From Pseudomonas sp. ADAK18 (GTDB lineage: Bacteria > Pseudomonadota > Gammaproteobacteria > Pseudomonadales > Pseudomonadaceae), in assembly GCF_012935695.1 (NCBI RefSeq), contig NZ_CP052859.1, forward strand, positions 351,001 to 415,000: 64,000 nt of DNA. Direction: 5' to 3'. The position numbers were made by a program, and so were the translations under genes. This document shows positions 1 through 64,000 of this stretch, piece after piece. The notes under the pieces were generated by a model. The model was given only the letters and a program-made list of their open reading frames with translations, was not told the DNA's origin and ran no database searches. The first letter of the stretch is position 1, and every line of letters begins with the position of its first letter.

Positions 1-1308
1 GTGCAGTTGCTTAAGACCGGGCAAAACCGATTTGCCACGGTGTCCGGCAACATGGCCGATGTGATTCACCACAGCACCCAACACTTCACCGACGGCGATT
101 TGACCGCCATTGCCACCTACCTGAAATCCTTGCCGGCAGGCAAAGACGACTTGCCGATGCCCGCTGTGGCGCAGGCACCCGCAGCGCTACCCAAGGATTT
201 GTTCACCCGTCGCGGCGGCCTGGGTTACATGCAGTTTTGCAGCGACTGTCACCGCAGCGACGGCGGTGGCGTGAAAGGTCTGTTTCCGCCTCTGGCCGGT
301 AACCCGAGTGTTGCTTCGAACAACCCGACCTCGCTGTTGCACATCACCCTTACCGGTTGGGAAACAGCAGAAACGGCGACCCACCCACGGGTCTACACCA
401 TGCCGGGTTTTGCCCGATTGGTTGATCAGGAAATCGCCGAAATTCTCAGTTTTGTCCGCACCAGCTGGGGCAATGAAGGCACACCTGTCAGCGCCGCGCA
501 GGTCAAGAAGCTGCGCGACCAGCTCAACCCGGTCAGCACCGACTCATCGGCCTTTGAAACCCCGCGACTGGCCAACTTGCTCGCGGCACCGAATGCCGAC
601 CAAGTAGTGCGCGGTATGCGCCTGCACCTGCAAACCAAAGAACTGCTGCCGGACAACGTCGGCAACTCACTGAACTGCACCAGTTGCCATTTGAACGCGG
701 GTACCGTGGCGGACGGTTCGCCCTTTGTTGGTGTCTCGGCGTTTTTCCCCAGCTATGCGCCGCGTGCGGGCAAGGTGGTGAGCCTGGAGGAGCGGATCAA
801 CGGTTGTTTCCGGCGCTCCATGAACGGCAAGCCGTTGCTGCCGCAATCGGCGGACATGCAGGCGATGGTCGCGTATTTCGACTGGATGCAAATGAACACT
901 AAACCCGAAGACAAGGTTGCCGGGCGTGGCGTGGGCAAGATCGATCCAGCGATCAAACCTGACTTGGCCAATGGCAAGCAGGTGTACGCCAAGCAGTGTG
1001 CGGTGTGCCACGGCAACAACGGCGAGGGCCTGACCCGTGTCGATGGCAGCCTGGTTTATCCGCCGCTATGGGGCGAACAGTCCTTCAATATCGGCGCTGG
1101 CATGGCCCGCACTTACACGGCTGCAGCCTTCGTCAAACGCAACATGCCGATTGGCTTCCACGAGAAATTCCCGTTGGGGCAGGGTGGTTTGTCGGACCAG
1201 GAAGCGGTGGACGTCGCGGCTTACTTTTCCGGCCAACCGCGCCCGGACTTCCCGGACAAGGTGAAGGACTGGCCGAACGGCGGCAGGCCGTTGGATGCGC
1301 GGTACTAA
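1..1308 (+). CDS. Multiheme cytochrome c with TsdA-like central part (5' end probably outside the window)
   Basis: This is a periplasmic-type c cytochrome. Three CxxCH heme sites are visible: CSDCH at about residue 80, CTSCH at 226 and CAVCH at 333. The segment around residues 165-300, with the NGCF-R-SMNGKPL stretch, resembles the thiosulfate dehydrogenase TsdA / diheme SoxA-like family. The first 45 residues look like the C-terminal helix of yet another cytochrome c domain, of the kind found in alcohol or gluconate dehydrogenase cytochrome subunits, but its heme site is missing. Reading is open from base 1 and there is no signal peptide, so I infer that the gene starts upstream and that the GTG at base 1 is not the true start. 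Electron donor and partner enzyme cannot be told from this window. It ends facing the next gene across a perfect hairpin. Confidence 0.85.
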   Translation: MQLLKTGQNRFATVSGNMADVIHHSTQHFTDGDLTAIATYLKSLPAGKDDLPMPAVAQAPAALPKDLFTRRGGLGYMQFCSDCHRSDGGGVKGLFPPLAGNPSVASNNPTSLLHITLTGWETAETATHPRVYTMPGFARLVDQEIAEILSFVRTSWGNEGTPVSAAQVKKLRDQLNPVSTDSSAFETPRLANLLAAPNADQVVRGMRLHLQTKELLPDNVGNSLNCTSCHLNAGTVADGSPFVGVSAFFPSYAPRAGKVVSLEERINGCFRRSMNGKPLLPQSADMQAMVAYFDWMQMNTKPEDKVAGRGVGKIDPAIKPDLANGKQVYAKQCAVCHGNNGEGLTRVDGSLVYPPLWGEQSFNIGAGMARTYTAAAFVKRNMPIGFHEKFPLGQGGLSDQEAVDVAAYFSGQPRPDFPDKVKDWPNGGRPLDARY

Positions 1309-1320
1309 GCCATATTTGAA

Positions 1321-1380
1321 GAGCGAACACTGACCTGTGGCGAGGGGACAAGCCCCCTCGCCACAGGTCAGTGTTCGCTC
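1321..1380. repeat. Perfect 27-bp inverted repeat (REP-like palindrome) between convergent genes
   Basis: Bases 1321-1347 and 1354-1380 are exact reverse complements around a 6-base loop (ACAAGC). The inner half carries the pseudomonad REP core TGTGGCGAGGGG. It lies between two convergent stop codons and could act as a bidirectional transcription end or mRNA stabiliser; it has no U-run next to it. Confidence 0.9.
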
Positions 1381-1406
1381 TTAATTGATCGGTATTGGTC
1401 ACAAAA

Positions 1407-2684
1407 CTAAGACCGCAACCGCTCCTGCACAAAGTCCATCACTTTCAGCGAGCGATAGATGGCATTCGCCGCGACCAGCCCGAACGGCCCGCCATTCCAC
1501 GGCAGCAGGTAGGGCTTGAATAGCTCATACCTGCGGGTCTCGCCGCAGACGGCTTCGGCGATCACCCTGCCACCGATGGACCCGGTGTTCAGGCCATGCC
1601 CGCCAAACGAGGTGCAGGCCCACACGCCCGGTTCCAGCAGTCCCAGGTTGGGCATTTTGTGGGTCGCGTAGCCCATCAGACCGGACCAGGCGAGTTCAAT
1701 TTTCACCGGGGCCAGTTGTGGGTACACCGCGACCATATCGGCCTTGAGCATGGCTGCCAGGGCTTGTTCGTCCTGTTCGTTGTGGGTGGTGATGCGTCCG
1801 CCCCACAGCAGTCGGTCGCCTTCCACGACGCGGTAATAGTCTGAGGCGCGGCGGTCGTCGGAGAAGGCGGCGTTGGAGTCGAGGACGTTTTTGATGCCAT
1901 CGCCCAAGTGTTCCGTCAGCACCACATAGGTGGCGATGGGCAGGTAGGCGTGGCTGAGTTTTTGCAACTCCGCACCGCCGTAGCCACCGGCGCAAAACAC
2001 CAGGTCTTTGCAACACACCGTGCCGTCGGCGGTCTGGACAATGCGGTCATTACCATCGCGATGCCAGGCGAGCATTTTCGACTGTTCGAAAATCCGCCCA
2101 CCAGCGGCTTCGATCGCCTGGGCCAGGCCCAGGCAATAATTCAGTGGGTGGAAATGCAGTGCGTTGGGGTCTTCGATGCCCTGGTAATAACGTTGGGTGT
2201 GGGCCCGCTCGCGCACCTGGCGAGTGTCGAGGTAGTTGAGCTCATAGCCGAAGTTCTGGCGCATGCTTTCGATATGGTTTTTCACGCTGGCGCTGTCGTC
2301 GTAGCGCTTGACCCGAATCGTGGCGGGTGCGGGATCACAACCGGGGAGCGCCAGATCGGTGATGTTATGCCGCACGATCTCGACGCCTTCGGCCGACAGC
2401 TTGAACAAGGCCTGGGCGTGTTCCAGCCCGAGTTTTTTGCGGATGGCGCCTGAACCTTCGGCCCAGCCCGGCGAGACCACCCCACCATTGCGCCCGGAAG
2501 CACCCCAGGCAATCTGATGGGCGTCGAGGACGATCACCCGTTTGCCGCGCCGGGTCAGCTCCAGCGCCGCCGTGAGGCCGGCGATACCGGCGCCGATAAT
2601 GCACACGTCGCAGGTTTCGTCGGTGCTCAGGCTGGGGCGCGGTGTGCGCGGGAGTGAGGTTTGTGAGTACCAGGTGGTGGGCAT
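1407..2684 (-). CDS. FAD-dependent amine/amino-acid oxidoreductase (DadA/PuuB-like)
   Basis: The protein is about 425 aa of the DAO (glycine/D-amino-acid oxidase) family. An N-terminal Rossmann dinucleotide motif GAGIAGLTAALELTRRG binds FAD, followed by the GASGRNGG stretch typical of gamma-glutamylputrescine oxidase-like enzymes. A late GGHGLNTGSIGG motif closes the FAD site. The ATG at 2684 is preferred because GAAGGA stands just upstream; the reading frame continues to 2738 without a better start. It follows an ABC amino-acid transporter and an aminotransferase on the same strand, so I infer oxidative deamination of an imported amine or omega-amino acid. The exact substrate is not visible. 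A REPIN separates it from the transporter genes, so it may have its own transcription. Confidence 0.88.
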   Translation of the reverse strand: MPTTWYSQTSLPRTPRPSLSTDETCDVCIIGAGIAGLTAALELTRRGKRVIVLDAHQIAWGASGRNGGVVSPGWAEGSGAIRKKLGLEHAQALFKLSAEGVEIVRHNITDLALPGCDPAPATIRVKRYDDSASVKNHIESMRQNFGYELNYLDTRQVRERAHTQRYYQGIEDPNALHFHPLNYCLGLAQAIEAAGGRIFEQSKMLAWHRDGNDRIVQTADGTVCCKDLVFCAGGYGGAELQKLSHAYLPIATYVVLTEHLGDGIKNVLDSNAAFSDDRRASDYYRVVEGDRLLWGGRITTHNEQDEQALAAMLKADMVAVYPQLAPVKIELAWSGLMGYATHKMPNLGLLEPGVWACTSFGGHGLNTGSIGGRVIAEAVCGETRRYELFKPYLLPWNGGPFGLVAANAIYRSLKVMDFVQERLRS

Positions 2685-2742
2685 GGTTATTCCTTCAAAT
2701 CTCAGTACAGAGGTATCTGCCGCTATTTTCGTGAACACGGAT

Positions 2743-2879
2743 CCCTGTGGCGAGCGGGCTTGCCCGCGTTGGACCGCGAAGCGGTCCCAGTAAGAACAAC
2801 GCGTTGTTCAGACAGCGTTCCGTGGCAGGTTTCAGGGCTGCTACGCAGCCCAACGCGGGCAAGCCCGCTCGCCACAGGG
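2743..2879. repeat. REPIN (inverted pair of REP sequences)
   Basis: Two 30-base arms (2743-2772 and 2850-2879) are perfect reverse complements, core GTGGCGAGCGGGCTTGCCCGCG, separated by 77 bases. This is the usual doublet arrangement of pseudomonad REP elements. It fills most of the 224-base gap between the binding-protein and oxidoreductase genes. Confidence 0.92.
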
Positions 2880-2908
2880 GGTTCGTCGGCCAATGGTTGT
2901 GTGCAGTG

Positions 2909-3739
2909 CTATTTGACGGTTGAGTAGTCCACGCCATACCACTTGGTCGACAGTTTGGTCAGCGTGCCATCGTCATGCATGGCGCCGACGATTTCGGCGA
3001 GTTTGGCCTTGAGTTCCGCGTCGCCTTTGTCGGTGGCAATGGCCAACGGTTCGTAGAACACCACGCCATCGATCGCCTTGAGCGGGTAGTTTTTCTTGAT
3101 CGCCGCTTCCAGGGTGCTGCGCTGGGTGAGGATCGCGTCCAGGCGCACGCCATCCCCCAGGCGCAGATCATCGAGGGGCGCCAGGGAGCCGGCGTAAGTC
3201 TTCAGTTTGCCGGCTTTGACGTCACATGAGGCCGGTGGAATGTCGCTGGTTTCGATGGCCAGGGCCTGATTCAGGCAATCCTCGGAAGTCGTGCCGCCTT
3301 CCACGCCAATGGTCTTGCCATTGAGGGCCTGGCGGTCGGTGACGGTGGACGTGTTGTGCACCGCGAACACATAGGGCACGTAGTAGTAAGTGGCCGGGAA
3401 ATCGAGAATTCGCGCACGGCTTTTAGTCGCCGTCATGGAACCCACGGACATGTCCCAACGCCCATTCCACTTGCCGGCGGTGATCACGTCCCAGTCCGGT
3501 GTAATGAACTTGACCTCCACCCCCAATCGCTTGGCGATCTCTTTGGAGACGTCGATGTCGAAGCCGTCGATTTCATTCTTGTCGTTGATAAAGCCCTGGG
3601 GCGGCCAGATCGCCGACGTCGCCACGGTCATTTGTTTGCTGCTCTGGATCTTGTCCAGGACGGCACCGGCGTTGGCTGTGCCGACGAACAGCAGTGACAG
3701 GGTTGCTGCCAAGGTGATTGCACGTTGTTTACTGAGCAT
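2909..3739 (-). CDS. Polar amino-acid ABC transporter, periplasmic substrate-binding protein
   Basis: A 276-aa family 3 solute-binding protein (SBP_bac_3). The N-terminus is a classic Sec signal peptide ending in GTANA-G near residue 22. The body carries the family pattern IDGFDIDVSKEIAKRLG and a central GKTIGVEGGTTSE hinge segment. The ATG at 3739 is chosen because GGAG sits six bases upstream; two in-frame starts 6 and 12 bases further out would overlap this ribosome-binding site. The ATPase and permease genes lie directly upstream on the same strand, so this is the ligand-capturing part of that importer. Substrate probably a charged or omega-amino acid, inferred only from the catabolic genes alongside. 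Confidence 0.92.
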   Translation of the reverse strand: MLSKQRAITLAATLSLLFVGTANAGAVLDKIQSSKQMTVATSAIWPPQGFINDKNEIDGFDIDVSKEIAKRLGVEVKFITPDWDVITAGKWNGRWDMSVGSMTATKSRARILDFPATYYYVPYVFAVHNTSTVTDRQALNGKTIGVEGGTTSEDCLNQALAIETSDIPPASCDVKAGKLKTYAGSLAPLDDLRLGDGVRLDAILTQRSTLEAAIKKNYPLKAIDGVVFYEPLAIATDKGDAELKAKLAEIVGAMHDDGTLTKLSTKWYGVDYSTVK

Positions 3740-3781
3740 GTCCATCTCCACGTCTGGTTATTGTTATGGGTAAAGCGGCAC

Positions 3782-4558
3782 TCAGTGACCGATGATTTGC
3801 GAGAGGAATTTCTGCGCGCGCTCGGTCTGGGGGTTGTTGAAAAACTCGGCGGGGGTGGCTTGTTCGATGACTTGGCCCTGATCCATGAACAGCACACGGT
3901 CGGCGACCTTGCTGGCGAACCCCATCTCGTGGGTCACGCAGATCATGGTCATACCGTCGGTGGCCAACTCGCCCATCACTTCCAGCACTTCATGCACCAT
4001 CTCCGGGTCCAGGGCTGAGGTGGGCTCGTCGAACAGCATGACCTTGGGGTTCATACACAGCGCCCGGGCAATCGCGACTCGCTGTTGTTGGCCGCCCGAC
4101 AATTGGGAAGGATACTTGTGGGCGTGTTCGGCAATGCGCACGCGTTCGAGGTAAACCTGGGCGCGTTTTTTCGCCTCGGCCGAGGACGCGCCTTGCACCA
4201 GTTGCGGGGCCAGGGTCAGGTTGTCCAGGACGCTGAGGTGGGGGAACAGGTTGAAGCTCTGGAACACCATGCCGATTTCCCGGCGCACTGCGCTGACGCT
4301 TTCCGCTTCGCTGGTGAGGGTGATGCCGTTGACCTGGATATGGCCCTTCTGAAAGTTTTCCAGGTGATTGATGCAGCGAATCATTGTGGATTTACCCGAG
4401 CCCGACGGGCCGCACACCACCAGTATTTCGCCGCTGGCAACGTTCAGGTCGACGTCACGCAGCGCATGGAAATTGCCATACCACTTGTTCAGGCCAGTGA
4501 TGGCAATCATCGATGGGGCGAGGGTCGCGCGCTCGGTGAGATGAATCTGAGTGGTCAT
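3782..4558 (-). CDS. Polar amino-acid ABC transporter, ATP-binding protein (GlnQ-like)
   Basis: A 258-aa cytoplasmic ATPase that powers amino-acid import. Walker [10 protein letters not shown] is at residues 50-58, the Q-loop near 100, the ABC signature LSGGQQQR at 153-160 and Walker B VMLFDEP at 173-179, followed by the D-loop SALD and a switch His in VTHEMGF. All catalytic residues are present. Length and motifs are those of GlnQ/HisP-type subunits. The gene starts 3 bases after the permease stop and is followed after 42 bases by the binding-protein gene, which fits one transcript. Confidence 0.95.
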
Positions 4559-4561
4559 GGT

Positions 4562-5536
4562 TCAGCCCCTTGCCGTGGATCGGTTGACCCGTTTTTCGAT
4601 CCGCGCCTGCACCCGTTCGAGAATGAAGGACATCGCCCAGTAAATCATTGCGGCGGTGATCAGCATTTCCAGGTGACGGAAGTCGGCGCGGCCCTGAGTT
4701 TTGGCCAGGTACATCAACTCCCAGACACCGATCACCGAGACCAGGGAGCTGTCCTTGAGCATGGCGATGAACTGGTTACCGGTGGGCGGGATGATCACCC
4801 GCAAGGCCTGGGGCATGATCACTCGGCTCAAGGTCTTGAACGGGCTGATGCCCAGGGCCCGGGAGGCTTCCCACTGGCCCACTGGAATGCTCTGGATGCC
4901 TGCGCGAAAAATCTCGGTCATGTAGGCGCCGTAGCACAGCGACAAGGCGAGGATGCCGGCTGGCACCGCGTCGACCACGTAGCCCAGTTGTGGCAGACCC
5001 AGGTAAATCAGGTAGATCTGGATCAGCAATGGCACACCGCGAAAGAACGAGGTGTAGAACGAGGCCAGCGCGTTGGCTACACCGTTGTTCGACAGTTTGG
5101 CCACCGCGCCGATGAGCGCCAGGACGAAAGCCAGCACGATGGCGATGGCCGAGATATACAGCGTGGTGGCCGCGCCCTGGATGATCAGGAAGCCCACCTT
5201 GTCGAGGATGAAGCTGTAAGAGAGGTTGAAAGTGTCGAAGAACGCCAGGAACAGCATCAGCAGCTCGACCCAGACCACGGTCGTCTGCACCTTGAGCTTC
5301 AGGCGCCCCAGAACATGAAAGTTGAGTGTGCCGAGCACGGCAATGCCCAGGCCGATGGCGATGTTGCGCGCCGTCAAACTGTCTGGCGCGTTGCCCAGCA
5401 GGGGCTGCAGGGCGTGACTCAGGGCGCTGTTACCCAGGTTCATCAGGTATGCGCCGAGAAATAAAACCACAGCTACGCCGAGCAGGAACCGAGGATCATT
5501 GGACTTCTTTTTATAAATTATATTGTCGTGATACAT
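4562..5536 (-). CDS. Polar amino-acid ABC transporter, permease protein
   Basis: A 324-aa inner-membrane permease of the HisM/GlnP type. The N-terminal 110 residues hold two or three extra membrane segments not present in minimal GlnP. The conserved transport domain follows, with the EAA-type cytoplasmic loop QWEASRALGISPFKTLSRVIMPQA that contacts the ATPase. Start: ATG at 5536, with AGAGGC a few bases upstream; the frame is open to 5617, but that extension is not hydrophobic and has no ribosome-binding site. It is the only permease gene here, so the transporter is presumably a homodimer. Lies 137 bases downstream of the aminotransferase gene. Confidence 0.93.
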   Translation of the reverse strand: MYHDNIIYKKKSNDPRFLLGVAVVLFLGAYLMNLGNSALSHALQPLLGNAPDSLTARNIAIGLGIAVLGTLNFHVLGRLKLKVQTTVVWVELLMLFLAFFDTFNLSYSFILDKVGFLIIQGAATTLYISAIAIVLAFVLALIGAVAKLSNNGVANALASFYTSFFRGVPLLIQIYLIYLGLPQLGYVVDAVPAGILALSLCYGAYMTEIFRAGIQSIPVGQWEASRALGISPFKTLSRVIMPQALRVIIPPTGNQFIAMLKDSSLVSVIGVWELMYLAKTQGRADFRHLEMLITAAMIYWAMSFILERVQARIEKRVNRSTARG

Positions 5537-5673
5537 GAATGCCTCTGGCTTGTCAGGGGTACTGATCTCGTCGGGTAGAGGGGATATCGGCCAGTATTGC
5601 CGGGCAAAATTGCCCACGACAAGCGACCATAATTCGTTATGTCAGTCCCTGAGGTCATCCTGGGTTTAGCGGT

Positions 5674-6924
5674 TCAATCCAGTGCAGCCAGGCAGGCTTC
5701 AAGAATATCCAGGCCTTCCTCCAGCACAGCGGGCTCGATGGTCAACGGCGCGAGCAGGCGGATGATGTGGCGGGATTTACCGCTGGGCATCAGCAGCAAA
5801 CCGGCATCCCGCGCCAGGCTCAGCAGTTGGGTCAGTTGTTTGGATGCAGGTGTTCCATCGACGTTGACCAACTCAATGCCGCGCATGGCGCCGACGCCGG
5901 TCAAGCGGCCCAGATACGGTGAAAGCTGTTTGGCTCGCCACGACTCGTAGCGGCCAACGATCGCTTCTTCCTGCTGCGTGCCCCAGCTTTGAAGGTGTTC
6001 ATCCGTCATGACATCAAGGGTAGCCAGCGCCGCCGCGCAGGCTATCGGGTTGCCGGAATAGGTGCCGCCCAGGCCGCCCTTGGGCAAGGTGTCGAGCAAC
6101 AACTTGCGACCCACCACCGCTCCCAGTGGCACACCGCCGGCAATGCTTTTGCCCAGCAGGATCAGGTCCGGTTCGATGCCCAAGCGTGAGAAGGCAAAGC
6201 GCTGGCCGGTGCGGCCGAAACCGGACTGGATTTCATCGGCGATCAGCAGGATCTTTTTGTCATCGCACAATCGCCGTAGGGCTTGTGCGAACTCCACGTC
6301 GAGGGCCAGGAAACCGCCTTCGCCCTGTACCGGTTCGATGATGAAGCAGGCAACGTCATCCACATCGATTTCCACGCTGAACAGCCGTTCCATGGCCTTC
6401 AACGCCTCGCTGCACGTCACGCCGTTGTCCTTGCTGGGGAAGGGCAGGTGATACACCGGGCCCGGCAGCACACCGACTTTTTGCTTGTAGGGCGCGACCT
6501 TGCCGTTGAGGTTCAGCGTGGCCAACGTGCGGCCGTGGAAGGCGCCGTCGAAGGCGATGACTGCGGTGCGGCCGGTGGCGCCACGGACGATTTTCAAGGC
6601 GTTTTCCGCCGCCTCCGCGCCGCTGTTGGTGAGCATGCCGCTGACCGGGTAATCCACCGGGATGAAGGCCGTGAGGCGGTCCATCAGCTCGATATAGGGC
6701 GCGTGGGGCGCAGCGTTGAAGGCGTAGTGGGTGAGTTTTGTCGCCTGCTCGCGAATCGCCTCGACGATACGTGGGTGACAGTGGCCGAGGTTGAGCACGC
6801 CGATGCCGCCGACAAAGTCGATGTAGCGTTTGCCGGTGGTGTCCCAGACTTCAGCGTTTTTGCCGTGGCTGAGGCTGATGGGGTGGACGATGGAAATCGA
6901 CTGGCTGATGGTTTCGCGGCTCAT
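5674..6924 (-). CDS. Class III aminotransferase, GABA transaminase-like
   Basis: A 416-aa PLP enzyme of the 4-aminobutyrate aminotransferase family. Visible landmarks: TNSGAEAAENA phosphate-binding loop near residue 100, the cofactor Asp in ADEIQSGFGRTG (D230) and the Schiff-base Lys in LLGKSIAGGVPLG (K259), then GGTYSGNPIACAAA. It transfers the amino group of GABA or a related omega-amino acid to 2-oxoglutarate. The start at 6924 (MSRETISQ) matches family N-termini; the open frame to 7536 is antisense to the next gene and is not coding. It heads a same-strand run of transporter and oxidase genes, so substrate import, oxidation and transamination probably belong together. It may act on an omega-amino acid other than GABA. 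Confidence 0.9.
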   Translation of the reverse strand: MSRETISQSISIVHPISLSHGKNAEVWDTTGKRYIDFVGGIGVLNLGHCHPRIVEAIREQATKLTHYAFNAAPHAPYIELMDRLTAFIPVDYPVSGMLTNSGAEAAENALKIVRGATGRTAVIAFDGAFHGRTLATLNLNGKVAPYKQKVGVLPGPVYHLPFPSKDNGVTCSEALKAMERLFSVEIDVDDVACFIIEPVQGEGGFLALDVEFAQALRRLCDDKKILLIADEIQSGFGRTGQRFAFSRLGIEPDLILLGKSIAGGVPLGAVVGRKLLLDTLPKGGLGGTYSGNPIACAAALATLDVMTDEHLQSWGTQQEEAIVGRYESWRAKQLSPYLGRLTGVGAMRGIELVNVDGTPASKQLTQLLSLARDAGLLLMPSGKSRHIIRLLAPLTIEPAVLEEGLDILEACLAALD

Positions 6925-7165
6925 GGCTCTCGGACTCGCAAGTGGGTACTTCTTTTTATCTAAGCCGTGAGCTGCGCTGCCCCGCAAACGAAATAAAGTC
7001 GCCGGGTCATTATTAAAAGTCGGGATGTGCGGTAGCAAGCGGGTTTGCCCGGATACCTGAAGCTTGTTTGTGGCCAAGGTGTAAAGCGGTTGATACTCAT
7101 CGCTCACTATCAAGCGGCGCGGGTTTGCGGCGCCGAATAATAAGAATCGACAGGGAGTGCCTTGC

Positions 7166-8194
7166 ATGAAGAACGTGAAAACCACTTTGGCCGCATTCAG
7201 CGCCGCTGCGTTATTGGGCTTGACCGGGGCCGCCCAAGCAGGCGCGACCCTGGATGCCATCCAGAAGAAAGGCTTTATCCAGTGTGGCGTCAGCGACGGT
7301 TTACCTGGCTTCGGCGTGCCGGATGCCAAGGGTAAGATGACCGGTATAGACGTTGACGTCTGCCACGCTGTTGCCGCTGCCGTGTTCGGCGACGCCTCGA
7401 AAGTGAAGTTCAGCCAGTTGACCGCCAAGGAGCGTTTCACCGCGTTGCAGTCCGGGGAAATCGACGTGATCTCTCGCAACACTACCTGGACCAGCTCACG
7501 GGATGCTGGCATGGGCCTGGTATTCACCGGGATCACCTACTACGACGGCATCGGCTTTCTGGTGAATAACAAGCTGGGGGTGGCCCATGCCAAAGAGCTG
7601 GACGGCGCGACCATCTGCATCCAGGCCGGTACCACCACCGAGTTGAACGTTTCCGATTACTTTCGCGCCAACGGCATGAAGTACACACCGATCACCTTCG
7701 ACACCGCCGATGAAAGCGCCAAGGGCCTGGAGGCCGGCCGTTGCGACGTGCTGACCACCGACCAGTCGGGTCTGTACGCGCAGCGGATCAAGATGGCCCA
7801 TCCGGACGAGTTCGTGGTGCTGCCGGAAGTGATTTCCAAGGAGCCGTTGGGCCCCTTGGTGCGCAAGGGCGATGAGGAATGGTTCAGCATCGTCAAATGG
7901 ACCCTGTTCGCCATGCTCAACGCCGAGGAAATGGGCATCACCTCGCAGAACGTTGAAGAGCAGGCCAAGAGCACGAAGAACCCTGATGTCGCCCGCTTGT
8001 TGGGTGCCGACGGTGAGTACGGCAAGGATTTGAAGCTGCGCAAGGATTGGGTGGTGCAGATCGTCAAGCAGGTGGGCAATTATGGCGAGGTGTTCGAACG
8101 CAACATCGGCCAGGGCAGCGTGCTGAAGATCAAGCGTGGCCTCAATGCCTTGTGGAACAACGGCGGTATTCAATACGCACCACCGGTTCGTTAA
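7166..8194 (+). CDS. General L-amino-acid-type ABC transporter substrate-binding protein (AapJ-like), orphan
   Basis: A 342-aa periplasmic binding protein. The signal peptide ends AAQAG near residue 23; the mature part shows the AapJ-type signature GFGVPDAKGKMTGIDVDVCHAVAAAVFG and the SRNTTWTSSRDAGMG stretch. ATG 7166 is chosen because AGGGAG lies eight bases before it; the GTG at 7157 overlaps this site. AapJ is normally encoded with the permeases AapQ/AapM and ATPase AapP, but here the following gene is a convergent diguanylate cyclase and no permease is near. It is divergent from the aminotransferase gene across a 241-base gap. It may share the permeases of another locus; this is inference. 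Confidence 0.9.
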   Translation: MKNVKTTLAAFSAAALLGLTGAAQAGATLDAIQKKGFIQCGVSDGLPGFGVPDAKGKMTGIDVDVCHAVAAAVFGDASKVKFSQLTAKERFTALQSGEIDVISRNTTWTSSRDAGMGLVFTGITYYDGIGFLVNNKLGVAHAKELDGATICIQAGTTTELNVSDYFRANGMKYTPITFDTADESAKGLEAGRCDVLTTDQSGLYAQRIKMAHPDEFVVLPEVISKEPLGPLVRKGDEEWFSIVKWTLFAMLNAEEMGITSQNVEEQAKSTKNPDVARLLGADGEYGKDLKLRKDWVVQIVKQVGNYGEVFERNIGQGSVLKIKRGLNALWNNGGIQYAPPVR

Positions 8195-8201
8195 ACGGTG
8201 A

Positions 8202-8225
8202 CAGGAGCGAGTTTGCTCGCTCCTG
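8202..8225. repeat. Hairpin between convergent genes
   Basis: CAGGAGCGAG and CTCGCTCCTG form a perfect 10-bp stem with a TTTG loop between the convergent binding-protein and GGDEF genes. There is no U-run, so it is more likely a mRNA-end structure or REP remnant than a textbook terminator. Confidence 0.6.
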
Positions 8226-8227
8226 CA

Positions 8228-9241
8228 TCACTCTGAGACGCCATCCTTGCCCGCCGCCTTGGAGCGATACAGCGCCTGGTCCGCCCGGGCCATCAGGCGG
8301 GAGGGCAACTCGTCAGAGAAGCGTTGCACGACTCCCAGGCTCACGGTCACCTTGAAGTCGCCCACGGTCGGCAGCTTCCTCAGTGCCTGGCGCATGCGTT
8401 CCGCCAGGGTTTTTGCGGTTTCCAGGGTGCTCTTGGGCAGGACAACCATGAACTCATCACCGCCCCAGCGGGCCAGCAAATCGCCGTGGCGCACGCAGGC
8501 TTCAAGGCATTCCACCACCCGCACCAGCGTCTCATCGCCTACCGCATGACCGTGCCGATCGTTGATCGGTTTGAAGTCATCGATATCCATCGCTATCACC
8601 GACAGTGGCAGGCGAAACCGCTGCGCGCGTTCGCACTCTTCCAGCAGGACCTTCTCCAGGCGATAGCGATTGGCGACGTGAGTCAGGGCATCGCGCTCGG
8701 CGAGGGAGCGGTTTTCGTCCAGTTGCAGTTGAAGTTGCTGATTGACCCGAGAAAGCTCCAGGGTGCGCTCAGCCACCAATGCTTCCAGGGATTTGTTGCG
8801 GCGCTCAAGCTGTTCGATGGAGCGTTTACGCACTTGAATATTGCGGTGGGCACCGACCATTCGTGCCACGCTGTCATCGGCATTGCGCGCAATCACGTAG
8901 CCTCGGTCTTCGATCCACAGGAAAGTGCCGTCTTTCTTGCGACAACGGTATTCGGCTTGATAGTGGGTAGTGCGGCGGTTGGTGTAATCATCAAACACCT
9001 TCATCACCTGGGGATAGTCGTCGGGATGAATGACGTTTTCCCAAGTGAAGACACTGTTTTCCAGGGAGTGCCTGGGGTACCCGAGCATTTCGTACCAGCC
9101 CGGGTTGCGATACACAAATCCGGTATTGGCGTTCCAGTCCCAGATGCCATCACTGACCAACTCCATGACGGCATGCAACATGTCGGCATGGAGGTCGGAA
9201 AAATCATTGCTCAATGGTCCGGTATCGGCTGTATCGCACAT
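8228..9241 (-). CDS. PAS domain diguanylate cyclase (GGDEF)
   Basis: A 337-aa soluble signalling protein. Residues about 20-145 are a PAS fold with a PAC tail (DGIWDWNANTGFVYRNPGW, then KDGTFLWIEDRG). A charged helical coiled-coil linker follows, then a GGDEF domain from about residue 180 to the end. The active-site motif is intact (RWGGDEF) and an RxxD inhibitory site (RHGD) stands five residues before it, so the enzyme should make c-di-GMP and be product-inhibited. There are no membrane segments. Start at ATG 9241 with AGGGAG seven bases upstream; a TTG at 9283 is less likely. The PAS ligand is unknown. Confidence 0.93.
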   Translation of the reverse strand: MCDTADTGPLSNDFSDLHADMLHAVMELVSDGIWDWNANTGFVYRNPGWYEMLGYPRHSLENSVFTWENVIHPDDYPQVMKVFDDYTNRRTTHYQAEYRCRKKDGTFLWIEDRGYVIARNADDSVARMVGAHRNIQVRKRSIEQLERRNKSLEALVAERTLELSRVNQQLQLQLDENRSLAERDALTHVANRYRLEKVLLEECERAQRFRLPLSVIAMDIDDFKPINDRHGHAVGDETLVRVVECLEACVRHGDLLARWGGDEFMVVLPKSTLETAKTLAERMRQALRKLPTVGDFKVTVSLGVVQRFSDELPSRLMARADQALYRSKAAGKDGVSE

Positions 9242-9382
9242 CTGCGCGCTCCCTGCGAGGGCTGGCTCGAAATGGCCAGTCAAGTGTTAACGCCGATACT
9301 CCGTGGCTGGACGTAATGTACAACGGGGATTTTGCGGTTAGAAGGGTGTGGCTATATGCCATTATTTTGGGCGTAACGAAGC

Positions 9383-11293
9383 TTACTGCGGTGCTTCCAT
9401 CTTTGTCCGAGGTGTCCCATTGGCGTTATGTTGATAGATCGCCTCTGGCTGCCCCCGATCATTGAAAAACACCTGGCCAATTCCCGCCGAGTTCCATAAC
9501 CGTTCACCCGCCCGGGCGTGTTCTGGAATATGCGGTACCACCTGCATGGGGCGGCGACGGGTCAGCCAGTTCAAGGGCGAGCGGGGCGAGTAGAGCCAGC
9601 GGTTGAGGCGGTCGAACCAGTCCAGCAAGCGTCTGGGGAATTCGTTCTTGATGCCGCTGCTGGTGATCTGCCAGATCTTTGGCCCGGCGTTGCGGTGGCG
9701 GATCAACACTTCGTAGACGAACGAGTAGTGCACGTCACCCGACAGGATCACGTAATTGCCTGGGGTGCGCGAGTGTCGAAAAATATTCAGGATCACTTGG
9801 GCGGCACCGCGATGGGCCATCCAGTTTTCGGCGTCCACCAGCAGTGGGTAGCCGCACCAGCTGAAGGCTTTTTGTACGGTCTCGATCAGCTTCACCCCAA
9901 AAACGGGTGCCGGTGAAACGATGATCGCCGAAGGGTGGTCCAGCAGTTCCTGTTGCAGTTCGCTCAAGGCCTCCCAGTCCAGCAGGCCGGACGGTTGCTT
10001 GAGGTTGAACTCGCTGCGCCAGCGCCGGGTGCGGGTGTCGAGCACCACCAGTGCAGGCGTGGTGGGCAGTACGTAATGCCATTGCTGGAACTTCAGCAGA
10101 TCATCAATCAGTTGGTCCTGGGCATGAGCGTTCAGGTAGTTATCGCGGGCCTGGGCGGTGAGGGCGCAGGTTTGGCTGAGTACGTCCTTAAAAGCGTCCG
10201 GGTTATTGCCCCAGCCCTGGCACAGCATATAGGCCAGCAGGGCGTTGCCGATAATGCGTTTGGAGAAGGGATGACCGTAGGCGGTTTCTTCCCATTGCGC
10301 GCTGAGGTTCCAGTCGTCGGTGATGTCATGATCGTCGAAGATCATCAGGCAGGGCAGGTGGGCAAGCACCCTGGCCACTCCGTTCAAACCGTCGCGAAAT
10401 TTATCAATCTGCACCTGCTCGCGGGCATAGCGCGCCTGTTCTTCGGGCGTCAGTTGCGGAGCTTGCGGCGTGATCAGGGTCCAGGGCGTTGGCGACCACA
10501 CCAGTAGGTACATGGCCATCACTTCGGCAAAGGTCACCAAGTGATTGTCGGCGCTACTGCTGGTGAAAATCGGTTTTTTCACGCCGCCGAAAAAACGCTC
10601 GCGCAGGGTTTCGTTACGCTTCAGGGCGGGCAGCAGGTCGGCGCGATGGTAGTAACTGGCCGGGTGCTCGTAGAGCTTCGCGCTGTCGTCCACGACAGCA
10701 CCATCCAGGTGTTCGCCGAACAGGCCAAGACGCTCGATCAATTGGTGAATAGCCCGCAGCATCGGCCCCGCCACATCATCGGCGTAGACCTGATCGCCAC
10801 TCATCATCAGCAACGCCGGACGTTCAGCCGGTGTGTGGGCTTCGGCCAACAAGCGGTCCACGCATAATAAGCCTTCATCGGCGCAGTGGTGCGGTTTACG
10901 GCAGGAACCGTGCATCAGTTGGTGAATATGGCTGTGCAGGACAAAATTCGGGTTTTGCGCGTTTGCGTACATCAGGTGCGGCGCCCATTGGGCGATACCG
11001 GATGGGTGACCTTGGGCTTCGGTGATCAGCAGGTCATAGCCGATGGTTACGTCTTGGGGCAGGGCGTCGGCCAATGCCACATCGATCAGGTGGATAAAGG
11101 CTTGGCGTCCCACAGGAACAACTTGGCAGCGCGTAGCATCCAGTTCGAGATCGAGGGTTTGCCCTGGCAGTTGCAGCCTCAGGCTCAACGCCAGTGCCTG
11201 ACTTCCCACCAGCCACAGCACCAGGCGCCCGGGTTCCAGGCGACGTAGCAGCGGGCCGGCAAGCACGGCGGGCAGTGTGTCGGGTTGAGACAT
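9383..11293 (-). CDS. PhoD-like metallophosphatase family protein without evident export signal
   Basis: A 636-aa protein related to the PhoD-like phosphatases. The metallophosphatase region shows the metal ligands LMMSGDQVYADD (about residue 160), the IFDDHDITDDWN stretch (about 315), and later ILSGDVHYSFVYE, the usual GDxH motif. About 120 N-terminal residues form a beta-rich domain ahead of the catalytic part. Unlike classical PhoD it has no twin-arginine or Sec signal at the chosen start (ATG 11293), so it is probably cytoplasmic and may act on something other than exported phosphodiesters. A TTG at 11314 would add only seven residues. It stands alone on its strand, with 85 bases to a hairpin upstream. 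Confidence 0.82.
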   Translation of the reverse strand: MSQPDTLPAVLAGPLLRRLEPGRLVLWLVGSQALALSLRLQLPGQTLDLELDATRCQVVPVGRQAFIHLIDVALADALPQDVTIGYDLLITEAQGHPSGIAQWAPHLMYANAQNPNFVLHSHIHQLMHGSCRKPHHCADEGLLCVDRLLAEAHTPAERPALLMMSGDQVYADDVAGPMLRAIHQLIERLGLFGEHLDGAVVDDSAKLYEHPASYYHRADLLPALKRNETLRERFFGGVKKPIFTSSSADNHLVTFAEVMAMYLLVWSPTPWTLITPQAPQLTPEEQARYAREQVQIDKFRDGLNGVARVLAHLPCLMIFDDHDITDDWNLSAQWEETAYGHPFSKRIIGNALLAYMLCQGWGNNPDAFKDVLSQTCALTAQARDNYLNAHAQDQLIDDLLKFQQWHYVLPTTPALVVLDTRTRRWRSEFNLKQPSGLLDWEALSELQQELLDHPSAIIVSPAPVFGVKLIETVQKAFSWCGYPLLVDAENWMAHRGAAQVILNIFRHSRTPGNYVILSGDVHYSFVYEVLIRHRNAGPKIWQITSSGIKNEFPRRLLDWFDRLNRWLYSPRSPLNWLTRRRPMQVVPHIPEHARAGERLWNSAGIGQVFFNDRGQPEAIYQHNANGTPRTKMEAPQ

Positions 11294-11379
11294 GCAGGAA
11301 GTGGCTCTGTGCAAGGTTGGACCGGCAAGGGTAGCGCAGCGGATGTCAGTGTTTTGTTAAGGCGGGTTCAAAGCAAAAC

Positions 11380-11407
11380 AGAGAACTGCGCGAAGGCACA
11401 GTTCTCT
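11380..11407 (-). terminator. Rho-independent terminator of the 67-aa small ORF
   Basis: On the minus strand a 12-bp stem (AGAGAACTGTGC / GCGCAGTTCTCT, one G-U pair) with a CTTC loop is followed by GTTTTGCTTT. It begins 11 bases after the stop codon of the small ORF at 11419-11622. Confidence 0.75.
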
Positions 11408-11418
11408 GCCCTGATTAT

Positions 11419-11622
11419 TTAAAGGAGGTTGCCACGACCGAGGCTGTCCAACCCTCCGGAGCTTTTTGGCCTGTCGTTGGCCGATGGGCCGCTGAAGTCA
11501 ATCGCTGACCCCTCGACACGCGGCTGTTCAATGCTGCGCTTGTTACGTACAGGCGCTTGTTCGTCATTTTTGGGAAAGTTGTTGTATACGTTTCCAATAG
11601 AGGGGGTAGTGACGTTAAACAT
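11419..11622 (-). CDS. Small unrecognised protein, 67 aa
   Basis: I do not recognise this gene. It encodes a hydrophilic, Asn/Ser/Gly/Arg-rich 67-residue protein starting MFNVTTPSIGNVYNNF, without membrane segments, cysteines or a signal peptide. Two things support it as real: AAGGA stands eight bases before the ATG at 11622, and a good rho-independent terminator begins 11 bases after the stop. The gene is thus a compact monocistronic unit, or the tail of the mlaA transcript, whose last gene ends 129 bases upstream. Other frames over the same DNA are open too, so coding is not proven. Confidence 0.55.
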   Translation of the reverse strand: MFNVTTPSIGNVYNNFPKNDEQAPVRNKRSIEQPRVEGSAIDFSGPSANDRPKSSGGLDSLGRGNLL

Positions 11623-11751
11623 GGACGTTTTCCTTCTGTAAGAATGGATTTTCCCGATAGGCAACCCAGGGGCAATCAGCCGTCTGGTTATCAAGAAGAG
11701 CGTGAACTTACAGAGGGAGGGAGGGCCGAGATATAAACGCCTCGCGTCAAA

Positions 11752-12030
11752 TTATGACGCTAGAAACCGGGTGTCAGAGCGGTTGCTTATCGCTGTGGCC
11801 GAGGTCTCTCCTTGGTCAATCAGCCAGCGCAATACGTCCTCCACCGCGACGCTGTACTGGCGCTCGACCCAGCGCACACCCTGAGGGCTGTACTGTTCCA
11901 TATAGCGGTTGAGCACCAGTCGGCTCTGATCGGACGAAAGGTGCAGACGGGTTTCCCGGCACAGCAGGGCATTGGCGCCCCGTTTGCGTACGTGATGTTG
12001 CAGGAGCAGCGAGCCAGGTTCAGAAATCAT
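11752..12030 (-). CDS. Unrecognised 92-aa protein translationally coupled to mlaA
   Basis: The gene starts at ATG 12030, inside the last codons of the mlaA-like gene (11-base overlap), with a very strong ribosome-binding site AAGGAGG seven bases upstream. The product is a soluble 92-residue protein starting MISEPGSLLLQHHVRKRG, probably helical and with many Arg and Gln residues. No family or catalytic motif is recognisable. The overlap implies co-translation with the MlaA lipoprotein; a regulatory or envelope-related role would be guesswork. Confidence 0.75.
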   Translation of the reverse strand: MISEPGSLLLQHHVRKRGANALLCRETRLHLSSDQSRLVLNRYMEQYSPQGVRWVERQYSVAVEDVLRWLIDQGETSATAISNRSDTRFLAS

Positions 12031-12808
12031 CGCCAGCCTCCTTCGCGCAGCGGTCGGCCTGGGGAGCCGTGAGCCCTTGCTTGCCCTCAAGCACATAAGC
12101 GGCGCGGTGTTCCGCCACCACGTTACGCAGCGCACTGTAGTAATCCGGCAGCCGTTGCAGGCTGTCAGTCAGCGGCAGCAAGGATGCCCGGGTGTCTATC
12201 GTGCCACCCACCAGGCTGATGGTGTCCAGGGTCCGTACGGTATCGCTGTCTCCCAGTGGCGCCACCAGGAAATTCAACACCTTGCCCACTGCATCACGGC
12301 TGTTGCCGGTGCCCAGCAATGGCAATTCGACGATCGGGCCATTGCCGATGCCCCACACACCGAAGGTCTGGCCGAAATCGGAAGTGTGGCGGGGGATACC
12401 CAGTGGGTCGGAGACGTCAATCAGGCCGATGATCCCCACCGTCGTATTCACTGCGAAGCGCCCCAGGGTGTTGACCGAACGTCGTGCATTGCCCTGCAGC
12501 AGATCGTTGATAAACACCTTGGGCTCGCTGAAGTTGCTGGCGAAGTTATGCACACCCTGCTGGAAAAAGTCCGGCAGGTAGCGATAGCCGCGGGCCACAG
12601 GGGCCAGGGCATAGTCATCAACGGCTCGGTTGAAGGCAAAGACGCCACGGTTGACCGGTTCGGCGGGGTCATACACCGGGTAGGAAACCTGTGCACAACG
12701 GGTAGTACTCGCCACTGGGGCCGGGCTGGTACAGCCTGCCAGGTAAGACAGGGTCAACAGCAGCGCCGCCTGGCGGGCCAGGCGCGGGGAATACGTCAGC
12801 GAGCGCAT
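12020..12808 (-). CDS. mlaA: MlaA/VacJ family lipoprotein
   Basis: A 262-aa outer-membrane lipoprotein. The signal peptide ends in the lipobox LSYLAGC (Cys near 26). The core shows the MlaA family pattern YDPAEPVNRGVFAFNRAVDDY, then FFQQGVHNFASNFSEPKVFINDLLQGN and the DFGQTFGVWGIGNGPIVELPLLG segment. MlaA extracts misplaced phospholipids from the outer leaflet of the outer membrane and passes them to MlaC. The other mla genes are not in this window. ATG 12808 is chosen because GGAG is eight bases upstream; a GTG two codons earlier is too close to it. The gene is divergent from a two-component system and overlaps the small gene behind it. Confidence 0.93.
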   Translation of the reverse strand: MRSLTYSPRLARQAALLLTLSYLAGCTSPAPVASTTRCAQVSYPVYDPAEPVNRGVFAFNRAVDDYALAPVARGYRYLPDFFQQGVHNFASNFSEPKVFINDLLQGNARRSVNTLGRFAVNTTVGIIGLIDVSDPLGIPRHTSDFGQTFGVWGIGNGPIVELPLLGTGNSRDAVGKVLNFLVAPLGDSDTVRTLDTISLVGGTIDTRASLLPLTDSLQRLPDYYSALRNVVAEHRAAYVLEGKQGLTAPQADRCAKEAGDDF

Positions 12809-12960
12809 TGGCACGGTCTCCGAAAAAAGGAAGCCGATGCTGGCATTCGCGGTTTGCGCAAAGATGTCTGCTTTATTGCGGAACTGACGCTTTGTTGCAC
12901 GGTTGAAATATATGACGGGCCGCGTCTAATGGTTTTAGATAGCGGCTTTGACCAGCCCAA

Positions 12961-13683
12961 GTGATACCACCGGTGAGCAACCTTTTAATTGTCGATGATG
13001 ACCTTGAAGTCCTCGCGCTCCTGAAGAAATTCTTTCTGCAACATGGCTATACGGTCGAGACCGCCGCCAATGGCACCGACCTGTGGGCAGCCATGGAGCG
13101 CCAGCCTGCGGACCTGATTATTCTCGACCTCATGTTGCCGGGGGATAACGGCCTGCTGCTGTGCCAGCGCCTGCGCCAGCAATACGCAACCCCGGTGATT
13201 ATGCTGACGGCCATGGGCGAGCTCAGTGACCGGGTGGTGGGCCTGGAAATGGGTGCCGATGATTACCTGAGTAAACCCTTCGATGCCCGCGAACTGCTGG
13301 CTCGGGTGCGTGCGGTACTGCGTCGCGCCGGTGAAAACCATCCCGCCGTGGGTGATGTCATGCGACCATTGATCCGCTTCGACGGCTGGCAGTTGGACCT
13401 GACTCGTCGTGAACTGCGCTCGCCGGATCAGGTGATGATTGCACTGTCGTCCGGTGAATTCGACCTGCTGCTGGTATTTGTCGAGAACCCCCAGCGGGTC
13501 CTGACCCGCGAGCAGCTATTGAACCTGGCACGCGGCAACCGCCACGATGCTTTCGACCGCAGCATCGACGTCCAGGTGAGCCGCCTGCGACGCAAGCTGG
13601 AGTTCGACACCAAGCGCCCGGCGATGATTCGCACCGTGCGCAACGGTGGTTACCAGTTCACTGTCAGCGTGACCCGATCATGA
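12961..13683 (+). CDS. OmpR-family response regulator
   Basis: A 240-aa two-domain regulator. The receiver (residues 6-120) has the acidic pocket DDD, the phospho-acceptor Asp in LIILDLMLPGDNG, the Thr in MLTAMGE and the Lys in YLSKPFD. The C-terminal half is a winged-helix DNA-binding domain ending RTVRNGGYQFTV. It overlaps the kinase gene by 4 bases (ATGA), so the two are co-translated. The start is unsure: GTG at 12961 or GTG at 12973, neither with a strong ribosome-binding site. It is close to OmpR/TorR in layout, but the signal is unknown. The divergent mlaA gene is a possible target only by position. Confidence 0.92.
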   Translation: MIPPVSNLLIVDDDLEVLALLKKFFLQHGYTVETAANGTDLWAAMERQPADLIILDLMLPGDNGLLLCQRLRQQYATPVIMLTAMGELSDRVVGLEMGADDYLSKPFDARELLARVRAVLRRAGENHPAVGDVMRPLIRFDGWQLDLTRRELRSPDQVMIALSSGEFDLLLVFVENPQRVLTREQLLNLARGNRHDAFDRSIDVQVSRLRRKLEFDTKRPAMIRTVRNGGYQFTVSVTRS

Positions 13684-15002
13684 TTATTCGTCGCCCGCGG
13701 GACACCGTAGCCCGCTGGATTGCCCTGACCATCCTGATTGCCATGTTCACGGCCCTGGCCCTCAACGCACTGTTTGTCCAGTTGGCGGGTGTGTGGGCCC
13801 GTCCGCCACTGAGTGAAACCGGTTTATTGGACAAGGTGGCGGTGATTGTTCGAATAGTCGAAACAGCCGAGCCCAGCCAACGCCCCAGCCTGTCCCAATC
13901 AGCCGGTGATGGAGGTTTCAGTGTGAGTTGGTCGCTCAATCGCGAGCGCTTCGATCTGCCAGCCTTGAAGGCTTCTGATTTTCACACCGGCGAAGAAGTT
14001 TTCGGGTCGGTGCTCAGGTGGCCACAACGGCGAGTCGAAGGCTATGAGCCGACCGACTGGCCAGGTTCCGGCGGGCACTACGCTTTGCTGGTGGAGCTGA
14101 CTGATCACTCTTGGCTGATGTTCAGCGCACCCTCGCGCAGTTGGGGGTTGGCAGAAGGGCCGCGCAGCTTGATCGTGCTGGTCCTGGTGCTGATTTCCAC
14201 TGCGCTGGTGACGTTGGTTGCCACCCGCCGCCTGGCCCGGCCCCTGCAGCATTTCGCCCTGGGTGCCCGGCGTTTTGGCGCAGATTACCGGGCGCCACCC
14301 ATCGATCCGGTCGGTCCCCACGAAATTCGCCAGGCGATTCTGGCCTTCAATGGCATGCAGGCCCAGTTGCAACACTTCATCCAGGACCGCACGCAGATGC
14401 TCGCGGCGATCTCCCACGATCTGCGCGCACCCTTGACCCGCTTGCGGCTGCGGGGTGAATTCATTGAGGACAGCGACCAGCAGCAAAAGCTGTTCCGCGA
14501 CGTCGATGAAATGCAGGCCATGATCCACACCGCGTTGGAATTCTTCCGTGACGACGCGCGTCTTGAACAGGCCACCCAATTGGACCTGGCGGAGCTGCTG
14601 CAAACCTTGGTGGACGATTACCGCGACCAGTCCATCGACATCACCTTCAGTGGGCCGCCGCGCCTGGTGTATTTCGGGCGGCCCCTGGGGCTCAAGCGGG
14701 TCATGACCAACTTGATGGAGAATGCCATCCACTATGGGGGTGCACCCGAGATTGAACTGCACCAACGCGCGGGGGAGGTTGTCATTCACGTGCTGGACCG
14801 CGGTCCGGGAATTCCCACGGCCTTTCACGAGCAAGTGTTCCTGCCGTTTTTCCGCCTGGAAGGCTCGCGCAACAAAAGCACCGGCGGGGTCGGGTTGGGG
14901 CTTTCCACTGCGCGGGCGATAGTGCTGGAGCATGGTGGGACGCTGACGCTGGCGGATCGCCAAGGCGGTGGGCTGGAAGTGATGGTGGTATTACCGGTCT
15001 AG
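13680..15002 (+). CDS. EnvZ-type sensor histidine kinase
   Basis: A 440-aa inner-membrane kinase. A membrane segment lies at about residues 14-34 and a second at about 160-182, enclosing a periplasmic sensor region of about 125 residues. A HAMP segment follows (ARPLQHFALGARRFG). The H-box is AAISHDLRAPLTRLR, with the N-box LMENAIHYGG and the ATP-lid motifs DRGPGIP and GGVGLGLSTARAIV, all intact. It should phosphorylate the regulator encoded just upstream. The 3' end overlaps the convergent receiver gene by 12 bases. Confidence 0.93.
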   Translation: MIIRRPRDTVARWIALTILIAMFTALALNALFVQLAGVWARPPLSETGLLDKVAVIVRIVETAEPSQRPSLSQSAGDGGFSVSWSLNRERFDLPALKASDFHTGEEVFGSVLRWPQRRVEGYEPTDWPGSGGHYALLVELTDHSWLMFSAPSRSWGLAEGPRSLIVLVLVLISTALVTLVATRRLARPLQHFALGARRFGADYRAPPIDPVGPHEIRQAILAFNGMQAQLQHFIQDRTQMLAAISHDLRAPLTRLRLRGEFIEDSDQQQKLFRDVDEMQAMIHTALEFFRDDARLEQATQLDLAELLQTLVDDYRDQSIDITFSGPPRLVYFGRPLGLKRVMTNLMENAIHYGGAPEIELHQRAGEVVIHVLDRGPGIPTAFHEQVFLPFFRLEGSRNKSTGGVGLGLSTARAIVLEHGGTLTLADRQGGGLEVMVVLPV

Positions 15003-15386
15003 GTGATATTGCGAGGTTATCAAATGGGGCGGCAGGGCCGACTGCACGCAATCGATCAAGCGTTCGACACTCCATGGCTTGGGAAGAAAGTGTACGGTGG
15101 TGCCCAATTGCTCCGCCATCACGGTGTCCCCCGAGGTCAGCAGCACCGGCAACGAAGGCCAGCGATGAGCGACCACCTTGCTCAAGTCATAGCCATTGAG
15201 CAGGCCCGGCATCTGGATATCGCTGACAATCAAGTCCACCGGATCGCTCGTGCGCTCTAGAAACGTCATGCCTTCGTCCGCCGAGGGGAAAGACGTCACG
15301 CGCGCACCGAAGTCTTCCAGCACCTCCACCATCAACGCACGAATGATCTCGTCGTCTTCCAGTACCAAAATCGATGGCTGAGCCAT
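14991..15386 (-). CDS. Stand-alone response-regulator receiver protein
   Basis: A 131-aa single receiver domain without output domain. The acidic pair EDDE, the phospho-acceptor Asp in LIVSDIQMPG, Thr/Ser in LLTSGD and Lys in FLPKPWS are all present. The start at ATG 15386 has GGAG eight bases upstream. It is encoded convergently to the kinase gene and overlaps its end by 12 bases, so transcription of the two must interfere. Such proteins often act as phosphate sinks or protein-binding switches; a link with the neighbouring kinase is inference. Confidence 0.9.
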   Translation of the reverse strand: MAQPSILVLEDDEIIRALMVEVLEDFGARVTSFPSADEGMTFLERTSDPVDLIVSDIQMPGLLNGYDLSKVVAHRWPSLPVLLTSGDTVMAEQLGTTVHFLPKPWSVERLIDCVQSALPPHLITSQYHLDR

Positions 15387-15573
15387 GATCACTACTCCAC
15401 CATCGGGGTTCAATAGGGTGGAGTCGGGCGTGATGGAATAGGTTCGATTGAATGTTTTTTATTAGATGGATGGTCATTTGGCTGGCTTTCAACCCACAGG
15501 GGGCATGGCTTGCAGGCCCGCTGCAGGATGCGTCAGGCTACCGTCGCCACCAGAAGATAGACCTCACAAACCC

Positions 15574-16095
15574 ATGCTTATCGTGATTCGCCTTGCCACT
15601 CCCGATGACGCCGAATTTCTGCCCGCGATTGAGCGTTCGGCCGCCCAGACCTTTCGTCTCATCGAGGGTCTGAGCTGGCTTGCCGAGGCCGGGGTGATGA
15701 GTGCTGAGCGTCATCGTCAACTGATCACGCTGTCTACTTGCTGGGTGGCGGTTGACGCTGATAATCAGCCCCAGGGCTTTTTGAGTGCGCAGTTGTATGG
15801 CGAGGATCTACACATCCATGAACTGTCCGTCATACAGACCCTGCAAGGCCAAGGAGTCGGGCGGCAATTGGTCGAGGCCACGATGGACGCAGCAAGGTCG
15901 CGACATCTGCGCGCGGTGACCTTGACTACGTTCTGCGATGTTCCCTGGAATGCGCCGTTTTACCAGCGACTGGGGTTTGAGCGGGATTCGTTGGTGAAGC
16001 CGGATCCGCGTCTGACGCAGATTCTACGTGATGAATATGGCCATGGTTTTGCCCCGGACAGTCGTTGCGCCATGGTGCGGCGCGTATCGCGATAG
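15574..16095 (+). CDS. GNAT family N-acetyltransferase
   Basis: A 173-aa acetyl-CoA-dependent acetyltransferase. The acetyl-CoA loop is visible as VIQTLQGQGVGRQLVEATM (about residues 84-102), followed by the motif B region PWNAPFYQRLGFE. The N-terminal IRLATPDDAEFLPAIERSAAQTFR is usual in this family. The ATG at 15574 fits the family N-terminus; the frame is open upstream but without hydrophobic or conserved sequence. Substrate unknown. It stands alone, 46 bases before a cytochrome gene on the same strand. Confidence 0.9.
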   Translation: MLIVIRLATPDDAEFLPAIERSAAQTFRLIEGLSWLAEAGVMSAERHRQLITLSTCWVAVDADNQPQGFLSAQLYGEDLHIHELSVIQTLQGQGVGRQLVEATMDAARSRHLRAVTLTTFCDVPWNAPFYQRLGFERDSLVKPDPRLTQILRDEYGHGFAPDSRCAMVRRVSR

Positions 16096-16141
16096 AATCG
16101 GCGGTCTTTTGTTGCCAGCCCTATCTGATCGGGAGCCACCC

Positions 16142-16531
16142 ATGAAATACGCTGCCCTATTAACCTGCGCCCTGACGCTCACAGCAGGGTTGTTCAGTAC
16201 CCCGTTATTGGCAGCCGGCGATGCCGAGGCCGGCGGGAAGCTGTTCAGCAAAACCTGCGGCGGCTGCCATAGTATTGGTGTTAACGCCCGCGGCGGTTTC
16301 GGGCCAGAGCTCAATGGGATTATTGGGCGGCCGGCGGGGACCACCACGGACTATCAGTACTCCGACGCGATGAAAAACTCAGGCGTCGTGTGGACGCGGG
16401 AAAAACTGGCGGCTTATATCGAGGCACCGAAGAAAGTCGTGAGTGGCACCCGGATGATTTTTTGGGGCATCAGTGATCCGGAGAAGATCGAGAATTTGCT
16501 GGCGTACCTTGAGACGTTTCAGCCGCAGTGA
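16142..16531 (+). CDS. Small class I cytochrome c (cytochrome c2-like)
   Basis: A 129-aa periplasmic electron carrier. The signal peptide ends around LLAAGDA (residue 25). One heme site CGGCH is at 39-43 and the sixth ligand Met is in GTRMIFWG (about residue 104). GPELNGIIGRPAG is the standard central segment. The start ATG 16142 has GGGAG six bases upstream. Redox partners are not indicated by the neighbours. Confidence 0.93.
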   Translation: MKYAALLTCALTLTAGLFSTPLLAAGDAEAGGKLFSKTCGGCHSIGVNARGGFGPELNGIIGRPAGTTTDYQYSDAMKNSGVVWTREKLAAYIEAPKKVVSGTRMIFWGISDPEKIENLLAYLETFQPQ

Positions 16532-16553
16532 TTAAGTGTCTACGGTGGCGCGA

Positions 16554-16572
16554 CCCCGGGTATACCCCGGGG
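16554..16572. repeat. GC-rich hairpin between convergent genes
   Basis: CCCCGGG and CCCGGGG pair around a TATAC loop, between the stop codons of the cytochrome and the RNase T2 genes. No U-run follows. Confidence 0.5.
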
Positions 16573-16601
16573 GCAGGGCAAGTGCAGCGATAATTACTGA
16601 T

Positions 16602-17312
16602 TCATGTTCCGGCAGGAATATAAGTTTGCTGCGAGTTACAGCGGGTTCCTATCTGAAGTGCTGAATCGTCCGTATAAGCCGTTCCATCGGGGCTGACTCG
16701 GTAGAAAACTTCATGCAGGTACTGCTTGCCATCTTGAATGAAGCAGCGGAATGACGCGTTTGCGGGAAATGCTTTTTTGAGGTCATCAAACATCACGCTA
16801 TGGCCTATCCAGGCTTCAAACATCGGCTTGTTGTAGTCGACTACTTTCCTGAGCGTCACGAGGTCATTGAAATAGTCCTCCTCGGTCTTACCGGAGCAGG
16901 TTCCATGCTTTTTCCATTCGTGCCTGAACATGCCTTGCGGGTTGGTGGTGACCAGTTTGGCAATCTCAGGTTTACGCGCAATGCTTTCCAGTTTGTCCTC
17001 GCTGATCGCGCACTCTGTGTCTAGCTTGCAGCTTGGAGATGTGTTGCAGAAAGCGGGGTGGCGGTTGGTTTTCTCAGGGGTGCTGTTGTTATACGGCCAT
17101 ATACCATGGGTGAGGAATGTTTGCGGTGGTTTGTTACAGCCTGCTGTATCGGGTTTCAACTGGCAGAAGCTGGGCTGCCAGGTAACAGAATAGACCCAGT
17201 ATTGGTAACCCATATCGCTGGGGGTGATTTCCTCGTTGGCATCCAGTGCCTGAGCACCATTGCAGATTAGAACGGTTGCAATGGCTGCCACGAATCTATG
17301 CATTAATTTCAT
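16602..17312 (-). CDS. Secreted ribonuclease T2 family protein
   Basis: A 236-aa exported endoribonuclease. A signal peptide covers about residues 1-22 (ICNGAQA-L). Both catalytic segments of the T2 family are present: CAS I as FLTHGIWPYN (His69) and CAS II as FRHEWKKHGTC (His131, Glu132, His136). Several Cys pairs fit the disulfide-rich fold, and YWVYSVTWQPSFC is the usual first strand. It should cleave RNA without metal, in the periplasm or medium, perhaps for phosphate and nucleotide scavenging. The start ATG 17312 has GGGAG seven bases upstream. The gene is monocistronic. Confidence 0.92.
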   Translation of the reverse strand: MKLMHRFVAAIATVLICNGAQALDANEEITPSDMGYQYWVYSVTWQPSFCQLKPDTAGCNKPPQTFLTHGIWPYNNSTPEKTNRHPAFCNTSPSCKLDTECAISEDKLESIARKPEIAKLVTTNPQGMFRHEWKKHGTCSGKTEEDYFNDLVTLRKVVDYNKPMFEAWIGHSVMFDDLKKAFPANASFRCFIQDGKQYLHEVFYRVSPDGTAYTDDSALQIGTRCNSQQTYIPAGT

Positions 17313-17513
17313 GGTCCTGCTCCCTGACCTGGCGATCAGGTTGATCGCCTCCTGGAGCCCATGGTTGCCCGTAGTTGCACAAAAATCTACTGTCAGAAAC
17401 AACAGGTGCCTGGCGAAAGTTATTGGGCCGCCCCCACTGTTGCGCGAATAACTTCCCAGGGAATCGAACTACGATTTGGGAGCCTCAGTCTGCTGGTCAA
17501 TTGCTAACTACCT

Positions 17514-19535
17514 TCAGCGGACATTGCGAAACAGCATCAACCGCGCACTTTCATGCAGCCCGCGAGTCAGTCCCTGCAAGCGCTGAAACTCCTCCGGGTA
17601 CTGCTGCGCCACATCCTCGCGGGGTGTTTGCGAGGCCAGGTCATGCAAGGTCGGCGAACTGCCGTCGTGCTCCATCTGTAATAAAAAGTCCTGGGTCACG
17701 CCGCCAATCAGCGGGAACGTCCCCTCACGTAATACCAGTGGTACTACACGCTCACCCTCCGGCGCAGGCTGCTGGATGTCGCGCCCCATGGCGCCATTGC
17801 GAAAAGGCATGCCGGCCATCCCGGCCACGGTGGGCAGCAAGTCCGCCAGGCCCACGGCCTCTTCAATCACTTTGGGCTGCAAACGCCCTGGCGCATGAAT
17901 CAGCATCGGTACGTTGTTGCTTTCCAGCCCTAGCTGTTCGAAGGCTGGCGCCATATGCGGGATCTGGCTGATGCGGGTGTTGTGGTCGCCGAAGAACACG
18001 AAGATGGTGTTGTCGTAGTAACCGCCGGCCTTGGCGATCTCCATCAGGCGCCCGATGTTGTAGTCCAGCAAGCGTACGGCGTTGTATTGCTCGACGCTGC
18101 GCGAGCCTGCGGCCTGAACCTGTTCCAGGGTCAAGTCGTGGACCACGAAGCCATCGTTGTCCTTGGGAATGGTGAACGGTCGATGGTTGCCGGAGGTTTG
18201 CAGGTAGGCAAAGAACGGCTGGTCCTTGGGCACGGCGCGCAGCAATTGGTCGCTTTCTTTGAACAGGTCCAGATCGGAGATGCCCCACACGTCTACTCGT
18301 GGCGAGCGCCAGTTGCTTTCCTCATACAGCTTCACGCCGTCGATGCTCTGGCGGATCAATGCGTTGATATTGGCCCAGCCAGCGTTGCCGCCGATCATGT
18401 AGAACTTCTGGTAGCCCTCGAACGCATTGATCAGCGAGTGTTGCCGGGTAATCAGCGGGTGACGTGTCGCGGTCTCCTGGCGGGTGACGTCGGGCACGCC
18501 GGTGATGCTGGCCCAGACGGTCTTGGCGGTGCCGGTGACGGGCACGTAGAAGTGCTTGAAGAACCAGCTTTCAGTGGCCAGTTTGTCGAGGTTTGGCGTC
18601 GGGTTCAGCGGATTGCCGTAGGCACCCACGGCGCTGGTGCCCAGGGATTCGAGCATGACGAAGATCACGTTGGGCGGGCGTTCGCCAGCGAATCGATAAG
18701 GCTGCACGCCTTGCTCGCGAACGAAGTTCAGTTGCTGCGCGTCCGGTTGGCTCACGCCCAGGTAGTGGGCGACTTGTGGATAATGCTCGCGCACTTGTGC
18801 CTCGTCGAATTGCGACTGGCCGGCTTTGAGCGTGTCATATAAAAACAGCACCGGGTTCAGGCCCACGGCGGCGACCTGGTTGTTGCCGGAAAAAAATGCA
18901 TCGCTCCAGCGCAGGGGCACCGGGTTTTCGAGATTCAGGTTGGCGACGCGCCCGAGCAGGGCCAGCAGGACTGCGATTACGCCGACCACGGCGACAGACG
19001 CAATGGCCAGCTTGCCGATGGCCTGAGGTTCGCGATCCAGGGTGATCCGCTCAAGGCGAATCAGTGCCCAGGTCCAAAGCGAGGCGGCGGCGAGCCAACT
19101 CAAGGTTATCCACAGCACCGGGTAGGTTTCCCAAACCATTTGTTGGGAGATCTGCGCATCTTCCAAGTAACGCAGCACCGTGGCGTTGATACGCACACCG
19201 AGGTAGGCGTAGTGGCCGAAGTCGATGATATACACCAGTCCGACGACACTCAGCGCCAGCAACAGGTAACCCCGCGCCAGCCAGCGCAACGCCGGTAACG
19301 TCAGCAGGTTCCAGCGCGGCAGCCAGGCGAGCAGAGCCAGCGGCAGCAGCATCAGCACCGCCAGGCGCAGGTCGAAACGCAGGCCGATGCCCAAGGTTTC
19401 CAACAGCGCAGGCGTGCGCAGATCAACGCCGGAAAAGCCCAGCACAAATATCAGCCGTAGCCCGACCAACAGCGCAAATACCAGCCCGATCGCGCCCGCG
19501 CCGTAGCGCAGGCGGCGTGATTGCAACCAACCCAT
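17514..19535 (-). CDS. LTA synthase-like sulfatase-fold membrane protein
   Basis: A 673-aa protein of the LtaS/OpgB family. About five N-terminal membrane helices (residues 10-210) anchor a periplasmic sulfatase-fold domain from about residue 280. Landmarks are the metal site NVIFVMLESLGTSAVGAYG, the nucleophile region VTGTAKTVWASITG, and the metal ligands FVFFGDHNTRI. LtaS enzymes transfer phosphoglycerol; Gram-negative relatives modify periplasmic glucans or other surface polymers, and the acceptor here is unknown. Two adjacent ATG codons (19538, 19535) exist; AGAGG fits the second better. It lies behind a multipass membrane protein and a sialidase-like gene, separated from them by a REPIN. 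Confidence 0.88.
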   Translation of the reverse strand: MGWLQSRRLRYGAGAIGLVFALLVGLRLIFVLGFSGVDLRTPALLETLGIGLRFDLRLAVLMLLPLALLAWLPRWNLLTLPALRWLARGYLLLALSVVGLVYIIDFGHYAYLGVRINATVLRYLEDAQISQQMVWETYPVLWITLSWLAAASLWTWALIRLERITLDREPQAIGKLAIASVAVVGVIAVLLALLGRVANLNLENPVPLRWSDAFFSGNNQVAAVGLNPVLFLYDTLKAGQSQFDEAQVREHYPQVAHYLGVSQPDAQQLNFVREQGVQPYRFAGERPPNVIFVMLESLGTSAVGAYGNPLNPTPNLDKLATESWFFKHFYVPVTGTAKTVWASITGVPDVTRQETATRHPLITRQHSLINAFEGYQKFYMIGGNAGWANINALIRQSIDGVKLYEESNWRSPRVDVWGISDLDLFKESDQLLRAVPKDQPFFAYLQTSGNHRPFTIPKDNDGFVVHDLTLEQVQAAGSRSVEQYNAVRLLDYNIGRLMEIAKAGGYYDNTIFVFFGDHNTRISQIPHMAPAFEQLGLESNNVPMLIHAPGRLQPKVIEEAVGLADLLPTVAGMAGMPFRNGAMGRDIQQPAPEGERVVPLVLREGTFPLIGGVTQDFLLQMEHDGSSPTLHDLASQTPREDVAQQYPEEFQRLQGLTRGLHESARLMLFRNVR

Positions 19536-19579
19536 CATTGACCTCTTTTTTTCCAATCTATAGAACGAAGCAGATCCAG

Positions 19580-19669
19580 TGTGGGAGCTGGCTTGCCTGC
19601 GATGGCGGAGTATCAGTCAATAGAAATGCCGACTGGCACACCGTCTTCGCAGGCAAGCCAGCTCCCACA
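19580..19669. repeat. REPIN between membrane-protein and LTA-synthase-like genes
   Basis: Arms 19580-19602 and 19647-19669 are perfect 23-base reverse complements (core GTGGGAGCTGGCTTGCCTGCGA) separated by 44 bases. It lies inside what otherwise looks like an operon. Confidence 0.92.
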
Positions 19670-19677
19670 TTTGATCT

Positions 19678-20292
19678 TCATTGTTTCGCCGGGAGTGCTC
19701 GGCTTGGTATTTGATGCCGGCGCAGCCAAACGGCCATCGCCAACATCCACACCCCAGCCACCAGGCAATAACCCGCCAGCAGCGGATCAATCACATAGTC
19801 CCAATAGTTTTCCGACGCCTTAAGCCGCAAAGCGAACGCCAGCGTGCCCACCGCCAGCATCCACACCGCCAGGGTATTGCGCAGCGCCAGCATCACCAGC
19901 GCCGCCACGCCCATCAGCACGATCATCGGCCTAGGATTGAAGCCCCAACGGTAAGGATCGAAATAGGTCAGTCCCAGGGTGGCTGGATACAGCATCAGGC
20001 TCAGCACGCCAAACAGCAGCAGGACTTGCACCCGATGCCGGCCATTAAGCGGCCGCACCACCCCCAATCGGCACAGGCCCACCCACGCCAATAACACCAA
20101 GGTGCTGATGGCCAAGTCATCGGTAAAACTGCGCACATAGGCCGCCAGCGGCAACTCATTGATCGGGATAAAACTCGCCAGCGCCAGCAGTGGCAACAAC
20201 CACGGCCGCCAGGGCGCGGTAAAGCGCAGCGCGCTCAACAACACAAAACCCAGCAGGACAAAACTCAAATGGGCTTGCCACAAAGAAACCAT
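19678..20292 (-). CDS. Multipass membrane protein, function unknown
   Basis: A 204-aa very hydrophobic protein with about six predicted membrane segments starting directly at the N-terminus (WQAHLSFVLLGFVLLSAL) and a short basic tail. I recognise no catalytic motif. The ATG at 20292 overlaps the TGA of the sialidase-like gene by one base (TGATG), so the two are translationally coupled; this favours joint action at the cell surface. A GTG one codon upstream is possible. Confidence 0.82.
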   Translation of the reverse strand: MVSLWQAHLSFVLLGFVLLSALRFTAPWRPWLLPLLALASFIPINELPLAAYVRSFTDDLAISTLVLLAWVGLCRLGVVRPLNGRHRVQVLLLFGVLSLMLYPATLGLTYFDPYRWGFNPRPMIVLMGVAALVMLALRNTLAVWMLAVGTLAFALRLKASENYWDYVIDPLLAGYCLVAGVWMLAMAVWLRRHQIPSRALPAKQ

Positions 20293-21626
20293 CACAGACG
20301 CTCCGCCAGCCAGGCCTCGTTGAAGCTGACATGTTTGATAAAGGTGTTATTCCACGAGTAGACCAAGTGGTACATGCCGTCCGGGCTGCGGCTGAAGTAC
20401 GGGTACTCGTATTCGAATTCGCAGCCTCGGGGTTTGCACACCCGGTAATCCAGGCTGCTGAGGAAGCGTTGCTCCATGGGTAAACGCAGGGCGCCGCTGG
20501 AGGCGCGGAAACCTTCGCCGATGATTTCCTTGTAGGCCTCTGGAGAGAACGGTTGGCCCAACGGGTCTGGCGACTGGTCCAGCTCCACCACGTTACGCCA
20601 CTGATTGAGCCCGGCGTTGGTGCCGTACAGGCTGAGTTTGAAGCGCCCGTCCTGCAGATCATTGAGGGCTACCAGCAGTCCGTCGTTGGCCATGCCCACC
20701 GCCGCCAGCGACGAGTTTGGATTGGACGGCTCCAGCGGATACGGCTCGCTCCACGTCTGCCCGGCGTCTTCGGTGCGGCTGGCGAGAATGCGGTGATGGG
20801 TCTCACCGGCGTAACGCAGCATGGCGATAGCACGTTGCCCATCCTGCGGAACGATAGTCGGTTGCAGCGAATGCTTGCCACGGCTGATGCGGAATTTATC
20901 GATCACCGCACCGTCGGCGCTCAAATACAGGTACTCGGCAAACTTGCCCATGAACTCGTGATACACCGGCAGGCCAATGGACCCGTCGGCATGGAACACC
21001 GGCGCGGCGCGCACCAGGGTGCTGATGTTGAAGAACGGCGACGTGATCAATTGACGAGGTGGCGACCAGTTCGTCCCCAGGTCGTCGGAAACCATCACAT
21101 TGATCGCGCTGGTGGCCCAACCACCGACGGACACCGAGACATAAAACATCCACAGGCGATTGTCCGGCGCCAGGGCAATCACCGGATTGCCCAGTTTGCG
21201 AATGTAGCGGTGGGTGCCGTCGCGGGTGCTTTCCCGAGTGGCCAGCACTTGTTCGGCGCCCCATTCGCCGCTGTTGGCGTCAAAACGTGCGGTACGCACC
21301 TGCACATCGGCGGCGCCTTCACGGGAGCCGGCAAACCATACCGCCATCAGGTCGCCGCCGGGCAGGGCGGTCACGGAGGAGGAGTGGACAAAGTCCGTGA
21401 GTTGCGAGGAGACGAAGCGGCTGCTGTATTGCGGGGCTGCTGCCACTGCTGAGGCAGACTGGCTCGCTTGGGCAAACGGGGCCAACACATGGGGTGGATG
21501 GCTTTGCCAGGCGGCAAAAAATACCGCTAGCAGGCTGCAGATCAATAAAGGCGCGCGTAGGGAACGCTTGTCGAAAAAAGGTTTACTGCGCACGGAAACA
21601 TTCTCAACAGACGTGGGATGTTCCAC
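20292..21626 (-). CDS. Sialidase-like (BNR repeat) exported protein
   Basis: A protein of up to 444 aa with a signal-anchor-like hydrophobic stretch near residues 24-42 (RAPLLICSLLAVFFAAW) and a six-bladed-propeller-type body. Asp-box motifs are visible as SDDLGTNWS and TEDAGQTWS. Conserved sialidase-type segments include SSSVTALPGGDLMAVWFAGSREG and LGNPVIALAPDNRLWMFYV. It may hydrolyse a sialic-acid-like or other sugar; a true sialidase activity is not shown by the sequence. The start is uncertain: GTG 21626 lies only 15 bases from a possible operator, and GTG 21593 would also keep the signal. It is coupled to the membrane-protein gene and divergent from a two-component system. Confidence 0.85.
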   Translation of the reverse strand: MEHPTSVENVSVRSKPFFDKRSLRAPLLICSLLAVFFAAWQSHPPHVLAPFAQASQSASAVAAAPQYSSRFVSSQLTDFVHSSSVTALPGGDLMAVWFAGSREGAADVQVRTARFDANSGEWGAEQVLATRESTRDGTHRYIRKLGNPVIALAPDNRLWMFYVSVSVGGWATSAINVMVSDDLGTNWSPPRQLITSPFFNISTLVRAAPVFHADGSIGLPVYHEFMGKFAEYLYLSADGAVIDKFRISRGKHSLQPTIVPQDGQRAIAMLRYAGETHHRILASRTEDAGQTWSEPYPLEPSNPNSSLAAVGMANDGLLVALNDLQDGRFKLSLYGTNAGLNQWRNVVELDQSPDPLGQPFSPEAYKEIIGEGFRASSGALRLPMEQRFLSSLDYRVCKPRGCEFEYEYPYFSRSPDGMYHLVYSWNNTFIKHVSFNEAWLAERL

Positions 21627-21640
21627 TGTGCAAAACCAAC

Positions 21641-21656
21641 CTTAGCGAAAGCTTAG
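21641..21656. promoter_or_regulatory. Candidate PmrA/QseB-type operator (CTTAG direct repeat)
   Basis: CTTAG at 21641-21645 and again at 21652-21656, 11 bases apart, matches the spacing of the CTTAA-N6-CTTAA sites bound by PmrA/QseB regulators. It lies between the sialidase-like gene and the PmrA/QseB-type regulator gene, so either or both could be controlled. Binding is inferred. Confidence 0.5.
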
Positions 21657-21740
21657 TTAGCAACGATACGTAACATCTTTCCCGGAATACTCCCCGCTGG
21701 AACCCGGCATGATGCGGCGGTTTCCTACAGAGAGTCCGCT

Positions 21741-22403
21741 ATGCGCCTACTCCTCGTCGAAGATGACCGTGCCCTCGGCCAGGGGATTCGCGTGGCCCTG
21801 AGCGCCGAAGGCTACACTCTGGACTGGCTGCACGATGGTGTCAGCGCGTTGCATGCCCTGCGCAGTGAAAGCTTTGACCTGCTGCTGCTCGACCTCGGCC
21901 TGCCGCGCCTCGACGGCCTGGCGCTGCTGCAACAACTGCGCGCCGAGCAACAGGACCTGCCGGTGCTGATCCTCACCGCCCGTGACGACACCGCTGATCG
22001 TATTGCCGGCCTCGATGCCGGCGCCGACGATTACTTGGTCAAACCCTTTGACGTCGAAGAATTCAAGGCCCGGGTCCGCGCCCTGTTGCGCCGCAGCCAG
22101 GGGCGAGCGCAACCGTTGCTGGAGCACGCTGGCGTCAGCCTCGACCCGGCGACCCAACAAGTCAGCTACCAGGGCCAGGACATCGTCGTCACGCCCATGG
22201 AATACCAATTGCTCCACCAACTGATGGCGCGCCCCGGCAAAGTCGTCACCCGCGAGCGCCTGTCCCGCGCGCTATATGGCTGGCAAGACAGCGTCGAGAG
22301 CAACACCCTCGAAGTGCTGATCCACAACCTGCGTAAAAAACTCTCCACCGAACTGATCCGCACCGTTCGTGGCGTCGGCTATGTGGTGGAACTCAAGCCA
22401 TGA
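21741..22403 (+). CDS. PmrA/QseB-type response regulator
   Basis: A 220-aa OmpR-family regulator. The receiver has the acidic pair EDD at the start, the phospho-acceptor in LLLLDLGLPRLDG, Thr in LILTARDD and Lys in YLVKPFD. The C-terminal winged helix ends LIRTVRGVGYVVE. Length and sequence are those of PmrA, QseB or TctD relatives. It overlaps the kinase gene by 4 bases (ATGA). It is divergent from the sialidase/LTA-synthase-like gene set, which makes that set the prime candidate target along with its own promoter. Confidence 0.93.
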   Translation: MRLLLVEDDRALGQGIRVALSAEGYTLDWLHDGVSALHALRSESFDLLLLDLGLPRLDGLALLQQLRAEQQDLPVLILTARDDTADRIAGLDAGADDYLVKPFDVEEFKARVRALLRRSQGRAQPLLEHAGVSLDPATQQVSYQGQDIVVTPMEYQLLHQLMARPGKVVTRERLSRALYGWQDSVESNTLEVLIHNLRKKLSTELIRTVRGVGYVVELKP

Positions 22404-23797
22404 ACTCGGTCCGTGCACGCATCCTCATCCCGGTGCTGGTACTGATCCTGCTGGGCGACGCCCTGATCAGTTGGCTGGTGCTGCGGGACAGCCATCATGA
22501 AATCGAAGAAGTCTACGACGCCCAACTTGGCCAAAGTGCCCGTCTGCTGCAAAGCGTGCTGCGTCAGCGCGACCCTGGCGACGCCGACTGGGACCGTCTC
22601 TATCAGGCCTTCGACCATGCCATGAGCCGCGTGGGTGAAGACGGCGCAGCACATCCCTACGAAACTCGCCTGACGTTCCAGGTGTGGCGCACCGACGGCC
22701 AATTGCTCGTGCGCTCCACCGAAGCGCCGATCCTCGATGCACCGCCCACCACGTTCGGGTCCCACGACATCACGGAAAATGGCAACGATTGGTGCGCCTT
22801 CCTCCTGGCCGATCCGCAACAAGGCGTGCTGATCTGGGTGGGTGAACGCGACGACATTCGCCAGGACGTGATCGAGCGCATCGTGCGGCACACGTTATGG
22901 CCGAGCCTTATCGGCGTACCTCTGTTGGCCGTGCTCATCTGGCTGGCCATCGGCTGGGGCCTCAAACCCCTGCGCGCCATGGCCCAGGCGATTCGTGGGC
23001 GTAATACCAATACGTTGCAACCCTTGCAACTTGAGCCATTACCCGCAGACCTGGAGCCGATGCAAACCGCGTTGAATCGGCTGCTGGTGCAGATTGATGA
23101 GTTGCTGGCGCGCGAGCGGCGGTTCATTGCCGATGCGGCGCATGAGTTGCGTACGCCGCTGGCGATATTGCGCATTCATGCGCAGAACGCCCAGAGAGCA
23201 GGGACTGAGGAACAGCGTCGAGAGGCATTGGATTTTCTGGTGAATGGCGTGGACCGGGCGACGAGAATTGGTAGCCAGTTGCTGACCATGGCGCGCATCG
23301 AGCCGCAGTTGAACAACCCGGTTCGCGTGCGTGTGCAATTGACGGCGTTGGTGCGGGAGGAGTTAGCGGAGTTGACACCCCTGGCAATGGAGAAAGGCGT
23401 TGAGCTGGTGCTGGAAGGGGATGAAGCATGTTGGGTTGAAACCGAGCCGATGGCGCTGGCGATTGCATTGCAGAATCTAGTGACCAATGCGCTGAATTTC
23501 TCGCCAGTGGGGAGCGAGGTGAGGGTGGTGGTCAAGGTGCTGGATTCCGGGGTGGTGCATCTGTGCGTGGAGGATGCGGGACCGGGGATTGAAGAGCAGG
23601 AGATGGGACGATTATTTGAGCGGTTTTATAGCCAGGGGAACGCCAACGGCGCGGGGTTGGGGCTGGCGATTGTCGAGATGATCGTGGGGAAGATTGGGTG
23701 TGGGTTGGAGTTGTATAACCTGGAGGCAGGTGGGTTGTGCGCGCGGGTGAGTTTCAGTTCCTGTGGGGTTGAGCCTGCGGGAATATCACGCCGTTGA
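22400..23797 (+). CDS. PmrB/QseC-type sensor histidine kinase
   Basis: A 465-aa inner-membrane kinase. Membrane segments lie at about residues 10-30 and 160-185, with a periplasmic sensor domain of about 130 residues between them. The H-box is IADAAHELRTPLAILR; the N-box (NLVTNALNFSPVGSE), G1 (EDAGPGIEEQEM) and G2 (GAGLGLAIVEMI) motifs are intact. It should act on the regulator just upstream. Its last 44 bases overlap the 3' end of the convergent gene at 23754-24224. Confidence 0.93.
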   Translation: MNSVRARILIPVLVLILLGDALISWLVLRDSHHEIEEVYDAQLGQSARLLQSVLRQRDPGDADWDRLYQAFDHAMSRVGEDGAAHPYETRLTFQVWRTDGQLLVRSTEAPILDAPPTTFGSHDITENGNDWCAFLLADPQQGVLIWVGERDDIRQDVIERIVRHTLWPSLIGVPLLAVLIWLAIGWGLKPLRAMAQAIRGRNTNTLQPLQLEPLPADLEPMQTALNRLLVQIDELLARERRFIADAAHELRTPLAILRIHAQNAQRAGTEEQRREALDFLVNGVDRATRIGSQLLTMARIEPQLNNPVRVRVQLTALVREELAELTPLAMEKGVELVLEGDEACWVETEPMALAIALQNLVTNALNFSPVGSEVRVVVKVLDSGVVHLCVEDAGPGIEEQEMGRLFERFYSQGNANGAGLGLAIVEMIVGKIGCGLELYNLEAGGLCARVSFSSCGVEPAGISRR

Positions 23798-24224
23798 AGG
23801 TGTGGGTGCAGCAGTCGCAAAACGGTTTCATGCGTTCTGCATTTAACTGCGGATTGACCTTCTGCAGCAGGCCTGTTTTATCGACGTACAGTCCGCTGTA
23901 GTAGGTTGATTCACCCACTCGCACGTACTCTGTTTTATCGGCGTCGTGTAGGGCAACCATCCAGAATACCGGCTCAGGCCGATCCAGGCGGGCATTGGCT
24001 TCGCTGAAAACTTCATCCCATTGATGACCGACCTTGGACAGCAAAAATCTGAATAGCGGTGTGTAATCAAAGCCATGTCGGTGATGGCTGTGCATCGAGC
24101 CACGGTTGGACAAAGAGCTTTTTTCGCTTTTGCTGTGGCGTTCATGTCGATAGGCGCGAAAGCTACCATGGCGCACATTCCGGGTTCGAGTGTTGACTGA
24201 GCGATAGAGAGGGGGCTTTTTCAT
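23754..24224 (-). CDS. Unrecognised third gene of the bacteriocin cassette (156 aa)
   Basis: I do not recognise a named family. The N-terminal 60 residues are very basic and rich in Arg, His and Ser, probably unstructured. Then comes a compact part with GFDYTPLFRFLLSKVGHQWDEV, the segment PVFWMVALHDADKTEYVRVGES, and near the C-terminus a tight cysteine cluster CDCCTH that could bind metal. The ATG at 24224 has AGGA six bases upstream and lies 10 bases after the immunity gene stop, so it is almost certainly co-transcribed with the toxin and immunity genes. Its end overlaps the convergent kinase gene by 44 bases. It could be an accessory immunity or processing protein; this is inference. Confidence 0.78.
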   Translation of the reverse strand: MKKPPLYRSVNTRTRNVRHGSFRAYRHERHSKSEKSSLSNRGSMHSHHRHGFDYTPLFRFLLSKVGHQWDEVFSEANARLDRPEPVFWMVALHDADKTEYVRVGESTYYSGLYVDKTGLLQKVNPQLNAERMKPFCDCCTHTFNGVIFPQAQPHRN

Positions 24225-24234
24225 TGGGTTCCTT

Positions 24235-24513
24235 TTATGGCTGCTTGGCGGGTTGGGGTGGCCATTTACCTTGGTAGCGGAAAGATATTTGGTAATCGAA
24301 CTGCTCGGGTTCAATCACATGCTGGAAGTGCGGTTGGATAATCGCTATCCAGATTGGAAGAACATTGAATACGTCGGCATATATCGCAGGTTCCTGGTTC
24401 AAACCTAATGCCTCAAAAAAGCTGTCTCCATCATCAAGCTCTGCCGAGTATTCATCCGCTTTAACGTCATTGCTGTGCTTGTCGTACCATCGCAATCTGA
24501 CTTTCATAACCAT
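24235..24513 (-). CDS. Cloacin/colicin E3-type immunity protein
   Basis: A 92-aa acidic protein that clearly follows the colicin E3/cloacin DF13 immunity family: an opening strand MKVRLRWYDKHSNDVKADEYS like the LTWFDK start of ImmE3, then DGDSFFEALGL, IWIAIIQPHFQH and a YQISFRYQGKW end. Such proteins bind the rRNase domain of the cognate toxin and protect the producer. The ATG at 24513 has GGAG eight bases upstream (a second ATG two codons on is possible). It begins 15 bases behind the toxin gene, the standard order. The C-terminal PPQPAKQP tail extends beyond the usual 84-85 residues. Confidence 0.92.
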   Translation of the reverse strand: MVMKVRLRWYDKHSNDVKADEYSAELDDGDSFFEALGLNQEPAIYADVFNVLPIWIAIIQPHFQHVIEPEQFDYQISFRYQGKWPPQPAKQP

Positions 24514-24528
24514 TCTGGATTCTCCGCG

Positions 24529-25692
24529 TTATCTGTAAATTCGGCGCTCTGGTTTTGCTGGGCCTCGACGCTCGCCGGTGTAGGGGTCGAATGCACCGAG
24601 GTGACTAAGGTCACTGTTTCGATAAGCTTCTAATTCGCCTTTTTTGGAATCCCATTCATAGAGTTTCCTCCCTTTAGCATCTATCCAACGCTCACGTAAG
24701 CCGCTCCCGCCTTGCCTTGGCGTCACGGGTCTTTGTTCTATCAGGCCTGGGAAGCCCGTTATGTCTTCAGTTTTGGGTGCAGGAAAGTAATCATGGTCCG
24801 GGTTTCTCAACCCCTTCCGAGGTTCGTTAACCACCACATATAGCGGCCTGACCCCCGACTCCACCGGAAACACCAGAATAAAATCCCGATACCCCGGCGG
24901 GTAAATAGGGTTCACCAAAATCTGCTTCGCCGCCTCAGTCGGCGGATAGATCCACATCACCGGGGCTTGCGGCGCAGCTTCTAATGCCGGAATGCCCAGG
25001 GTGTCGCCAGGATCAACGGCAGGTGTCCAAATCAGCTCCACACCTTCACCGAGATCCGCCACAAATTGACTGTCTCGGTTCTGGAACTGAACCACATCTA
25101 TCATCTGCCAATCGGCATTCTTACCGGTGTAAAACCCATACCCCTTGAGTGTCCCGTCGGTGCTTTGCTCGACATGCAGGCGCATCTGCGAGCGGGCTTG
25201 TCGCAGGTTCCGGAGCTGGTCTTCGCTATAGAGCGCGCTGTCCCCAAGCTGTGACGGCCAAGCCAGCGCCACCAGCCCTGTCAACAGGCCTCCCGCTGCG
25301 GCACCGACGGTCGCCGCTGCTGACTCCAGCGCCGCCGTGCGCAACACAAGCTGGCCAAGCCCGACGGGCAGGGCGCTGCCACTGATCTTCTTGAGAGACA
25401 CGCCGCCGCGGCTGTCCACCTCACGCCCGCCCAGTAGGGTGAAGTGGCCGTAATCCTTGATCAGCTCAAGCGGTACATAACCGCTCGGGTTGTTGTAGCT
25501 GATGATGCCGTTGGGCAGTTGGCACGACTTGGCGAATACGTAGCCTGGAACCTTGGTGGGTTCAGGCTTGGAAGCGGGGATGGTGTCGGGAACATCAATG
25601 AACGGTGAATAAGGCGCCCGCGAAGGTTGCGGGGTCAGAATTCGCTGTCTCAGCTGTTCTTTTTCGGTAATCGGATAAGCGCGTTCTGGCAT
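24529..25692 (-). CDS. Short S-type pyocin-domain protein with colicin E3-type rRNase C-terminus
   Basis: A 387-aa antibacterial toxin. The C-terminal ~95 residues match the colicin E3/cloacin cytotoxic domain, which cuts 16S rRNA at the decoding site: HDYFPAPKTEDITG, then GRKLYEWDSKKGELEAYR and LGAFDPYTG. Aligned by eye to colicin E3, Asp510, Glu515, Glu517 and Arg545 correspond to D348, E353, E355 and R383, but His513 is replaced by Lys351. The middle (about 170-290, with PIYPPGYRDFILVFPVESGVRPLYVVV) resembles the pyocin S domain, preceded by a hydrophobic Ala/Gly-rich stretch. Usual S-pyocins and colicins are 550-770 aa; the long receptor-binding part is absent. No signal peptide. The delivery route is therefore unclear. 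Confidence 0.9.
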   Translation of the reverse strand: MPERAYPITEKEQLRQRILTPQPSRAPYSPFIDVPDTIPASKPEPTKVPGYVFAKSCQLPNGIISYNNPSGYVPLELIKDYGHFTLLGGREVDSRGGVSLKKISGSALPVGLGQLVLRTAALESAAATVGAAAGGLLTGLVALAWPSQLGDSALYSEDQLRNLRQARSQMRLHVEQSTDGTLKGYGFYTGKNADWQMIDVVQFQNRDSQFVADLGEGVELIWTPAVDPGDTLGIPALEAAPQAPVMWIYPPTEAAKQILVNPIYPPGYRDFILVFPVESGVRPLYVVVNEPRKGLRNPDHDYFPAPKTEDITGFPGLIEQRPVTPRQGGSGLRERWIDAKGRKLYEWDSKKGELEAYRNSDLSHLGAFDPYTGERRGPAKPERRIYR

Positions 25693-25919
25693 GACTGGCT
25701 CACTTCCCTGTGCAGGGGAGTGAGCCTATGAGAGCGGGCGAGAGACTGAAATTCTCGTTGTTCGATGGTGTGCGTGGGAAAAGTCATTTTGAGCAACGGG
25801 CTCCTATAACTCAGCCTGGGAGCGGCAAGATTCGGGTTCTCGTTTATTTAACGTTTTCGTACTCGCTGGTTTCACACTCGGTGATCGTGCGGAGAAAACT
25901 CAGGGCTCGCGGGGCTCAA

Positions 25920-26210
25920 TCAGCTTAGGTAATGAACCTCTGGTGCAAGATCCGGGTATTCGATCGCCATATCTGTAAGGCACTGCCGCATGAGCTTTGC
26001 GTCGCGGGGTAAGTGTTCCGAGAAAACACTCCAGCCAACGAGTTCCAGTTTTATTGGCATCTCCACCAGGCCGGTGATGGCATCCCAGAAGGCGTCCCAG
26101 TTATAGCCGTACCAGTCGGGGAAGCTGAGTGCGTTGCTCAGGGTTGAATGGAGTTCGCCCGAGTCCTTGACGCTACTTAAGTCAATTTCTACAACGGGTA
26201 ATCTAGCCAC
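25920..26210 (-). CDS. Barstar family RNase inhibitor, solitary
   Basis: A 96-aa protein with the barstar fold signature: VEIDLSSVKDSGELHSTLSNAL, then the inhibitor motif FPDWYGYNWDAFWDAITG, whose acidic and aromatic residues plug the active site of barnase-type RNases. Start is GTG 26210, with GGAG five bases upstream. No barnase-like gene is found in the window, so it is an orphan inhibitor; it lies 227 bases upstream of an rRNase bacteriocin gene on the same strand. It may protect against incoming barnase-type toxins from rivals (inference). Confidence 0.9.
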   Translation of the reverse strand: MARLPVVEIDLSSVKDSGELHSTLSNALSFPDWYGYNWDAFWDAITGLVEMPIKLELVGWSVFSEHLPRDAKLMRQCLTDMAIEYPDLAPEVHYLS

Positions 26211-26260
26211 CTATTCTCCGAGATGCGTTTGGCCTAGAGGTTTGAGCCTGATAAGAGTTG

Positions 26261-26629
26261 TCAGAGCACGTGCCTGGAAATCAACTTCGATATTTCAACA
26301 ATCGAAGTCTTCCCGGTAAATTCAAACTTAACCTTCCCCACCGACGAAAAATAAATCTCCAACTCCGAATCCAGGTCAAACGTGCCAGACGTTTCCACCG
26401 AATACGCGACGATGTTTTTATAGGGCAGGGAGGTGAAGTCTTTCTTACTGCCGGTGATGCCTTGCACATTCACGGCGATGATGCGCTTGGTGGTGAAGAC
26501 CACGCCGTCGCGCATGGCTTTGTAGGAGTCGATGACGTGTTCGTCATCCAGCAGCAGGGACGATACGCGTTCGGCGTATTCGTTGTTTTGTTTGAGTTTG
26601 AAGAAGCCTTTGTTGTTGAAGTCGATCAT
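26261..26629 (-). CDS. Bacterial PH-domain protein (PF08000-like)
   Basis: A 122-aa small cytoplasmic protein. It follows the bacterial pleckstrin-homology family: LLLDDEHVIDSYKAMRDGVVFTTKRIIAVNVQGITGSKKDFTSLPYKNI and the highly typical YSVETSGTFDLDSELEIYFSS. The fold is known in this family but the biochemical role is not established. The start ATG 26629 has AGGA eight bases upstream. It lies between the 108-aa unknown and the barstar gene, all on the minus strand. Confidence 0.88.
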   Translation of the reverse strand: MIDFNNKGFFKLKQNNEYAERVSSLLLDDEHVIDSYKAMRDGVVFTTKRIIAVNVQGITGSKKDFTSLPYKNIVAYSVETSGTFDLDSELEIYFSSVGKVKFEFTGKTSIVEISKLISRHVL

Positions 26630-26679
26630 GTTGACGGTCCTTGTGGTGAGCCAGTGAGGGCGCGTTTTCGTTGACGTCC

Positions 26680-26704
26680 ATCGCGGGCAAGCCCGGCTCC
26701 CACA
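26680..26704 (+). repeat. Single REP sequence
   Basis: ATCGCGGGCAAGCCCGGCTCC followed by CACA is one arm of the same REP family found as REPINs elsewhere in the window. No partner arm is nearby. It fills most of the 86-base gap between two small genes. Confidence 0.8.
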
Positions 26705-26715
26705 GGGGAGCTGTG

Positions 26716-27042
26716 TCACTGGATGGCTTTGAGGTAGTCCTTGAGTGCGTCGAGCGGCGTGTTCAGTTCCTCAAGCGTTGGGGCTTGGTGAACGTCAGTC
26801 GCCAGTTTTTGCAGCTCGCGACCCAGCACGGTGTCGGCACCTAAGGCGTGCAAAGCCTGCGCGATGCATTCATCGAGCTTGAGTTGAATGGCATCGAGGT
26901 CTCCTTTGCGCACCAGCAACCCAAACACTTCCCTCTCATACTCGCTCATGATCAGATCATCCCGCAAAACCGGGCTGCCACCGTCCGTCTCATAAGCCAA
27001 TTTGAGGGCGAATAGCGCCACCGTCTCCAGCGTCAATTCCAT
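26716..27042 (-). CDS. Unrecognised small helical protein, 108 aa
   Basis: I recognise no family. The product starts MELTLETVALFALKLAYETD and is predicted mostly helical, acidic and soluble, with heptad-like leucines (LDAIQLKLDECIAQALHALG). The ATG at 27042 has AGAGGA nine bases upstream. It is the first of six same-strand genes running away from tRNA-Leu and the bidirectional terminator at 27099-27133. Confidence 0.7.
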   Translation of the reverse strand: MELTLETVALFALKLAYETDGGSPVLRDDLIMSEYEREVFGLLVRKGDLDAIQLKLDECIAQALHALGADTVLGRELQKLATDVHQAPTLEELNTPLDALKDYLKAIQ

Positions 27043-27098
27043 GGTCCAGGTTCCTCTGCTGTCTCGTGTGCCCGCCAACCGGCACTTTTCTACAGGCG

Positions 27099-27133
27099 AA
27101 AAAAAAGACCTTGAATTTCAAGGTCTTTTTTTA
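27099..27133. terminator. Bidirectional rho-independent terminator behind tRNA-Leu
   Basis: A long perfect hairpin (GACCTTGA / TCAAGGTC extended by A and T runs, 27101-27114 with 27118-27131) begins 3 bases after the encoded CCA of tRNA-Leu, read on the minus strand. The A run and T run give U-tails in both directions. Confidence 0.9.
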
Positions 27134-27136
27134 AGA

Positions 27137-27221
27137 TGGTGCCCCGAGGGAGACTCGAACTCCCACTCCTTTCGAAAACGGATTTTGAATCCGCCGCGTC
27201 TACCAATTCCGCCATCAGGGC
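27137..27221 (-). tRNA. tRNA-Leu, anticodon CAA
   Basis: The minus strand reads GCCCTGATGGCGGAATTGGT at the 5' end, with a seven-pair acceptor stem closing on GGGGC-A and an encoded CCA end. The anticodon loop TTCAAAA carries CAA, reading the UUG codon. A long variable arm (TTTTCGAAAGGA) is typical of class II leucine tRNAs, and the T-arm is GGGAGTTCGAGTCTCCC. 85 bases. It is a single-gene unit with its own promoter and terminator. Confidence 0.97.
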
Positions 27222-27234
27222 TCAATGGCGGCGA

Positions 27235-27263
27235 AGTATAGAGATGAGATTACCGTTGGTCAA
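27235..27263 (-). promoter_or_regulatory. Sigma-70 promoter of tRNA-Leu
   Basis: On the minus strand TTGACC and TATACT are separated by exactly 17 bases, ending 13 bases before the mature tRNA 5' end. Both boxes match consensus at five of six positions or close to it. Confidence 0.8.
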
Positions 27264-27329
27264 TCACGTTTCATGGTCTATTTTCACTATTTCCGCTAGA
27301 CTTCCCGGCCCTGCTAGACGAACCCCATC

Positions 27330-29500
<2,171 letters not shown>

Positions 29501-29543
29501 GTTTTCCGACCCTAAGATTCACTATTTGCAACTGGAGTGCTAA

Positions 29544-29882
29544 ATGAGCTTTTTTATCTCTAATGCCATGGCTGATGCCGCTGCGCCGGCCGCTGCCGGT
29601 CCCCTGGGTGGTGGTTTTGAGTGGATTTTCCTGGTCGGCTTCCTGGTCATCTTCTACCTGATGATCTGGCGTCCACAGGCCAAGCGCGCCAAAGAGCAGA
29701 AGAACCTGCTGGGCAGCTTGCAGAAAGGCGACGAAGTTGTGACCACCGGCGGTATCGCTGGCAAGATCACCAAGGTTTCCGATGCTTTCGTGGTTCTGGA
29801 AGTCTCCGACACCGTAGAAATGAAGTTCCAGAAGGGCGCCATCGCCGCCACGCTGCCAAAAGGCACGCTCAAAGCGATCTAA
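29544..29882 (+). CDS. yajC: Sec translocon accessory subunit YajC
   Basis: A 112-aa single-span inner-membrane protein. The membrane segment WIFLVGFLVIFYLMIWRPQAKR is followed by the conserved cytoplasmic part KEQKNLLGSLQKGDEVVTTGGIAGKI. It associates with SecDF. The gene order tgt-yajC-secD-secF is standard for gammaproteobacteria. Confidence 0.97.
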   Translation: MSFFISNAMADAAAPAAAGPLGGGFEWIFLVGFLVIFYLMIWRPQAKRAKEQKNLLGSLQKGDEVVTTGGIAGKITKVSDAFVVLEVSDTVEMKFQKGAIAATLPKGTLKAI

Positions 29883-29903
29883 GTTCCAACCTTTACCAAT
29901 CGA

Positions 29904-29924
29904 CGGGGCGCGCAAGGCGCCCCG
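29904..29924. repeat. Stem-loop in yajC-secD spacer
   Basis: CGGGGCGC and GCGCCCCG form a strong GC stem 20 bases before secD. No U-run; possibly a mRNA-processing or stability element. Confidence 0.45.
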
Positions 29925-29944
29925 CGTTATAAGCGGGCGGCGTG

Positions 29945-31813
29945 ATGCTGAACAAATACCCTCTGTGGAAATACGTACTGATCCTGGCGGTGCTGGCGAT
30001 CGGTTTTATTTATTCCGCTCCCAATCTCTATCCTGATGACCCGGCGATCCAGATCACTGGCGCCAGCACTGCGTTGCAGGTCAATCAGGCTGATCTGGAC
30101 CGCACGAGCAAAGCGCTCACCGACGCGGGTATCCAGGTTAAAGCGGCAACATTGGCAGCTGATGGCAAGGGCGGTTTGTTGCGCCTGACCAAGCAAGAAG
30201 ACCAATTGCCGGCCAAAGACGTTGTGCGCAAGATCATGGGTGATGACTACGTCGTCGCGCTGAACCTGGCACAGACCACGCCAAAATGGCTGCGCAGCAT
30301 TGGCGCGCACCCGATGAAGCTGGGTCTGGACTTGTCCGGTGGTGTGCACTTCCTGTTGGAAGTGGACATGGACAAGGCCCTCGATGCTCGCCTGAAGGTC
30401 TATGAAGGCGATGTGAAGAGCCTGCTGCGTAAAGAGAAGTTGCGCTATCGCAGCCTGCCGCAGCTCAACGGTGCCATCCAGCTGGGCTTTGCTGACGAAG
30501 CAACCCGCGAACAGGCCCGTGCGCTGATCCGCAAGAACTTCAACGATTTCGACATTGTTCCGGCCGACCTCAATGGTCAAGCGGTACTGCGTCTGGCGAT
30601 GACCCCGGCCAAGCTGGCGGAAATCCGTGAATACTCCATCAAGCAGAACTTGACCACGGTACGTAACCGCGTCAACGAGCTGGGTGTGGCCGAGCCGCTG
30701 GTTCAGCGCCAGGGTGCCAACCGCATCGTGGTTGAGCTGCCGGGCGTGCAGGACACCGCTGAAGCCAAGCGGATCCTCGGCAAGACCGCCAACCTCGAGT
30801 TCCGTCTGGCTGCAGAGCCAGGTGCTTCGAAAGCCACTTCCGAAACCTTCGAGTTCCGCGAAGGCAACCGACCTGCGGCTCAGATCGAGCGTGGCCTGAT
30901 CATCACCGGTGACCAGGTGACTGATGCCAAGGCTGGTTTCGGCGAGCATGGGACGCCCGAAGTGAACATCCGTCTGGATGGTCATGGTGGCGAGCTGATG
31001 AACCGCGCGACCCGCAGCAACGTCGGTCGCAGCATGGCGGTGATCTTCATCGAGCAGCGTCCGGTCACCACCTACACCAAGCAGATGGTCAACGGTGTCG
31101 AGAAAGACGTACCGGTGCAGACCTTCAAGGAAGAGAAGAAGATCATCAGCCTGGCGACTATCCAGTCGCCGCTGGGTGCTCAATTCCGTATCACGGGCCT
31201 GAACGGCCAGGGCGAATCGTCCGAGCTGGCGCTGCTGCTGCGTGCCGGTGGTCTGGCGGCACCGATGTACTTCGCTGAAGAGCGCACCATCGGCCCTAGC
31301 CTGGGTGCTGACAACATCACCAAAGGTATCGATGCTTCCCTGTGGGGCATGCTGTTCGTGTCGCTGTTCATCATGGCCATCTACCGCTTCTTCGGTTTGA
31401 TCGCCACGGTCGCACTGGCGGTGAACATGGTGCTGCTGCTGGCCTTGATGTCGCTGCTGGGGGCTACGCTGACCCTGCCAGGCATCGCCGGTATCGTACT
31501 GACCATGGGTATGGCGGTGGACGCCAACGTGCTGATCTTCTCGCGGATTCGTGAAGAGATCGCCGCCGGCATGACCGTGCAAAGGGCAATCAACGAAGGC
31601 TTCGGCCGGGCATTTACCGCGATTCTCGACGCCAACCTGACCACGCTGTTGGTCGGCGGTATCCTGTTTGCGATGGGCACAGGTCCAGTCAAAGGCTTTG
31701 CGGTGACCATGTCCCTCGGGATCTTTACCTCGATGTTCACGGCCATCATGGTGACCCGCGCAATGGTCAACCTGATCTTTGGCGGGCGTGACTTCAAGAA
31801 GTTGTGGATTTAA
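29945..31813 (+). CDS. secD: Protein translocase subunit SecD
   Basis: A 622-aa inner-membrane protein with six membrane segments and a large periplasmic domain after the first. SecD with SecF uses the proton gradient to help pull proteins through SecYEG. Visible: N-terminal LNKYPLWKYVLILAVLAIGFIYS, the LGLDLSGGVHFLLEVDM motif, and the C-terminal MGMAVDANVLIFSRIREE segment conserved in RND-type translocases. ATG 29945 is preferred over the GTG one codon before. It is followed by secF after 9 bases. Confidence 0.97.
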   Translation: MLNKYPLWKYVLILAVLAIGFIYSAPNLYPDDPAIQITGASTALQVNQADLDRTSKALTDAGIQVKAATLAADGKGGLLRLTKQEDQLPAKDVVRKIMGDDYVVALNLAQTTPKWLRSIGAHPMKLGLDLSGGVHFLLEVDMDKALDARLKVYEGDVKSLLRKEKLRYRSLPQLNGAIQLGFADEATREQARALIRKNFNDFDIVPADLNGQAVLRLAMTPAKLAEIREYSIKQNLTTVRNRVNELGVAEPLVQRQGANRIVVELPGVQDTAEAKRILGKTANLEFRLAAEPGASKATSETFEFREGNRPAAQIERGLIITGDQVTDAKAGFGEHGTPEVNIRLDGHGGELMNRATRSNVGRSMAVIFIEQRPVTTYTKQMVNGVEKDVPVQTFKEEKKIISLATIQSPLGAQFRITGLNGQGESSELALLLRAGGLAAPMYFAEERTIGPSLGADNITKGIDASLWGMLFVSLFIMAIYRFFGLIATVALAVNMVLLLALMSLLGATLTLPGIAGIVLTMGMAVDANVLIFSRIREEIAAGMTVQRAINEGFGRAFTAILDANLTTLLVGGILFAMGTGPVKGFAVTMSLGIFTSMFTAIMVTRAMVNLIFGGRDFKKLWI

Positions 31814-31822
31814 GGGGCTGCC

Positions 31823-32737
31823 ATGTTACGTACAATCAACTTCATGGGCGTTCGCAACGTTGCGTTCGGCGTCACTGTGCTCCTTACCGTCCTGGCGTTG
31901 TTCAGCTGGTTCCATAAGGGCCTGAACTATGGTCTGGACTTCACCGGCGGTACGCTCATCGAGCTGACCTACGAGAAGGCAGCCGATGTTACCCAGGTGC
32001 GGACCGAGCTGAACCAGGCCGGTTACCACGAGGCCATCGTGCAGAGTTTCGGTGCGACTACCGACCTGCTGGTGCGTATGCCAGGCGAAGACCCGCAATT
32101 GGGTCACCAGGTAGCCGAGGCCTTGCAGAAGGCTGGTGGCGACAACCCGGCAACGGTCAAGCGCGTCGAGTTCGTGGGTCCGCAAGTGGGTGAAGAGCTG
32201 CGCGACCAAGGCGGCCTCGGCATGCTGATGGCGCTGGGCGGCATCCTGATCTACCTGGCGTTCCGCTTTCAGTGGAAGTTCGCGGTCGGCGCCATTGTGT
32301 CGCTGATCCACGACGTGGTGGTGACCGTGGGTATCCTGGCCTATTTCCAGATCACCTTCGACCTGACGGTCTTGGCAGCGGTGCTGGCGATCATTGGTTA
32401 CTCCCTCAACGACACCATCGTGGTATTTGACCGGGTTCGCGAGAACTTCCGGGTACTGCGCAAGGCGACGCTGATCGAGAACATCAACATCTCCACCACC
32501 CAGACCCTGCTGCGCACCATGGCGACATCGATCTCGACGTTGTTGGCGATTACCGCGCTGATGGTGTTCGGTGGCGACAACCTGTGGGGCTTCTCGCTGT
32601 CGCTGTTTATCGGCGTGCTGGCAGGTACCTACTCGTCGATCTACATCGCCAACGTGGTGCTGATCTGGCTGAACCTCAACAGCGAAGATTTGATCCCTCC
32701 GGCCAGCACTGGCAAGGAGGTCGACGACCGTCCTTGA
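31823..32737 (+). CDS. secF: Protein translocase subunit SecF
   Basis: A 304-aa partner of SecD with six membrane segments. The landmarks GLNYGLDFTGGTLIEL near the N-terminus and GYSLNDTIVVFDRVREN in the membrane part are intact; the latter contains the polar residues needed for proton flow. It ends the operon, with a strong terminator 30 bases downstream. Confidence 0.97.
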   Translation: MLRTINFMGVRNVAFGVTVLLTVLALFSWFHKGLNYGLDFTGGTLIELTYEKAADVTQVRTELNQAGYHEAIVQSFGATTDLLVRMPGEDPQLGHQVAEALQKAGGDNPATVKRVEFVGPQVGEELRDQGGLGMLMALGGILIYLAFRFQWKFAVGAIVSLIHDVVVTVGILAYFQITFDLTVLAAVLAIIGYSLNDTIVVFDRVRENFRVLRKATLIENINISTTQTLLRTMATSISTLLAITALMVFGGDNLWGFSLSLFIGVLAGTYSSIYIANVVLIWLNLNSEDLIPPASTGKEVDDRP

Positions 32738-32766
32738 TGGGCGATTGTTGATCTGCTGTTACAAAG

Positions 32767-32799
32767 AAGGCGCGAGTATTGAACTCGCGCCTTTTTTTT
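32767..32799 (+). terminator. Rho-independent terminator of the yajC-secDF transcript
   Basis: AAGGCGCGAGT and ACTCGCGCCTT form an 11-bp perfect stem with a five-base loop, followed by a run of eight T. Confidence 0.93.
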
Positions 32800-32860
32800 G
32801 GCTCCAAGGCTGGGTATAGCGCGGACGTTTCGGTCCGTTTGTGATGGTCAGGAGGTTCAT

Positions 32861-33409
32861 GTGAACAAGTCGTTGCTGGTTGGTGCGGTATTGGGTGCTG
32901 TCGGTGTGACTGCCGGGGGCGCTGTTGCCACCTACAGCCTGGTAAAAAGCGGCCCTGAGTATGCGCAAGTGCTGGCTGTGCAGCCGGTGAAAACCCAGAT
33001 CAAAACCCCGCGCGAGGTCTGCAAGGATGTCGCGGTAACCCGGCAGAAACCGGTACAGGATCAGCATCAGATCGTCGGTACGGTGGTTGGTGCGCTGGCC
33101 GGTGGTTTGTTGGGTAACCAGGTTGGTGGCGGTAATGGCAAGAAGCTGGCCACGGTGGCCGGTGCGGTCGGTGGCGGTTATGCCGGTAACAAGGTTCAGG
33201 AAGGTATGCAGAACCGTGATACCTACACCACGACTCAAACCCGCTGTAACACTGTGAATGACATCAGTGACAAGGTTGTCGGGTATGACGTGCGGTATCT
33301 GCTGGATGGCAAGGAAGGTTCCGTGCGCATGGATCGTGATCCGGGCGGCCAGATTCCGGTGAACAAGGAAGGGCAGTTGGTACTTGGCCAGAATCAGCCG
33401 GGCCAATAA
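32861..33409 (+). CDS. Glycine-zipper 2TM domain protein (SlyB/PcP-like)
   Basis: A 182-aa envelope protein. The N-terminus (VNKSLLVGAVLGAVGVTAGGAVATYSL) is a signal or anchor sequence. The centre holds a glycine-zipper domain of two Gly-rich helices, VGTVVGALAGGLLGNQVGGG and ATVAGAVGGGYAGNKV, seen in outer-membrane proteins such as SlyB. The tail GYDVRYLLDGKEGSVRMDRDPG is conserved in the family. Start is GTG 32861: a perfect AGGAGG lies five bases before it, whereas the open frame upstream crosses the promoter area. Two terminators isolate it as a single-gene unit. Confidence 0.9.
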   Translation: MNKSLLVGAVLGAVGVTAGGAVATYSLVKSGPEYAQVLAVQPVKTQIKTPREVCKDVAVTRQKPVQDQHQIVGTVVGALAGGLLGNQVGGGNGKKLATVAGAVGGGYAGNKVQEGMQNRDTYTTTQTRCNTVNDISDKVVGYDVRYLLDGKEGSVRMDRDPGGQIPVNKEGQLVLGQNQPGQ

Positions 33410-33456
33410 GTTGCCGTGATTGAGTGTTCTTCAGGGCTCACTCAAAAACCAGGCAT

Positions 33457-33486
33457 AAAAAAAGCACCCCTAGGGGTGCTTTTTTG
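33457..33486. terminator. Bidirectional terminator between convergent genes
   Basis: AAAAAAAGCACCCCT and AGGGGTGCTTTTTTT are exact reverse complements, giving U-tails for both the glycine-zipper gene and suhB. Confidence 0.93.
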
Positions 33487-33497
33487 TGCTCGCTCGC

Positions 33498-34313
33498 TTA
33501 GCGCTTCAGCGAAGCCGGCAGGTGCGGTTGGATCGCCGTCAGTACTGCCTTGAAGCATTTGGTGTTGCCGGCAACCACATGGCCCTTCTCCAGGAAGTCG
33601 TGACCGCCGGTGAAGTCGCTCACCAGGCCGCCTGCTTCTTGAATCAGCAGCGCGCCTGCAGCCATGTCCCACTCGGACAGGCCCGACTCCCAGAATGCGT
33701 CAAAACGACCAGCGGCCACGTAAGCCAGGTCCAGGCTTGCAGCGCCGGCGCGACGGATGCCAGCGGTCTGGCCTACTAGGGCGCGGAACATGCCCAGGTA
33801 GTTTTCCAGGTTGTCCATCTGGTCATCACGGAACGGGAAGCCTGTGCCCAGCAGGGCGCCGTCCAGGCTGGTGCGACCGCTGACGCGCAGGCGACGACCA
33901 TTGAGCTGGGCGCCACGGCCGCGGCTGGCGGTGAATTCTTCCTGGCGAACCGGGTCCAGAACAACAGCGTGTTCCAGGCGGCCACGGTATTTGCACGCGA
34001 TGCTCACGGCAAAGTGCGGGATGCCGCGCAGGAAGTTGGTGGTGCCATCCAGTGGGTCGATGATCCACAGGTAGTCTTCGCCTTCGCCGCTACCTTTGTG
34101 CAGGCCGGTTTCTTCACCGAGGATGCCGTGGGTAGGGTAGGCCTTGCGCAGAGCGTCGATGATTTTCTGTTCGGCGGCGCGATCCACCTCGGATACGTAA
34201 TCCTTGGCGTCTTTTTCGTCGACCTTGATGGTGTCCAGGCGCTCGATGGAGCGGAAGATCAATTCACTGGCGCTGCGGGCGGCGCGCAGCGCGATATTCA
34301 GCATGGGCTGCAT
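33498..34313 (-). CDS. suhB: Inositol-1-monophosphatase / Nus-factor SuhB
   Basis: A 271-aa Mg-dependent phosphatase of the IMPase family, in bacteria also part of the rRNA antitermination complex. The metal motif is split as expected: GEETG, then WIIDPLDGTTNFLRG, and later WDMAAGALLIQEAGG. All acidic ligands are present. Divergent from trmJ, an arrangement common in pseudomonads. Confidence 0.96.
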   Translation of the reverse strand: MQPMLNIALRAARSASELIFRSIERLDTIKVDEKDAKDYVSEVDRAAEQKIIDALRKAYPTHGILGEETGLHKGSGEGEDYLWIIDPLDGTTNFLRGIPHFAVSIACKYRGRLEHAVVLDPVRQEEFTASRGRGAQLNGRRLRVSGRTSLDGALLGTGFPFRDDQMDNLENYLGMFRALVGQTAGIRRAGAASLDLAYVAAGRFDAFWESGLSEWDMAAGALLIQEAGGLVSDFTGGHDFLEKGHVVAGNTKCFKAVLTAIQPHLPASLKR

Positions 34314-34458
34314 GGATGTGTCACCTAAGGTTGTTAAAGAAAGCCGAGCATTCTAGCAGAAACTTTCTTCAGGTGAAGGATGACGTTAGCTTTCATGGCA
34401 TAACCTTAGGCTGTTCTGTAAGATTTGCTCCCCTTTCCCGTGTCCGAGAGCGCCTCCC

Positions 34459-35229
34459 TTGCTGCAAAACATTCGTGTCGTCTTGGTCAATACCAGTCAT
34501 CCCGGCAACATCGGTGGGGTGGCGCGAGCCATGAAAAACATGGGGCTGACGCGCCTGGTGCTGGTCGAGCCTCGCCTGTTTCCGCATCACGAGGCCGATG
34601 CCCGCGCGTCCGGCGCCAATGACATCCTCGCAAGTGCGCAAGTTGTTGCCACTCTGGAAGATGCCTTGGTGGGCTGTAATTTGGTGTTGGGTACCAGCGC
34701 CCGCGACCGTCGTATCCCCTGGCCACTGCTCGACCCCCGCGAATGCGGCACCAAAGTGGTCGAGGAGGCTGCCGGCGGCGCTGAAATTGCCTTGGTGTTC
34801 GGTCGTGAAGATTCCGGCCTGACCAATGACGAGCTGCAGCGATGTCATTACCACGTGCACATCCCCTCAGACCCTGAGTTCAGCTCGTTGAACCTCGGGG
34901 CGGCGGTGCAGGTGTTGAGTTATGAAGTGCGCATGGCTTGGTTGGCGGCTGAAGGCCAGCCGAGCAAGGTTGAGAAGGACGAGGTTGCGTCGACCAAGAG
35001 TGGCGAGTTGGCCACCATGGATGAGCTGGAGCGGTTCTATGAGCACCTGGAGCAAACCCTGGTAGCCATTGAGTTCCTCGACCCGGAAAAACCACGGCAC
35101 TTGATGGCGCGCCTGCGTCGGCTGTACGGACGCAGCTCGGTCAGTCGGGCGGAAATGAATATATTGCGTGGCATCCTCACGGAAACCCAGAAGGCGGCCC
35201 GTGGCGAGCTTCTTAAGCGGAAGGATTAA
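34459..35229 (+). CDS. trmJ: tRNA (cytidine/uridine-2'-O-)-methyltransferase TrmJ
   Basis: A 256-aa SPOUT methyltransferase that methylates the ribose of position 32 in tRNAs. The N-terminal motif [24 protein letters not shown], the central [15 protein letters not shown] and the knot motif [21 protein letters not shown] are typical. The start is TTG 34459 with GAGAG upstream; no ATG precedes the conserved N-terminus. It is followed by cysE after 2 bases, as in many gammaproteobacteria with an isc cluster behind. Confidence 0.95.
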
Positions 35230-35231
35230 AA

Positions 35232-36014
35232 ATGTTCGAGCGTTTGCGAGAAGATATCCAGAGTGTATTCCACCGTGACCCGGCGGCGCGCAACGCCTTT
35301 GAAGTGCTGACCTGCTACCCGGGCATGCACGCGATCTGGATTCACCGTCTGTCCGGCGCCTTGTGGAATATGGGCTGGAAGTGGCTGGCGCGGCTGGTGT
35401 CGAACTTCGGCCGTTGGTTGACCGGGATCGAGATTCATCCGGGGGCCAAGGTCGGTCGTCGGTTCTTTATCGACCATGGCATGGGCATCGTTATCGGTGA
35501 GACAGCCGAAATTGGCGATGATGTGACCCTGTATCAGGGCGTGACCCTTGGTGGCACCACCTGGAACAAGGGCAAGCGTCACCCAACCCTGGAAGATGGT
35601 GTGGTGGTGGGGGCGGGTGCCAAGGTGCTTGGGCCGTTTACTGTCGGTGCCGGGGCCAAGGTTGGCTCCAACGCTGTGGTTACCAAGGCTGTGCCGCCTG
35701 GCGCTACCGTAGTGGGTATTCCGGGGCGGATCATCGTCAAGCCGCAAGTCGGTGATGAGCAGGAAGCCAAGCGCAAGGCTATGGCCGAGAAGATCGGCTT
35801 TGATGCCTATGGTGTGAGCGAAGACATGCCTGATCCGGTGGCTCGCGCTATCGGCCAATTACTTGATCACCTGCAAGCGGTGGACGGCAAGCTGGACGGC
35901 ATGTGCGGCGCGTTAAAGGATCTTGGCAGTAGCTACTGCGCCAAGGACTTGCCGGAGCTGCGCAAAGAAGACTTTGCCGAGATCAAGGACGAAAGCGCCA
36001 GTAAGGCGAGCTAA
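35232..36014 (+). CDS. cysE: Serine O-acetyltransferase
   Basis: A 260-aa enzyme making O-acetylserine, the carbon skeleton for cysteine. The N-terminal helical part is short ([28 protein letters not shown]), then the left-handed hexapeptide-repeat helix runs from about residue 60 to 180 ([36 protein letters not shown]). The C-terminal extension after residue 200 is specific to this subgroup. Its neighbourhood with iscRSUA makes sense, since IscS uses cysteine as sulfur source. Confidence 0.95.
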
Positions 36015-36032
36015 GTCTCAAGGCTAATGCAA

Positions 36033-36128
36033 CCCCTGTGGGAGCTGGCTTGCTTGCGATAGCGGTCTGCCAGTTCCATTTCCGGTTCTGATCCACCGCT
36101 ATCGCAGGCAAGCCAGCTCTCACAGGGG
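36033..36128. repeat. REPIN between cysE and iscR
   Basis: Arms 36033-36065 and 36096-36128 are 33-base reverse complements with two mismatches (core GTGGGAGCTGGCTTGC..GCGATAGCGG). It occupies a third of the 297-base gap; the iscR control region follows it. Confidence 0.9.
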
Positions 36129-36220
36129 ATCTCCATTGGTCTCGCAATCGTGCTCAGGTCTTGATCCTGCTGTTCGATGTCGCCCCATCCTGCTATTATT
36201 CGCGCGCCCTTTTTACGGGT

Positions 36221-36245
36221 ATTCCTGACTAAAGTACTAGGTCTT
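36221..36245 (+). promoter_or_regulatory. IscR-type operator, upstream copy
   Basis: ATTCCTGACTAAAGTACTAG and the next five bases follow the type 1 IscR pattern (two GACT/AGTC-like half sites around an A/T centre). It abuts the second copy directly, giving two boxes in tandem at 25-base spacing. Confidence 0.7.
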
Positions 36246-36270
36246 ATAGTTGACTTAAATACTCGGGAAT
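36246..36270 (+). promoter_or_regulatory. IscR-type operator overlapping the iscR promoter
   Basis: ATAGTTGACTTAAATACTCG and the next five bases fit the type 1 IscR motif well. The site covers the -35 box of a likely promoter (TTGACT 36250-36255, 17-base spacing, CATACT 36273-36278), so iron-sulfur-loaded IscR would block its own transcription. Confidence 0.8.
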
Positions 36271-36311
36271 CGCATACTTGCTCCCATTCTGAAACACCTT
36301 GGTACTTGTCC

Positions 36312-36803
36312 ATGAGACTGACTACAAAAGGCCGATACGCGGTAACCGCCATGCTTGATCTGGCCTTGCACGCGCAAAATGGGCCGGTGTCCCTGGCCGA
36401 TATCTCCGAGCGCCAAGGCATTTCCCTGTCCTACCTCGAGCAGTTGTTCGCCAAGTTGCGCCGCAGCAATCTGGTTTCCAGTGTTCGTGGTCCAGGTGGC
36501 GGCTATCAACTGTCCCGCGATATGCAGGGCATTCAGGTGGCCCAGGTGATCGACGCGGTCAACGAGTCCGTCGATGCCACCAAATGCCAGGGCCTGGGTG
36601 ATTGCCACGCCGGCGACACCTGCTTGACGCACCACTTGTGGTGCGATCTGAGCCTGCAGATCCATGATTTTTTGAGTGGTATCAGCTTGGCTGATCTTGT
36701 GACTCGCCGTGAGGTGCAAGAAGTAGCCCAGCGTCAGGACCAGCGCCGTTGCAACACCAAGGCGCCGCGTCTGGACAAGATTGAAGCGTCCGCCGTCGAG
36801 TGA
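36312..36803 (+). CDS. iscR: Iron-sulfur cluster regulator IscR
   Basis: A 163-aa Rrf2-family regulator. The winged helix occupies residues 1-75 ([20 protein letters not shown]), and the [2Fe-2S] ligands C92, C98, C104 and H107 are all present. In its cluster-bound form it represses the isc genes when iron-sulfur clusters are plentiful. The start ATG 36312 matches the family exactly. First gene of the isc cluster, with two IscR boxes upstream. Confidence 0.97.
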
Positions 36804-36853
36804 CAGCCGAAGAGCTAACGGCACGCCAGCCAGCCTGATTTAGGAGAAAGTCC

Positions 36854-38068
36854 ATGAAATTGCCGATTTACCTTGATTACTCAGCGACCACCCCGGTTGA
36901 TCCGCGTGTCGCGCAAAAGATGAGCGAATGCCTGTTGGTTGACGGAAACTTCGGCAACCCGGCGTCCCGTTCCCACGTTTTCGGCTGGAAAGCTGAAGAG
37001 TCCGTGGAAAACGCTCGTCGCCAGGTCGCCGACCTGGTCAATGCCGACCCGCGTGAAATCGTCTGGACCTCCGGTGCCACCGAGTCCGACAACCTGGCAA
37101 TCAAGGGCGCCGCGCATTTCTACTCCACCAAAGGCAAGCACCTGATCACCACCAAGATTGAGCACAAGGCTGTCCTCGACACCATGCGCCAACTGGAGCG
37201 TGAAGGTTTTGAAGTCACCTACCTCGAGCCAACCACCGACGGTATCGTGACCCCGGCGATGATCGAAGCTGCGATGCGTGAAGACACCATCCTGGTTTCC
37301 GTGATCCACGTGAACAACGAAATCGGCACCATCAACGACATCGCGGCCATCGGCGAGCTGACTCGCTCCAAAGGTGTTCTGCTGCACGTCGACGCCGCTC
37401 AGTCCACCGGCAAGGTCGATATCGACCTGTCGAAACTGAAAGTCGACCTGATGTCGTTCTCTGCCCACAAGACCTACGGTCCTAAAGGCATCGGTGCTCT
37501 CTACGTGAGCCGCAAGCCTCGCGTGCGCATCGAAGCCACCATGCACGGCGGCGGTCACGAGCGCGGCATGCGCTCCGGCACCCTGGCGACTCACCAGATC
37601 GTCGGCATGGGCGAAGCTTTCCGTGTAGCCAAGGAAGACATGGCTGCCGAAAACGTGCGCATCAAGGCTCTGAGCGATCGCTTCTACAAGCAGGTCGAAA
37701 ACCTTGAAGAGCTGTACATCAACGGCAGCATGACTGCCCGTGTACCGCACAACCTGAATTTGAGCTTCAACTACGTCGAAGGCGAGTCGCTGATCATGGC
37801 GCTCAAGGACCTGGCGGTTTCGTCCGGCTCGGCCTGTACCTCGGCCTCTCTTGAGCCGTCCTACGTCCTGCGCGCCCTGGGCCGCAACGACGAGTTGGCG
37901 CACAGCTCGATCCGCTTTACGTTCGGCCGTTTCACCACCGAAGAAGAAGTCGACTACGCCGCGCAGAAAGTCTGCGAGGCCGTTACCAAACTGCGCACTT
38001 TGTCGCCGCTGTGGGACATGTACAAAGACGGTGTCGATATCTCCAAGATCGAGTGGGCGGCACACTAA
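36854..38068 (+). CDS. iscS: Cysteine desulfurase IscS
   Basis: A 404-aa PLP enzyme that takes sulfur from cysteine for iron-sulfur clusters and tRNA thiolation. The PLP Lys is K206 (SFSAHKTYG) and the persulfide Cys is C328 ([10 protein letters not shown]), the same numbering as in E. coli. GGAGAA sits before the ATG. A 101-base spacer to iscU contains a small stem (AAAAC/GTTTT with loop GCAGGC around 38113), perhaps a processing point. Confidence 0.98.
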
Positions 38069-38169
38069 ATATAGAAGCCGCCACCCAAAGGCTCTGTAAA
38101 AACGTGGCGGAAAACGCAGGCGTTTTTGCAGGGTTCCAGAGCGGCCCTGATGAGTGAGGATTCAGTACC

Positions 38170-38556
38170 ATGGCTTACAGCGAAAAGGTCATCGACCACT
38201 ACGAAAACCCGCGTAACGTCGGCAAGATGGACGCGGAAGACCCAGATGTGGGCACCGGCATGGTCGGCGCTCCGGCGTGCGGCGACGTTATGCGCCTGCA
38301 GATCAAGGTCAACGATCAAGGTGTCATCGAAGATGCCAAGTTCAAGACCTACGGCTGCGGTTCGGCGATCGCCTCCAGCTCCCTGGCGACCGAATGGATG
38401 AAAGGCAAGACCCTGGATGAGGCTGTCACCATCAGCAACACCCAACTGGCCGAAGAACTGGCCTTGCCGCCAGTGAAAATCCACTGCTCGGTACTCGCAG
38501 AAGACGCCATCAAGGCGGCCGTTCGCGACTACAAGCAGAAGAAAGGCTTGATCTAA
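38170..38556 (+). CDS. iscU: Iron-sulfur scaffold protein IscU
   Basis: A 128-aa scaffold on which [2Fe-2S] clusters are built. The three cluster cysteines are C37 (APACGD), C63 (YGCGSA) and C106 (KIHCSV), with the Asp at 39 that makes the cluster labile. The LPPVK motif at 99-103 is the binding site for the chaperone HscA. Full length and canonical. Confidence 0.98.
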   Translation: MAYSEKVIDHYENPRNVGKMDAEDPDVGTGMVGAPACGDVMRLQIKVNDQGVIEDAKFKTYGCGSAIASSSLATEWMKGKTLDEAVTISNTQLAEELALPPVKIHCSVLAEDAIKAAVRDYKQKKGLI

Positions 38557-38583
38557 GCATTTGGCGACGAGTAAGGAGTCACG

Positions 38584-38907
38584 ATGGCTATCAGCATGAC
38601 AGAAGCGGCGGCTAAACACGTGCGACGCTCCCTTGACGGGCGCGGCAAAGGTGAGGGGATTCGTCTGGGTGTTCGCACCACGGGCTGTTCCGGCCTTGCC
38701 TACGTGCTGGAGTTTGTCGATGAGGTGGTCGAGGAAGATCAGGTGTTCGAAAGTCACGGCGAGAAAGTGATTATCGACCCGAAAAGCCTGACCTACCTGG
38801 ACGGCACCGAACTCGATTTCGTCAAGGAAGGGTTGAACGAAGGCTTCAAGTTCAACAACCCCAACGTACGCGGTGAATGTGGCTGCGGCGAAAGCTTCAA
38901 CATCTGA
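38584..38907 (+). CDS. iscA: A-type iron-sulfur carrier IscA
   Basis: A 107-aa cluster carrier of the HesB/IscA family. The three conserved cysteines are C35 (TTGCSG), C99 and C101 (ECGCGESF). It hands on clusters made on IscU. It lies 27 bases after iscU. Confidence 0.97.
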
Positions 38908-38915
38908 GGCTGATT

Positions 38916-39437
38916 GTGGGTACTCCTTGTCATTTCGCTTTATTCGAGTTGCAGCCGAGTTTTCGCCTGGATCTTGACCAGCTTGCCACGCGCTATCGTG
39001 AATTGGCGCGAGGGGTGCATCCGGACCGTTTCGCTGACGCTTCCGAGCGTGAGCAACGCTTGGCGCTGGAGCAATCAGCCAGCCTCAATGAAGCCTATCA
39101 GACGCTCAAAAACCCTCCCAAACGCGCGCGCTACCTGCTCGCCATGGGCGGTCGCGAGCTGCCACTTGAGGTCACGGTTCAAGACCCTGATTTCCTGATG
39201 CAGCAGATGCAGTGGCGTGAAGAACTCGAAGACTTGCAGGACGAGGCCGATCTGGCTGGCGTCGCAGTCTTCAAGCGCCGTCTGAAAGTGGCTCAGGATG
39301 AACTCAACGAAAGCTTCGCGGCTTGTTGGGATGATGCGGCGCAACGCGAACAGGCCGAACGCCTGATGCGGCGCATGCAGTTCCTCGACAAGCTCACCTA
39401 CGAAGTGCGCCAGTTAGAAGAGCGCCTCGACGATTAA
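38916..39437 (+). CDS. hscB: Fe-S assembly co-chaperone HscB
   Basis: A 173-aa J-type co-chaperone. The J domain has the HPD motif at residues 35-37 (ARGVHPDRF), and the C-terminal helical part binds IscU. It stimulates ATP hydrolysis by HscA. Start is GTG 38916, with GAGG seven bases upstream, which gives the known N-terminus PCHFALFEL; the longer open frame overlaps iscA and is not used. Confidence 0.96.
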
Positions 39438-39488
39438 CCCAGTGCTGCCCACGTTGCACGCCTGATAGACAGATAAGACCTGATTACC

Positions 39489-41351
39489 ATGGCCCTACTG
39501 CAGATCGCCGAACCCGGCCAAAGTCCTCAACCGCACCAGCGTCGTCTGGCGGTCGGGATTGACTTGGGCACTACCAATTCGTTGGTCGCTGCGTTGCGCA
39601 GCGGTCTTTCCGAACCGCTGCCCGACGCTGATGGCCAGGTCATCCTGCCGTCTGCCGTGCGTTATCACGCTGACCGCACCGAAGTCGGTGAGTCAGCAAA
39701 GCTGGCGGCATCTACCGACCCCCTGAACACCGTGCTGTCAGTCAAGCGCTTGATGGGTCGCGGTCTGTCCGACGTCAAGCAACTGGGCGACCAACTGCCA
39801 TACCGCTTTGTCGGTGGCGAGTCCCATATGCCGTTCATCGACACCGTCCAGGGCCCGAAAAGCCCGGTGGAAGTGTCGGCGGATATCCTCAAGGTTCTGC
39901 GCCAGCGCGCCGAAACCACCTTGGGCGGTGAGCTGGTCGGTGCGGTGATCACTGTTCCTGCGTATTTCGATGACGCTCAGCGCCAGGCTACCAAGGACGC
40001 GGCAAAACTTGCCGGCCTGAACGTGCTGCGCTTGCTCAACGAGCCGACCGCTGCCGCTGTGGCTTACGGTCTCGATCAACACGCCGAAGGCCTGGTCGCT
40101 ATTTACGATCTGGGTGGCGGTACGTTTGATATCTCTATTCTGCGCCTGACCGGCGGTGTCTTCGAAGTCCTGGCTACCGGTGGCGACAGCGCCCTGGGTG
40201 GTGACGATTTCGATCACGCCATTGCTGGTTGGATCATTACCAGTGCCGGGTTGTCTGCCGATCTGGATCCGGGCGCGCAACGTAACTTGCTACAAACCGC
40301 CTGCGCCGCGAAAGAAGCACTGACTGACGCCGCGTCGGTTGAAGTTTCCTACGGTAGCTGGTCGGCCCAACTGACGCGCGACGCCTTTGATGCGCTGATC
40401 GAGCCAATGGTCGCCCGCAGCCTGAAAGCTTGCCGCCGCGCCGTTCGTGATTCCGGTATCGAGTTGGAAGACGTCGGCGCCGTGGTTATGGTGGGTGGTT
40501 CGACTCGGGTGCCACGCGTTCGCGAAGCCGTTGCCGAAGCCTTTGGTCGCCAGCCGCTGACCGAAATCGATCCGGATCAAGTGGTGGCCATTGGTGCCGC
40601 GATCCAAGCCGATACCCTTGCCGGCAACAAACGCGATGGTGGCGAACTGCTTCTGCTCGACGTGATTCCGTTGTCCCTGGGGCTGGAAACCATGGGCGGC
40701 CTGATGGAGAAGGTGATTCCACGTAACACCACCATCCCTGTCGCTCGCGCCCAGGACTTCACGACGTACAAAGATGGCCAGTCGGCCATGGCGATTCATG
40801 TGTTGCAGGGCGAGCGTGAGCTGATCAGCGACTGCCGCTCCTTGGCACGCTTTGAGCTGCGCGGTATTCCGGCCATGGTTGCCGGCGCGGCGAAGATTCG
40901 CGTGACCTTCCAGGTCGATGCCGACGGCTTGCTCAGCGTTGCTGCCCGTGAGTTGGGCTCGGGCGTTGAAGCCAGCATCCAGGTCAAGCCGTCCTACGGC
41001 CTGACCGACGGCGAAATCGCCAAGATGCTCAAGGATTCGTTCCAGTACGCCGGTGACGACAAGGTCGCCCGTGTACTGCGTGAGCAGCAGGTCGATGCCC
41101 AGCGCCTGCTCGAAGCGGTGCAGGGCGCCCTGGATGCTGATGGCGACCGCCTGCTGGATGCTGAAGAACGCCTGGTCATCAACCTGCAGATGCAGGACTT
41201 GGCCGAACTGATGAAAGGCACCGATGGTTACGCCATCGAGCAGCAGACCAAGCGCCTGTCGCAAGTGACCGATGCCTTTGCCGCCCGTCGTATGGACCAG
41301 TCGGTAAAAGCCGCCCTGGCGGGCCGCAACTTGAATGAACTTGAGGATTAA
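39489..41351 (+). CDS. hscA: Fe-S assembly chaperone HscA
   Basis: A 620-aa specialised Hsp70. The nucleotide-binding domain shows [33 protein letters not shown] and [14 protein letters not shown]. The peptide-binding domain follows from about residue 385. It binds the LPPVK motif of IscU and drives cluster release. It ends 3 bases before fdx. Confidence 0.98.
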
Positions 41352-41354
41352 CTG

Positions 41355-41696
41355 ATGCCGCAGATCATTTTTCTGCCACACGCCGAGCATTGCCCGGACG
41401 GTATGGTTGTGGAGGCTGAGACCGGCAAGTCCATTCTCGAAGTCGCTCACGACAACCACATCGAGATCGAAAGCGCCTGCGGCGGCGTCAACGCCTGTAC
41501 AACCTGTCACTGCATCATCCGTGAAGGTTTCAATAGCCTCGAAGAGGCTGATGAGCTGGAAGAGGACTATCTTGATAGGGCGTGGGGTCTGGAGCCGACA
41601 TCGCGCTTGAGCTGTCAGGCAAAAGTGGGAACAGAAGACCTTACCGTCGAAATTCCGAAATACTCGCTTAACCATGCCGCCGAAGCGCCGCACTGA
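41355..41696 (+). CDS. fdx: ISC-type [2Fe-2S] ferredoxin
   Basis: A 113-aa adrenodoxin-like ferredoxin giving electrons for cluster assembly. Cluster ligands are C42, C48, C51 (ACGGVNACTTC) and C87 (LSCQAKV). The extra Cys after the third ligand (TTCHC) is also seen in ISC ferredoxins. It lies 3 bases after hscA. Confidence 0.97.
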   Translation: MPQIIFLPHAEHCPDGMVVEAETGKSILEVAHDNHIEIESACGGVNACTTCHCIIREGFNSLEEADELEEDYLDRAWGLEPTSRLSCQAKVGTEDLTVEIPKYSLNHAAEAPH

Positions 41697-41710
41697 CTGG
41701 TAGAACTGTC

Positions 41711-41911
41711 ATGAGTTACGGTTGGAATGATGTACAACGCATTGCTGAAGAACTGGCTGAAGCCAAGCCGGGTGTCAGTCCGCTGACGGTCAACTTCGTC
41801 GACCTGCAACGATGGATCATGGAGTTGCCTGATTTCGACAATACCTCCGGTCGCTGCGGCGAGAAGGTGTTGGAGGCCGTCCAGGCGCTCTGGATCGAAG
41901 AAATAGACTGA
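41711..41911 (+). CDS. iscX: Fe-S assembly protein IscX
   Basis: A 66-aa acidic protein that binds IscS and probably tunes iron delivery. The sequence YGWNDVQRIAEELAEAKPGVSPLTVNFVDL and the ending VQALWIEEID are characteristic. It closes the isc cluster. Confidence 0.95.
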   Translation: MSYGWNDVQRIAEELAEAKPGVSPLTVNFVDLQRWIMELPDFDNTSGRCGEKVLEAVQALWIEEID

Positions 41912-41940
41912 TCATCCCCGCAGGTTAGGCAATACCCAAG

Positions 41941-41971
41941 AACCCGCGTATAATTCGCGGGTTTAATTTTT
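41941..41971 (+). terminator. Terminator of the isc cluster, with a TATAAT in its loop
   Basis: AACCCGCG and CGCGGGTT form an 8-bp stem around a TATAATT loop, followed by TTAATTTTT. It lies between iscX and ndk. The loop contains a perfect -10 hexamer (41949-41954), but no good -35 box lies 17 bases upstream. Confidence 0.8.
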
Positions 41972-41999
41972 CGTAAATTACCGTTTCTGGAGTTACACC

Positions 42000-42425
42000 A
42001 TGGCTGTTCAACGTACTTTCTCCATCATCAAGCCTGACGCTGTTGCAAAAAACGTCATCGGCGAGATCACCACTCGTTTCGAAAAAGCCGGCCTGAAGGT
42101 TGTAGCTTCGAAACTCAAGCAACTGTCCAAGGCTGAAGCTGAAGGCTTCTACGCTGAGCACAGCGCCCGTGGTTTCTTCGGTGACCTGGTTGCTTTCATG
42201 ATCTCCGGTCCTGTTGTTGTCCAGGTTCTGGAAGGCGAAAACGCTATCGCTCTGAACCGTGAGCTGATGGGCGCTACCAACCCTAAAGAAGCTGCTGCTG
42301 GCACCATCCGTGCTGACTTCGCTGACTCCATCGATGCCAACGCTGTACACGGTTCGGACTCCGAAGCCGCTGCTGCTCGCGAAATCTCGTACTTCTTCGC
42401 AGCTACTGAAGTAACCACTCGCTAA
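42000..42425 (+). CDS. ndk: Nucleoside diphosphate kinase
   Basis: A 141-aa enzyme that balances nucleoside triphosphate pools. The phospho-His is in NAVHGSDS (about residue 117), and [13 protein letters not shown] is the usual N-terminus. Complete. The codon choice (GCT, GTT, GGT) differs from its neighbours and resembles that of highly expressed genes. Confidence 0.98.
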
Positions 42426-42453
42426 GCATTGGCTTAAGAGTGAAGGTGAATCC

Positions 42454-43602
42454 ATGACTACATTGACTGCAAAAACCAACCTGCTGGGTCTGACTCAACA
42501 GGAAATGGAAAAATTCTTCGACTCAATCGGGGAGAAGCGTTTCCGTGCCGCTCAGGTAATGAAGTGGATTCACCATCTTGGTGTCGATGATTTCGACGCC
42601 ATGACGAACGTCAGCAAGGCCCTGCGCGACAAGCTCAAGACCATTGCCGAAGTTCGCGGCCCCGAGGTTGTCAGCGAGGACATCTCCACCGACGGCACCC
42701 GTAAGTGGGTGGTGCGTGTGGCGTCCGGTAGCTGCGTCGAGACCGTCTACATTCCCCAGGGCAAACGCGGCACTCTGTGCGTTTCGTCCCAGGCAGGCTG
42801 TGCCCTGGACTGCAGTTTCTGCTCCACTGGCAAGCAAGGTTTCAATAGCAACCTCACCGCCGCCGAAGTCATCGGCCAGGTGTGGATTGCCAATAAATCG
42901 TTCGGCAGCATCCCGGCGACCGCCGATCGTGCCATCACCAATGTGGTGATGATGGGCATGGGTGAGCCGCTGCTGAACTTCGACAACGTCGTCGCGGCCA
43001 TGCATTTGATGATGGACGACCTGGGCTACGGCATCTCCAAGCGCCGTGTGACCCTGTCGACCTCCGGCGTGGTGCCGATGATCGATGAGCTGGCCAAGCA
43101 CATCGACGTCTCCCTGGCGTTGTCCCTTCACGCACCGAATGACGCATTGCGTAACCAATTGGTGCCGATCAACAAGAAGTATCCGCTTAAGATGCTGCTC
43201 GAATCTTGCCAGCGCTACATGGCGACCTTGGGTGAGAAGCGTGTGTTGACCATTGAGTACACCATGCTCAAGGACATCAACGACAAGGTCGAGCACGCGG
43301 TCGAGATGATCGAGCTGCTCAAGAATGTACCGTGCAAGATCAACCTGATTCCGTTTAACCCGTTTCCCCATTCTGGCTACGAGCGGCCGAGCAACAACGC
43401 CATCCGCCGCTTCCAGGATCAACTGCACCATGCCGGCTTCAATGTCACTGTACGCACCACCCGTGGTGAAGACATCGATGCGGCATGTGGCCAACTGGTA
43501 GGACAGGTGCTGGATCGCACCCGTCGTAGCGAACGTTATATCGCCGTGCGTGAGTTGAGCGCTGACAGCGATATGCCGCAAAGCGCTGCGACTCGAACCT
43601 GA
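42454..43602 (+). CDS. rlmN: Dual-specificity 23S rRNA/tRNA adenine-C2 methyltransferase
   Basis: A 382-aa radical SAM enzyme that methylates A2503 of 23S rRNA and A37 of tRNAs. The cluster cysteines are C116, C120 and C123 ([12 protein letters not shown]), and [11 protein letters not shown] near residue 355 holds the Cys that carries the methyl group. Full length. It lies 28 bases after ndk and 12 before pilW, heading a conserved gene run to der. Confidence 0.97.
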
Positions 43603-43614
43603 GAGAGGATCTCT

Positions 43615-44373
43615 ATGCCCTTGCGCCTTGCGCTGCTGTTGCTGGTTGCCAGTCTCACGACTGGCTGTGTTTCATCGGGCTATGACAGCCCTTTGCAAAC
43701 CGGCAAGGGCCGTGATGAGGCGCGTGCTGCCTATGTGCAGTTGGGCTTGGGCTACTTGCAGCAAGGGATGACCGAGCAGGCCAAGGTTCCATTGAAGAAG
43801 GCTCTTGAGCTGGATGGCAACGATGCCGACGCCAACGCGGCATTGGCCCTGGTGTTTCAGGCTCAGGCCGAACCTGAGTTAGCCGCCGAGTATTTCCAGA
43901 AGGCTCTGGCTTCACGTCCTGCCGATCCACGCTTGCTGAATAATTACGGCAGCTTTTTGTTTCAGCAGAAACGCTATGATCTGGCGTCCGATTATTTCCA
44001 GCAGGCTGCGGCGGATACCCTTTACCCTGAGCGCTCGCGGGTTTTCGAGAACCTTGGGGTGACTTCAATGCTTCTCGGCCAGCGCGACACCGCCCGCCAG
44101 CAACTGGAAAAAGCCCTGCACCTGAACCAGCATCAGCCACGAGCGTTGCTCGAAATGGCTGAGTTGTCCTTCGAAGACAGGCATTATGTGCCGGCACGTG
44201 ACTATTACGAGCGTTTTAGCCTGCTCAGCGGGCAAAATGCACGTAGTCTATTGCTCGGTGTGCGCTTGGCGACGGTTCATGAGGAACGCGACAAGGCCGC
44301 ACGTTTTGGCCAGCAATTAGAACGACTCTATCCCGGTACGCCGGAATATCAGCAATACCTGTCGGAGCAATGA
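43615..44373 (+). CDS. pilW: Type IV pilus biogenesis/stability lipoprotein (PilW/PilF)
   Basis: A 252-aa outer-membrane lipoprotein, lipobox SLTTGC (Cys18). The rest is a solenoid of about six TPR repeats (AYVQLGLGYLQQGMTEQAKVPLKKAL and so on). In pseudomonads this protein is needed to place and assemble the PilQ secretin. It overlaps the rodZ-like gene by 4 bases. The name PilF is also used for it. Confidence 0.93.
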   Translation: MPLRLALLLLVASLTTGCVSSGYDSPLQTGKGRDEARAAYVQLGLGYLQQGMTEQAKVPLKKALELDGNDADANAALALVFQAQAEPELAAEYFQKALASRPADPRLLNNYGSFLFQQKRYDLASDYFQQAAADTLYPERSRVFENLGVTSMLLGQRDTARQQLEKALHLNQHQPRALLEMAELSFEDRHYVPARDYYERFSLLSGQNARSLLLGVRLATVHEERDKAARFGQQLERLYPGTPEYQQYLSEQ

Positions 44374-45377
44374 TGAAAGCGGCGCACCCGGAAGTTGTAG
44401 CAGCTAATCGCATAAACCCAGGCGAGACCTTGCGTCAGGCCCGCGAAAGTAATGGTTGGTCGCTGGCAGAAGTGGCCCTCAAGCTCAATTTGACCACCAC
44501 TTCATTGGGAAACCTGGAAACCGGCGCGTTCGACAAGCTGCCAGGGCATACCTTTGCCCGGGGCTATATCCGCGCCTATGCCAAATTGCTGGGTATTGAT
44601 CAGACCGCGCTGGTCCAGGAATTCGACCAGTTCACCGGTACCGACTCCCAAGGCAGTAATGTCCATGGCCTGGGCCGCATTGAAGAGCCGGTACGGGTTT
44701 CCCACACTATTTTGCGAATTGTCAGTCTGTTGCTGCTGATCGCTGTAATCGGTGGTGGTTTCGTCTGGTGGCAGGACCAAACGTCCTTGCGCTCCAAAGA
44801 CCTGGTCAGCAACGCTATGGAACATGTCGAAGTCGAAAGTGCCGACGGTACCACCCAGATTCATCCGCTTGACGAGCCGGAAGAGCCGGCTGCGACTCAG
44901 ACCCAAACGACACCTGAAGGCCAGGCCAACCTGGATCTGCAAGCGGGTCAGCCGGCTGTTGAAGCCAGCGTTGACCCAGCCGCTACGGCGGTTGCCCCAG
45001 CCCCGGCTGTGCCTGCAACGCCAACAACCCCGATTCATGCTCCGGTAGCGGCGGTCCAGGCCCCAGTCACGACGGCTCCGGTCGCTCCGGTAGCACCGGC
45101 GGTTGCCGCACCAATAGCCCCAGCGCTTATCGCGGGTGACGGGCGTGTACAGATTACCTACGTTGCTGACTGCTGGACGCAAGTCACTGACGGTAATAGC
45201 AAAGTGTTGTTTAGTGGTCTGAAGCGTAAGGGAGATACGCTTGACCAAGGCGGCAAGCCTCCTTTGACGCTGCGTCTGGGCTTTGCCCGTGGCGCGCAAG
45301 TGGCCTACAACGGCCAGCCTGTGGACGTGGCGCCGTTCACCAGTGGCGAGACTGCTCGCCTGAAGTTGGGACAATAG
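44370..45377 (+). CDS. rodZ: RodZ-like cytoskeleton/HTH membrane protein
   Basis: A 335-aa bitopic inner-membrane protein. The cytoplasmic N-terminus is a Cro-type helix-turn-helix ([23 protein letters not shown]), one membrane helix lies at about residues 112-130 ([21 protein letters not shown]), then a long Pro/Ala/Val linker (about 180-255), and a C-terminal DUF4115-type domain ([22 protein letters not shown]). RodZ links MreB to the envelope in rod-shaped cells. Starts within the pilW stop and ends 2 bases before ispG. Confidence 0.93.
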
Positions 45378-45379
45378 TC

Positions 45380-46489
45380 ATGCACGGCGAATCTCCAATC
45401 AAACGTCGCGTATCGCGCAAGATCTGGGTCGGCTCGGTTCCGGTGGGTGGCGACGCCCCCATCGCGGTACAGAGCATGACCAACAGCGACACCAACGATG
45501 TTGCGGCCACCGTCGCCCAGATTAACCGTCTGGAAGCTGCCGGCGTCGATATCGTCCGGATTTCCGTTCCGGACATGGATGCTGCCGAAGCCTTCGGCCG
45601 CATCAAGCAGTTGGTCAAAGTACCGCTGGTGGCCGACATTCATTTCGACTACAAGATCGCCCTGCGTGTGGCGGAGTTGGGTGTCGATTGCCTGCGGATC
45701 AATCCGGGCAACATCGGTCGCGAAGACCGGGTGCGCGCCGTGGTGGATGCCGCCCGTGATCGTGGGATCCCGATCCGCATCGGCGTCAACGCCGGTTCCC
45801 TGGAAAAAGATCTGCAAAAGAAATACGGCGAGCCGACTCCGGCGGCGCTGGTTGAATCCGCGCTGCGCCACGTTGAACACCTCGAACGCCTGAATTTCCA
45901 GGACTTCAAGGTCAGCGTAAAAGCTTCCGACGTGTTCATGGCAGTAGAAGCCTACCGTCTGTTGGCCAAGGAAATTGTCCAGCCGTTGCACTTGGGTATC
46001 ACTGAAGCCGGTGGTTTGCGTTCAGGCACAGTGAAATCTGCGGTGGGTCTCGGTATGCTGCTGGCCGACGGGATTGGCGATACTATTCGCATCTCCCTGG
46101 CGGCAGACCCGGTAGAGGAAGTGAAAGTCGGCTACGACATTCTAAAATCCCTGCATTTGCGCTCCCGTGGCATCAACTTCATTGCCTGCCCGAGTTGTTC
46201 GCGGCAGAACTTCGACGTGGTGAAAACCATGAACGAACTGGAAGTGCGCCTGGAAGACCTGCTGGTGCCATTGGATGTTGCTGTAATCGGTTGCGTGGTC
46301 AACGGGCCGGGTGAGGCCAAAGAGGCTCATGTGGGCCTGACCGGTGGTACGCCTAACCTGATTTATATCGACGGCAAACCGTCGCAGAAATTGACGAATG
46401 ACAATCTGGTGGATGAGCTGGAACGGCTGATCCGCCAGAAAGCGGCCGAAAAGGTCGAAGCTGACGCTGCGGTTATCGCGCGCGGCTGA
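45380..46489 (+). CDS. ispG: 4-hydroxy-3-methylbut-2-en-1-yl diphosphate synthase
   Basis: A 369-aa enzyme of the MEP isoprenoid route. It makes HMBPP from MEcPP with a [4Fe-4S] cluster held by Cys in [12 protein letters not shown] and [13 protein letters not shown]. The TIM-barrel N-terminus with [17 protein letters not shown] is intact. It needs clusters, such as those built by the nearby isc products. Confidence 0.97.
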
Positions 46490-46512
46490 TCGAACGAATT
46501 TAAGGATTTGAT

Positions 46513-47802
46513 GTGAGCAAGTCTCTGCAAGCCATTCGTGGCATGAACGACATCCTGCCTGAGCAGACGCCCCTGTGGCGTTACTTCGAGGCGACTGTCG
46601 CGCGCCTGCTGGATAACTACGGTTACAAGCAGATCCGCATGCCGATCGTCGAGTTCACCGAGTTGTTCAAGCGCTCTATCGGTGAAGTGACCGACATCGT
46701 CGAAAAAGAGATGTACACCTTCGAAGACCGCAACGGTGACTCCCTGACCTTGCGTCCGGAAGGCACTGCTGCGTGCGTACGCGCTGTTCTGGAGCACGGC
46801 ATCACCGGTGGTGGCCAGACCCAGAAACTGTGGTACATCGGCCCGATGTTCCGTCACGAGCGTCCACAGAAAGGCCGTTATCGCCAGTTCCACCAGATCG
46901 GTTGTGAAGTGTTCAACCTGGACGGTCCGGACATCGATGCCGAGTTGATCGTGCTGACTTGGCGCCTGTGGGGCCAGTTGGGCATCCGCGACGCCGTCAA
47001 GCTTGAACTCAACAGCCTGGGCACCAGCGAATCTCGGGGCCGCTACCGCGAAGCCCTGGTGGAATTTCTGTCGGCCCACCTGGACAAGCTGGATGAAGAC
47101 AGCCAGCGCCGCCTGAAAACCAACCCGTTGCGGGTCCTGGATACCAAGAACGCCGATACCCAGGCTGTGCTGGTAGATGCGCCAAAAATGGCCGACTACC
47201 TGGATGAGGAATCTCGCACGCACTTCGAGGGCCTCAAGGCTCGCCTGGATGCGGCCGGTATTCCCTACGTCATCAACCCGAAGCTGGTGCGCGGCCTGGA
47301 TTACTACAGCAAGACCGTATTCGAGTGGGTCACCGACAAACTCGGCGCTCAGGGCACCGTGTGTGCCGGCGGTCGTTACGACGGCCTGGTCGAGCAGATG
47401 GGCGGCAAGCCAACCACTGGTGTCGGTTTCGCCATGGGTATCGAGCGACTGATCCTGCTGCTGGAAACCCTGGAGCAGATCCCCGAAGAGATTTCCCGTC
47501 AGGTGGATGTGTACCTGTGCGCCTTTGGTGAGGCCGCCGAACTGGCAGCCCTGGCCTTGAGCGAGAAGGTCCGTGACCAACTGCCTAACCTGCGCCTGCA
47601 GATCAATGCCGGCGCTGGCAGCTTCAAGAGCCAGTTCAAGAAAGCCGATAAGAGCGGCGCGTTGTATGCGCTGATCCTGGGCGATGACGAGTTGGCCCAG
47701 CAAGTGGTAGGTTTCAAACCCCTGCGTGGCCAGGGCGAACAACAAAGCATTGCCTTTGATGCGCTTGCTGCGCACTTGGCCACCTGCGTCGTGCAGGGTT
47801 GA
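46513..47802 (+). CDS. hisS: Histidyl-tRNA synthetase
   Basis: A 429-aa class II synthetase. Motif 1 is around [17 protein letters not shown], motif 2 is [19 protein letters not shown], and motif 3 is [11 protein letters not shown]; the histidine-binding loops [15 protein letters not shown] and CAGGRYDGL are present. Start is GTG 46513, giving the family N-terminus [15 protein letters not shown]. Confidence 0.98.
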
Positions 47803-47842
47803 AGCTGTCAAACAGCCGATTTAGCGATTAAGGAGTATTGGG

Positions 47843-48484
47843 GTGTCGAGTACTGATGATGACCAGCTGGCCGAGTTGAAAGACTGGTGGCAGCGCAACG
47901 GCAAGCCCCTGGTCACTGGCGGCTTGCTGGCTTTAGTGGTGGTGTTCGGCTGGCAAGCCTGGCACAAGTATCAGGGCAACCAGTCCCAGGGTGCCTCGAT
48001 CCTCTATCAGCAACTGTTGGAAACCACGCTGACGCCAGATGGCAAGCCTGATCCTGCCCAAGTGGCGGACCTGGCTGGCAAGCTGAAAAGCGAATTTGGC
48101 GGTAGCGCCTACGCCCAGTACGGCAGCCTGTTCGTCGCAAAAGTTGCGGTCGATACCGGTAAGTTGGATGACGCAGCTTCCGAGCTGAAAGCTATTACCG
48201 ACAAGCCGGTCAACCCGACCTTGGGTGAAATCGCACGCCAGCGCCTGGCGCAGGTACTGGCGGCACAGAACAAGCCTGATGATGCACTGAAACTGCTCGA
48301 CGGCGATGCTGACAAGGCATTCCTGGCTACTCGTGAAGAGCTCAAGGGCGACCTGTTGGTCCAATTGGGTCGTACCGACGAAGCCAATGCTGCGTACCAA
48401 AAAGCCAAGGCTGCGCTGTCTGATGAAGCGGCGGTCGGTGGCTTACAAATCAAGCTGGACGACCTGGCCAAAGGGGATGCATGA
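47843..48484 (+). CDS. yfgM: YfgM-type TPR membrane protein
   Basis: A 213-aa ancillary SecYEG factor in other bacteria. A short cytoplasmic start (TDDDQLAELKDWWQRNGKPL) precedes one membrane helix (about residues 24-41), and the periplasmic part is TPR-like. Start is GTG 47843 with AAGGAG upstream. It overlaps bamB or lies right before it, depending on the bamB start. Confidence 0.93.
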   Translation: MSSTDDDQLAELKDWWQRNGKPLVTGGLLALVVVFGWQAWHKYQGNQSQGASILYQQLLETTLTPDGKPDPAQVADLAGKLKSEFGGSAYAQYGSLFVAKVAVDTGKLDDAASELKAITDKPVNPTLGEIARQRLAQVLAAQNKPDDALKLLDGDADKAFLATREELKGDLLVQLGRTDEANAAYQKAKAALSDEAAVGGLQIKLDDLAKGDA

Positions 48485-49628
48485 CGTGATCCGTTGGAAA
48501 CATGCAGCATTGCTGGCTCTGGCCGTTTTGGCCGCGGGTTGCAGCAGCAACAGCAAAAAAGAACTGCCTCCTGCCGAGCTGACCAGCTTCAAGGAAGAAG
48601 TGGTCCTGCAAAAACAGTGGAGCCGCTCCGTCGGTGATGGTCAGGGCGACCTCTACAATCTGTTGGTGCCGGCAATCGACGGTGACAACATTGTGGCCGC
48701 TGACTCCACTGGCGTCGTGATGTCCATGGATCGCATGAACGGCGACGTCAAGTGGAAGAAAGACCTCGACGTACCGGTATCCGGTGCCGTCGGTGTGGGC
48801 TACGGCCTGGTGATGCTGGGTACGCTGAAAGGCGAAATCATTGCACTGGACTCGACCAACGGTGAAGAGAAATGGCGCGCTCGCGTGACCAGTGAAGTGC
48901 TCGCACCGCCTGCCAACAACGGCGATGTCGTTGTTGTGCAGACTCAGGATGATCGTGTGATCGGCCTTGATGCCGCCACCGGCACCCAGCGTTGGTTGTA
49001 TGACAGCACCCCGGCAGTCCTGACCTTGCGCGGTACCAGTGGTCCGGTTGTGACCAATAACCTGGCAGTAGCAGGCTTGTCGACCGGTAAAGTGGTCGGC
49101 CTGAATATCCAGAACGGCGTGCCGGCCTGGGAAACCCGAGTAGCGATTCCACAGGGTCGCTCGGAACTGGATCGCGTGGTGGACATCGACGGTGGCTTGC
49201 TGCTGTCGGGTGAAACCGTTTATGTCGCGACTTACCAGGGCCGTGTGGCTGCGCTGGACCTGCAAAGCGGCCGGATCAACTGGCAGCGTGATGCATCCAG
49301 CTACGCCGGTGTCGCCCAAGGGTTTGGCAGCGTCTATGTCAGCCTGGCGTCCGGTACTGTTGAAAGTGTCGACGAACGCTCCACCACTGCACTGTGGAGC
49401 AACGACTCCCTGGCCCGCCGCCAGCTGTCGGCACCGGAAGTGTTCTCCAGCTACGTAGCGGTAGGCGACTTTGAAGGTTACCTGCATCTGCTGAGCCAGG
49501 TAGACGGTCGTTTTGTCGGTCGCGAACGTATTGACAGCGATGGCCTGCGTTCTCGCCCGCTGGTGGTAGGTAATATGCTTTACGTGTTTGGTAACAGTGG
49601 CAAGCTGGAAGCCCTGACCATCAAGTAA
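48477..49628 (+). CDS. bamB: Outer-membrane assembly lipoprotein BamB
   Basis: A 383-aa lipoprotein of the BAM complex. The lipobox is VLAAGC (Cys about 22), and an eight-bladed PQQ-like propeller follows with repeats such as GVVMSMDRMNGDVKWKKDL, GEIIALDSTNGEEKWRARV and DRVIGLDAATGTQRWLYD. It helps BamA fold barrel proteins. Start could be ATG 48477 (8-base overlap with yfgM) or GTG 48486, which has better spacing from AAAGGGG. Confidence 0.95.
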   Translation: MHDVIRWKHAALLALAVLAAGCSSNSKKELPPAELTSFKEEVVLQKQWSRSVGDGQGDLYNLLVPAIDGDNIVAADSTGVVMSMDRMNGDVKWKKDLDVPVSGAVGVGYGLVMLGTLKGEIIALDSTNGEEKWRARVTSEVLAPPANNGDVVVVQTQDDRVIGLDAATGTQRWLYDSTPAVLTLRGTSGPVVTNNLAVAGLSTGKVVGLNIQNGVPAWETRVAIPQGRSELDRVVDIDGGLLLSGETVYVATYQGRVAALDLQSGRINWQRDASSYAGVAQGFGSVYVSLASGTVESVDERSTTALWSNDSLARRQLSAPEVFSSYVAVGDFEGYLHLLSQVDGRFVGRERIDSDGLRSRPLVVGNMLYVFGNSGKLEALTIK

Positions 49629-49640
49629 AGAACTATGCTT

Positions 49641-49738
49641 GGGGTAACCCCCAGGCGGCCCTGCTTCGGCAGGGCATGCGGCACCTCCGGGTGCTGCCCC
49701 GAGCACCAGCCGCTGCCTTGCAGCGGCTTTTGTATTTT
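49641..49738 (+). terminator. Structured spacer ending in a terminator between bamB and der
   Basis: Several hairpins follow one another: GGGG/CCCC at 49641-49651, GCCCTGC-TTCG-GCAGGGC at 49658-49675, then two overlapping and so mutually exclusive stems (GCACC/GGTGC 49681-49694, or GGTGCT/AGCACC 49690-49707). The last is AGCCGCTGC/GCAGCGGCT at 49708-49728, followed by TTTGTATTTT. The last stem is a good terminator. Confidence 0.75.
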
Positions 49739-49763
49739 CTGAAATAACGAAGTGGAGAGCCGC

Positions 49764-51233
49764 ATGGTTCCCGTAATCGCCCTGGTGGGCCGACCCAATG
49801 TCGGCAAGTCCACCTTGTTCAACCGCCTGACCAGGACTCGCGACGCCATCGTCGGCGACTTGTCCGGTCTGACCCGTGATCGCCAATACGGTGAGGCAAA
49901 GTGGCAAGGGCGCTCCTACATTCTTGTCGACACCGGCGGTATTTCCGGTGACGAGCATGGCATGGACGAAAAGATGGCCGAGCAGTCGCTGCTGGCCATC
50001 GAAGAAGCCGATGTCGTGTTGTTCCTGGTGGATGCCCGCGCGGGCTACACCGCTGCTGACCAGATGATTGGCGAACACTTGCGTAAGCGCAACAAGCGCT
50101 CCTACGTGGTGGCCAACAAGATCGACAACATCGATCCAGAACTGGCCCGCGCCGAGTTCAGCCCGATGGGCCTGGGCGATGCGATCCCGATCGCCGGCGC
50201 CCACGGTCGTGGCATCACCCAGATGCTGGAAATCTGCCTGCGTGACTTCCCTCGGGATGACATCGAGGAAGAAGAGGGCGAAGGCGAGATCGTTGCCGAA
50301 GGTGAGGAAGCCAAGCGCATTCCTGGCCCTAGCGAAAAAGACGGTATCAAGATCGCTATCATCGGCCGGCCGAACGTTGGCAAGTCGACTCTGGTCAACC
50401 GCATGCTCGGTGAAGACCGGGTTATCGTCTATGACGAGCCCGGTACCACCCGCGACAGTATCTACATTCCATTTGAACGTAACGACGAAAAGTACACGCT
50501 GATCGACACCGCCGGTGTGCGCAAGCGCGGCAAGATCCACGAGGAAGTTGAAAAATTCTCGGTGGTGAAAACCCTGCAGGCGATCAAAGACGCCAACGTG
50601 GTGATCTTCGTCATGGACGCCCGCGAAGGCGTGGTCGACCACGACCTCAACTTGCTGGGCTTTGCCCTGGAAGCCGGTCGGGCACTGGTGATCGCGATCA
50701 ACAAGTGGGACGGCATGACGCCGAGCGAGCGCGACTTCGTCAAGATCGAGCTGCAGCGTCGTCTGTTCTTCGTCGAGTTCGCCGATATTCACTTTATCTC
50801 GGCACTGCACGGCACTGGCGTGGGCAACCTCTACGCCTCGGTGCAGAACTCGTTCAAGTCAGCGGTAACCCGCTGGCCGACCAACCGTCTGACCCAGATC
50901 CTCGAAGACGCCGTAGGCGAGCACGCACCGCCGATGGTCAACAACCGTCGGATCAAACTGCGTTACGCCCACTTGGGTGGTGCCAACCCGCCGATTATCG
51001 TGATTCACGGTAACCAGATCGAGAAGGTGCCGAAGTCCTACGTCCGCTACCTGGAAAACACTTACCGCCGTGTCTTGAAACTGGTCGGTACGCCGATCCG
51101 GATCGAGTTCAAAGGTGGCGAGAACCCATATGAGGGCAACAAGAACAGCCTCACCGACCGCCAGGTAAACAAGAAGCGCCGGATGATGACTCACCACAAG
51201 AAGGCCGATAAGAAGCGTCGCGATAAACGCTGA
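49764..51233 (+). CDS. der: Double-GTPase ribosome biogenesis protein Der (EngA)
   Basis: A 489-aa essential GTPase needed to mature the 50S subunit. Two G domains are present: GRPNVGKST at residues 9-17 with DTGG and NKID, and GRPNVGKST at about 202-210 with DTAG and NKWD. A KH-like domain and a very basic C-terminus ([20 protein letters not shown]) follow. ATG 49764 has GGAG six bases upstream; the in-frame GTG at 49752 overlaps that site. Confidence 0.97.
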
Positions 51234-51246
51234 TCTTGATCTGTCA

Positions 51247-51271
51247 AAAGGGCGCCTCTGGCGCCCTTTTT
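51247..51271 (+). terminator. Rho-independent terminator of der
   Basis: AAGGGCGCC and GGCGCCCTT form a 9-bp stem with a TCT loop followed by TTT, 15 bases after the der stop. Confidence 0.9.
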
Positions 51272-51345
51272 CATGCCCGCCGTATGGGCTATCCTCGGGG
51301 CTTCCCGTGCCGCCGTAGAGCCGGGTGTTCAGCAGGGACTTACCG

Positions 51346-52494
51346 ATGATCACCAGCAAGCTGCCGAATGTCGGCACCACTATTTTCACCACCATGTCGC
51401 AGCTCGCCTTCGATACCGGCGCACTCAACCTGTCCCAGGGTTTTCCCGATTTCAATGGGCCTCAAGGTTTGCTCGACGCGGTGGGCAAGCATATCGCCCT
51501 CGGCCATAACCAATACGCGCCCATGACCGGCTTGCCAGTGCTGCGCGAGCAAGTGGCGGCCAAGATCGCTCGCAGCTATGGTGCCACGGTCAATGCCGAC
51601 ACCGAAGTGACCATCACCCCAGGCGCCACCGAGGCGATTTTCTGCGCGATCCAGGCGGTAATCCGCAGCGGCGATGAAGTCATCGTCTTTGATCCCGCCT
51701 ACGATAGCTACGAACCCTCGGTAGAACTGGCTGGTGGTCGTTGTGTGCATGTTCAATTGGGCCTGCATGACTTCGCCCTGGATTTCGAGCAGATCAAGGC
51801 CGCGCTGTCACCGCGTACCCGCATGATCATCCTCAACAGCCCGCACAACCCCACTGGCGCCCTGATCAGTCGCGCGGAGCTGGACCAGTTGGCTGAGCTG
51901 ATTCGCGACCGCGATATTTATGTGGTCAGCGACGAAGTCTACGAACATCTGGTATTCGACGGCGTGCCTCACGTCAGCGTGTTGGCCCATGAGGAGCTGT
52001 ATCAGCGCGCCTTCGTGGTCAGCTCCTTCGGCAAGACCTACCATGTCACTGGCTGGAAAACCGGCTATGTCGTCGCGCCACCAGCCCTTAGCGCCGAGCT
52101 GCGTAAGGTGCATCAATATGTCAACTTCTGTGGTGTGACCCCGTTGCAGTATGCTTTGGCGGACTTCATGGCCGAACACCCGGAACACGTCGAAGAGCTG
52201 CCGACGTTCTATCAGGCCAAGCGCGACCTGTTCTGCGACCTGCTGGCGCCTTCGCGTTTCAGCTTTACTCGGGTGACCGGCACTTACTTCCAATTGGTGG
52301 ATTACTCACAGATTCGCCCGGACCTGGATGACGTGGCCATGTCACTGTGGATGACCCGCGAACACGGTGTGGCGACGATCCCGGTTTCGGTGTTCTATCA
52401 GAACCCACCGCAAGGCCAGCGCCTCGTGCGTCTGTGCTTTGCCAAACGCGAGGAGACGCTGCGTCAAGCAGCAGAAAAGCTATGCGTGATCTGA
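51346..52494 (+). CDS. Methionine/aromatic aminotransferase (YbdL-like)
   Basis: A 382-aa fold type I PLP aminotransferase. N-terminal NLSQGFPDFNGPQGL, the segment NSPHNPTGAL, the cofactor Asp/Tyr in VSDEVYEHLVFDG and the Schiff-base Lys in SSFGKTYHVTGWKTGY are all typical of YbdL, which prefers methionine and uses several 2-oxo acids. The next gene, an omega-amidase, overlaps by 13 bases. This pairing supports a transaminase plus omega-amidase route in methionine salvage, where glutamine gives its amino group to the keto form of methionine (inference from known families). Confidence 0.92.
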   Translation: MITSKLPNVGTTIFTTMSQLAFDTGALNLSQGFPDFNGPQGLLDAVGKHIALGHNQYAPMTGLPVLREQVAAKIARSYGATVNADTEVTITPGATEAIFCAIQAVIRSGDEVIVFDPAYDSYEPSVELAGGRCVHVQLGLHDFALDFEQIKAALSPRTRMIILNSPHNPTGALISRAELDQLAELIRDRDIYVVSDEVYEHLVFDGVPHVSVLAHEELYQRAFVVSSFGKTYHVTGWKTGYVVAPPALSAELRKVHQYVNFCGVTPLQYALADFMAEHPEHVEELPTFYQAKRDLFCDLLAPSRFSFTRVTGTYFQLVDYSQIRPDLDDVAMSLWMTREHGVATIPVSVFYQNPPQGQRLVRLCFAKREETLRQAAEKLCVI

Positions 52495-53273
52495 GTGCAC
52501 TGCCCAATCTGAATATCGCCCTGGTGCAGACCACCCTGGTGTGGCATGACCGCCAGGCCAACCTCGAGCATTTCGAACTGCTGCTGGATCAGGCCCAAGG
52601 CGCTGACCTGATTGTGCTGCCGGAGATGTTCACCACCGGCTTCTCGATGGAGTCGAAAACCCTCGCCGAGCCGGAGCACGGCCCGACCCATGATTGGCTC
52701 CGGGCCCAGGCAAAAAAATACAACGCGGTCATCACCGGCAGCGTGATCATCCAGGCGGCCGACGGCAGTCATCGCAACCGTTTGTTGTGGGCGCGGCCGG
52801 ACGGCGAAGTGTGGCACTACGACAAGCGCCATCTGTTTCGAATGGCCGGTGAGCACGACCACTACACCCCCGGCGAGCGCCAGGTGCAGTTCGAACTCAA
52901 GGGTTGGCGGATCCGTCCGTTGATCTGCTATGACCTGCGCTTCCCGGTATGGAGCCGCGATGCCCAGGACACTGACCTGCTGCTGTACACCGCCAATTGG
53001 CCGGGCGCACGGCGTCAGCATTGGAATCGCCTGCTGCCGGCTCGGGCCATCGAAAATCTCTGCTACGTAGCAGCGGTGAATCGAGTGGGGACGGATGGCA
53101 AAGGCTTTGCCTACACCGGTGACAGCCAGGTCCTGGACTTCCAGGGCGAAAGCCTGCTGAGCGCGGGGGAGGCGGATGGGGTGTTTCAGGTTTGCCTGGA
53201 TGCATCGGAACTGGCGGCGTACCGCGCGCGGTTCCCGGCGAATCTGGATGCTGATACTTTCGAGTTTGTCTGA
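52482..53273 (+). CDS. Omega-amidase (YafV/Nit2-like nitrilase family)
   Basis: A 263-aa carbon-nitrogen hydrolase. The catalytic triad is E48 (LIVLPEMFTTGF), K115 (YDKRHLFRMAGE) and C149 (PLICYDLRFPVW). Enzymes of this type hydrolyse 2-oxoglutaramate or 2-oxosuccinamate left after glutamine or asparagine transamination. The ATG at 52482 lies 13 bases inside the aminotransferase gene, so the two are co-translated. Confidence 0.92.
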   Translation: MRDLSALPNLNIALVQTTLVWHDRQANLEHFELLLDQAQGADLIVLPEMFTTGFSMESKTLAEPEHGPTHDWLRAQAKKYNAVITGSVIIQAADGSHRNRLLWARPDGEVWHYDKRHLFRMAGEHDHYTPGERQVQFELKGWRIRPLICYDLRFPVWSRDAQDTDLLLYTANWPGARRQHWNRLLPARAIENLCYVAAVNRVGTDGKGFAYTGDSQVLDFQGESLLSAGEADGVFQVCLDASELAAYRARFPANLDADTFEFV

Positions 53274-53300
53274 AAGGTTTCTATTGTTTGAGAGAATGCT

Positions 53301-53386
53301 ATCGCGGGCAAGCCCGACTCCCACAAGGGGAATGCATTTTTTCCAGACAATGCAGATCAAATGTGGGAGCCGAGCTTGCTCGCGAT
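53301..53386. repeat. REPIN downstream of the omega-amidase gene
   Basis: Arms 53301-53325 and 53362-53386 are 25-base reverse complements with three mismatches (core ATCGCGGGCAAGCCCGACTC). It lies between convergent genes. Confidence 0.88.
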
Positions 53387-53422
53387 GAGGCCCTGACAGA
53401 CACCGCAGCTTTCAAAGCCAAC

Positions 53423-53458
53423 AAAAAGGCCCCTGGGTTCTCACTCAGGGGCCTTTTG
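53423..53458 (-). terminator. Terminator of leuA (bidirectional)
   Basis: AAAAGGCCCCTG and CAGGGGCCTTTT pair perfectly around a ten-base loop, with T runs on both strands, between the convergent omega-amidase and leuA genes. Confidence 0.92.
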
Positions 53459-53473
53459 CATTTCAGCGGCTGG

Positions 53474-55153
53474 TTACGCCGCTTTAGCTTCCAACTGGCT
53501 CAACGAGCGGTTCAGCGCGCTGAACACGGCCTTGAAGCTGGCCGTGGTGATGTTTTCATCAATGCCCACGCCGTGCACCGGACGCTCACCGTTGACCCGC
53601 AGTTCAATGTAGGCCGCTGCCTTGGCATTGGTCCCGGCACCGATGGCGTGTTCGTTGTAGTCCATGATCTCGACACCAATCGGCAGGCCGGCCACCAGCG
53701 CTTCCAGGGCGCCGTTACCCTTGCCATGCCAACGCAGGTTGGTCTCGCCCTGGCCTTTGCCGGAGACTTCGACTTCCACCGAGCTGTTGCCGTTCTCTTC
53801 CTGCAAACGATGGCTGACCAGCGCGTACGGGGTGTTGGCTTGCAGGTATTCACGCTGCAACAACGCATGAATCTGCGAAGCGGTCATTTCCAGGCCCACA
53901 CGGTCGGTTTCAGCTTGTACCACTTGGCTGAACTCGATCTGCATACGACGCGGCAGGCTGATGCCGTATTCCTGTTCCAGCAGGTAAGCGATCCCGCCTT
54001 TGCCCGACTGGCTGTTGACGCGGATCACTGCCTCGTAGCTGCGGCCGATGTCGGCCGGGTCGATCGGCAAGTACGGTACTTCCCACAGGGCGTCGGACTT
54101 CTGCTGGGCGAAGCCCTTGCGGATCGCGTCCTGGTGAGAGCCGGAGAAAGCGGTGTGAACCAGATCACCCACATACGGGTGACGTGGGTGCACTGGAATC
54201 TGGTTGCACTCCTCGACGACTTTGCGCACGCCGTCGATGTCGGAGAAGTCCAGCTCAGGGTTCACGCCCTGGGTGTAGAGGTTCAACGCCACGGTCACCA
54301 GGTCGACGTTACCGGTACGTTCGCCGTTGCCGAACAGGCAGCCTTCGACACGGTCGGCGCCGGCCATCAGGCCCAGCTCGGTGGCGGCCACGCCGGTGCC
54401 ACGGTCGTTGTGGGTGTGCAGGCTGATGATCACGCTGTCACGACGGTTGATATGACGACCGAACCACTCGATCTGGTCGGCATAGATATTCGGTGTGGCG
54501 CACTCGACGGTAGCCGGCAGGTTGAGGATCACCTTGTGCTCGGGCGTAGGGTTCCAGACCTCGATCACGGCGTCACAGACTTCCTTGGCGAACTCCAGTT
54601 CGGTGGCGCTGAAGGTCTCTGGCGAGTACTCGAAGGTCCACTGGGTTTCCGGCTGCTGGGCGGCGTATTTGACGAACAGCTTTGCTGCGTTGACCGCGAT
54701 GGCCTTGATCCCGTCCTTGTCCTGGTTGAAGACAATGCGGCGGAACGACGGCGAAGTGGCGTTGTACAAGTGAACGATGGCTTTCTTCGCCCCGCGCAGG
54801 GATTCGAAGGTGCGGGCGATCAAGTCTTCACGGCCCTGGGTCAGCACCTGAATGGTGGTGTCCTCGGGGATGTGGTTGTCTTCAATCAGGGTACGCACGA
54901 AGTCGAAGTCGGTTTGCGAAGCGGCCGGGAACGAGGCCTCGATTTCCTTCACGCCTACCGATACCAGGGTTTTCCAGAAGCGCAGTTTTTTTGCCGCGTC
55001 CATCGGTTCGATCAGCGACTGGTTGCCATCGCGCAAGTCGGAACTGCACCAGATTGGCGCTGCGGTGATGGTCTTCGACGGCCAGGTGCGATCCGGGATA
55101 TCGATAGTCGGGAACGCGCGGTATTTCGAAGACGGGTCTTTGAGCATGCTCAT
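53474..55153 (-). CDS. leuA: 2-isopropylmalate synthase
   Basis: A 559-aa enzyme for the first committed step of leucine synthesis. The metal-binding start [14 protein letters not shown] and the HTHNDRGTG motif mark the TIM-barrel catalytic domain (about residues 30-310). The C-terminal regulatory domain (from about 440; [22 protein letters not shown]) should give feedback control by leucine. This is the long LeuA form of about 560 residues. ATG 55153 has AAGGA upstream. The 343-base gap before it holds a candidate leader-peptide ORF. Confidence 0.97.
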
Positions 55154-55253
55154 CAGAAGAATCCTTGTTGTAGGGCCGAGAAGAGGCGGCCTGCCGGAAA
55201 GCGTTTATTAGGGATACTGCTATTGGATAAAGCAGGGGACGAGGCAGTTCGAT

Positions 55254-55331
55254 TCAGCCTGGCAGTCGTGCGCTGACAAGGCACAGGCTGCGGTGCTGGC
55301 GAAGTTGAATGAGGGTGTGAGAGGTTTTCAT
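55254..55331 (-). CDS. Candidate leuA leader peptide, 25 aa
   Basis: A short ORF starting ATG 55331 and ending TGA 55254, about 100 bases before leuA on the same strand. It encodes 25 residues beginning MKTSHTLIQLRQ and ending SLCLVSARLPG, with five leucines, two of them in LCL. A weak GAG stands before the ATG. Position and leucine content suggest translation-dependent control of leuA. I could not find a convincing terminator hairpin between it and leuA; only AGCCTG/CAGGCT within the ORF pairs. The rest of the 55154-55496 gap shows no other gene. Confidence 0.5.
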   Translation of the reverse strand: MKTSHTLIQLRQHRSLCLVSARLPG

Positions 55332-55496
55332 AAGCTCAACCCTAACCGCGAGGGTGAAAGATGGCAAGCTGTTGAAAAAAATTGAGAGAAGTTCTGCTAT
55401 TAACGTCGTAAACGAGATTTTATGGTTGGGGATGGCGTGGATGGTGGTTTTATTTGCGCGCTCTTTGCTGGGCGCGCAATAGAGGTGATTTACTTC

Positions 55497-56318
55497 TTAA
55501 GGCTGGAACGCCCCGATAAAAATCGCCGGATCCACGCGCGCATCATTCAGGCTGATATTCCAATGCATATGCGGCCCGGTCGCCCGTCCGGTGGAACCCA
55601 CTTTGCCCACCACCGCGCCGCGAGCCAGTTGCTGGCCTACCGTCACGTCAATCTTCGACATATGGCAAAACATGCTGATAAAGCCCTGGCCGTGGTCGAC
55701 AAACACGGTGTTGCCGTTGAAGAAGTAGTTACCGGTCAGGATCACCTTACCCGCTGCCGGGATCTTGATCGGAGTGCCGGCGCCTACAGCAAAGTCCAGA
55801 CCGGAATGAGGATTACGTTCCTCACCATTGAAGAACCGGCGCACACCAAACTTGCTCGACAGCGGCCCGTTGACCGGCTTGTCCAACACCAGGTTGCTCG
55901 GGGTGTTCGGGCTGAAGCTGCGGTAGGCCTTGAGCTGGACCGCCAGCTCGCCTTCGATGCGCTTGAGCTGTGCCGGCTCCGGGTTCACCTGGCTTTTGTT
56001 CTTCAAGGTGATGTGCTGTTCCGGGTATTTCTTGTTGCCCACCGTGAACGGCAAGTTGCGCGCGCCACTGCTGATCTGTTGGCTGCCAGGCTTGACGGTC
56101 AGAGGGATGCCGACAATCGCCAGCCAGTTGTTCTGTTCCTTGACCACCAGCACCGGTTTGCCTTGATAGGTAGCCTTGGGCGCCGTCGCCGAGACACCCA
56201 GGTCAACCACCGCAACGCCACCGGGCACCGGTTTATTCAACACGCGGGTGATGTAGCTGTCGGCATGGGCATTGAAGGTCAGGCACAACAGCATCAACAA
56301 GCTTAGAAAACGTGGCAT
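55497..56318 (-). CDS. M23 family metallopeptidase (LytM domain)
   Basis: A 273-aa exported peptidoglycan endopeptidase candidate. A signal peptide ends near LTFNAHAD (residue 20). An N-terminal beta-rich region of about 140 residues precedes the M23 domain, whose zinc ligands are present: HSGLDFAV (first His and Asp) and GPHMHWNI (second and third His). It starts 3 bases after the xseA stop codon, so they are likely co-transcribed. Confidence 0.93.
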   Translation of the reverse strand: MPRFLSLLMLLCLTFNAHADSYITRVLNKPVPGGVAVVDLGVSATAPKATYQGKPVLVVKEQNNWLAIVGIPLTVKPGSQQISSGARNLPFTVGNKKYPEQHITLKNKSQVNPEPAQLKRIEGELAVQLKAYRSFSPNTPSNLVLDKPVNGPLSSKFGVRRFFNGEERNPHSGLDFAVGAGTPIKIPAAGKVILTGNYFFNGNTVFVDHGQGFISMFCHMSKIDVTVGQQLARGAVVGKVGSTGRATGPHMHWNISLNDARVDPAIFIGAFQP

Positions 56319-56321
56319 GCA

Positions 56322-57701
56322 TCAATCCAGTAGCGAGAGGGTGACGGGTGTCAGGTGGTTGTCTTCCACCCGGACCTGCAATTGGCCTTCACCGAGACGC
56401 GCGGTGAGACGCTGGCCGGTGTGGGTTTGCGCGGCATTACGAATCGCCTGGCCGCGCTCGTCCAGCAGAATGCTGTAGCCACGACCCAAGGTTGCAAGTG
56501 GGCTGACCACTTGCAGCGTTTGCACTTGGCTTTGCAATTGCAGGCGACGTGCCTTGAGGCCTTCGCGCATGGCGCGGGGCAGGCGTTCGGCGAGGCTGTC
56601 CAGGCGCTGGCGCAGCAGGGCCAACTGACGGCCAGGATGTTGGCCGGCGAGGCGGGTTTCCAGGCGGATCAAGCGTTCGCGTCGGGTATTGAGGCTGCGC
56701 TCGAACGCGCGACGCAGACGCATGTCCAGGTCGTCCAGGCGTTGGGCTTGCTGACGTAGACGCTCGCCGGGATGACGCAGACGACGAGCCATGCCTTCCA
56801 GGCGCAGGCGATCATGCAGCAGGCGGTTACGCATGTGCATCACCAGGCGCCGGTGCAGGCTTTCAACCTGGCGCACCAGATCGCTGGAGTCCGGCGCCAA
56901 CAGTTCCGCAGCCGCAGAGGGCGTCGGGGCGCGCACATCGGCAACGAAGTCACTGATGGAAACATCGGTTTCATGGCCGACGGCGCTGACAATCGGCGTC
57001 ACGCAGGCATCCACGGCACGAGCCACGGCCTCTTCGTTGAAACACCAGAGGTCTTCCAGGGAGCCGCCGCCACGGGCCAGGATCAGCGCGTCGAAGCCAC
57101 GTGCGTCGGCCAGCTTCAGTGCGCGGACGATTTGTGCTACCGCTTCACGGCCTTGCACGGCAGTCGGGATCAACGTCAGTTGCACGTTGGGCGCCCGGCG
57201 GCGGAACACGCTGATGATGTCGCGAATCACCGCGCCGGTGGGCGAACTGATAATCCCGATACGTCGGGGATGAGCCGGCAGAGGTACCTTGCGCTCGGCA
57301 CTGAACAACCCTTCGGCGCTGAGCTTCTCCTTCAACGCATCGAAGGCCAGGCGCAGGGCACCATCGCCGGCCGGTTCCACCGTGTCGAGGATCAACTGAT
57401 AGTCGCCACGACCTTCAAACAGCGAGACCTTGCCCCTGACCTTGACCGCCAGGCCGTCTCTCAAAGCTTGGCGCACCCGCGCGGCGTTCTGCCGGAACAG
57501 CGCGCAACGCACTTGGGCGCCGCTGTCCTTGAGGGTGAAGTACACGTGGCCGGAGGCCGGGCGGGCGAGGTTGGAGATTTCGCCTTCGACCCAGATATTG
57601 GTGAACACGTCTTCCAGCAACACCCGCGCGCGGCCGTTGAGCTGGCTGACAGTCAGGACTTCGCGGTCCAGGCCCAGGCGGGCAAAGGGATCTTTAATCA
57701 T
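56322..57701 (-). CDS. xseA: Exodeoxyribonuclease VII large subunit
   Basis: A 459-aa subunit of the single-strand exonuclease. The N-terminal OB fold (VSQLNGRARVLLEDVFTNIWVEGEISN...HVYFTLKD) is followed by the catalytic part with RIGIISSPTGAVIRDI and ARGGGSLEDLWCFN, and a long Arg-rich coiled-coil C-terminus. ATG 57701 gives the family N-terminus; the open frame upstream is antisense-like and overlaps the LysR gene. The small subunit xseB is not in this window. Confidence 0.96.
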   Translation of the reverse strand: MIKDPFARLGLDREVLTVSQLNGRARVLLEDVFTNIWVEGEISNLARPASGHVYFTLKDSGAQVRCALFRQNAARVRQALRDGLAVKVRGKVSLFEGRGDYQLILDTVEPAGDGALRLAFDALKEKLSAEGLFSAERKVPLPAHPRRIGIISSPTGAVIRDIISVFRRRAPNVQLTLIPTAVQGREAVAQIVRALKLADARGFDALILARGGGSLEDLWCFNEEAVARAVDACVTPIVSAVGHETDVSISDFVADVRAPTPSAAAELLAPDSSDLVRQVESLHRRLVMHMRNRLLHDRLRLEGMARRLRHPGERLRQQAQRLDDLDMRLRRAFERSLNTRRERLIRLETRLAGQHPGRQLALLRQRLDSLAERLPRAMREGLKARRLQLQSQVQTLQVVSPLATLGRGYSILLDERGQAIRNAAQTHTGQRLTARLGEGQLQVRVEDNHLTPVTLSLLD

Positions 57702-57711
57702 GGGCGGCAGT

Positions 57712-58608
57712 TTATAGGCATTCGTGCAGGGTTTGACAGAATTGCTCCACCAATGCCGTCGGCGCTTGCCGACAGGCAAGGGCGATGGTGCTTTGGCTGT
57801 CGGGATCGGCCAGGGGCAAGAAATGGATGTTGGCGGGTGCGATGTCTTGCATCGACTCCGGCAGCAAGGCGATACCGAACCCGGCCTGGATCAACTGCAA
57901 TTGGGTGGTCTTGCGCGACATCACCCGTGCGGCCTTGGGGAAAAATCCGGCGCGCATGCACAGCTCGGCGGACAGATAACTCAGCCCGCCACGCTGCGGG
58001 TGAGGGATTGAAATAAACGCTTCGTCCCGCAACTGAGCCAGGTCGATACCGACGGCGGGTATGTTCTGCGCGAGAGGGTGATTCGGCGGCACTGCCAGTA
58101 ACAGTCGTTCGCTATATAAAGGCACGATTCGTACACCTTCGCGCTGGCGCAATACCGGCAAGCGCAACAGCCCTGCATCGAGCCGACCGTCGGCGATTTC
58201 TTCCAGCTGCGCTTCGGAGGACAGTTTGACGATGTCCATCGACACGCCAGGGCACTGTTCAAGGTAAGCACTGATCCCTTGTAGCAGGCGGCCGCTCATG
58301 GGCACGGTGCTGGAATGGCTCAGGCGCAAGGTGCCGAGTTGACCGTTGCCCACTTGGGTGGCCATTTCACTGGCTTTGAGTAGTTCGCCCAGCAGGTTGC
58401 GTGCCCGTGGGTAAAAGGCTTCCCCGGCCGCCGTCAGCCGTGGCTGGCGGGCCGTGCGTTCGAACAGTGGGGTTTGCAGGAGGATTTCAAGCTCCTTGAT
58501 CTGCCGGCTGAGGGCCGATTGCGCGACGAACAGCCGTTCGGCTGCGGCGCTGAAACTGCCGCTCTCGGCGATTTCGACGAAGTAGCGCAGTTGACGGGTG
58601 GAAATCAC
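57712..58608 (-). CDS. LysR-family transcriptional regulator
   Basis: A 298-aa regulator. The winged helix is at residues 1-60 (STRQLRYFVEIAESGSFSAAAERLFVAQSALSRQIKELE), and the effector-binding domain covers about 90-290. It is divergent from a TauE/SafE-type transporter gene 99 bases away, which is its most likely target. It ends 10 bases before xseA. The inducer is unknown. Confidence 0.94.
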   Translation of the reverse strand: MISTRQLRYFVEIAESGSFSAAAERLFVAQSALSRQIKELEILLQTPLFERTARQPRLTAAGEAFYPRARNLLGELLKASEMATQVGNGQLGTLRLSHSSTVPMSGRLLQGISAYLEQCPGVSMDIVKLSSEAQLEEIADGRLDAGLLRLPVLRQREGVRIVPLYSERLLLAVPPNHPLAQNIPAVGIDLAQLRDEAFISIPHPQRGGLSYLSAELCMRAGFFPKAARVMSRKTTQLQLIQAGFGIALLPESMQDIAPANIHFLPLADPDSQSTIALACRQAPTALVEQFCQTLHECL

Positions 58609-58707
58609 AAGTCATGCCTTTTCGAGATAGGTGAGTGGCTTTGAAGATATTAGTCGCAACTCAGAGTGATGGCTAAAGTGACTGCCATCATCTTCAAGGA
58701 ATACCTC

Positions 58708-59475
58708 ATGAACTGGGTCGAACTGCTTAACCAATGGGCCTTCAGTGGTGTCGACTGGCTGGTGATCGGTGTCGGGATTGTCGTGGCTTATATCGTGTTT
58801 GGCATCGCCGGGTTCGGCACGGCGCTGGTGGCGGGGCCAATCCTGATTCTGTTCATGCCGTTGTCGAAGATCATCCCGCTGCTGGTGCTGCTGGACTTTG
58901 TCGCCGCCTTTGGCAACCTCCTGCAGTCGCGGCGGGACGTGAATAAGCCAGAACTGTTGAGGCTGCTGCCGTGCATGGCGATCGGTTGCACCCTGGGCGT
59001 GATCTTTCTGCTCAATCTCCACTCGAACCTTTTATTGCTGTTAATGGGGCTGTTCATCAGTGCCTACGCGATCTATAGCCTGTTGGTAAAGGCTCGCCCC
59101 AAGCAGTTGGCGGCCGGCTGGGCCATTCCTATGGGCACTGTCGGCGGTCTGTTCGGGGCGTTGTTTGGTAGTGGCGGCTTTTTATATGCGATCTATCTGA
59201 ACAGTCGTCTGCCCAAAGACCCAGCGCGGGCGACCCAGAGTGCCTTGATCAGTTGCAGCACCGTGGTGCGTTTGAGTTTGTTTTTGCTCGCCGGGGTGTA
59301 TGCCGAGCTACCCTTATTGGTGTTGGCGGTGTGCTTGCTGCCGGCGATGGCCCTGGGGCTGTGGGTCAGCCGGCGGCTGACACTGCATATGTCCCGTGAG
59401 GCGTTCGTGCGGCTGGTGACCTGGTTGGTACTGGGCAGCGGCATTGCGTTGATTGCCCGGTACATGAGTACTTGA
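58708..59475 (+). CDS. TauE/SafE family membrane transporter
   Basis: A 255-aa inner-membrane protein with about eight membrane helices in two related halves. IAGFGTALVAGPILILFMP in the first half and the GTVGGLFGALFGSGGFLYAIYL segment in the second half are the family's glycine-rich motifs. Members export sulfite, sulfoacetate or other organic anions. Start ATG 58708 has AAGGA seven bases upstream. Likely controlled by the divergent LysR regulator. Confidence 0.92.
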   Translation: MNWVELLNQWAFSGVDWLVIGVGIVVAYIVFGIAGFGTALVAGPILILFMPLSKIIPLLVLLDFVAAFGNLLQSRRDVNKPELLRLLPCMAIGCTLGVIFLLNLHSNLLLLLMGLFISAYAIYSLLVKARPKQLAAGWAIPMGTVGGLFGALFGSGGFLYAIYLNSRLPKDPARATQSALISCSTVVRLSLFLLAGVYAELPLLVLAVCLLPAMALGLWVSRRLTLHMSREAFVRLVTWLVLGSGIALIARYMST

Positions 59476-59511
59476 CCCGTTTTTTTCAGGGATTAAGCTG
59501 CCGTCCTCCCG

Positions 59512-59589
59512 GGCCTCATCGCGGGCAAGCCCGGCTCCCACAGTTGATCGCATTTCAATGTGGGAGCCGGGCTTGCCCGCGATGAGGCC
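59512..59589. repeat. REPIN with perfect 31-bp arms
   Basis: Arms 59512-59542 and 59559-59589 are exact reverse complements (core ATCGCGGGCAAGCCCGGCTC), separated by 16 bases only. It sits between the transporter gene and the zinc-ribbon-like gene. Confidence 0.95.
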
Positions 59590-59619
59590 AGAAGTCACAC
59601 CGCAGGACATCCAGGCCTC

Positions 59620-61742
<2,123 letters not shown>

Positions 61743-61769
61743 TGCTTCAAGCAAATAGTTAAGTAACCG

Positions 61770-61790
61770 GGGCTGTCTTATTCAGCCCCG
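61770..61790 (+). repeat. Hairpin in the guaB-guaA spacer
   Basis: GGGGCTG and CAGCCCC pair around a TCTTATT loop, followed by GAGTTGTTTCT. The T content is weak, so it may cause only partial termination between guaB and guaA. Confidence 0.6.
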
Positions 61791-61824
61791 AGTTGTTTCT
61801 GATTCATTAGACGAGACTGATCTC

Positions 61825-63402
61825 ATGGCCCTCGACATTCACGCCCACCGCATCCTGATCCTCGACTTCGGTTCCCAGTACACCCAGCTGATTGCCCGCC
61901 GCGTGCGTGAAATCGGCGTGTACTGCGAACTGCATCCGTTCGACATGGACGACGAAGCGATTCGCGAATTCGCTCCAAAAGGCGTCATCCTCGCCGGTGG
62001 CCCCGAGTCGGTACACGAAGCCAACAGCCCTCGTTGCCCTCAAGCTGTGTTTGACTTGGGCGTGCCGGTCTTCGGTATTTGCTACGGCATGCAGACCATG
62101 GCCGAGCAACTGGGCGGCAAGGTCGAAGGTTCCGAACTGCGTGAATTCGGTTATGCCCGCGTTGATGTCGTCGGCAAGAGCCGCCTGCTGGACGGCATCG
62201 AAGACCACATCGACGCTGACGGCCTGTTCGGCCTCGACGTATGGATGAGCCACGGTGACAAGGTCACCAAGATGCCGGAAGACTTCCACATCCTGGCCAG
62301 CACCCCGAGCTGCCCGATTGCTGGCATGTTCAACGACGCGCGCGGCTACTACGGCGTGCAGTTCCACCCGGAAGTGACCCACACCAAGCAAGGCGGCCGC
62401 ATCCTGTCGCGCTTCATCCTCGACATCTGCCAGTGCGAAGCGCTGTGGACCCCCTCGAAGATTGCTGAAGACGCCATCGCCAACATCCGTGCCCAGGTCG
62501 GCACCGATAACGTCCTGCTGGGCCTGTCCGGTGGCGTTGACTCTTCGGTGGTTGCCGCGCTGCTGCACAAAGCCATCGGCGACCAACTGACCTGCGTCTT
62601 CGTCGACAACGGCCTGCTGCGTCTACACGAAGGCGAGCAAGTGATGGCCATGTTCGCCGAGAACATGGGCGTCAAGGTGATCCGTGCCAACGCTGAAGAT
62701 CAGTTCCTGAACAACCTGGCCGGCGAGTCCGACCCGGAGAAGAAGCGCAAGATCATCGGTCGTACCTTCATCGACGTATTCGATGCCCAGTCCAACAAAC
62801 TGGACAACATCAAGTACCTCGCCCAGGGCACCATCTACCCTGACGTGATCGAGTCGGCTGGCGCCAAGAGCGGCAAGGCCCACGTGATCAAGTCTCACCA
62901 CAACGTGGGTGGCCTGCCTGAGGAAATGAACCTCAAGCTGGTCGAGCCGCTGCGCGAACTGTTCAAGGACGAAGTCCGCCGTCTGGGCCTGGAACTGGGC
63001 CTGCCGTACGACATGGTCTACCGTCACCCATTCCCGGGCCCGGGCCTGGGCGTGCGGATCCTCGGTGAAGTGAAGAAGGAATACGCCGACCTGCTGCGTC
63101 GTGCCGACCACATCTTCATCGAAGAACTGCGCAAGGCCGACTGGTACCACAAAGTCAGCCAGGCTTTCGTAGTGTTCCAGCCGGTGAAATCGGTTGGCGT
63201 TGTAGGCGATGGCCGTCGTTACGCGTGGGTCGTGGCCCTGCGTGCGGTGGAAACCATCGACTTCATGACCGCCCGTTGGGCACACCTGCCGTACGAACTG
63301 CTGGAAACCGTCAGCGGCCGTATCATCAATGAAATCGAAGGTATTTCGCGCGTCACTTATGACGTGTCGAGCAAGCCGCCGGCGACCATTGAGTGGGAAT
63401 AA
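61825..63402 (+). CDS. guaA: GMP synthase (glutamine-hydrolysing)
   Basis: A 525-aa enzyme that aminates XMP to GMP. The amidotransferase domain (1-205) has the nucleophile Cys in [11 protein letters not shown] and the partner His/Glu in VQFHPEVTH. The PP-loop of the ATP-pyrophosphatase domain is [12 protein letters not shown], and the C-terminal dimerisation domain contains [17 protein letters not shown]. Complete. Confidence 0.98.
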
Positions 63403-63434
63403 ACATTGGCCGACATGGCCAACGTTAAGTAACT

Positions 63435-63463
63435 AAAAAAACCTGGCCTCGGCCAGGTTTTTT
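63435..63463. terminator. Terminator behind guaA
   Basis: AAAAAACCTGGCC and GGCCAGGTTTTTT are reverse complements, followed on the plus strand by TATTGT; A and T runs serve both guaA and the convergent partial gene. Confidence 0.92.
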
Positions 63464-63471
63464 ATTGTCTG

Positions 63472-64000
63472 TCAGATAGGCAACCGGCTTTGCAAACTCA
63501 TGCCCATGTTAGTAAGGGCGCTGGACAGCTTTTCCAGCGTTGGGAAGTGCACATCATGGACGGCAGCCCAGGCAGGCCGGTCGATATAAAAGCTGCCATC
63601 GGCCAGCCGATTGATGGGTGTGCTGACGATCCCCCTGTCTCTGCTGTGATGCAGCAGCGTGTAGTTGCCCTGGCTTTCATTGATCAGGTACATGCCCTTG
63701 CGAAACAACAACCGCTGGTTTTGCTGCAAGGTGCGCCGCACCAGAGGCGCCTCTACTTGTACCCGCAGGTCGGCATGGAAGGTGTCGAAGCTATCGCCGG
63801 CGCTTTCAAGCAGGGGCGCATTGTCGCGATCTATGGCAATACCGGGGTCCAGGCGCACATCGTTACCTTGCCCAGGCAGCACCTCTTCGACACGCAGCCC
63901 GATGCCACCTTCCAGTTCGCTGAGGCCGGCGAATCCATTGAAGGTGTTGATGTTTCTCGCGCCCGTCAGTACCAGCCACTTACCGCCACCGTTCAGGGCT
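63472..64000 (-). CDS. C-terminal part of an unrecognised protein, 5' end outside the window
   Basis: The minus-strand frame is open from the window edge to the stop at 63472, giving at least the last 175 residues. No known domain is recognisable. The segment has GKWLVLTGARNINTF, an LRVQVEAPLVRRTLQQNQ stretch and a C-terminus with PAWAAVHDVHFPTLEKLSSAL. An internal GTG at 63882 is probably not the start, since coding-like sequence continues upstream. It faces guaA across the shared terminator. A large secreted or toxin-like protein is possible but unproven. Confidence 0.65.
   Translation of the reverse strand, partial: ALNGGGKWLVLTGARNINTFNGFAGLSELEGGIGLRVEEVLPGQGNDVRLDPGIAIDRDNAPLLESAGDSFDTFHADLRVQVEAPLVRRTLQQNQRLLFRKGMYLINESQGNYTLLHHSRDRGIVSTPINRLADGSFYIDRPAWAAVHDVHFPTLEKLSSALTNMGMSLQSRLPI

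What the first reader, a model, noticed from the sequence alone, without database searches (positions are those of the whole stretch)
24529..25692. A 387-aa pyocin/colicin E3 hybrid that lacks the long receptor-binding part
The C-terminal domain is clearly colicin E3-type, yet the protein is 150-380 residues shorter than known E3-like colicins or S-type pyocins. Only a pyocin-S-like middle domain and about 100 unassigned N-terminal residues precede the toxin. With no receptor domain or signal peptide, entry into target cells must differ from the classical TonB or Tol route, for instance by type VI secretion or contact. This could be a distinct, little-described class of bacteriocin.
Basis: partly seen in the sequence, partly recalled or inferred. 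Interest (0 to 1): 0.82.

Follow-up and report, generated by a model that had tools for sequence, protein, structure and literature searches.

The report
Receptor-less colicin-like toxin, probably injected
A Pseudomonas gene makes a short colicin E3-like antibacterial toxin that keeps the membrane-crossing and killing parts but has no part for recognising a target cell; relatives with the same parts carry the tip of a bacterial injection machine instead, so it is probably injected into rivals rather than released.

Summary
The 387-aa ORF ends in a colicin E3-type domain, with a Cloacin-type immunity gene behind it, and has no recognisable receptor-binding domain or signal peptide. It is intact: 77 of 80 relatives kept from a species-wide scan, all Pseudomonas, are 376-420 aa. 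A confident model of residues 38-292 matches the translocation domain of E-group colicins (E3 about 90-291), so the protein is colicin E3 without its N-terminal region and receptor coiled coil. The same core recurs with other nuclease tails and interchangeable heads. Of 24 Pfam-scanned distant relatives, 10 carry a PAAR head (9 above cut-off). A Chimaeribacter protein is PAAR + core + E3 toxin. The core matches part of NCBI's T6SS-effector model VPA1263. TssB occurs in 66 of 68 genomes with a match, against 171 of 230 without. The best explanation is a PAAR-less T6SS cargo effector (about 0.7); export is untested, and no vgrG lies near the loci searched. Unexpectedly, the place of E3's proposed catalytic His513 (role recalled) is Lys351 here; 21 distinct proteins, this one included, share that, with the domain under purifying selection. 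Papers could not be reached, so novelty rests on recall.

The parts
24529..25692 (-). Whole toxin gene, 387 aa
25561..25692 (-). Residues 1-44: short head with a Pro-rich end (MPERxYPxTEEE...ILTPQP type); occupies the place of the PAAR head in relatives; candidate loading element
   Evidence: alignment; (27 of 30 class A heads at this chromosomal site, 3 unresolved); function inferred
25447..25560 (-). Residues 45-82: family-specific lead-in with the VFAKSC-type motif, present in PAAR-headed relatives too; not matched in three proteins over 600 aa (L166, L168, L169)
24817..25446 (-). Residues 83-292: colicin-type translocation domain (includes Pfam Pyocin_S 157-287 and a hydrophobic stretch about 124-145)
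24532..24816 (-). Residues 293-387: colicin E3-type ribonuclease domain (PF09000)
24640..24642 (-). Codon of Lys351, at the position of colicin E3 His513 (His58 of the isolated domain)
24235..24513 (-). Immunity gene, Cloacin_immun PF03513, 92 aa
   Evidence: E 7.8e-21
23754..24224 (-). Third gene, 156 aa, conserved, no Pfam match; found behind the toxin in 19 of 80 genome-contig loci; role unknown

Best explanation
The gene encodes an antibacterial effector of the type VI secretion system that carries no PAAR tip of its own. The short N-terminal head lets it ride on the T6SS spike or tube (inferred). The puncture delivers it past the target's outer membrane, which is why no receptor-binding part or Tol/TonB region is needed (inferred). 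The colicin-like translocation domain (residues 83-292) then takes the C-terminal domain across the inner membrane if delivery stops in the periplasm (inferred from its relation to colicin and pyocin translocation domains). The E3-type domain inactivates ribosomes, as colicin E3 does by cutting 16S rRNA (inferred by homology; complicated by Lys351). The neighbouring immunity protein protects the producer and its kin. Shown here: domain make-up, the missing receptor part, intactness across species, swapping of heads and tails, and a T6SS cluster in the same genome. Not shown: secretion, killing, the enzyme's target.
Confidence: 0.7

Rival explanations
1. A diffusible bacteriocin that enters by an unusual route: the short head binds an outer-membrane protein or periplasmic energy system directly, replacing the long receptor arm.
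For: Core and toxin are of colicin/pyocin type. Residues 1-44 match no Pfam family, so a short uptake motif cannot be excluded.
Against: The same core carries PAAR heads elsewhere. No LexA-like box (CTG-N9-11-CAG) or P-box-like site in 240 bp upstream (a weak pattern test with recalled patterns). No lysis-type gene recognised behind the immunity gene (by eye). Two long pyocin-type proteins of the genus have 487 and 340 residues before the matched part (L166, L169).
Confidence: 0.13
2. Delivered by contact or by another injection device (for example an extracellular contractile system or release with tailocins), not by T6SS.
For: The gene stands alone at a fixed chromosomal site far from the genome's T6SS cluster. 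G178 has a PAAR-headed member without a TssB hit.
Against: PAAR heads and the VPA1263 match point to T6SS. By eye, no gene of another device among the neighbour clusters shared by 6 or more loci (not scanned with profiles).
Confidence: 0.1
3. A non-killing remnant: the toxin domain has lost activity (Lys351) and the locus is kept as an immunity or allelic reservoir.
For: The proposed acid-base His of colicin E3 is Lys here and Ser in the own paralogue. Some relatives are broken or short (L027, L066, L111) or are accompanied by orphan pieces (L063, L075, L076, L108).
Against: 21 distinct proteins (this one and the L027 piece included) share the Lys, and their toxin domain is under purifying selection: median dN/dS 0.067 over 127 of 210 pairs, against 0.12 (196 of 210) for the delivery part. 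The seven other active-site positions checked are kept.
Confidence: 0.07

Closest known systems
Colicin E3 (nuclease E-group colicin)
   Different: No counterpart of E3 residues 1 to about 89 or of the receptor coiled coil (E3 about 292-449); Lys instead of His513
S-type pyocins (Pyocin_S PF06958)
   Same: Pyocin_S domain before a nuclease tail
   Different: 387 aa against 687 and 835 aa for two long pyocin-type proteins of the genus (L169, L166); no receptor region
VPA1263-type T6SS DNase effector (NCBIfam NF047924)
   Same: Core residues 76-292 match profile 376-584
   Different: Far below cut-off; no match to the first 375 profile positions (a MIX domain there is recalled, not tested); toxin is E3-type, not DNase
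PAAR-Pyocin_S-nuclease proteins (L134, L157, L195 and others)
   Same: Same core with VFAKSC-type motif; L195 also has the same toxin type
   Different: PAAR head replaced by about 44 unrelated residues

Membership tests
Colicin E3-type rRNase domain | Homology over the whole domain | tested here: met
   PF09000 304-385 E 3.4e-26; E3 450-547 E 3e-27
Colicin E3-type rRNase domain | Active-site residues Y52, D55, E60, E62, Y64, R40, R42 (set recalled, Walker et al. 2004, not read) | tested here: met
   Y345, D348, E353, E355, Y357, R333, R335
Colicin E3-type rRNase domain | Proposed catalytic His58 (His513 of E3; role recalled) | tested here: not met
   Lys351; among 104 distinct proteins with the motif, this one included: His 59, Lys 21, Ser 14, Arg 5, Gln 2, Glu, Asn, Thr 1 each
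Colicin E3-type rRNase domain | Cleaves 16S rRNA at the A site | not testable with these tools
   needs a ribosome assay
E-group colicin / S-type pyocin bacteriocin | Receptor-binding domain | tested here: not met
   The translocation-domain match ends at 292 (E3 about 291) and the toxin match starts at 288 (E3 450), leaving no room for one between them; no Pfam match in residues 1-156
E-group colicin / S-type pyocin bacteriocin | N-terminal porin/Tol or TonB interaction region | tested here: inconclusive
   Residues 1-44 match no Pfam family; no motif-specific test was made
E-group colicin / S-type pyocin bacteriocin | Cognate immunity gene directly downstream | tested here: met
   PF03513 at 24513..24235; that it is cognate is inferred
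E-group colicin / S-type pyocin bacteriocin | SOS/PrtN-type control | tested here: inconclusive
   No LexA-like or P-box-like pattern in 240 bp upstream; patterns recalled and loose
T6SS effector with Pyocin_S core | Shares the core of the VPA1263 model | tested here: met
   76-292, E 4.1e-21; long pyocin-type proteins match it too, weakly
T6SS effector with Pyocin_S core | Passes NCBIfam's curated cut-off for VPA1263 | tested here: not met
   75 against 900 bits
T6SS effector with Pyocin_S core | Own T6SS marker (PAAR, VgrG or Hcp part) | tested here: not met
   Pfam scan
T6SS effector with Pyocin_S core | Genetic linkage to vgrG | tested here: not met
   BLAST of the four own VgrGs against the ORFs of all 198 loci held hit only the VgrG loci L004-L007 and the T6SS cluster L192
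T6SS effector with Pyocin_S core | Host has a T6SS | tested here: met
   (TssE not looked for)
T6SS effector with Pyocin_S core | T6SS-dependent secretion and killing | not testable with these tools
   needs a competition assay

The most novel reading that the evidence does not exclude
A family of head-swappable antibacterial effectors in which the colicin translocation domain is the constant part: one version is loaded by PAAR, others by very short, site-specific N-terminal heads that are new T6SS loading signals. In this lineage the E3-type ribonuclease also works with a lysine in place of the histidine thought essential for catalysis, so it uses a changed chemistry or a changed ribosomal site.
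Probability: 0.25. Interest if true: 0.68.

Novelty: new variant of a known kind. Interest (0 to 1): 0.45.

Why it matters
It shows, by comparison of natural proteins, which part of a colicin is needed once outer-membrane entry is done by something else: the translocation domain stays, while the receptor arm and the N-terminal uptake region go. That makes a clean test of what this domain does at the inner membrane. The short heads are candidates for T6SS loading signals outside known marker domains. The natural Lys at the His513 position, under purifying selection, asks whether that histidine is really required in the family.

Tried and rejected
Truncated pseudogene: rejected, since 77 of 80 kept relatives are 376-420 aa and 30 of 80 align from residue 1. 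Hidden receptor domain: rejected, since the core match ends where the toxin match begins. A T6SS marker in residues 1-156: none in Pfam. Phage origin: no match in the phage records. A vgrG neighbour: none. The first try at this, used by mistake an antisense ORF in place of one of the four VgrGs and held 140 loci; one search repeats it with the four right ORFs on 198 loci, with the same outcome. First structure job, whole protein on 39 sequences: pLDDT 47, useless for the delivery part and not searched; a more diverse alignment of residues 38-292 solved this. Barstar upstream as part of the module: not supported, as BLAST found relatives in only four other loci, upstream of the toxin in L012 and L026 and downstream in L027 and L039. 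Foldseek and VIA lists: no fold outside the colicin/pyocin group stood out; absence of others is not evidence. The VFAKSC-type pattern count (168 of 182 ORFs under 600 aa, duplicates and fragments included, loose pattern) is only a guide.

Full report
What is there. The ORF at 25692..24529 (-) is 387 aa. Pfam places Pyocin_S at 157-287 and the E3-type Cytotoxic domain at 304-385, and finds a Cloacin-type immunity protein directly behind it at 24513..24235. Against solved structures, residues 288-385 align without gaps to colicin E3 450-547. The N-terminus has no signal-like hydrophobic stretch; the most hydrophobic 19-residue windows start at 124-128.

It is not a truncated copy. A scan of one genome per species (GTDB) gave 109 relatives, of which the best 80 were kept, all titled Pseudomonas. 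Of these 77 are 376-420 aa; the rest are L027 (251-aa piece of a gene split in two frames), L066 (355) and L039 (360). Thirty align from residue 1, two of them (L021, L038) with a further in-frame start upstream. A second member, 399 aa with 59% identity over the matched part, sits elsewhere in the same genome, also with an E3-type tail and with a small downstream gene that only weakly resembles DUF7683 (below cut-off). Among the 80 loci two head types each keep to one chromosomal site: class A at the site of the window (27 of 30; 3 unresolved) and class B beside nhaA (37 of 48; 11 unresolved); 2 of 80 were in neither class, one of them the broken L027.

The core is a constant module with swapped ends. 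In 298 genomes of the window's own bacterial family (Pseudomonadaceae, inferred from the named relatives), 68 have a match at E up to 0.001, and many matches stop at residue 289-292. Fetched relatives end in Col-Pyo DNase, E3-type or other tails. Their heads are short, of about 90 residues, or PAAR: of 24 proteins scanned with Pfam, out of 60 loci fetched have PAAR_motif, 9 above the cut-off and L133 just below it. The choice for scanning was not random, and the 24 include two long pyocin-type proteins. Outside Pseudomonas, a Chimaeribacter arupi plasmid protein is PAAR + Pyocin_S + E3 toxin with an annotated E3-like immunity gene next to it, 34% identical to the window protein over 100-387 and with the VFAKSC motif in front; a Vibrio maritimus one is PAAR + Pyocin_S. 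Two long pyocin-type proteins of the genus (835 and 687 aa) have 487 and 340 residues before the matched part instead.

Link to type VI secretion. NCBI's model for the T6SS DNase effector VPA1263 matches residues 76-292 and matches all eight relatives tried, the two long pyocin-type ones weakly, none above its cut-off. The host genome has a T6SS cluster (TssE not looked for), with TssB, Hcp and VgrG in the same stretch and two PAAR proteins beside it. TssB is found in 66 of 68 genomes with a match and 171 of 230 without; within the genus 50 of 50 against 46 of 53 (the genus members without TssB were read from the kinship-sorted list). These tests are not corrected for relatedness, and toxin matches down to E 0.001, including weak ones to long pyocin-like frames, were counted. 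Against: no T6SS marker in the protein, no VgrG relative in the toxin loci held, and two match-bearing genomes without TssB, of which G178 has a PAAR-headed member.

The active site. E3 His513 aligns with Lys351. One E3 chain in the match list (4v5k) shows Ala at that position. Among 104 distinct proteins with the motif (of 124 distinct proteins; 20 lack it), this one included, the position is His in 59, Lys in 21, Ser in 14, Arg in 5, Gln in 2, and Glu, Asn, Thr once each. In the Lys group the toxin part has median dN/dS 0.067 (127 of 210 pairs usable) and the delivery part 0.12 (196 of 210); the His group gives 0.10 (83 of 1953) and 0.136 (919 of 1953); the Ser group 0.04 (18 of 91) and 0.123 (77 of 91). 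So the Lys form looks kept, not decaying. That His is the proposed acid or base is recalled, not read.

Verdict. The most likely reading is a PAAR-less T6SS cargo effector built from the translocation and killing parts of a colicin. The kind is known (an NCBIfam T6SS-effector model with this core; annotated family names); the short interchangeable heads and the Lys at the catalytic position are the less expected parts. No paper could be opened, so I make no claim about what is not in print.

Noticed in passing
24640-24642: Codon of Lys351, where colicin E3 has its proposed catalytic histidine; the own paralogue has Ser there. The Lys is shared by 21 distinct proteins, this one included, and the domain is under purifying selection.
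   Followed up: partly
23754-24224: Conserved 156-aa gene of unknown function behind the immunity gene; present behind the toxin in 19 of 80 loci, and in other genomes on contigs without a toxin match, e.g. L148, L150.
   Followed up: partly
25920-26210: Lone Barstar-family gene upstream of the toxin, the only one found in the genome; possibly an orphan immunity gene.
   Followed up: partly
L128 3602-4744; L151 1906-3252: Relatives whose heads are Cys/His-rich (zinc-ribbon-like by eye) instead of PAAR or Pro-rich.
   Followed up: no
L063, L075, L076, L081, L098, L108: Further pieces of the toxin or core beside the main gene, as in other polymorphic toxin loci.
   Followed up: no
L130 (genome G178): PAAR-headed member in a single-contig genome where no TssB match was found.
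   Followed up: no
L154, L162, L170, L185: A further conserved head of about 90 residues before the core, by eye; no Pfam match to it in the two scanned, L162 and L170.
   Followed up: no
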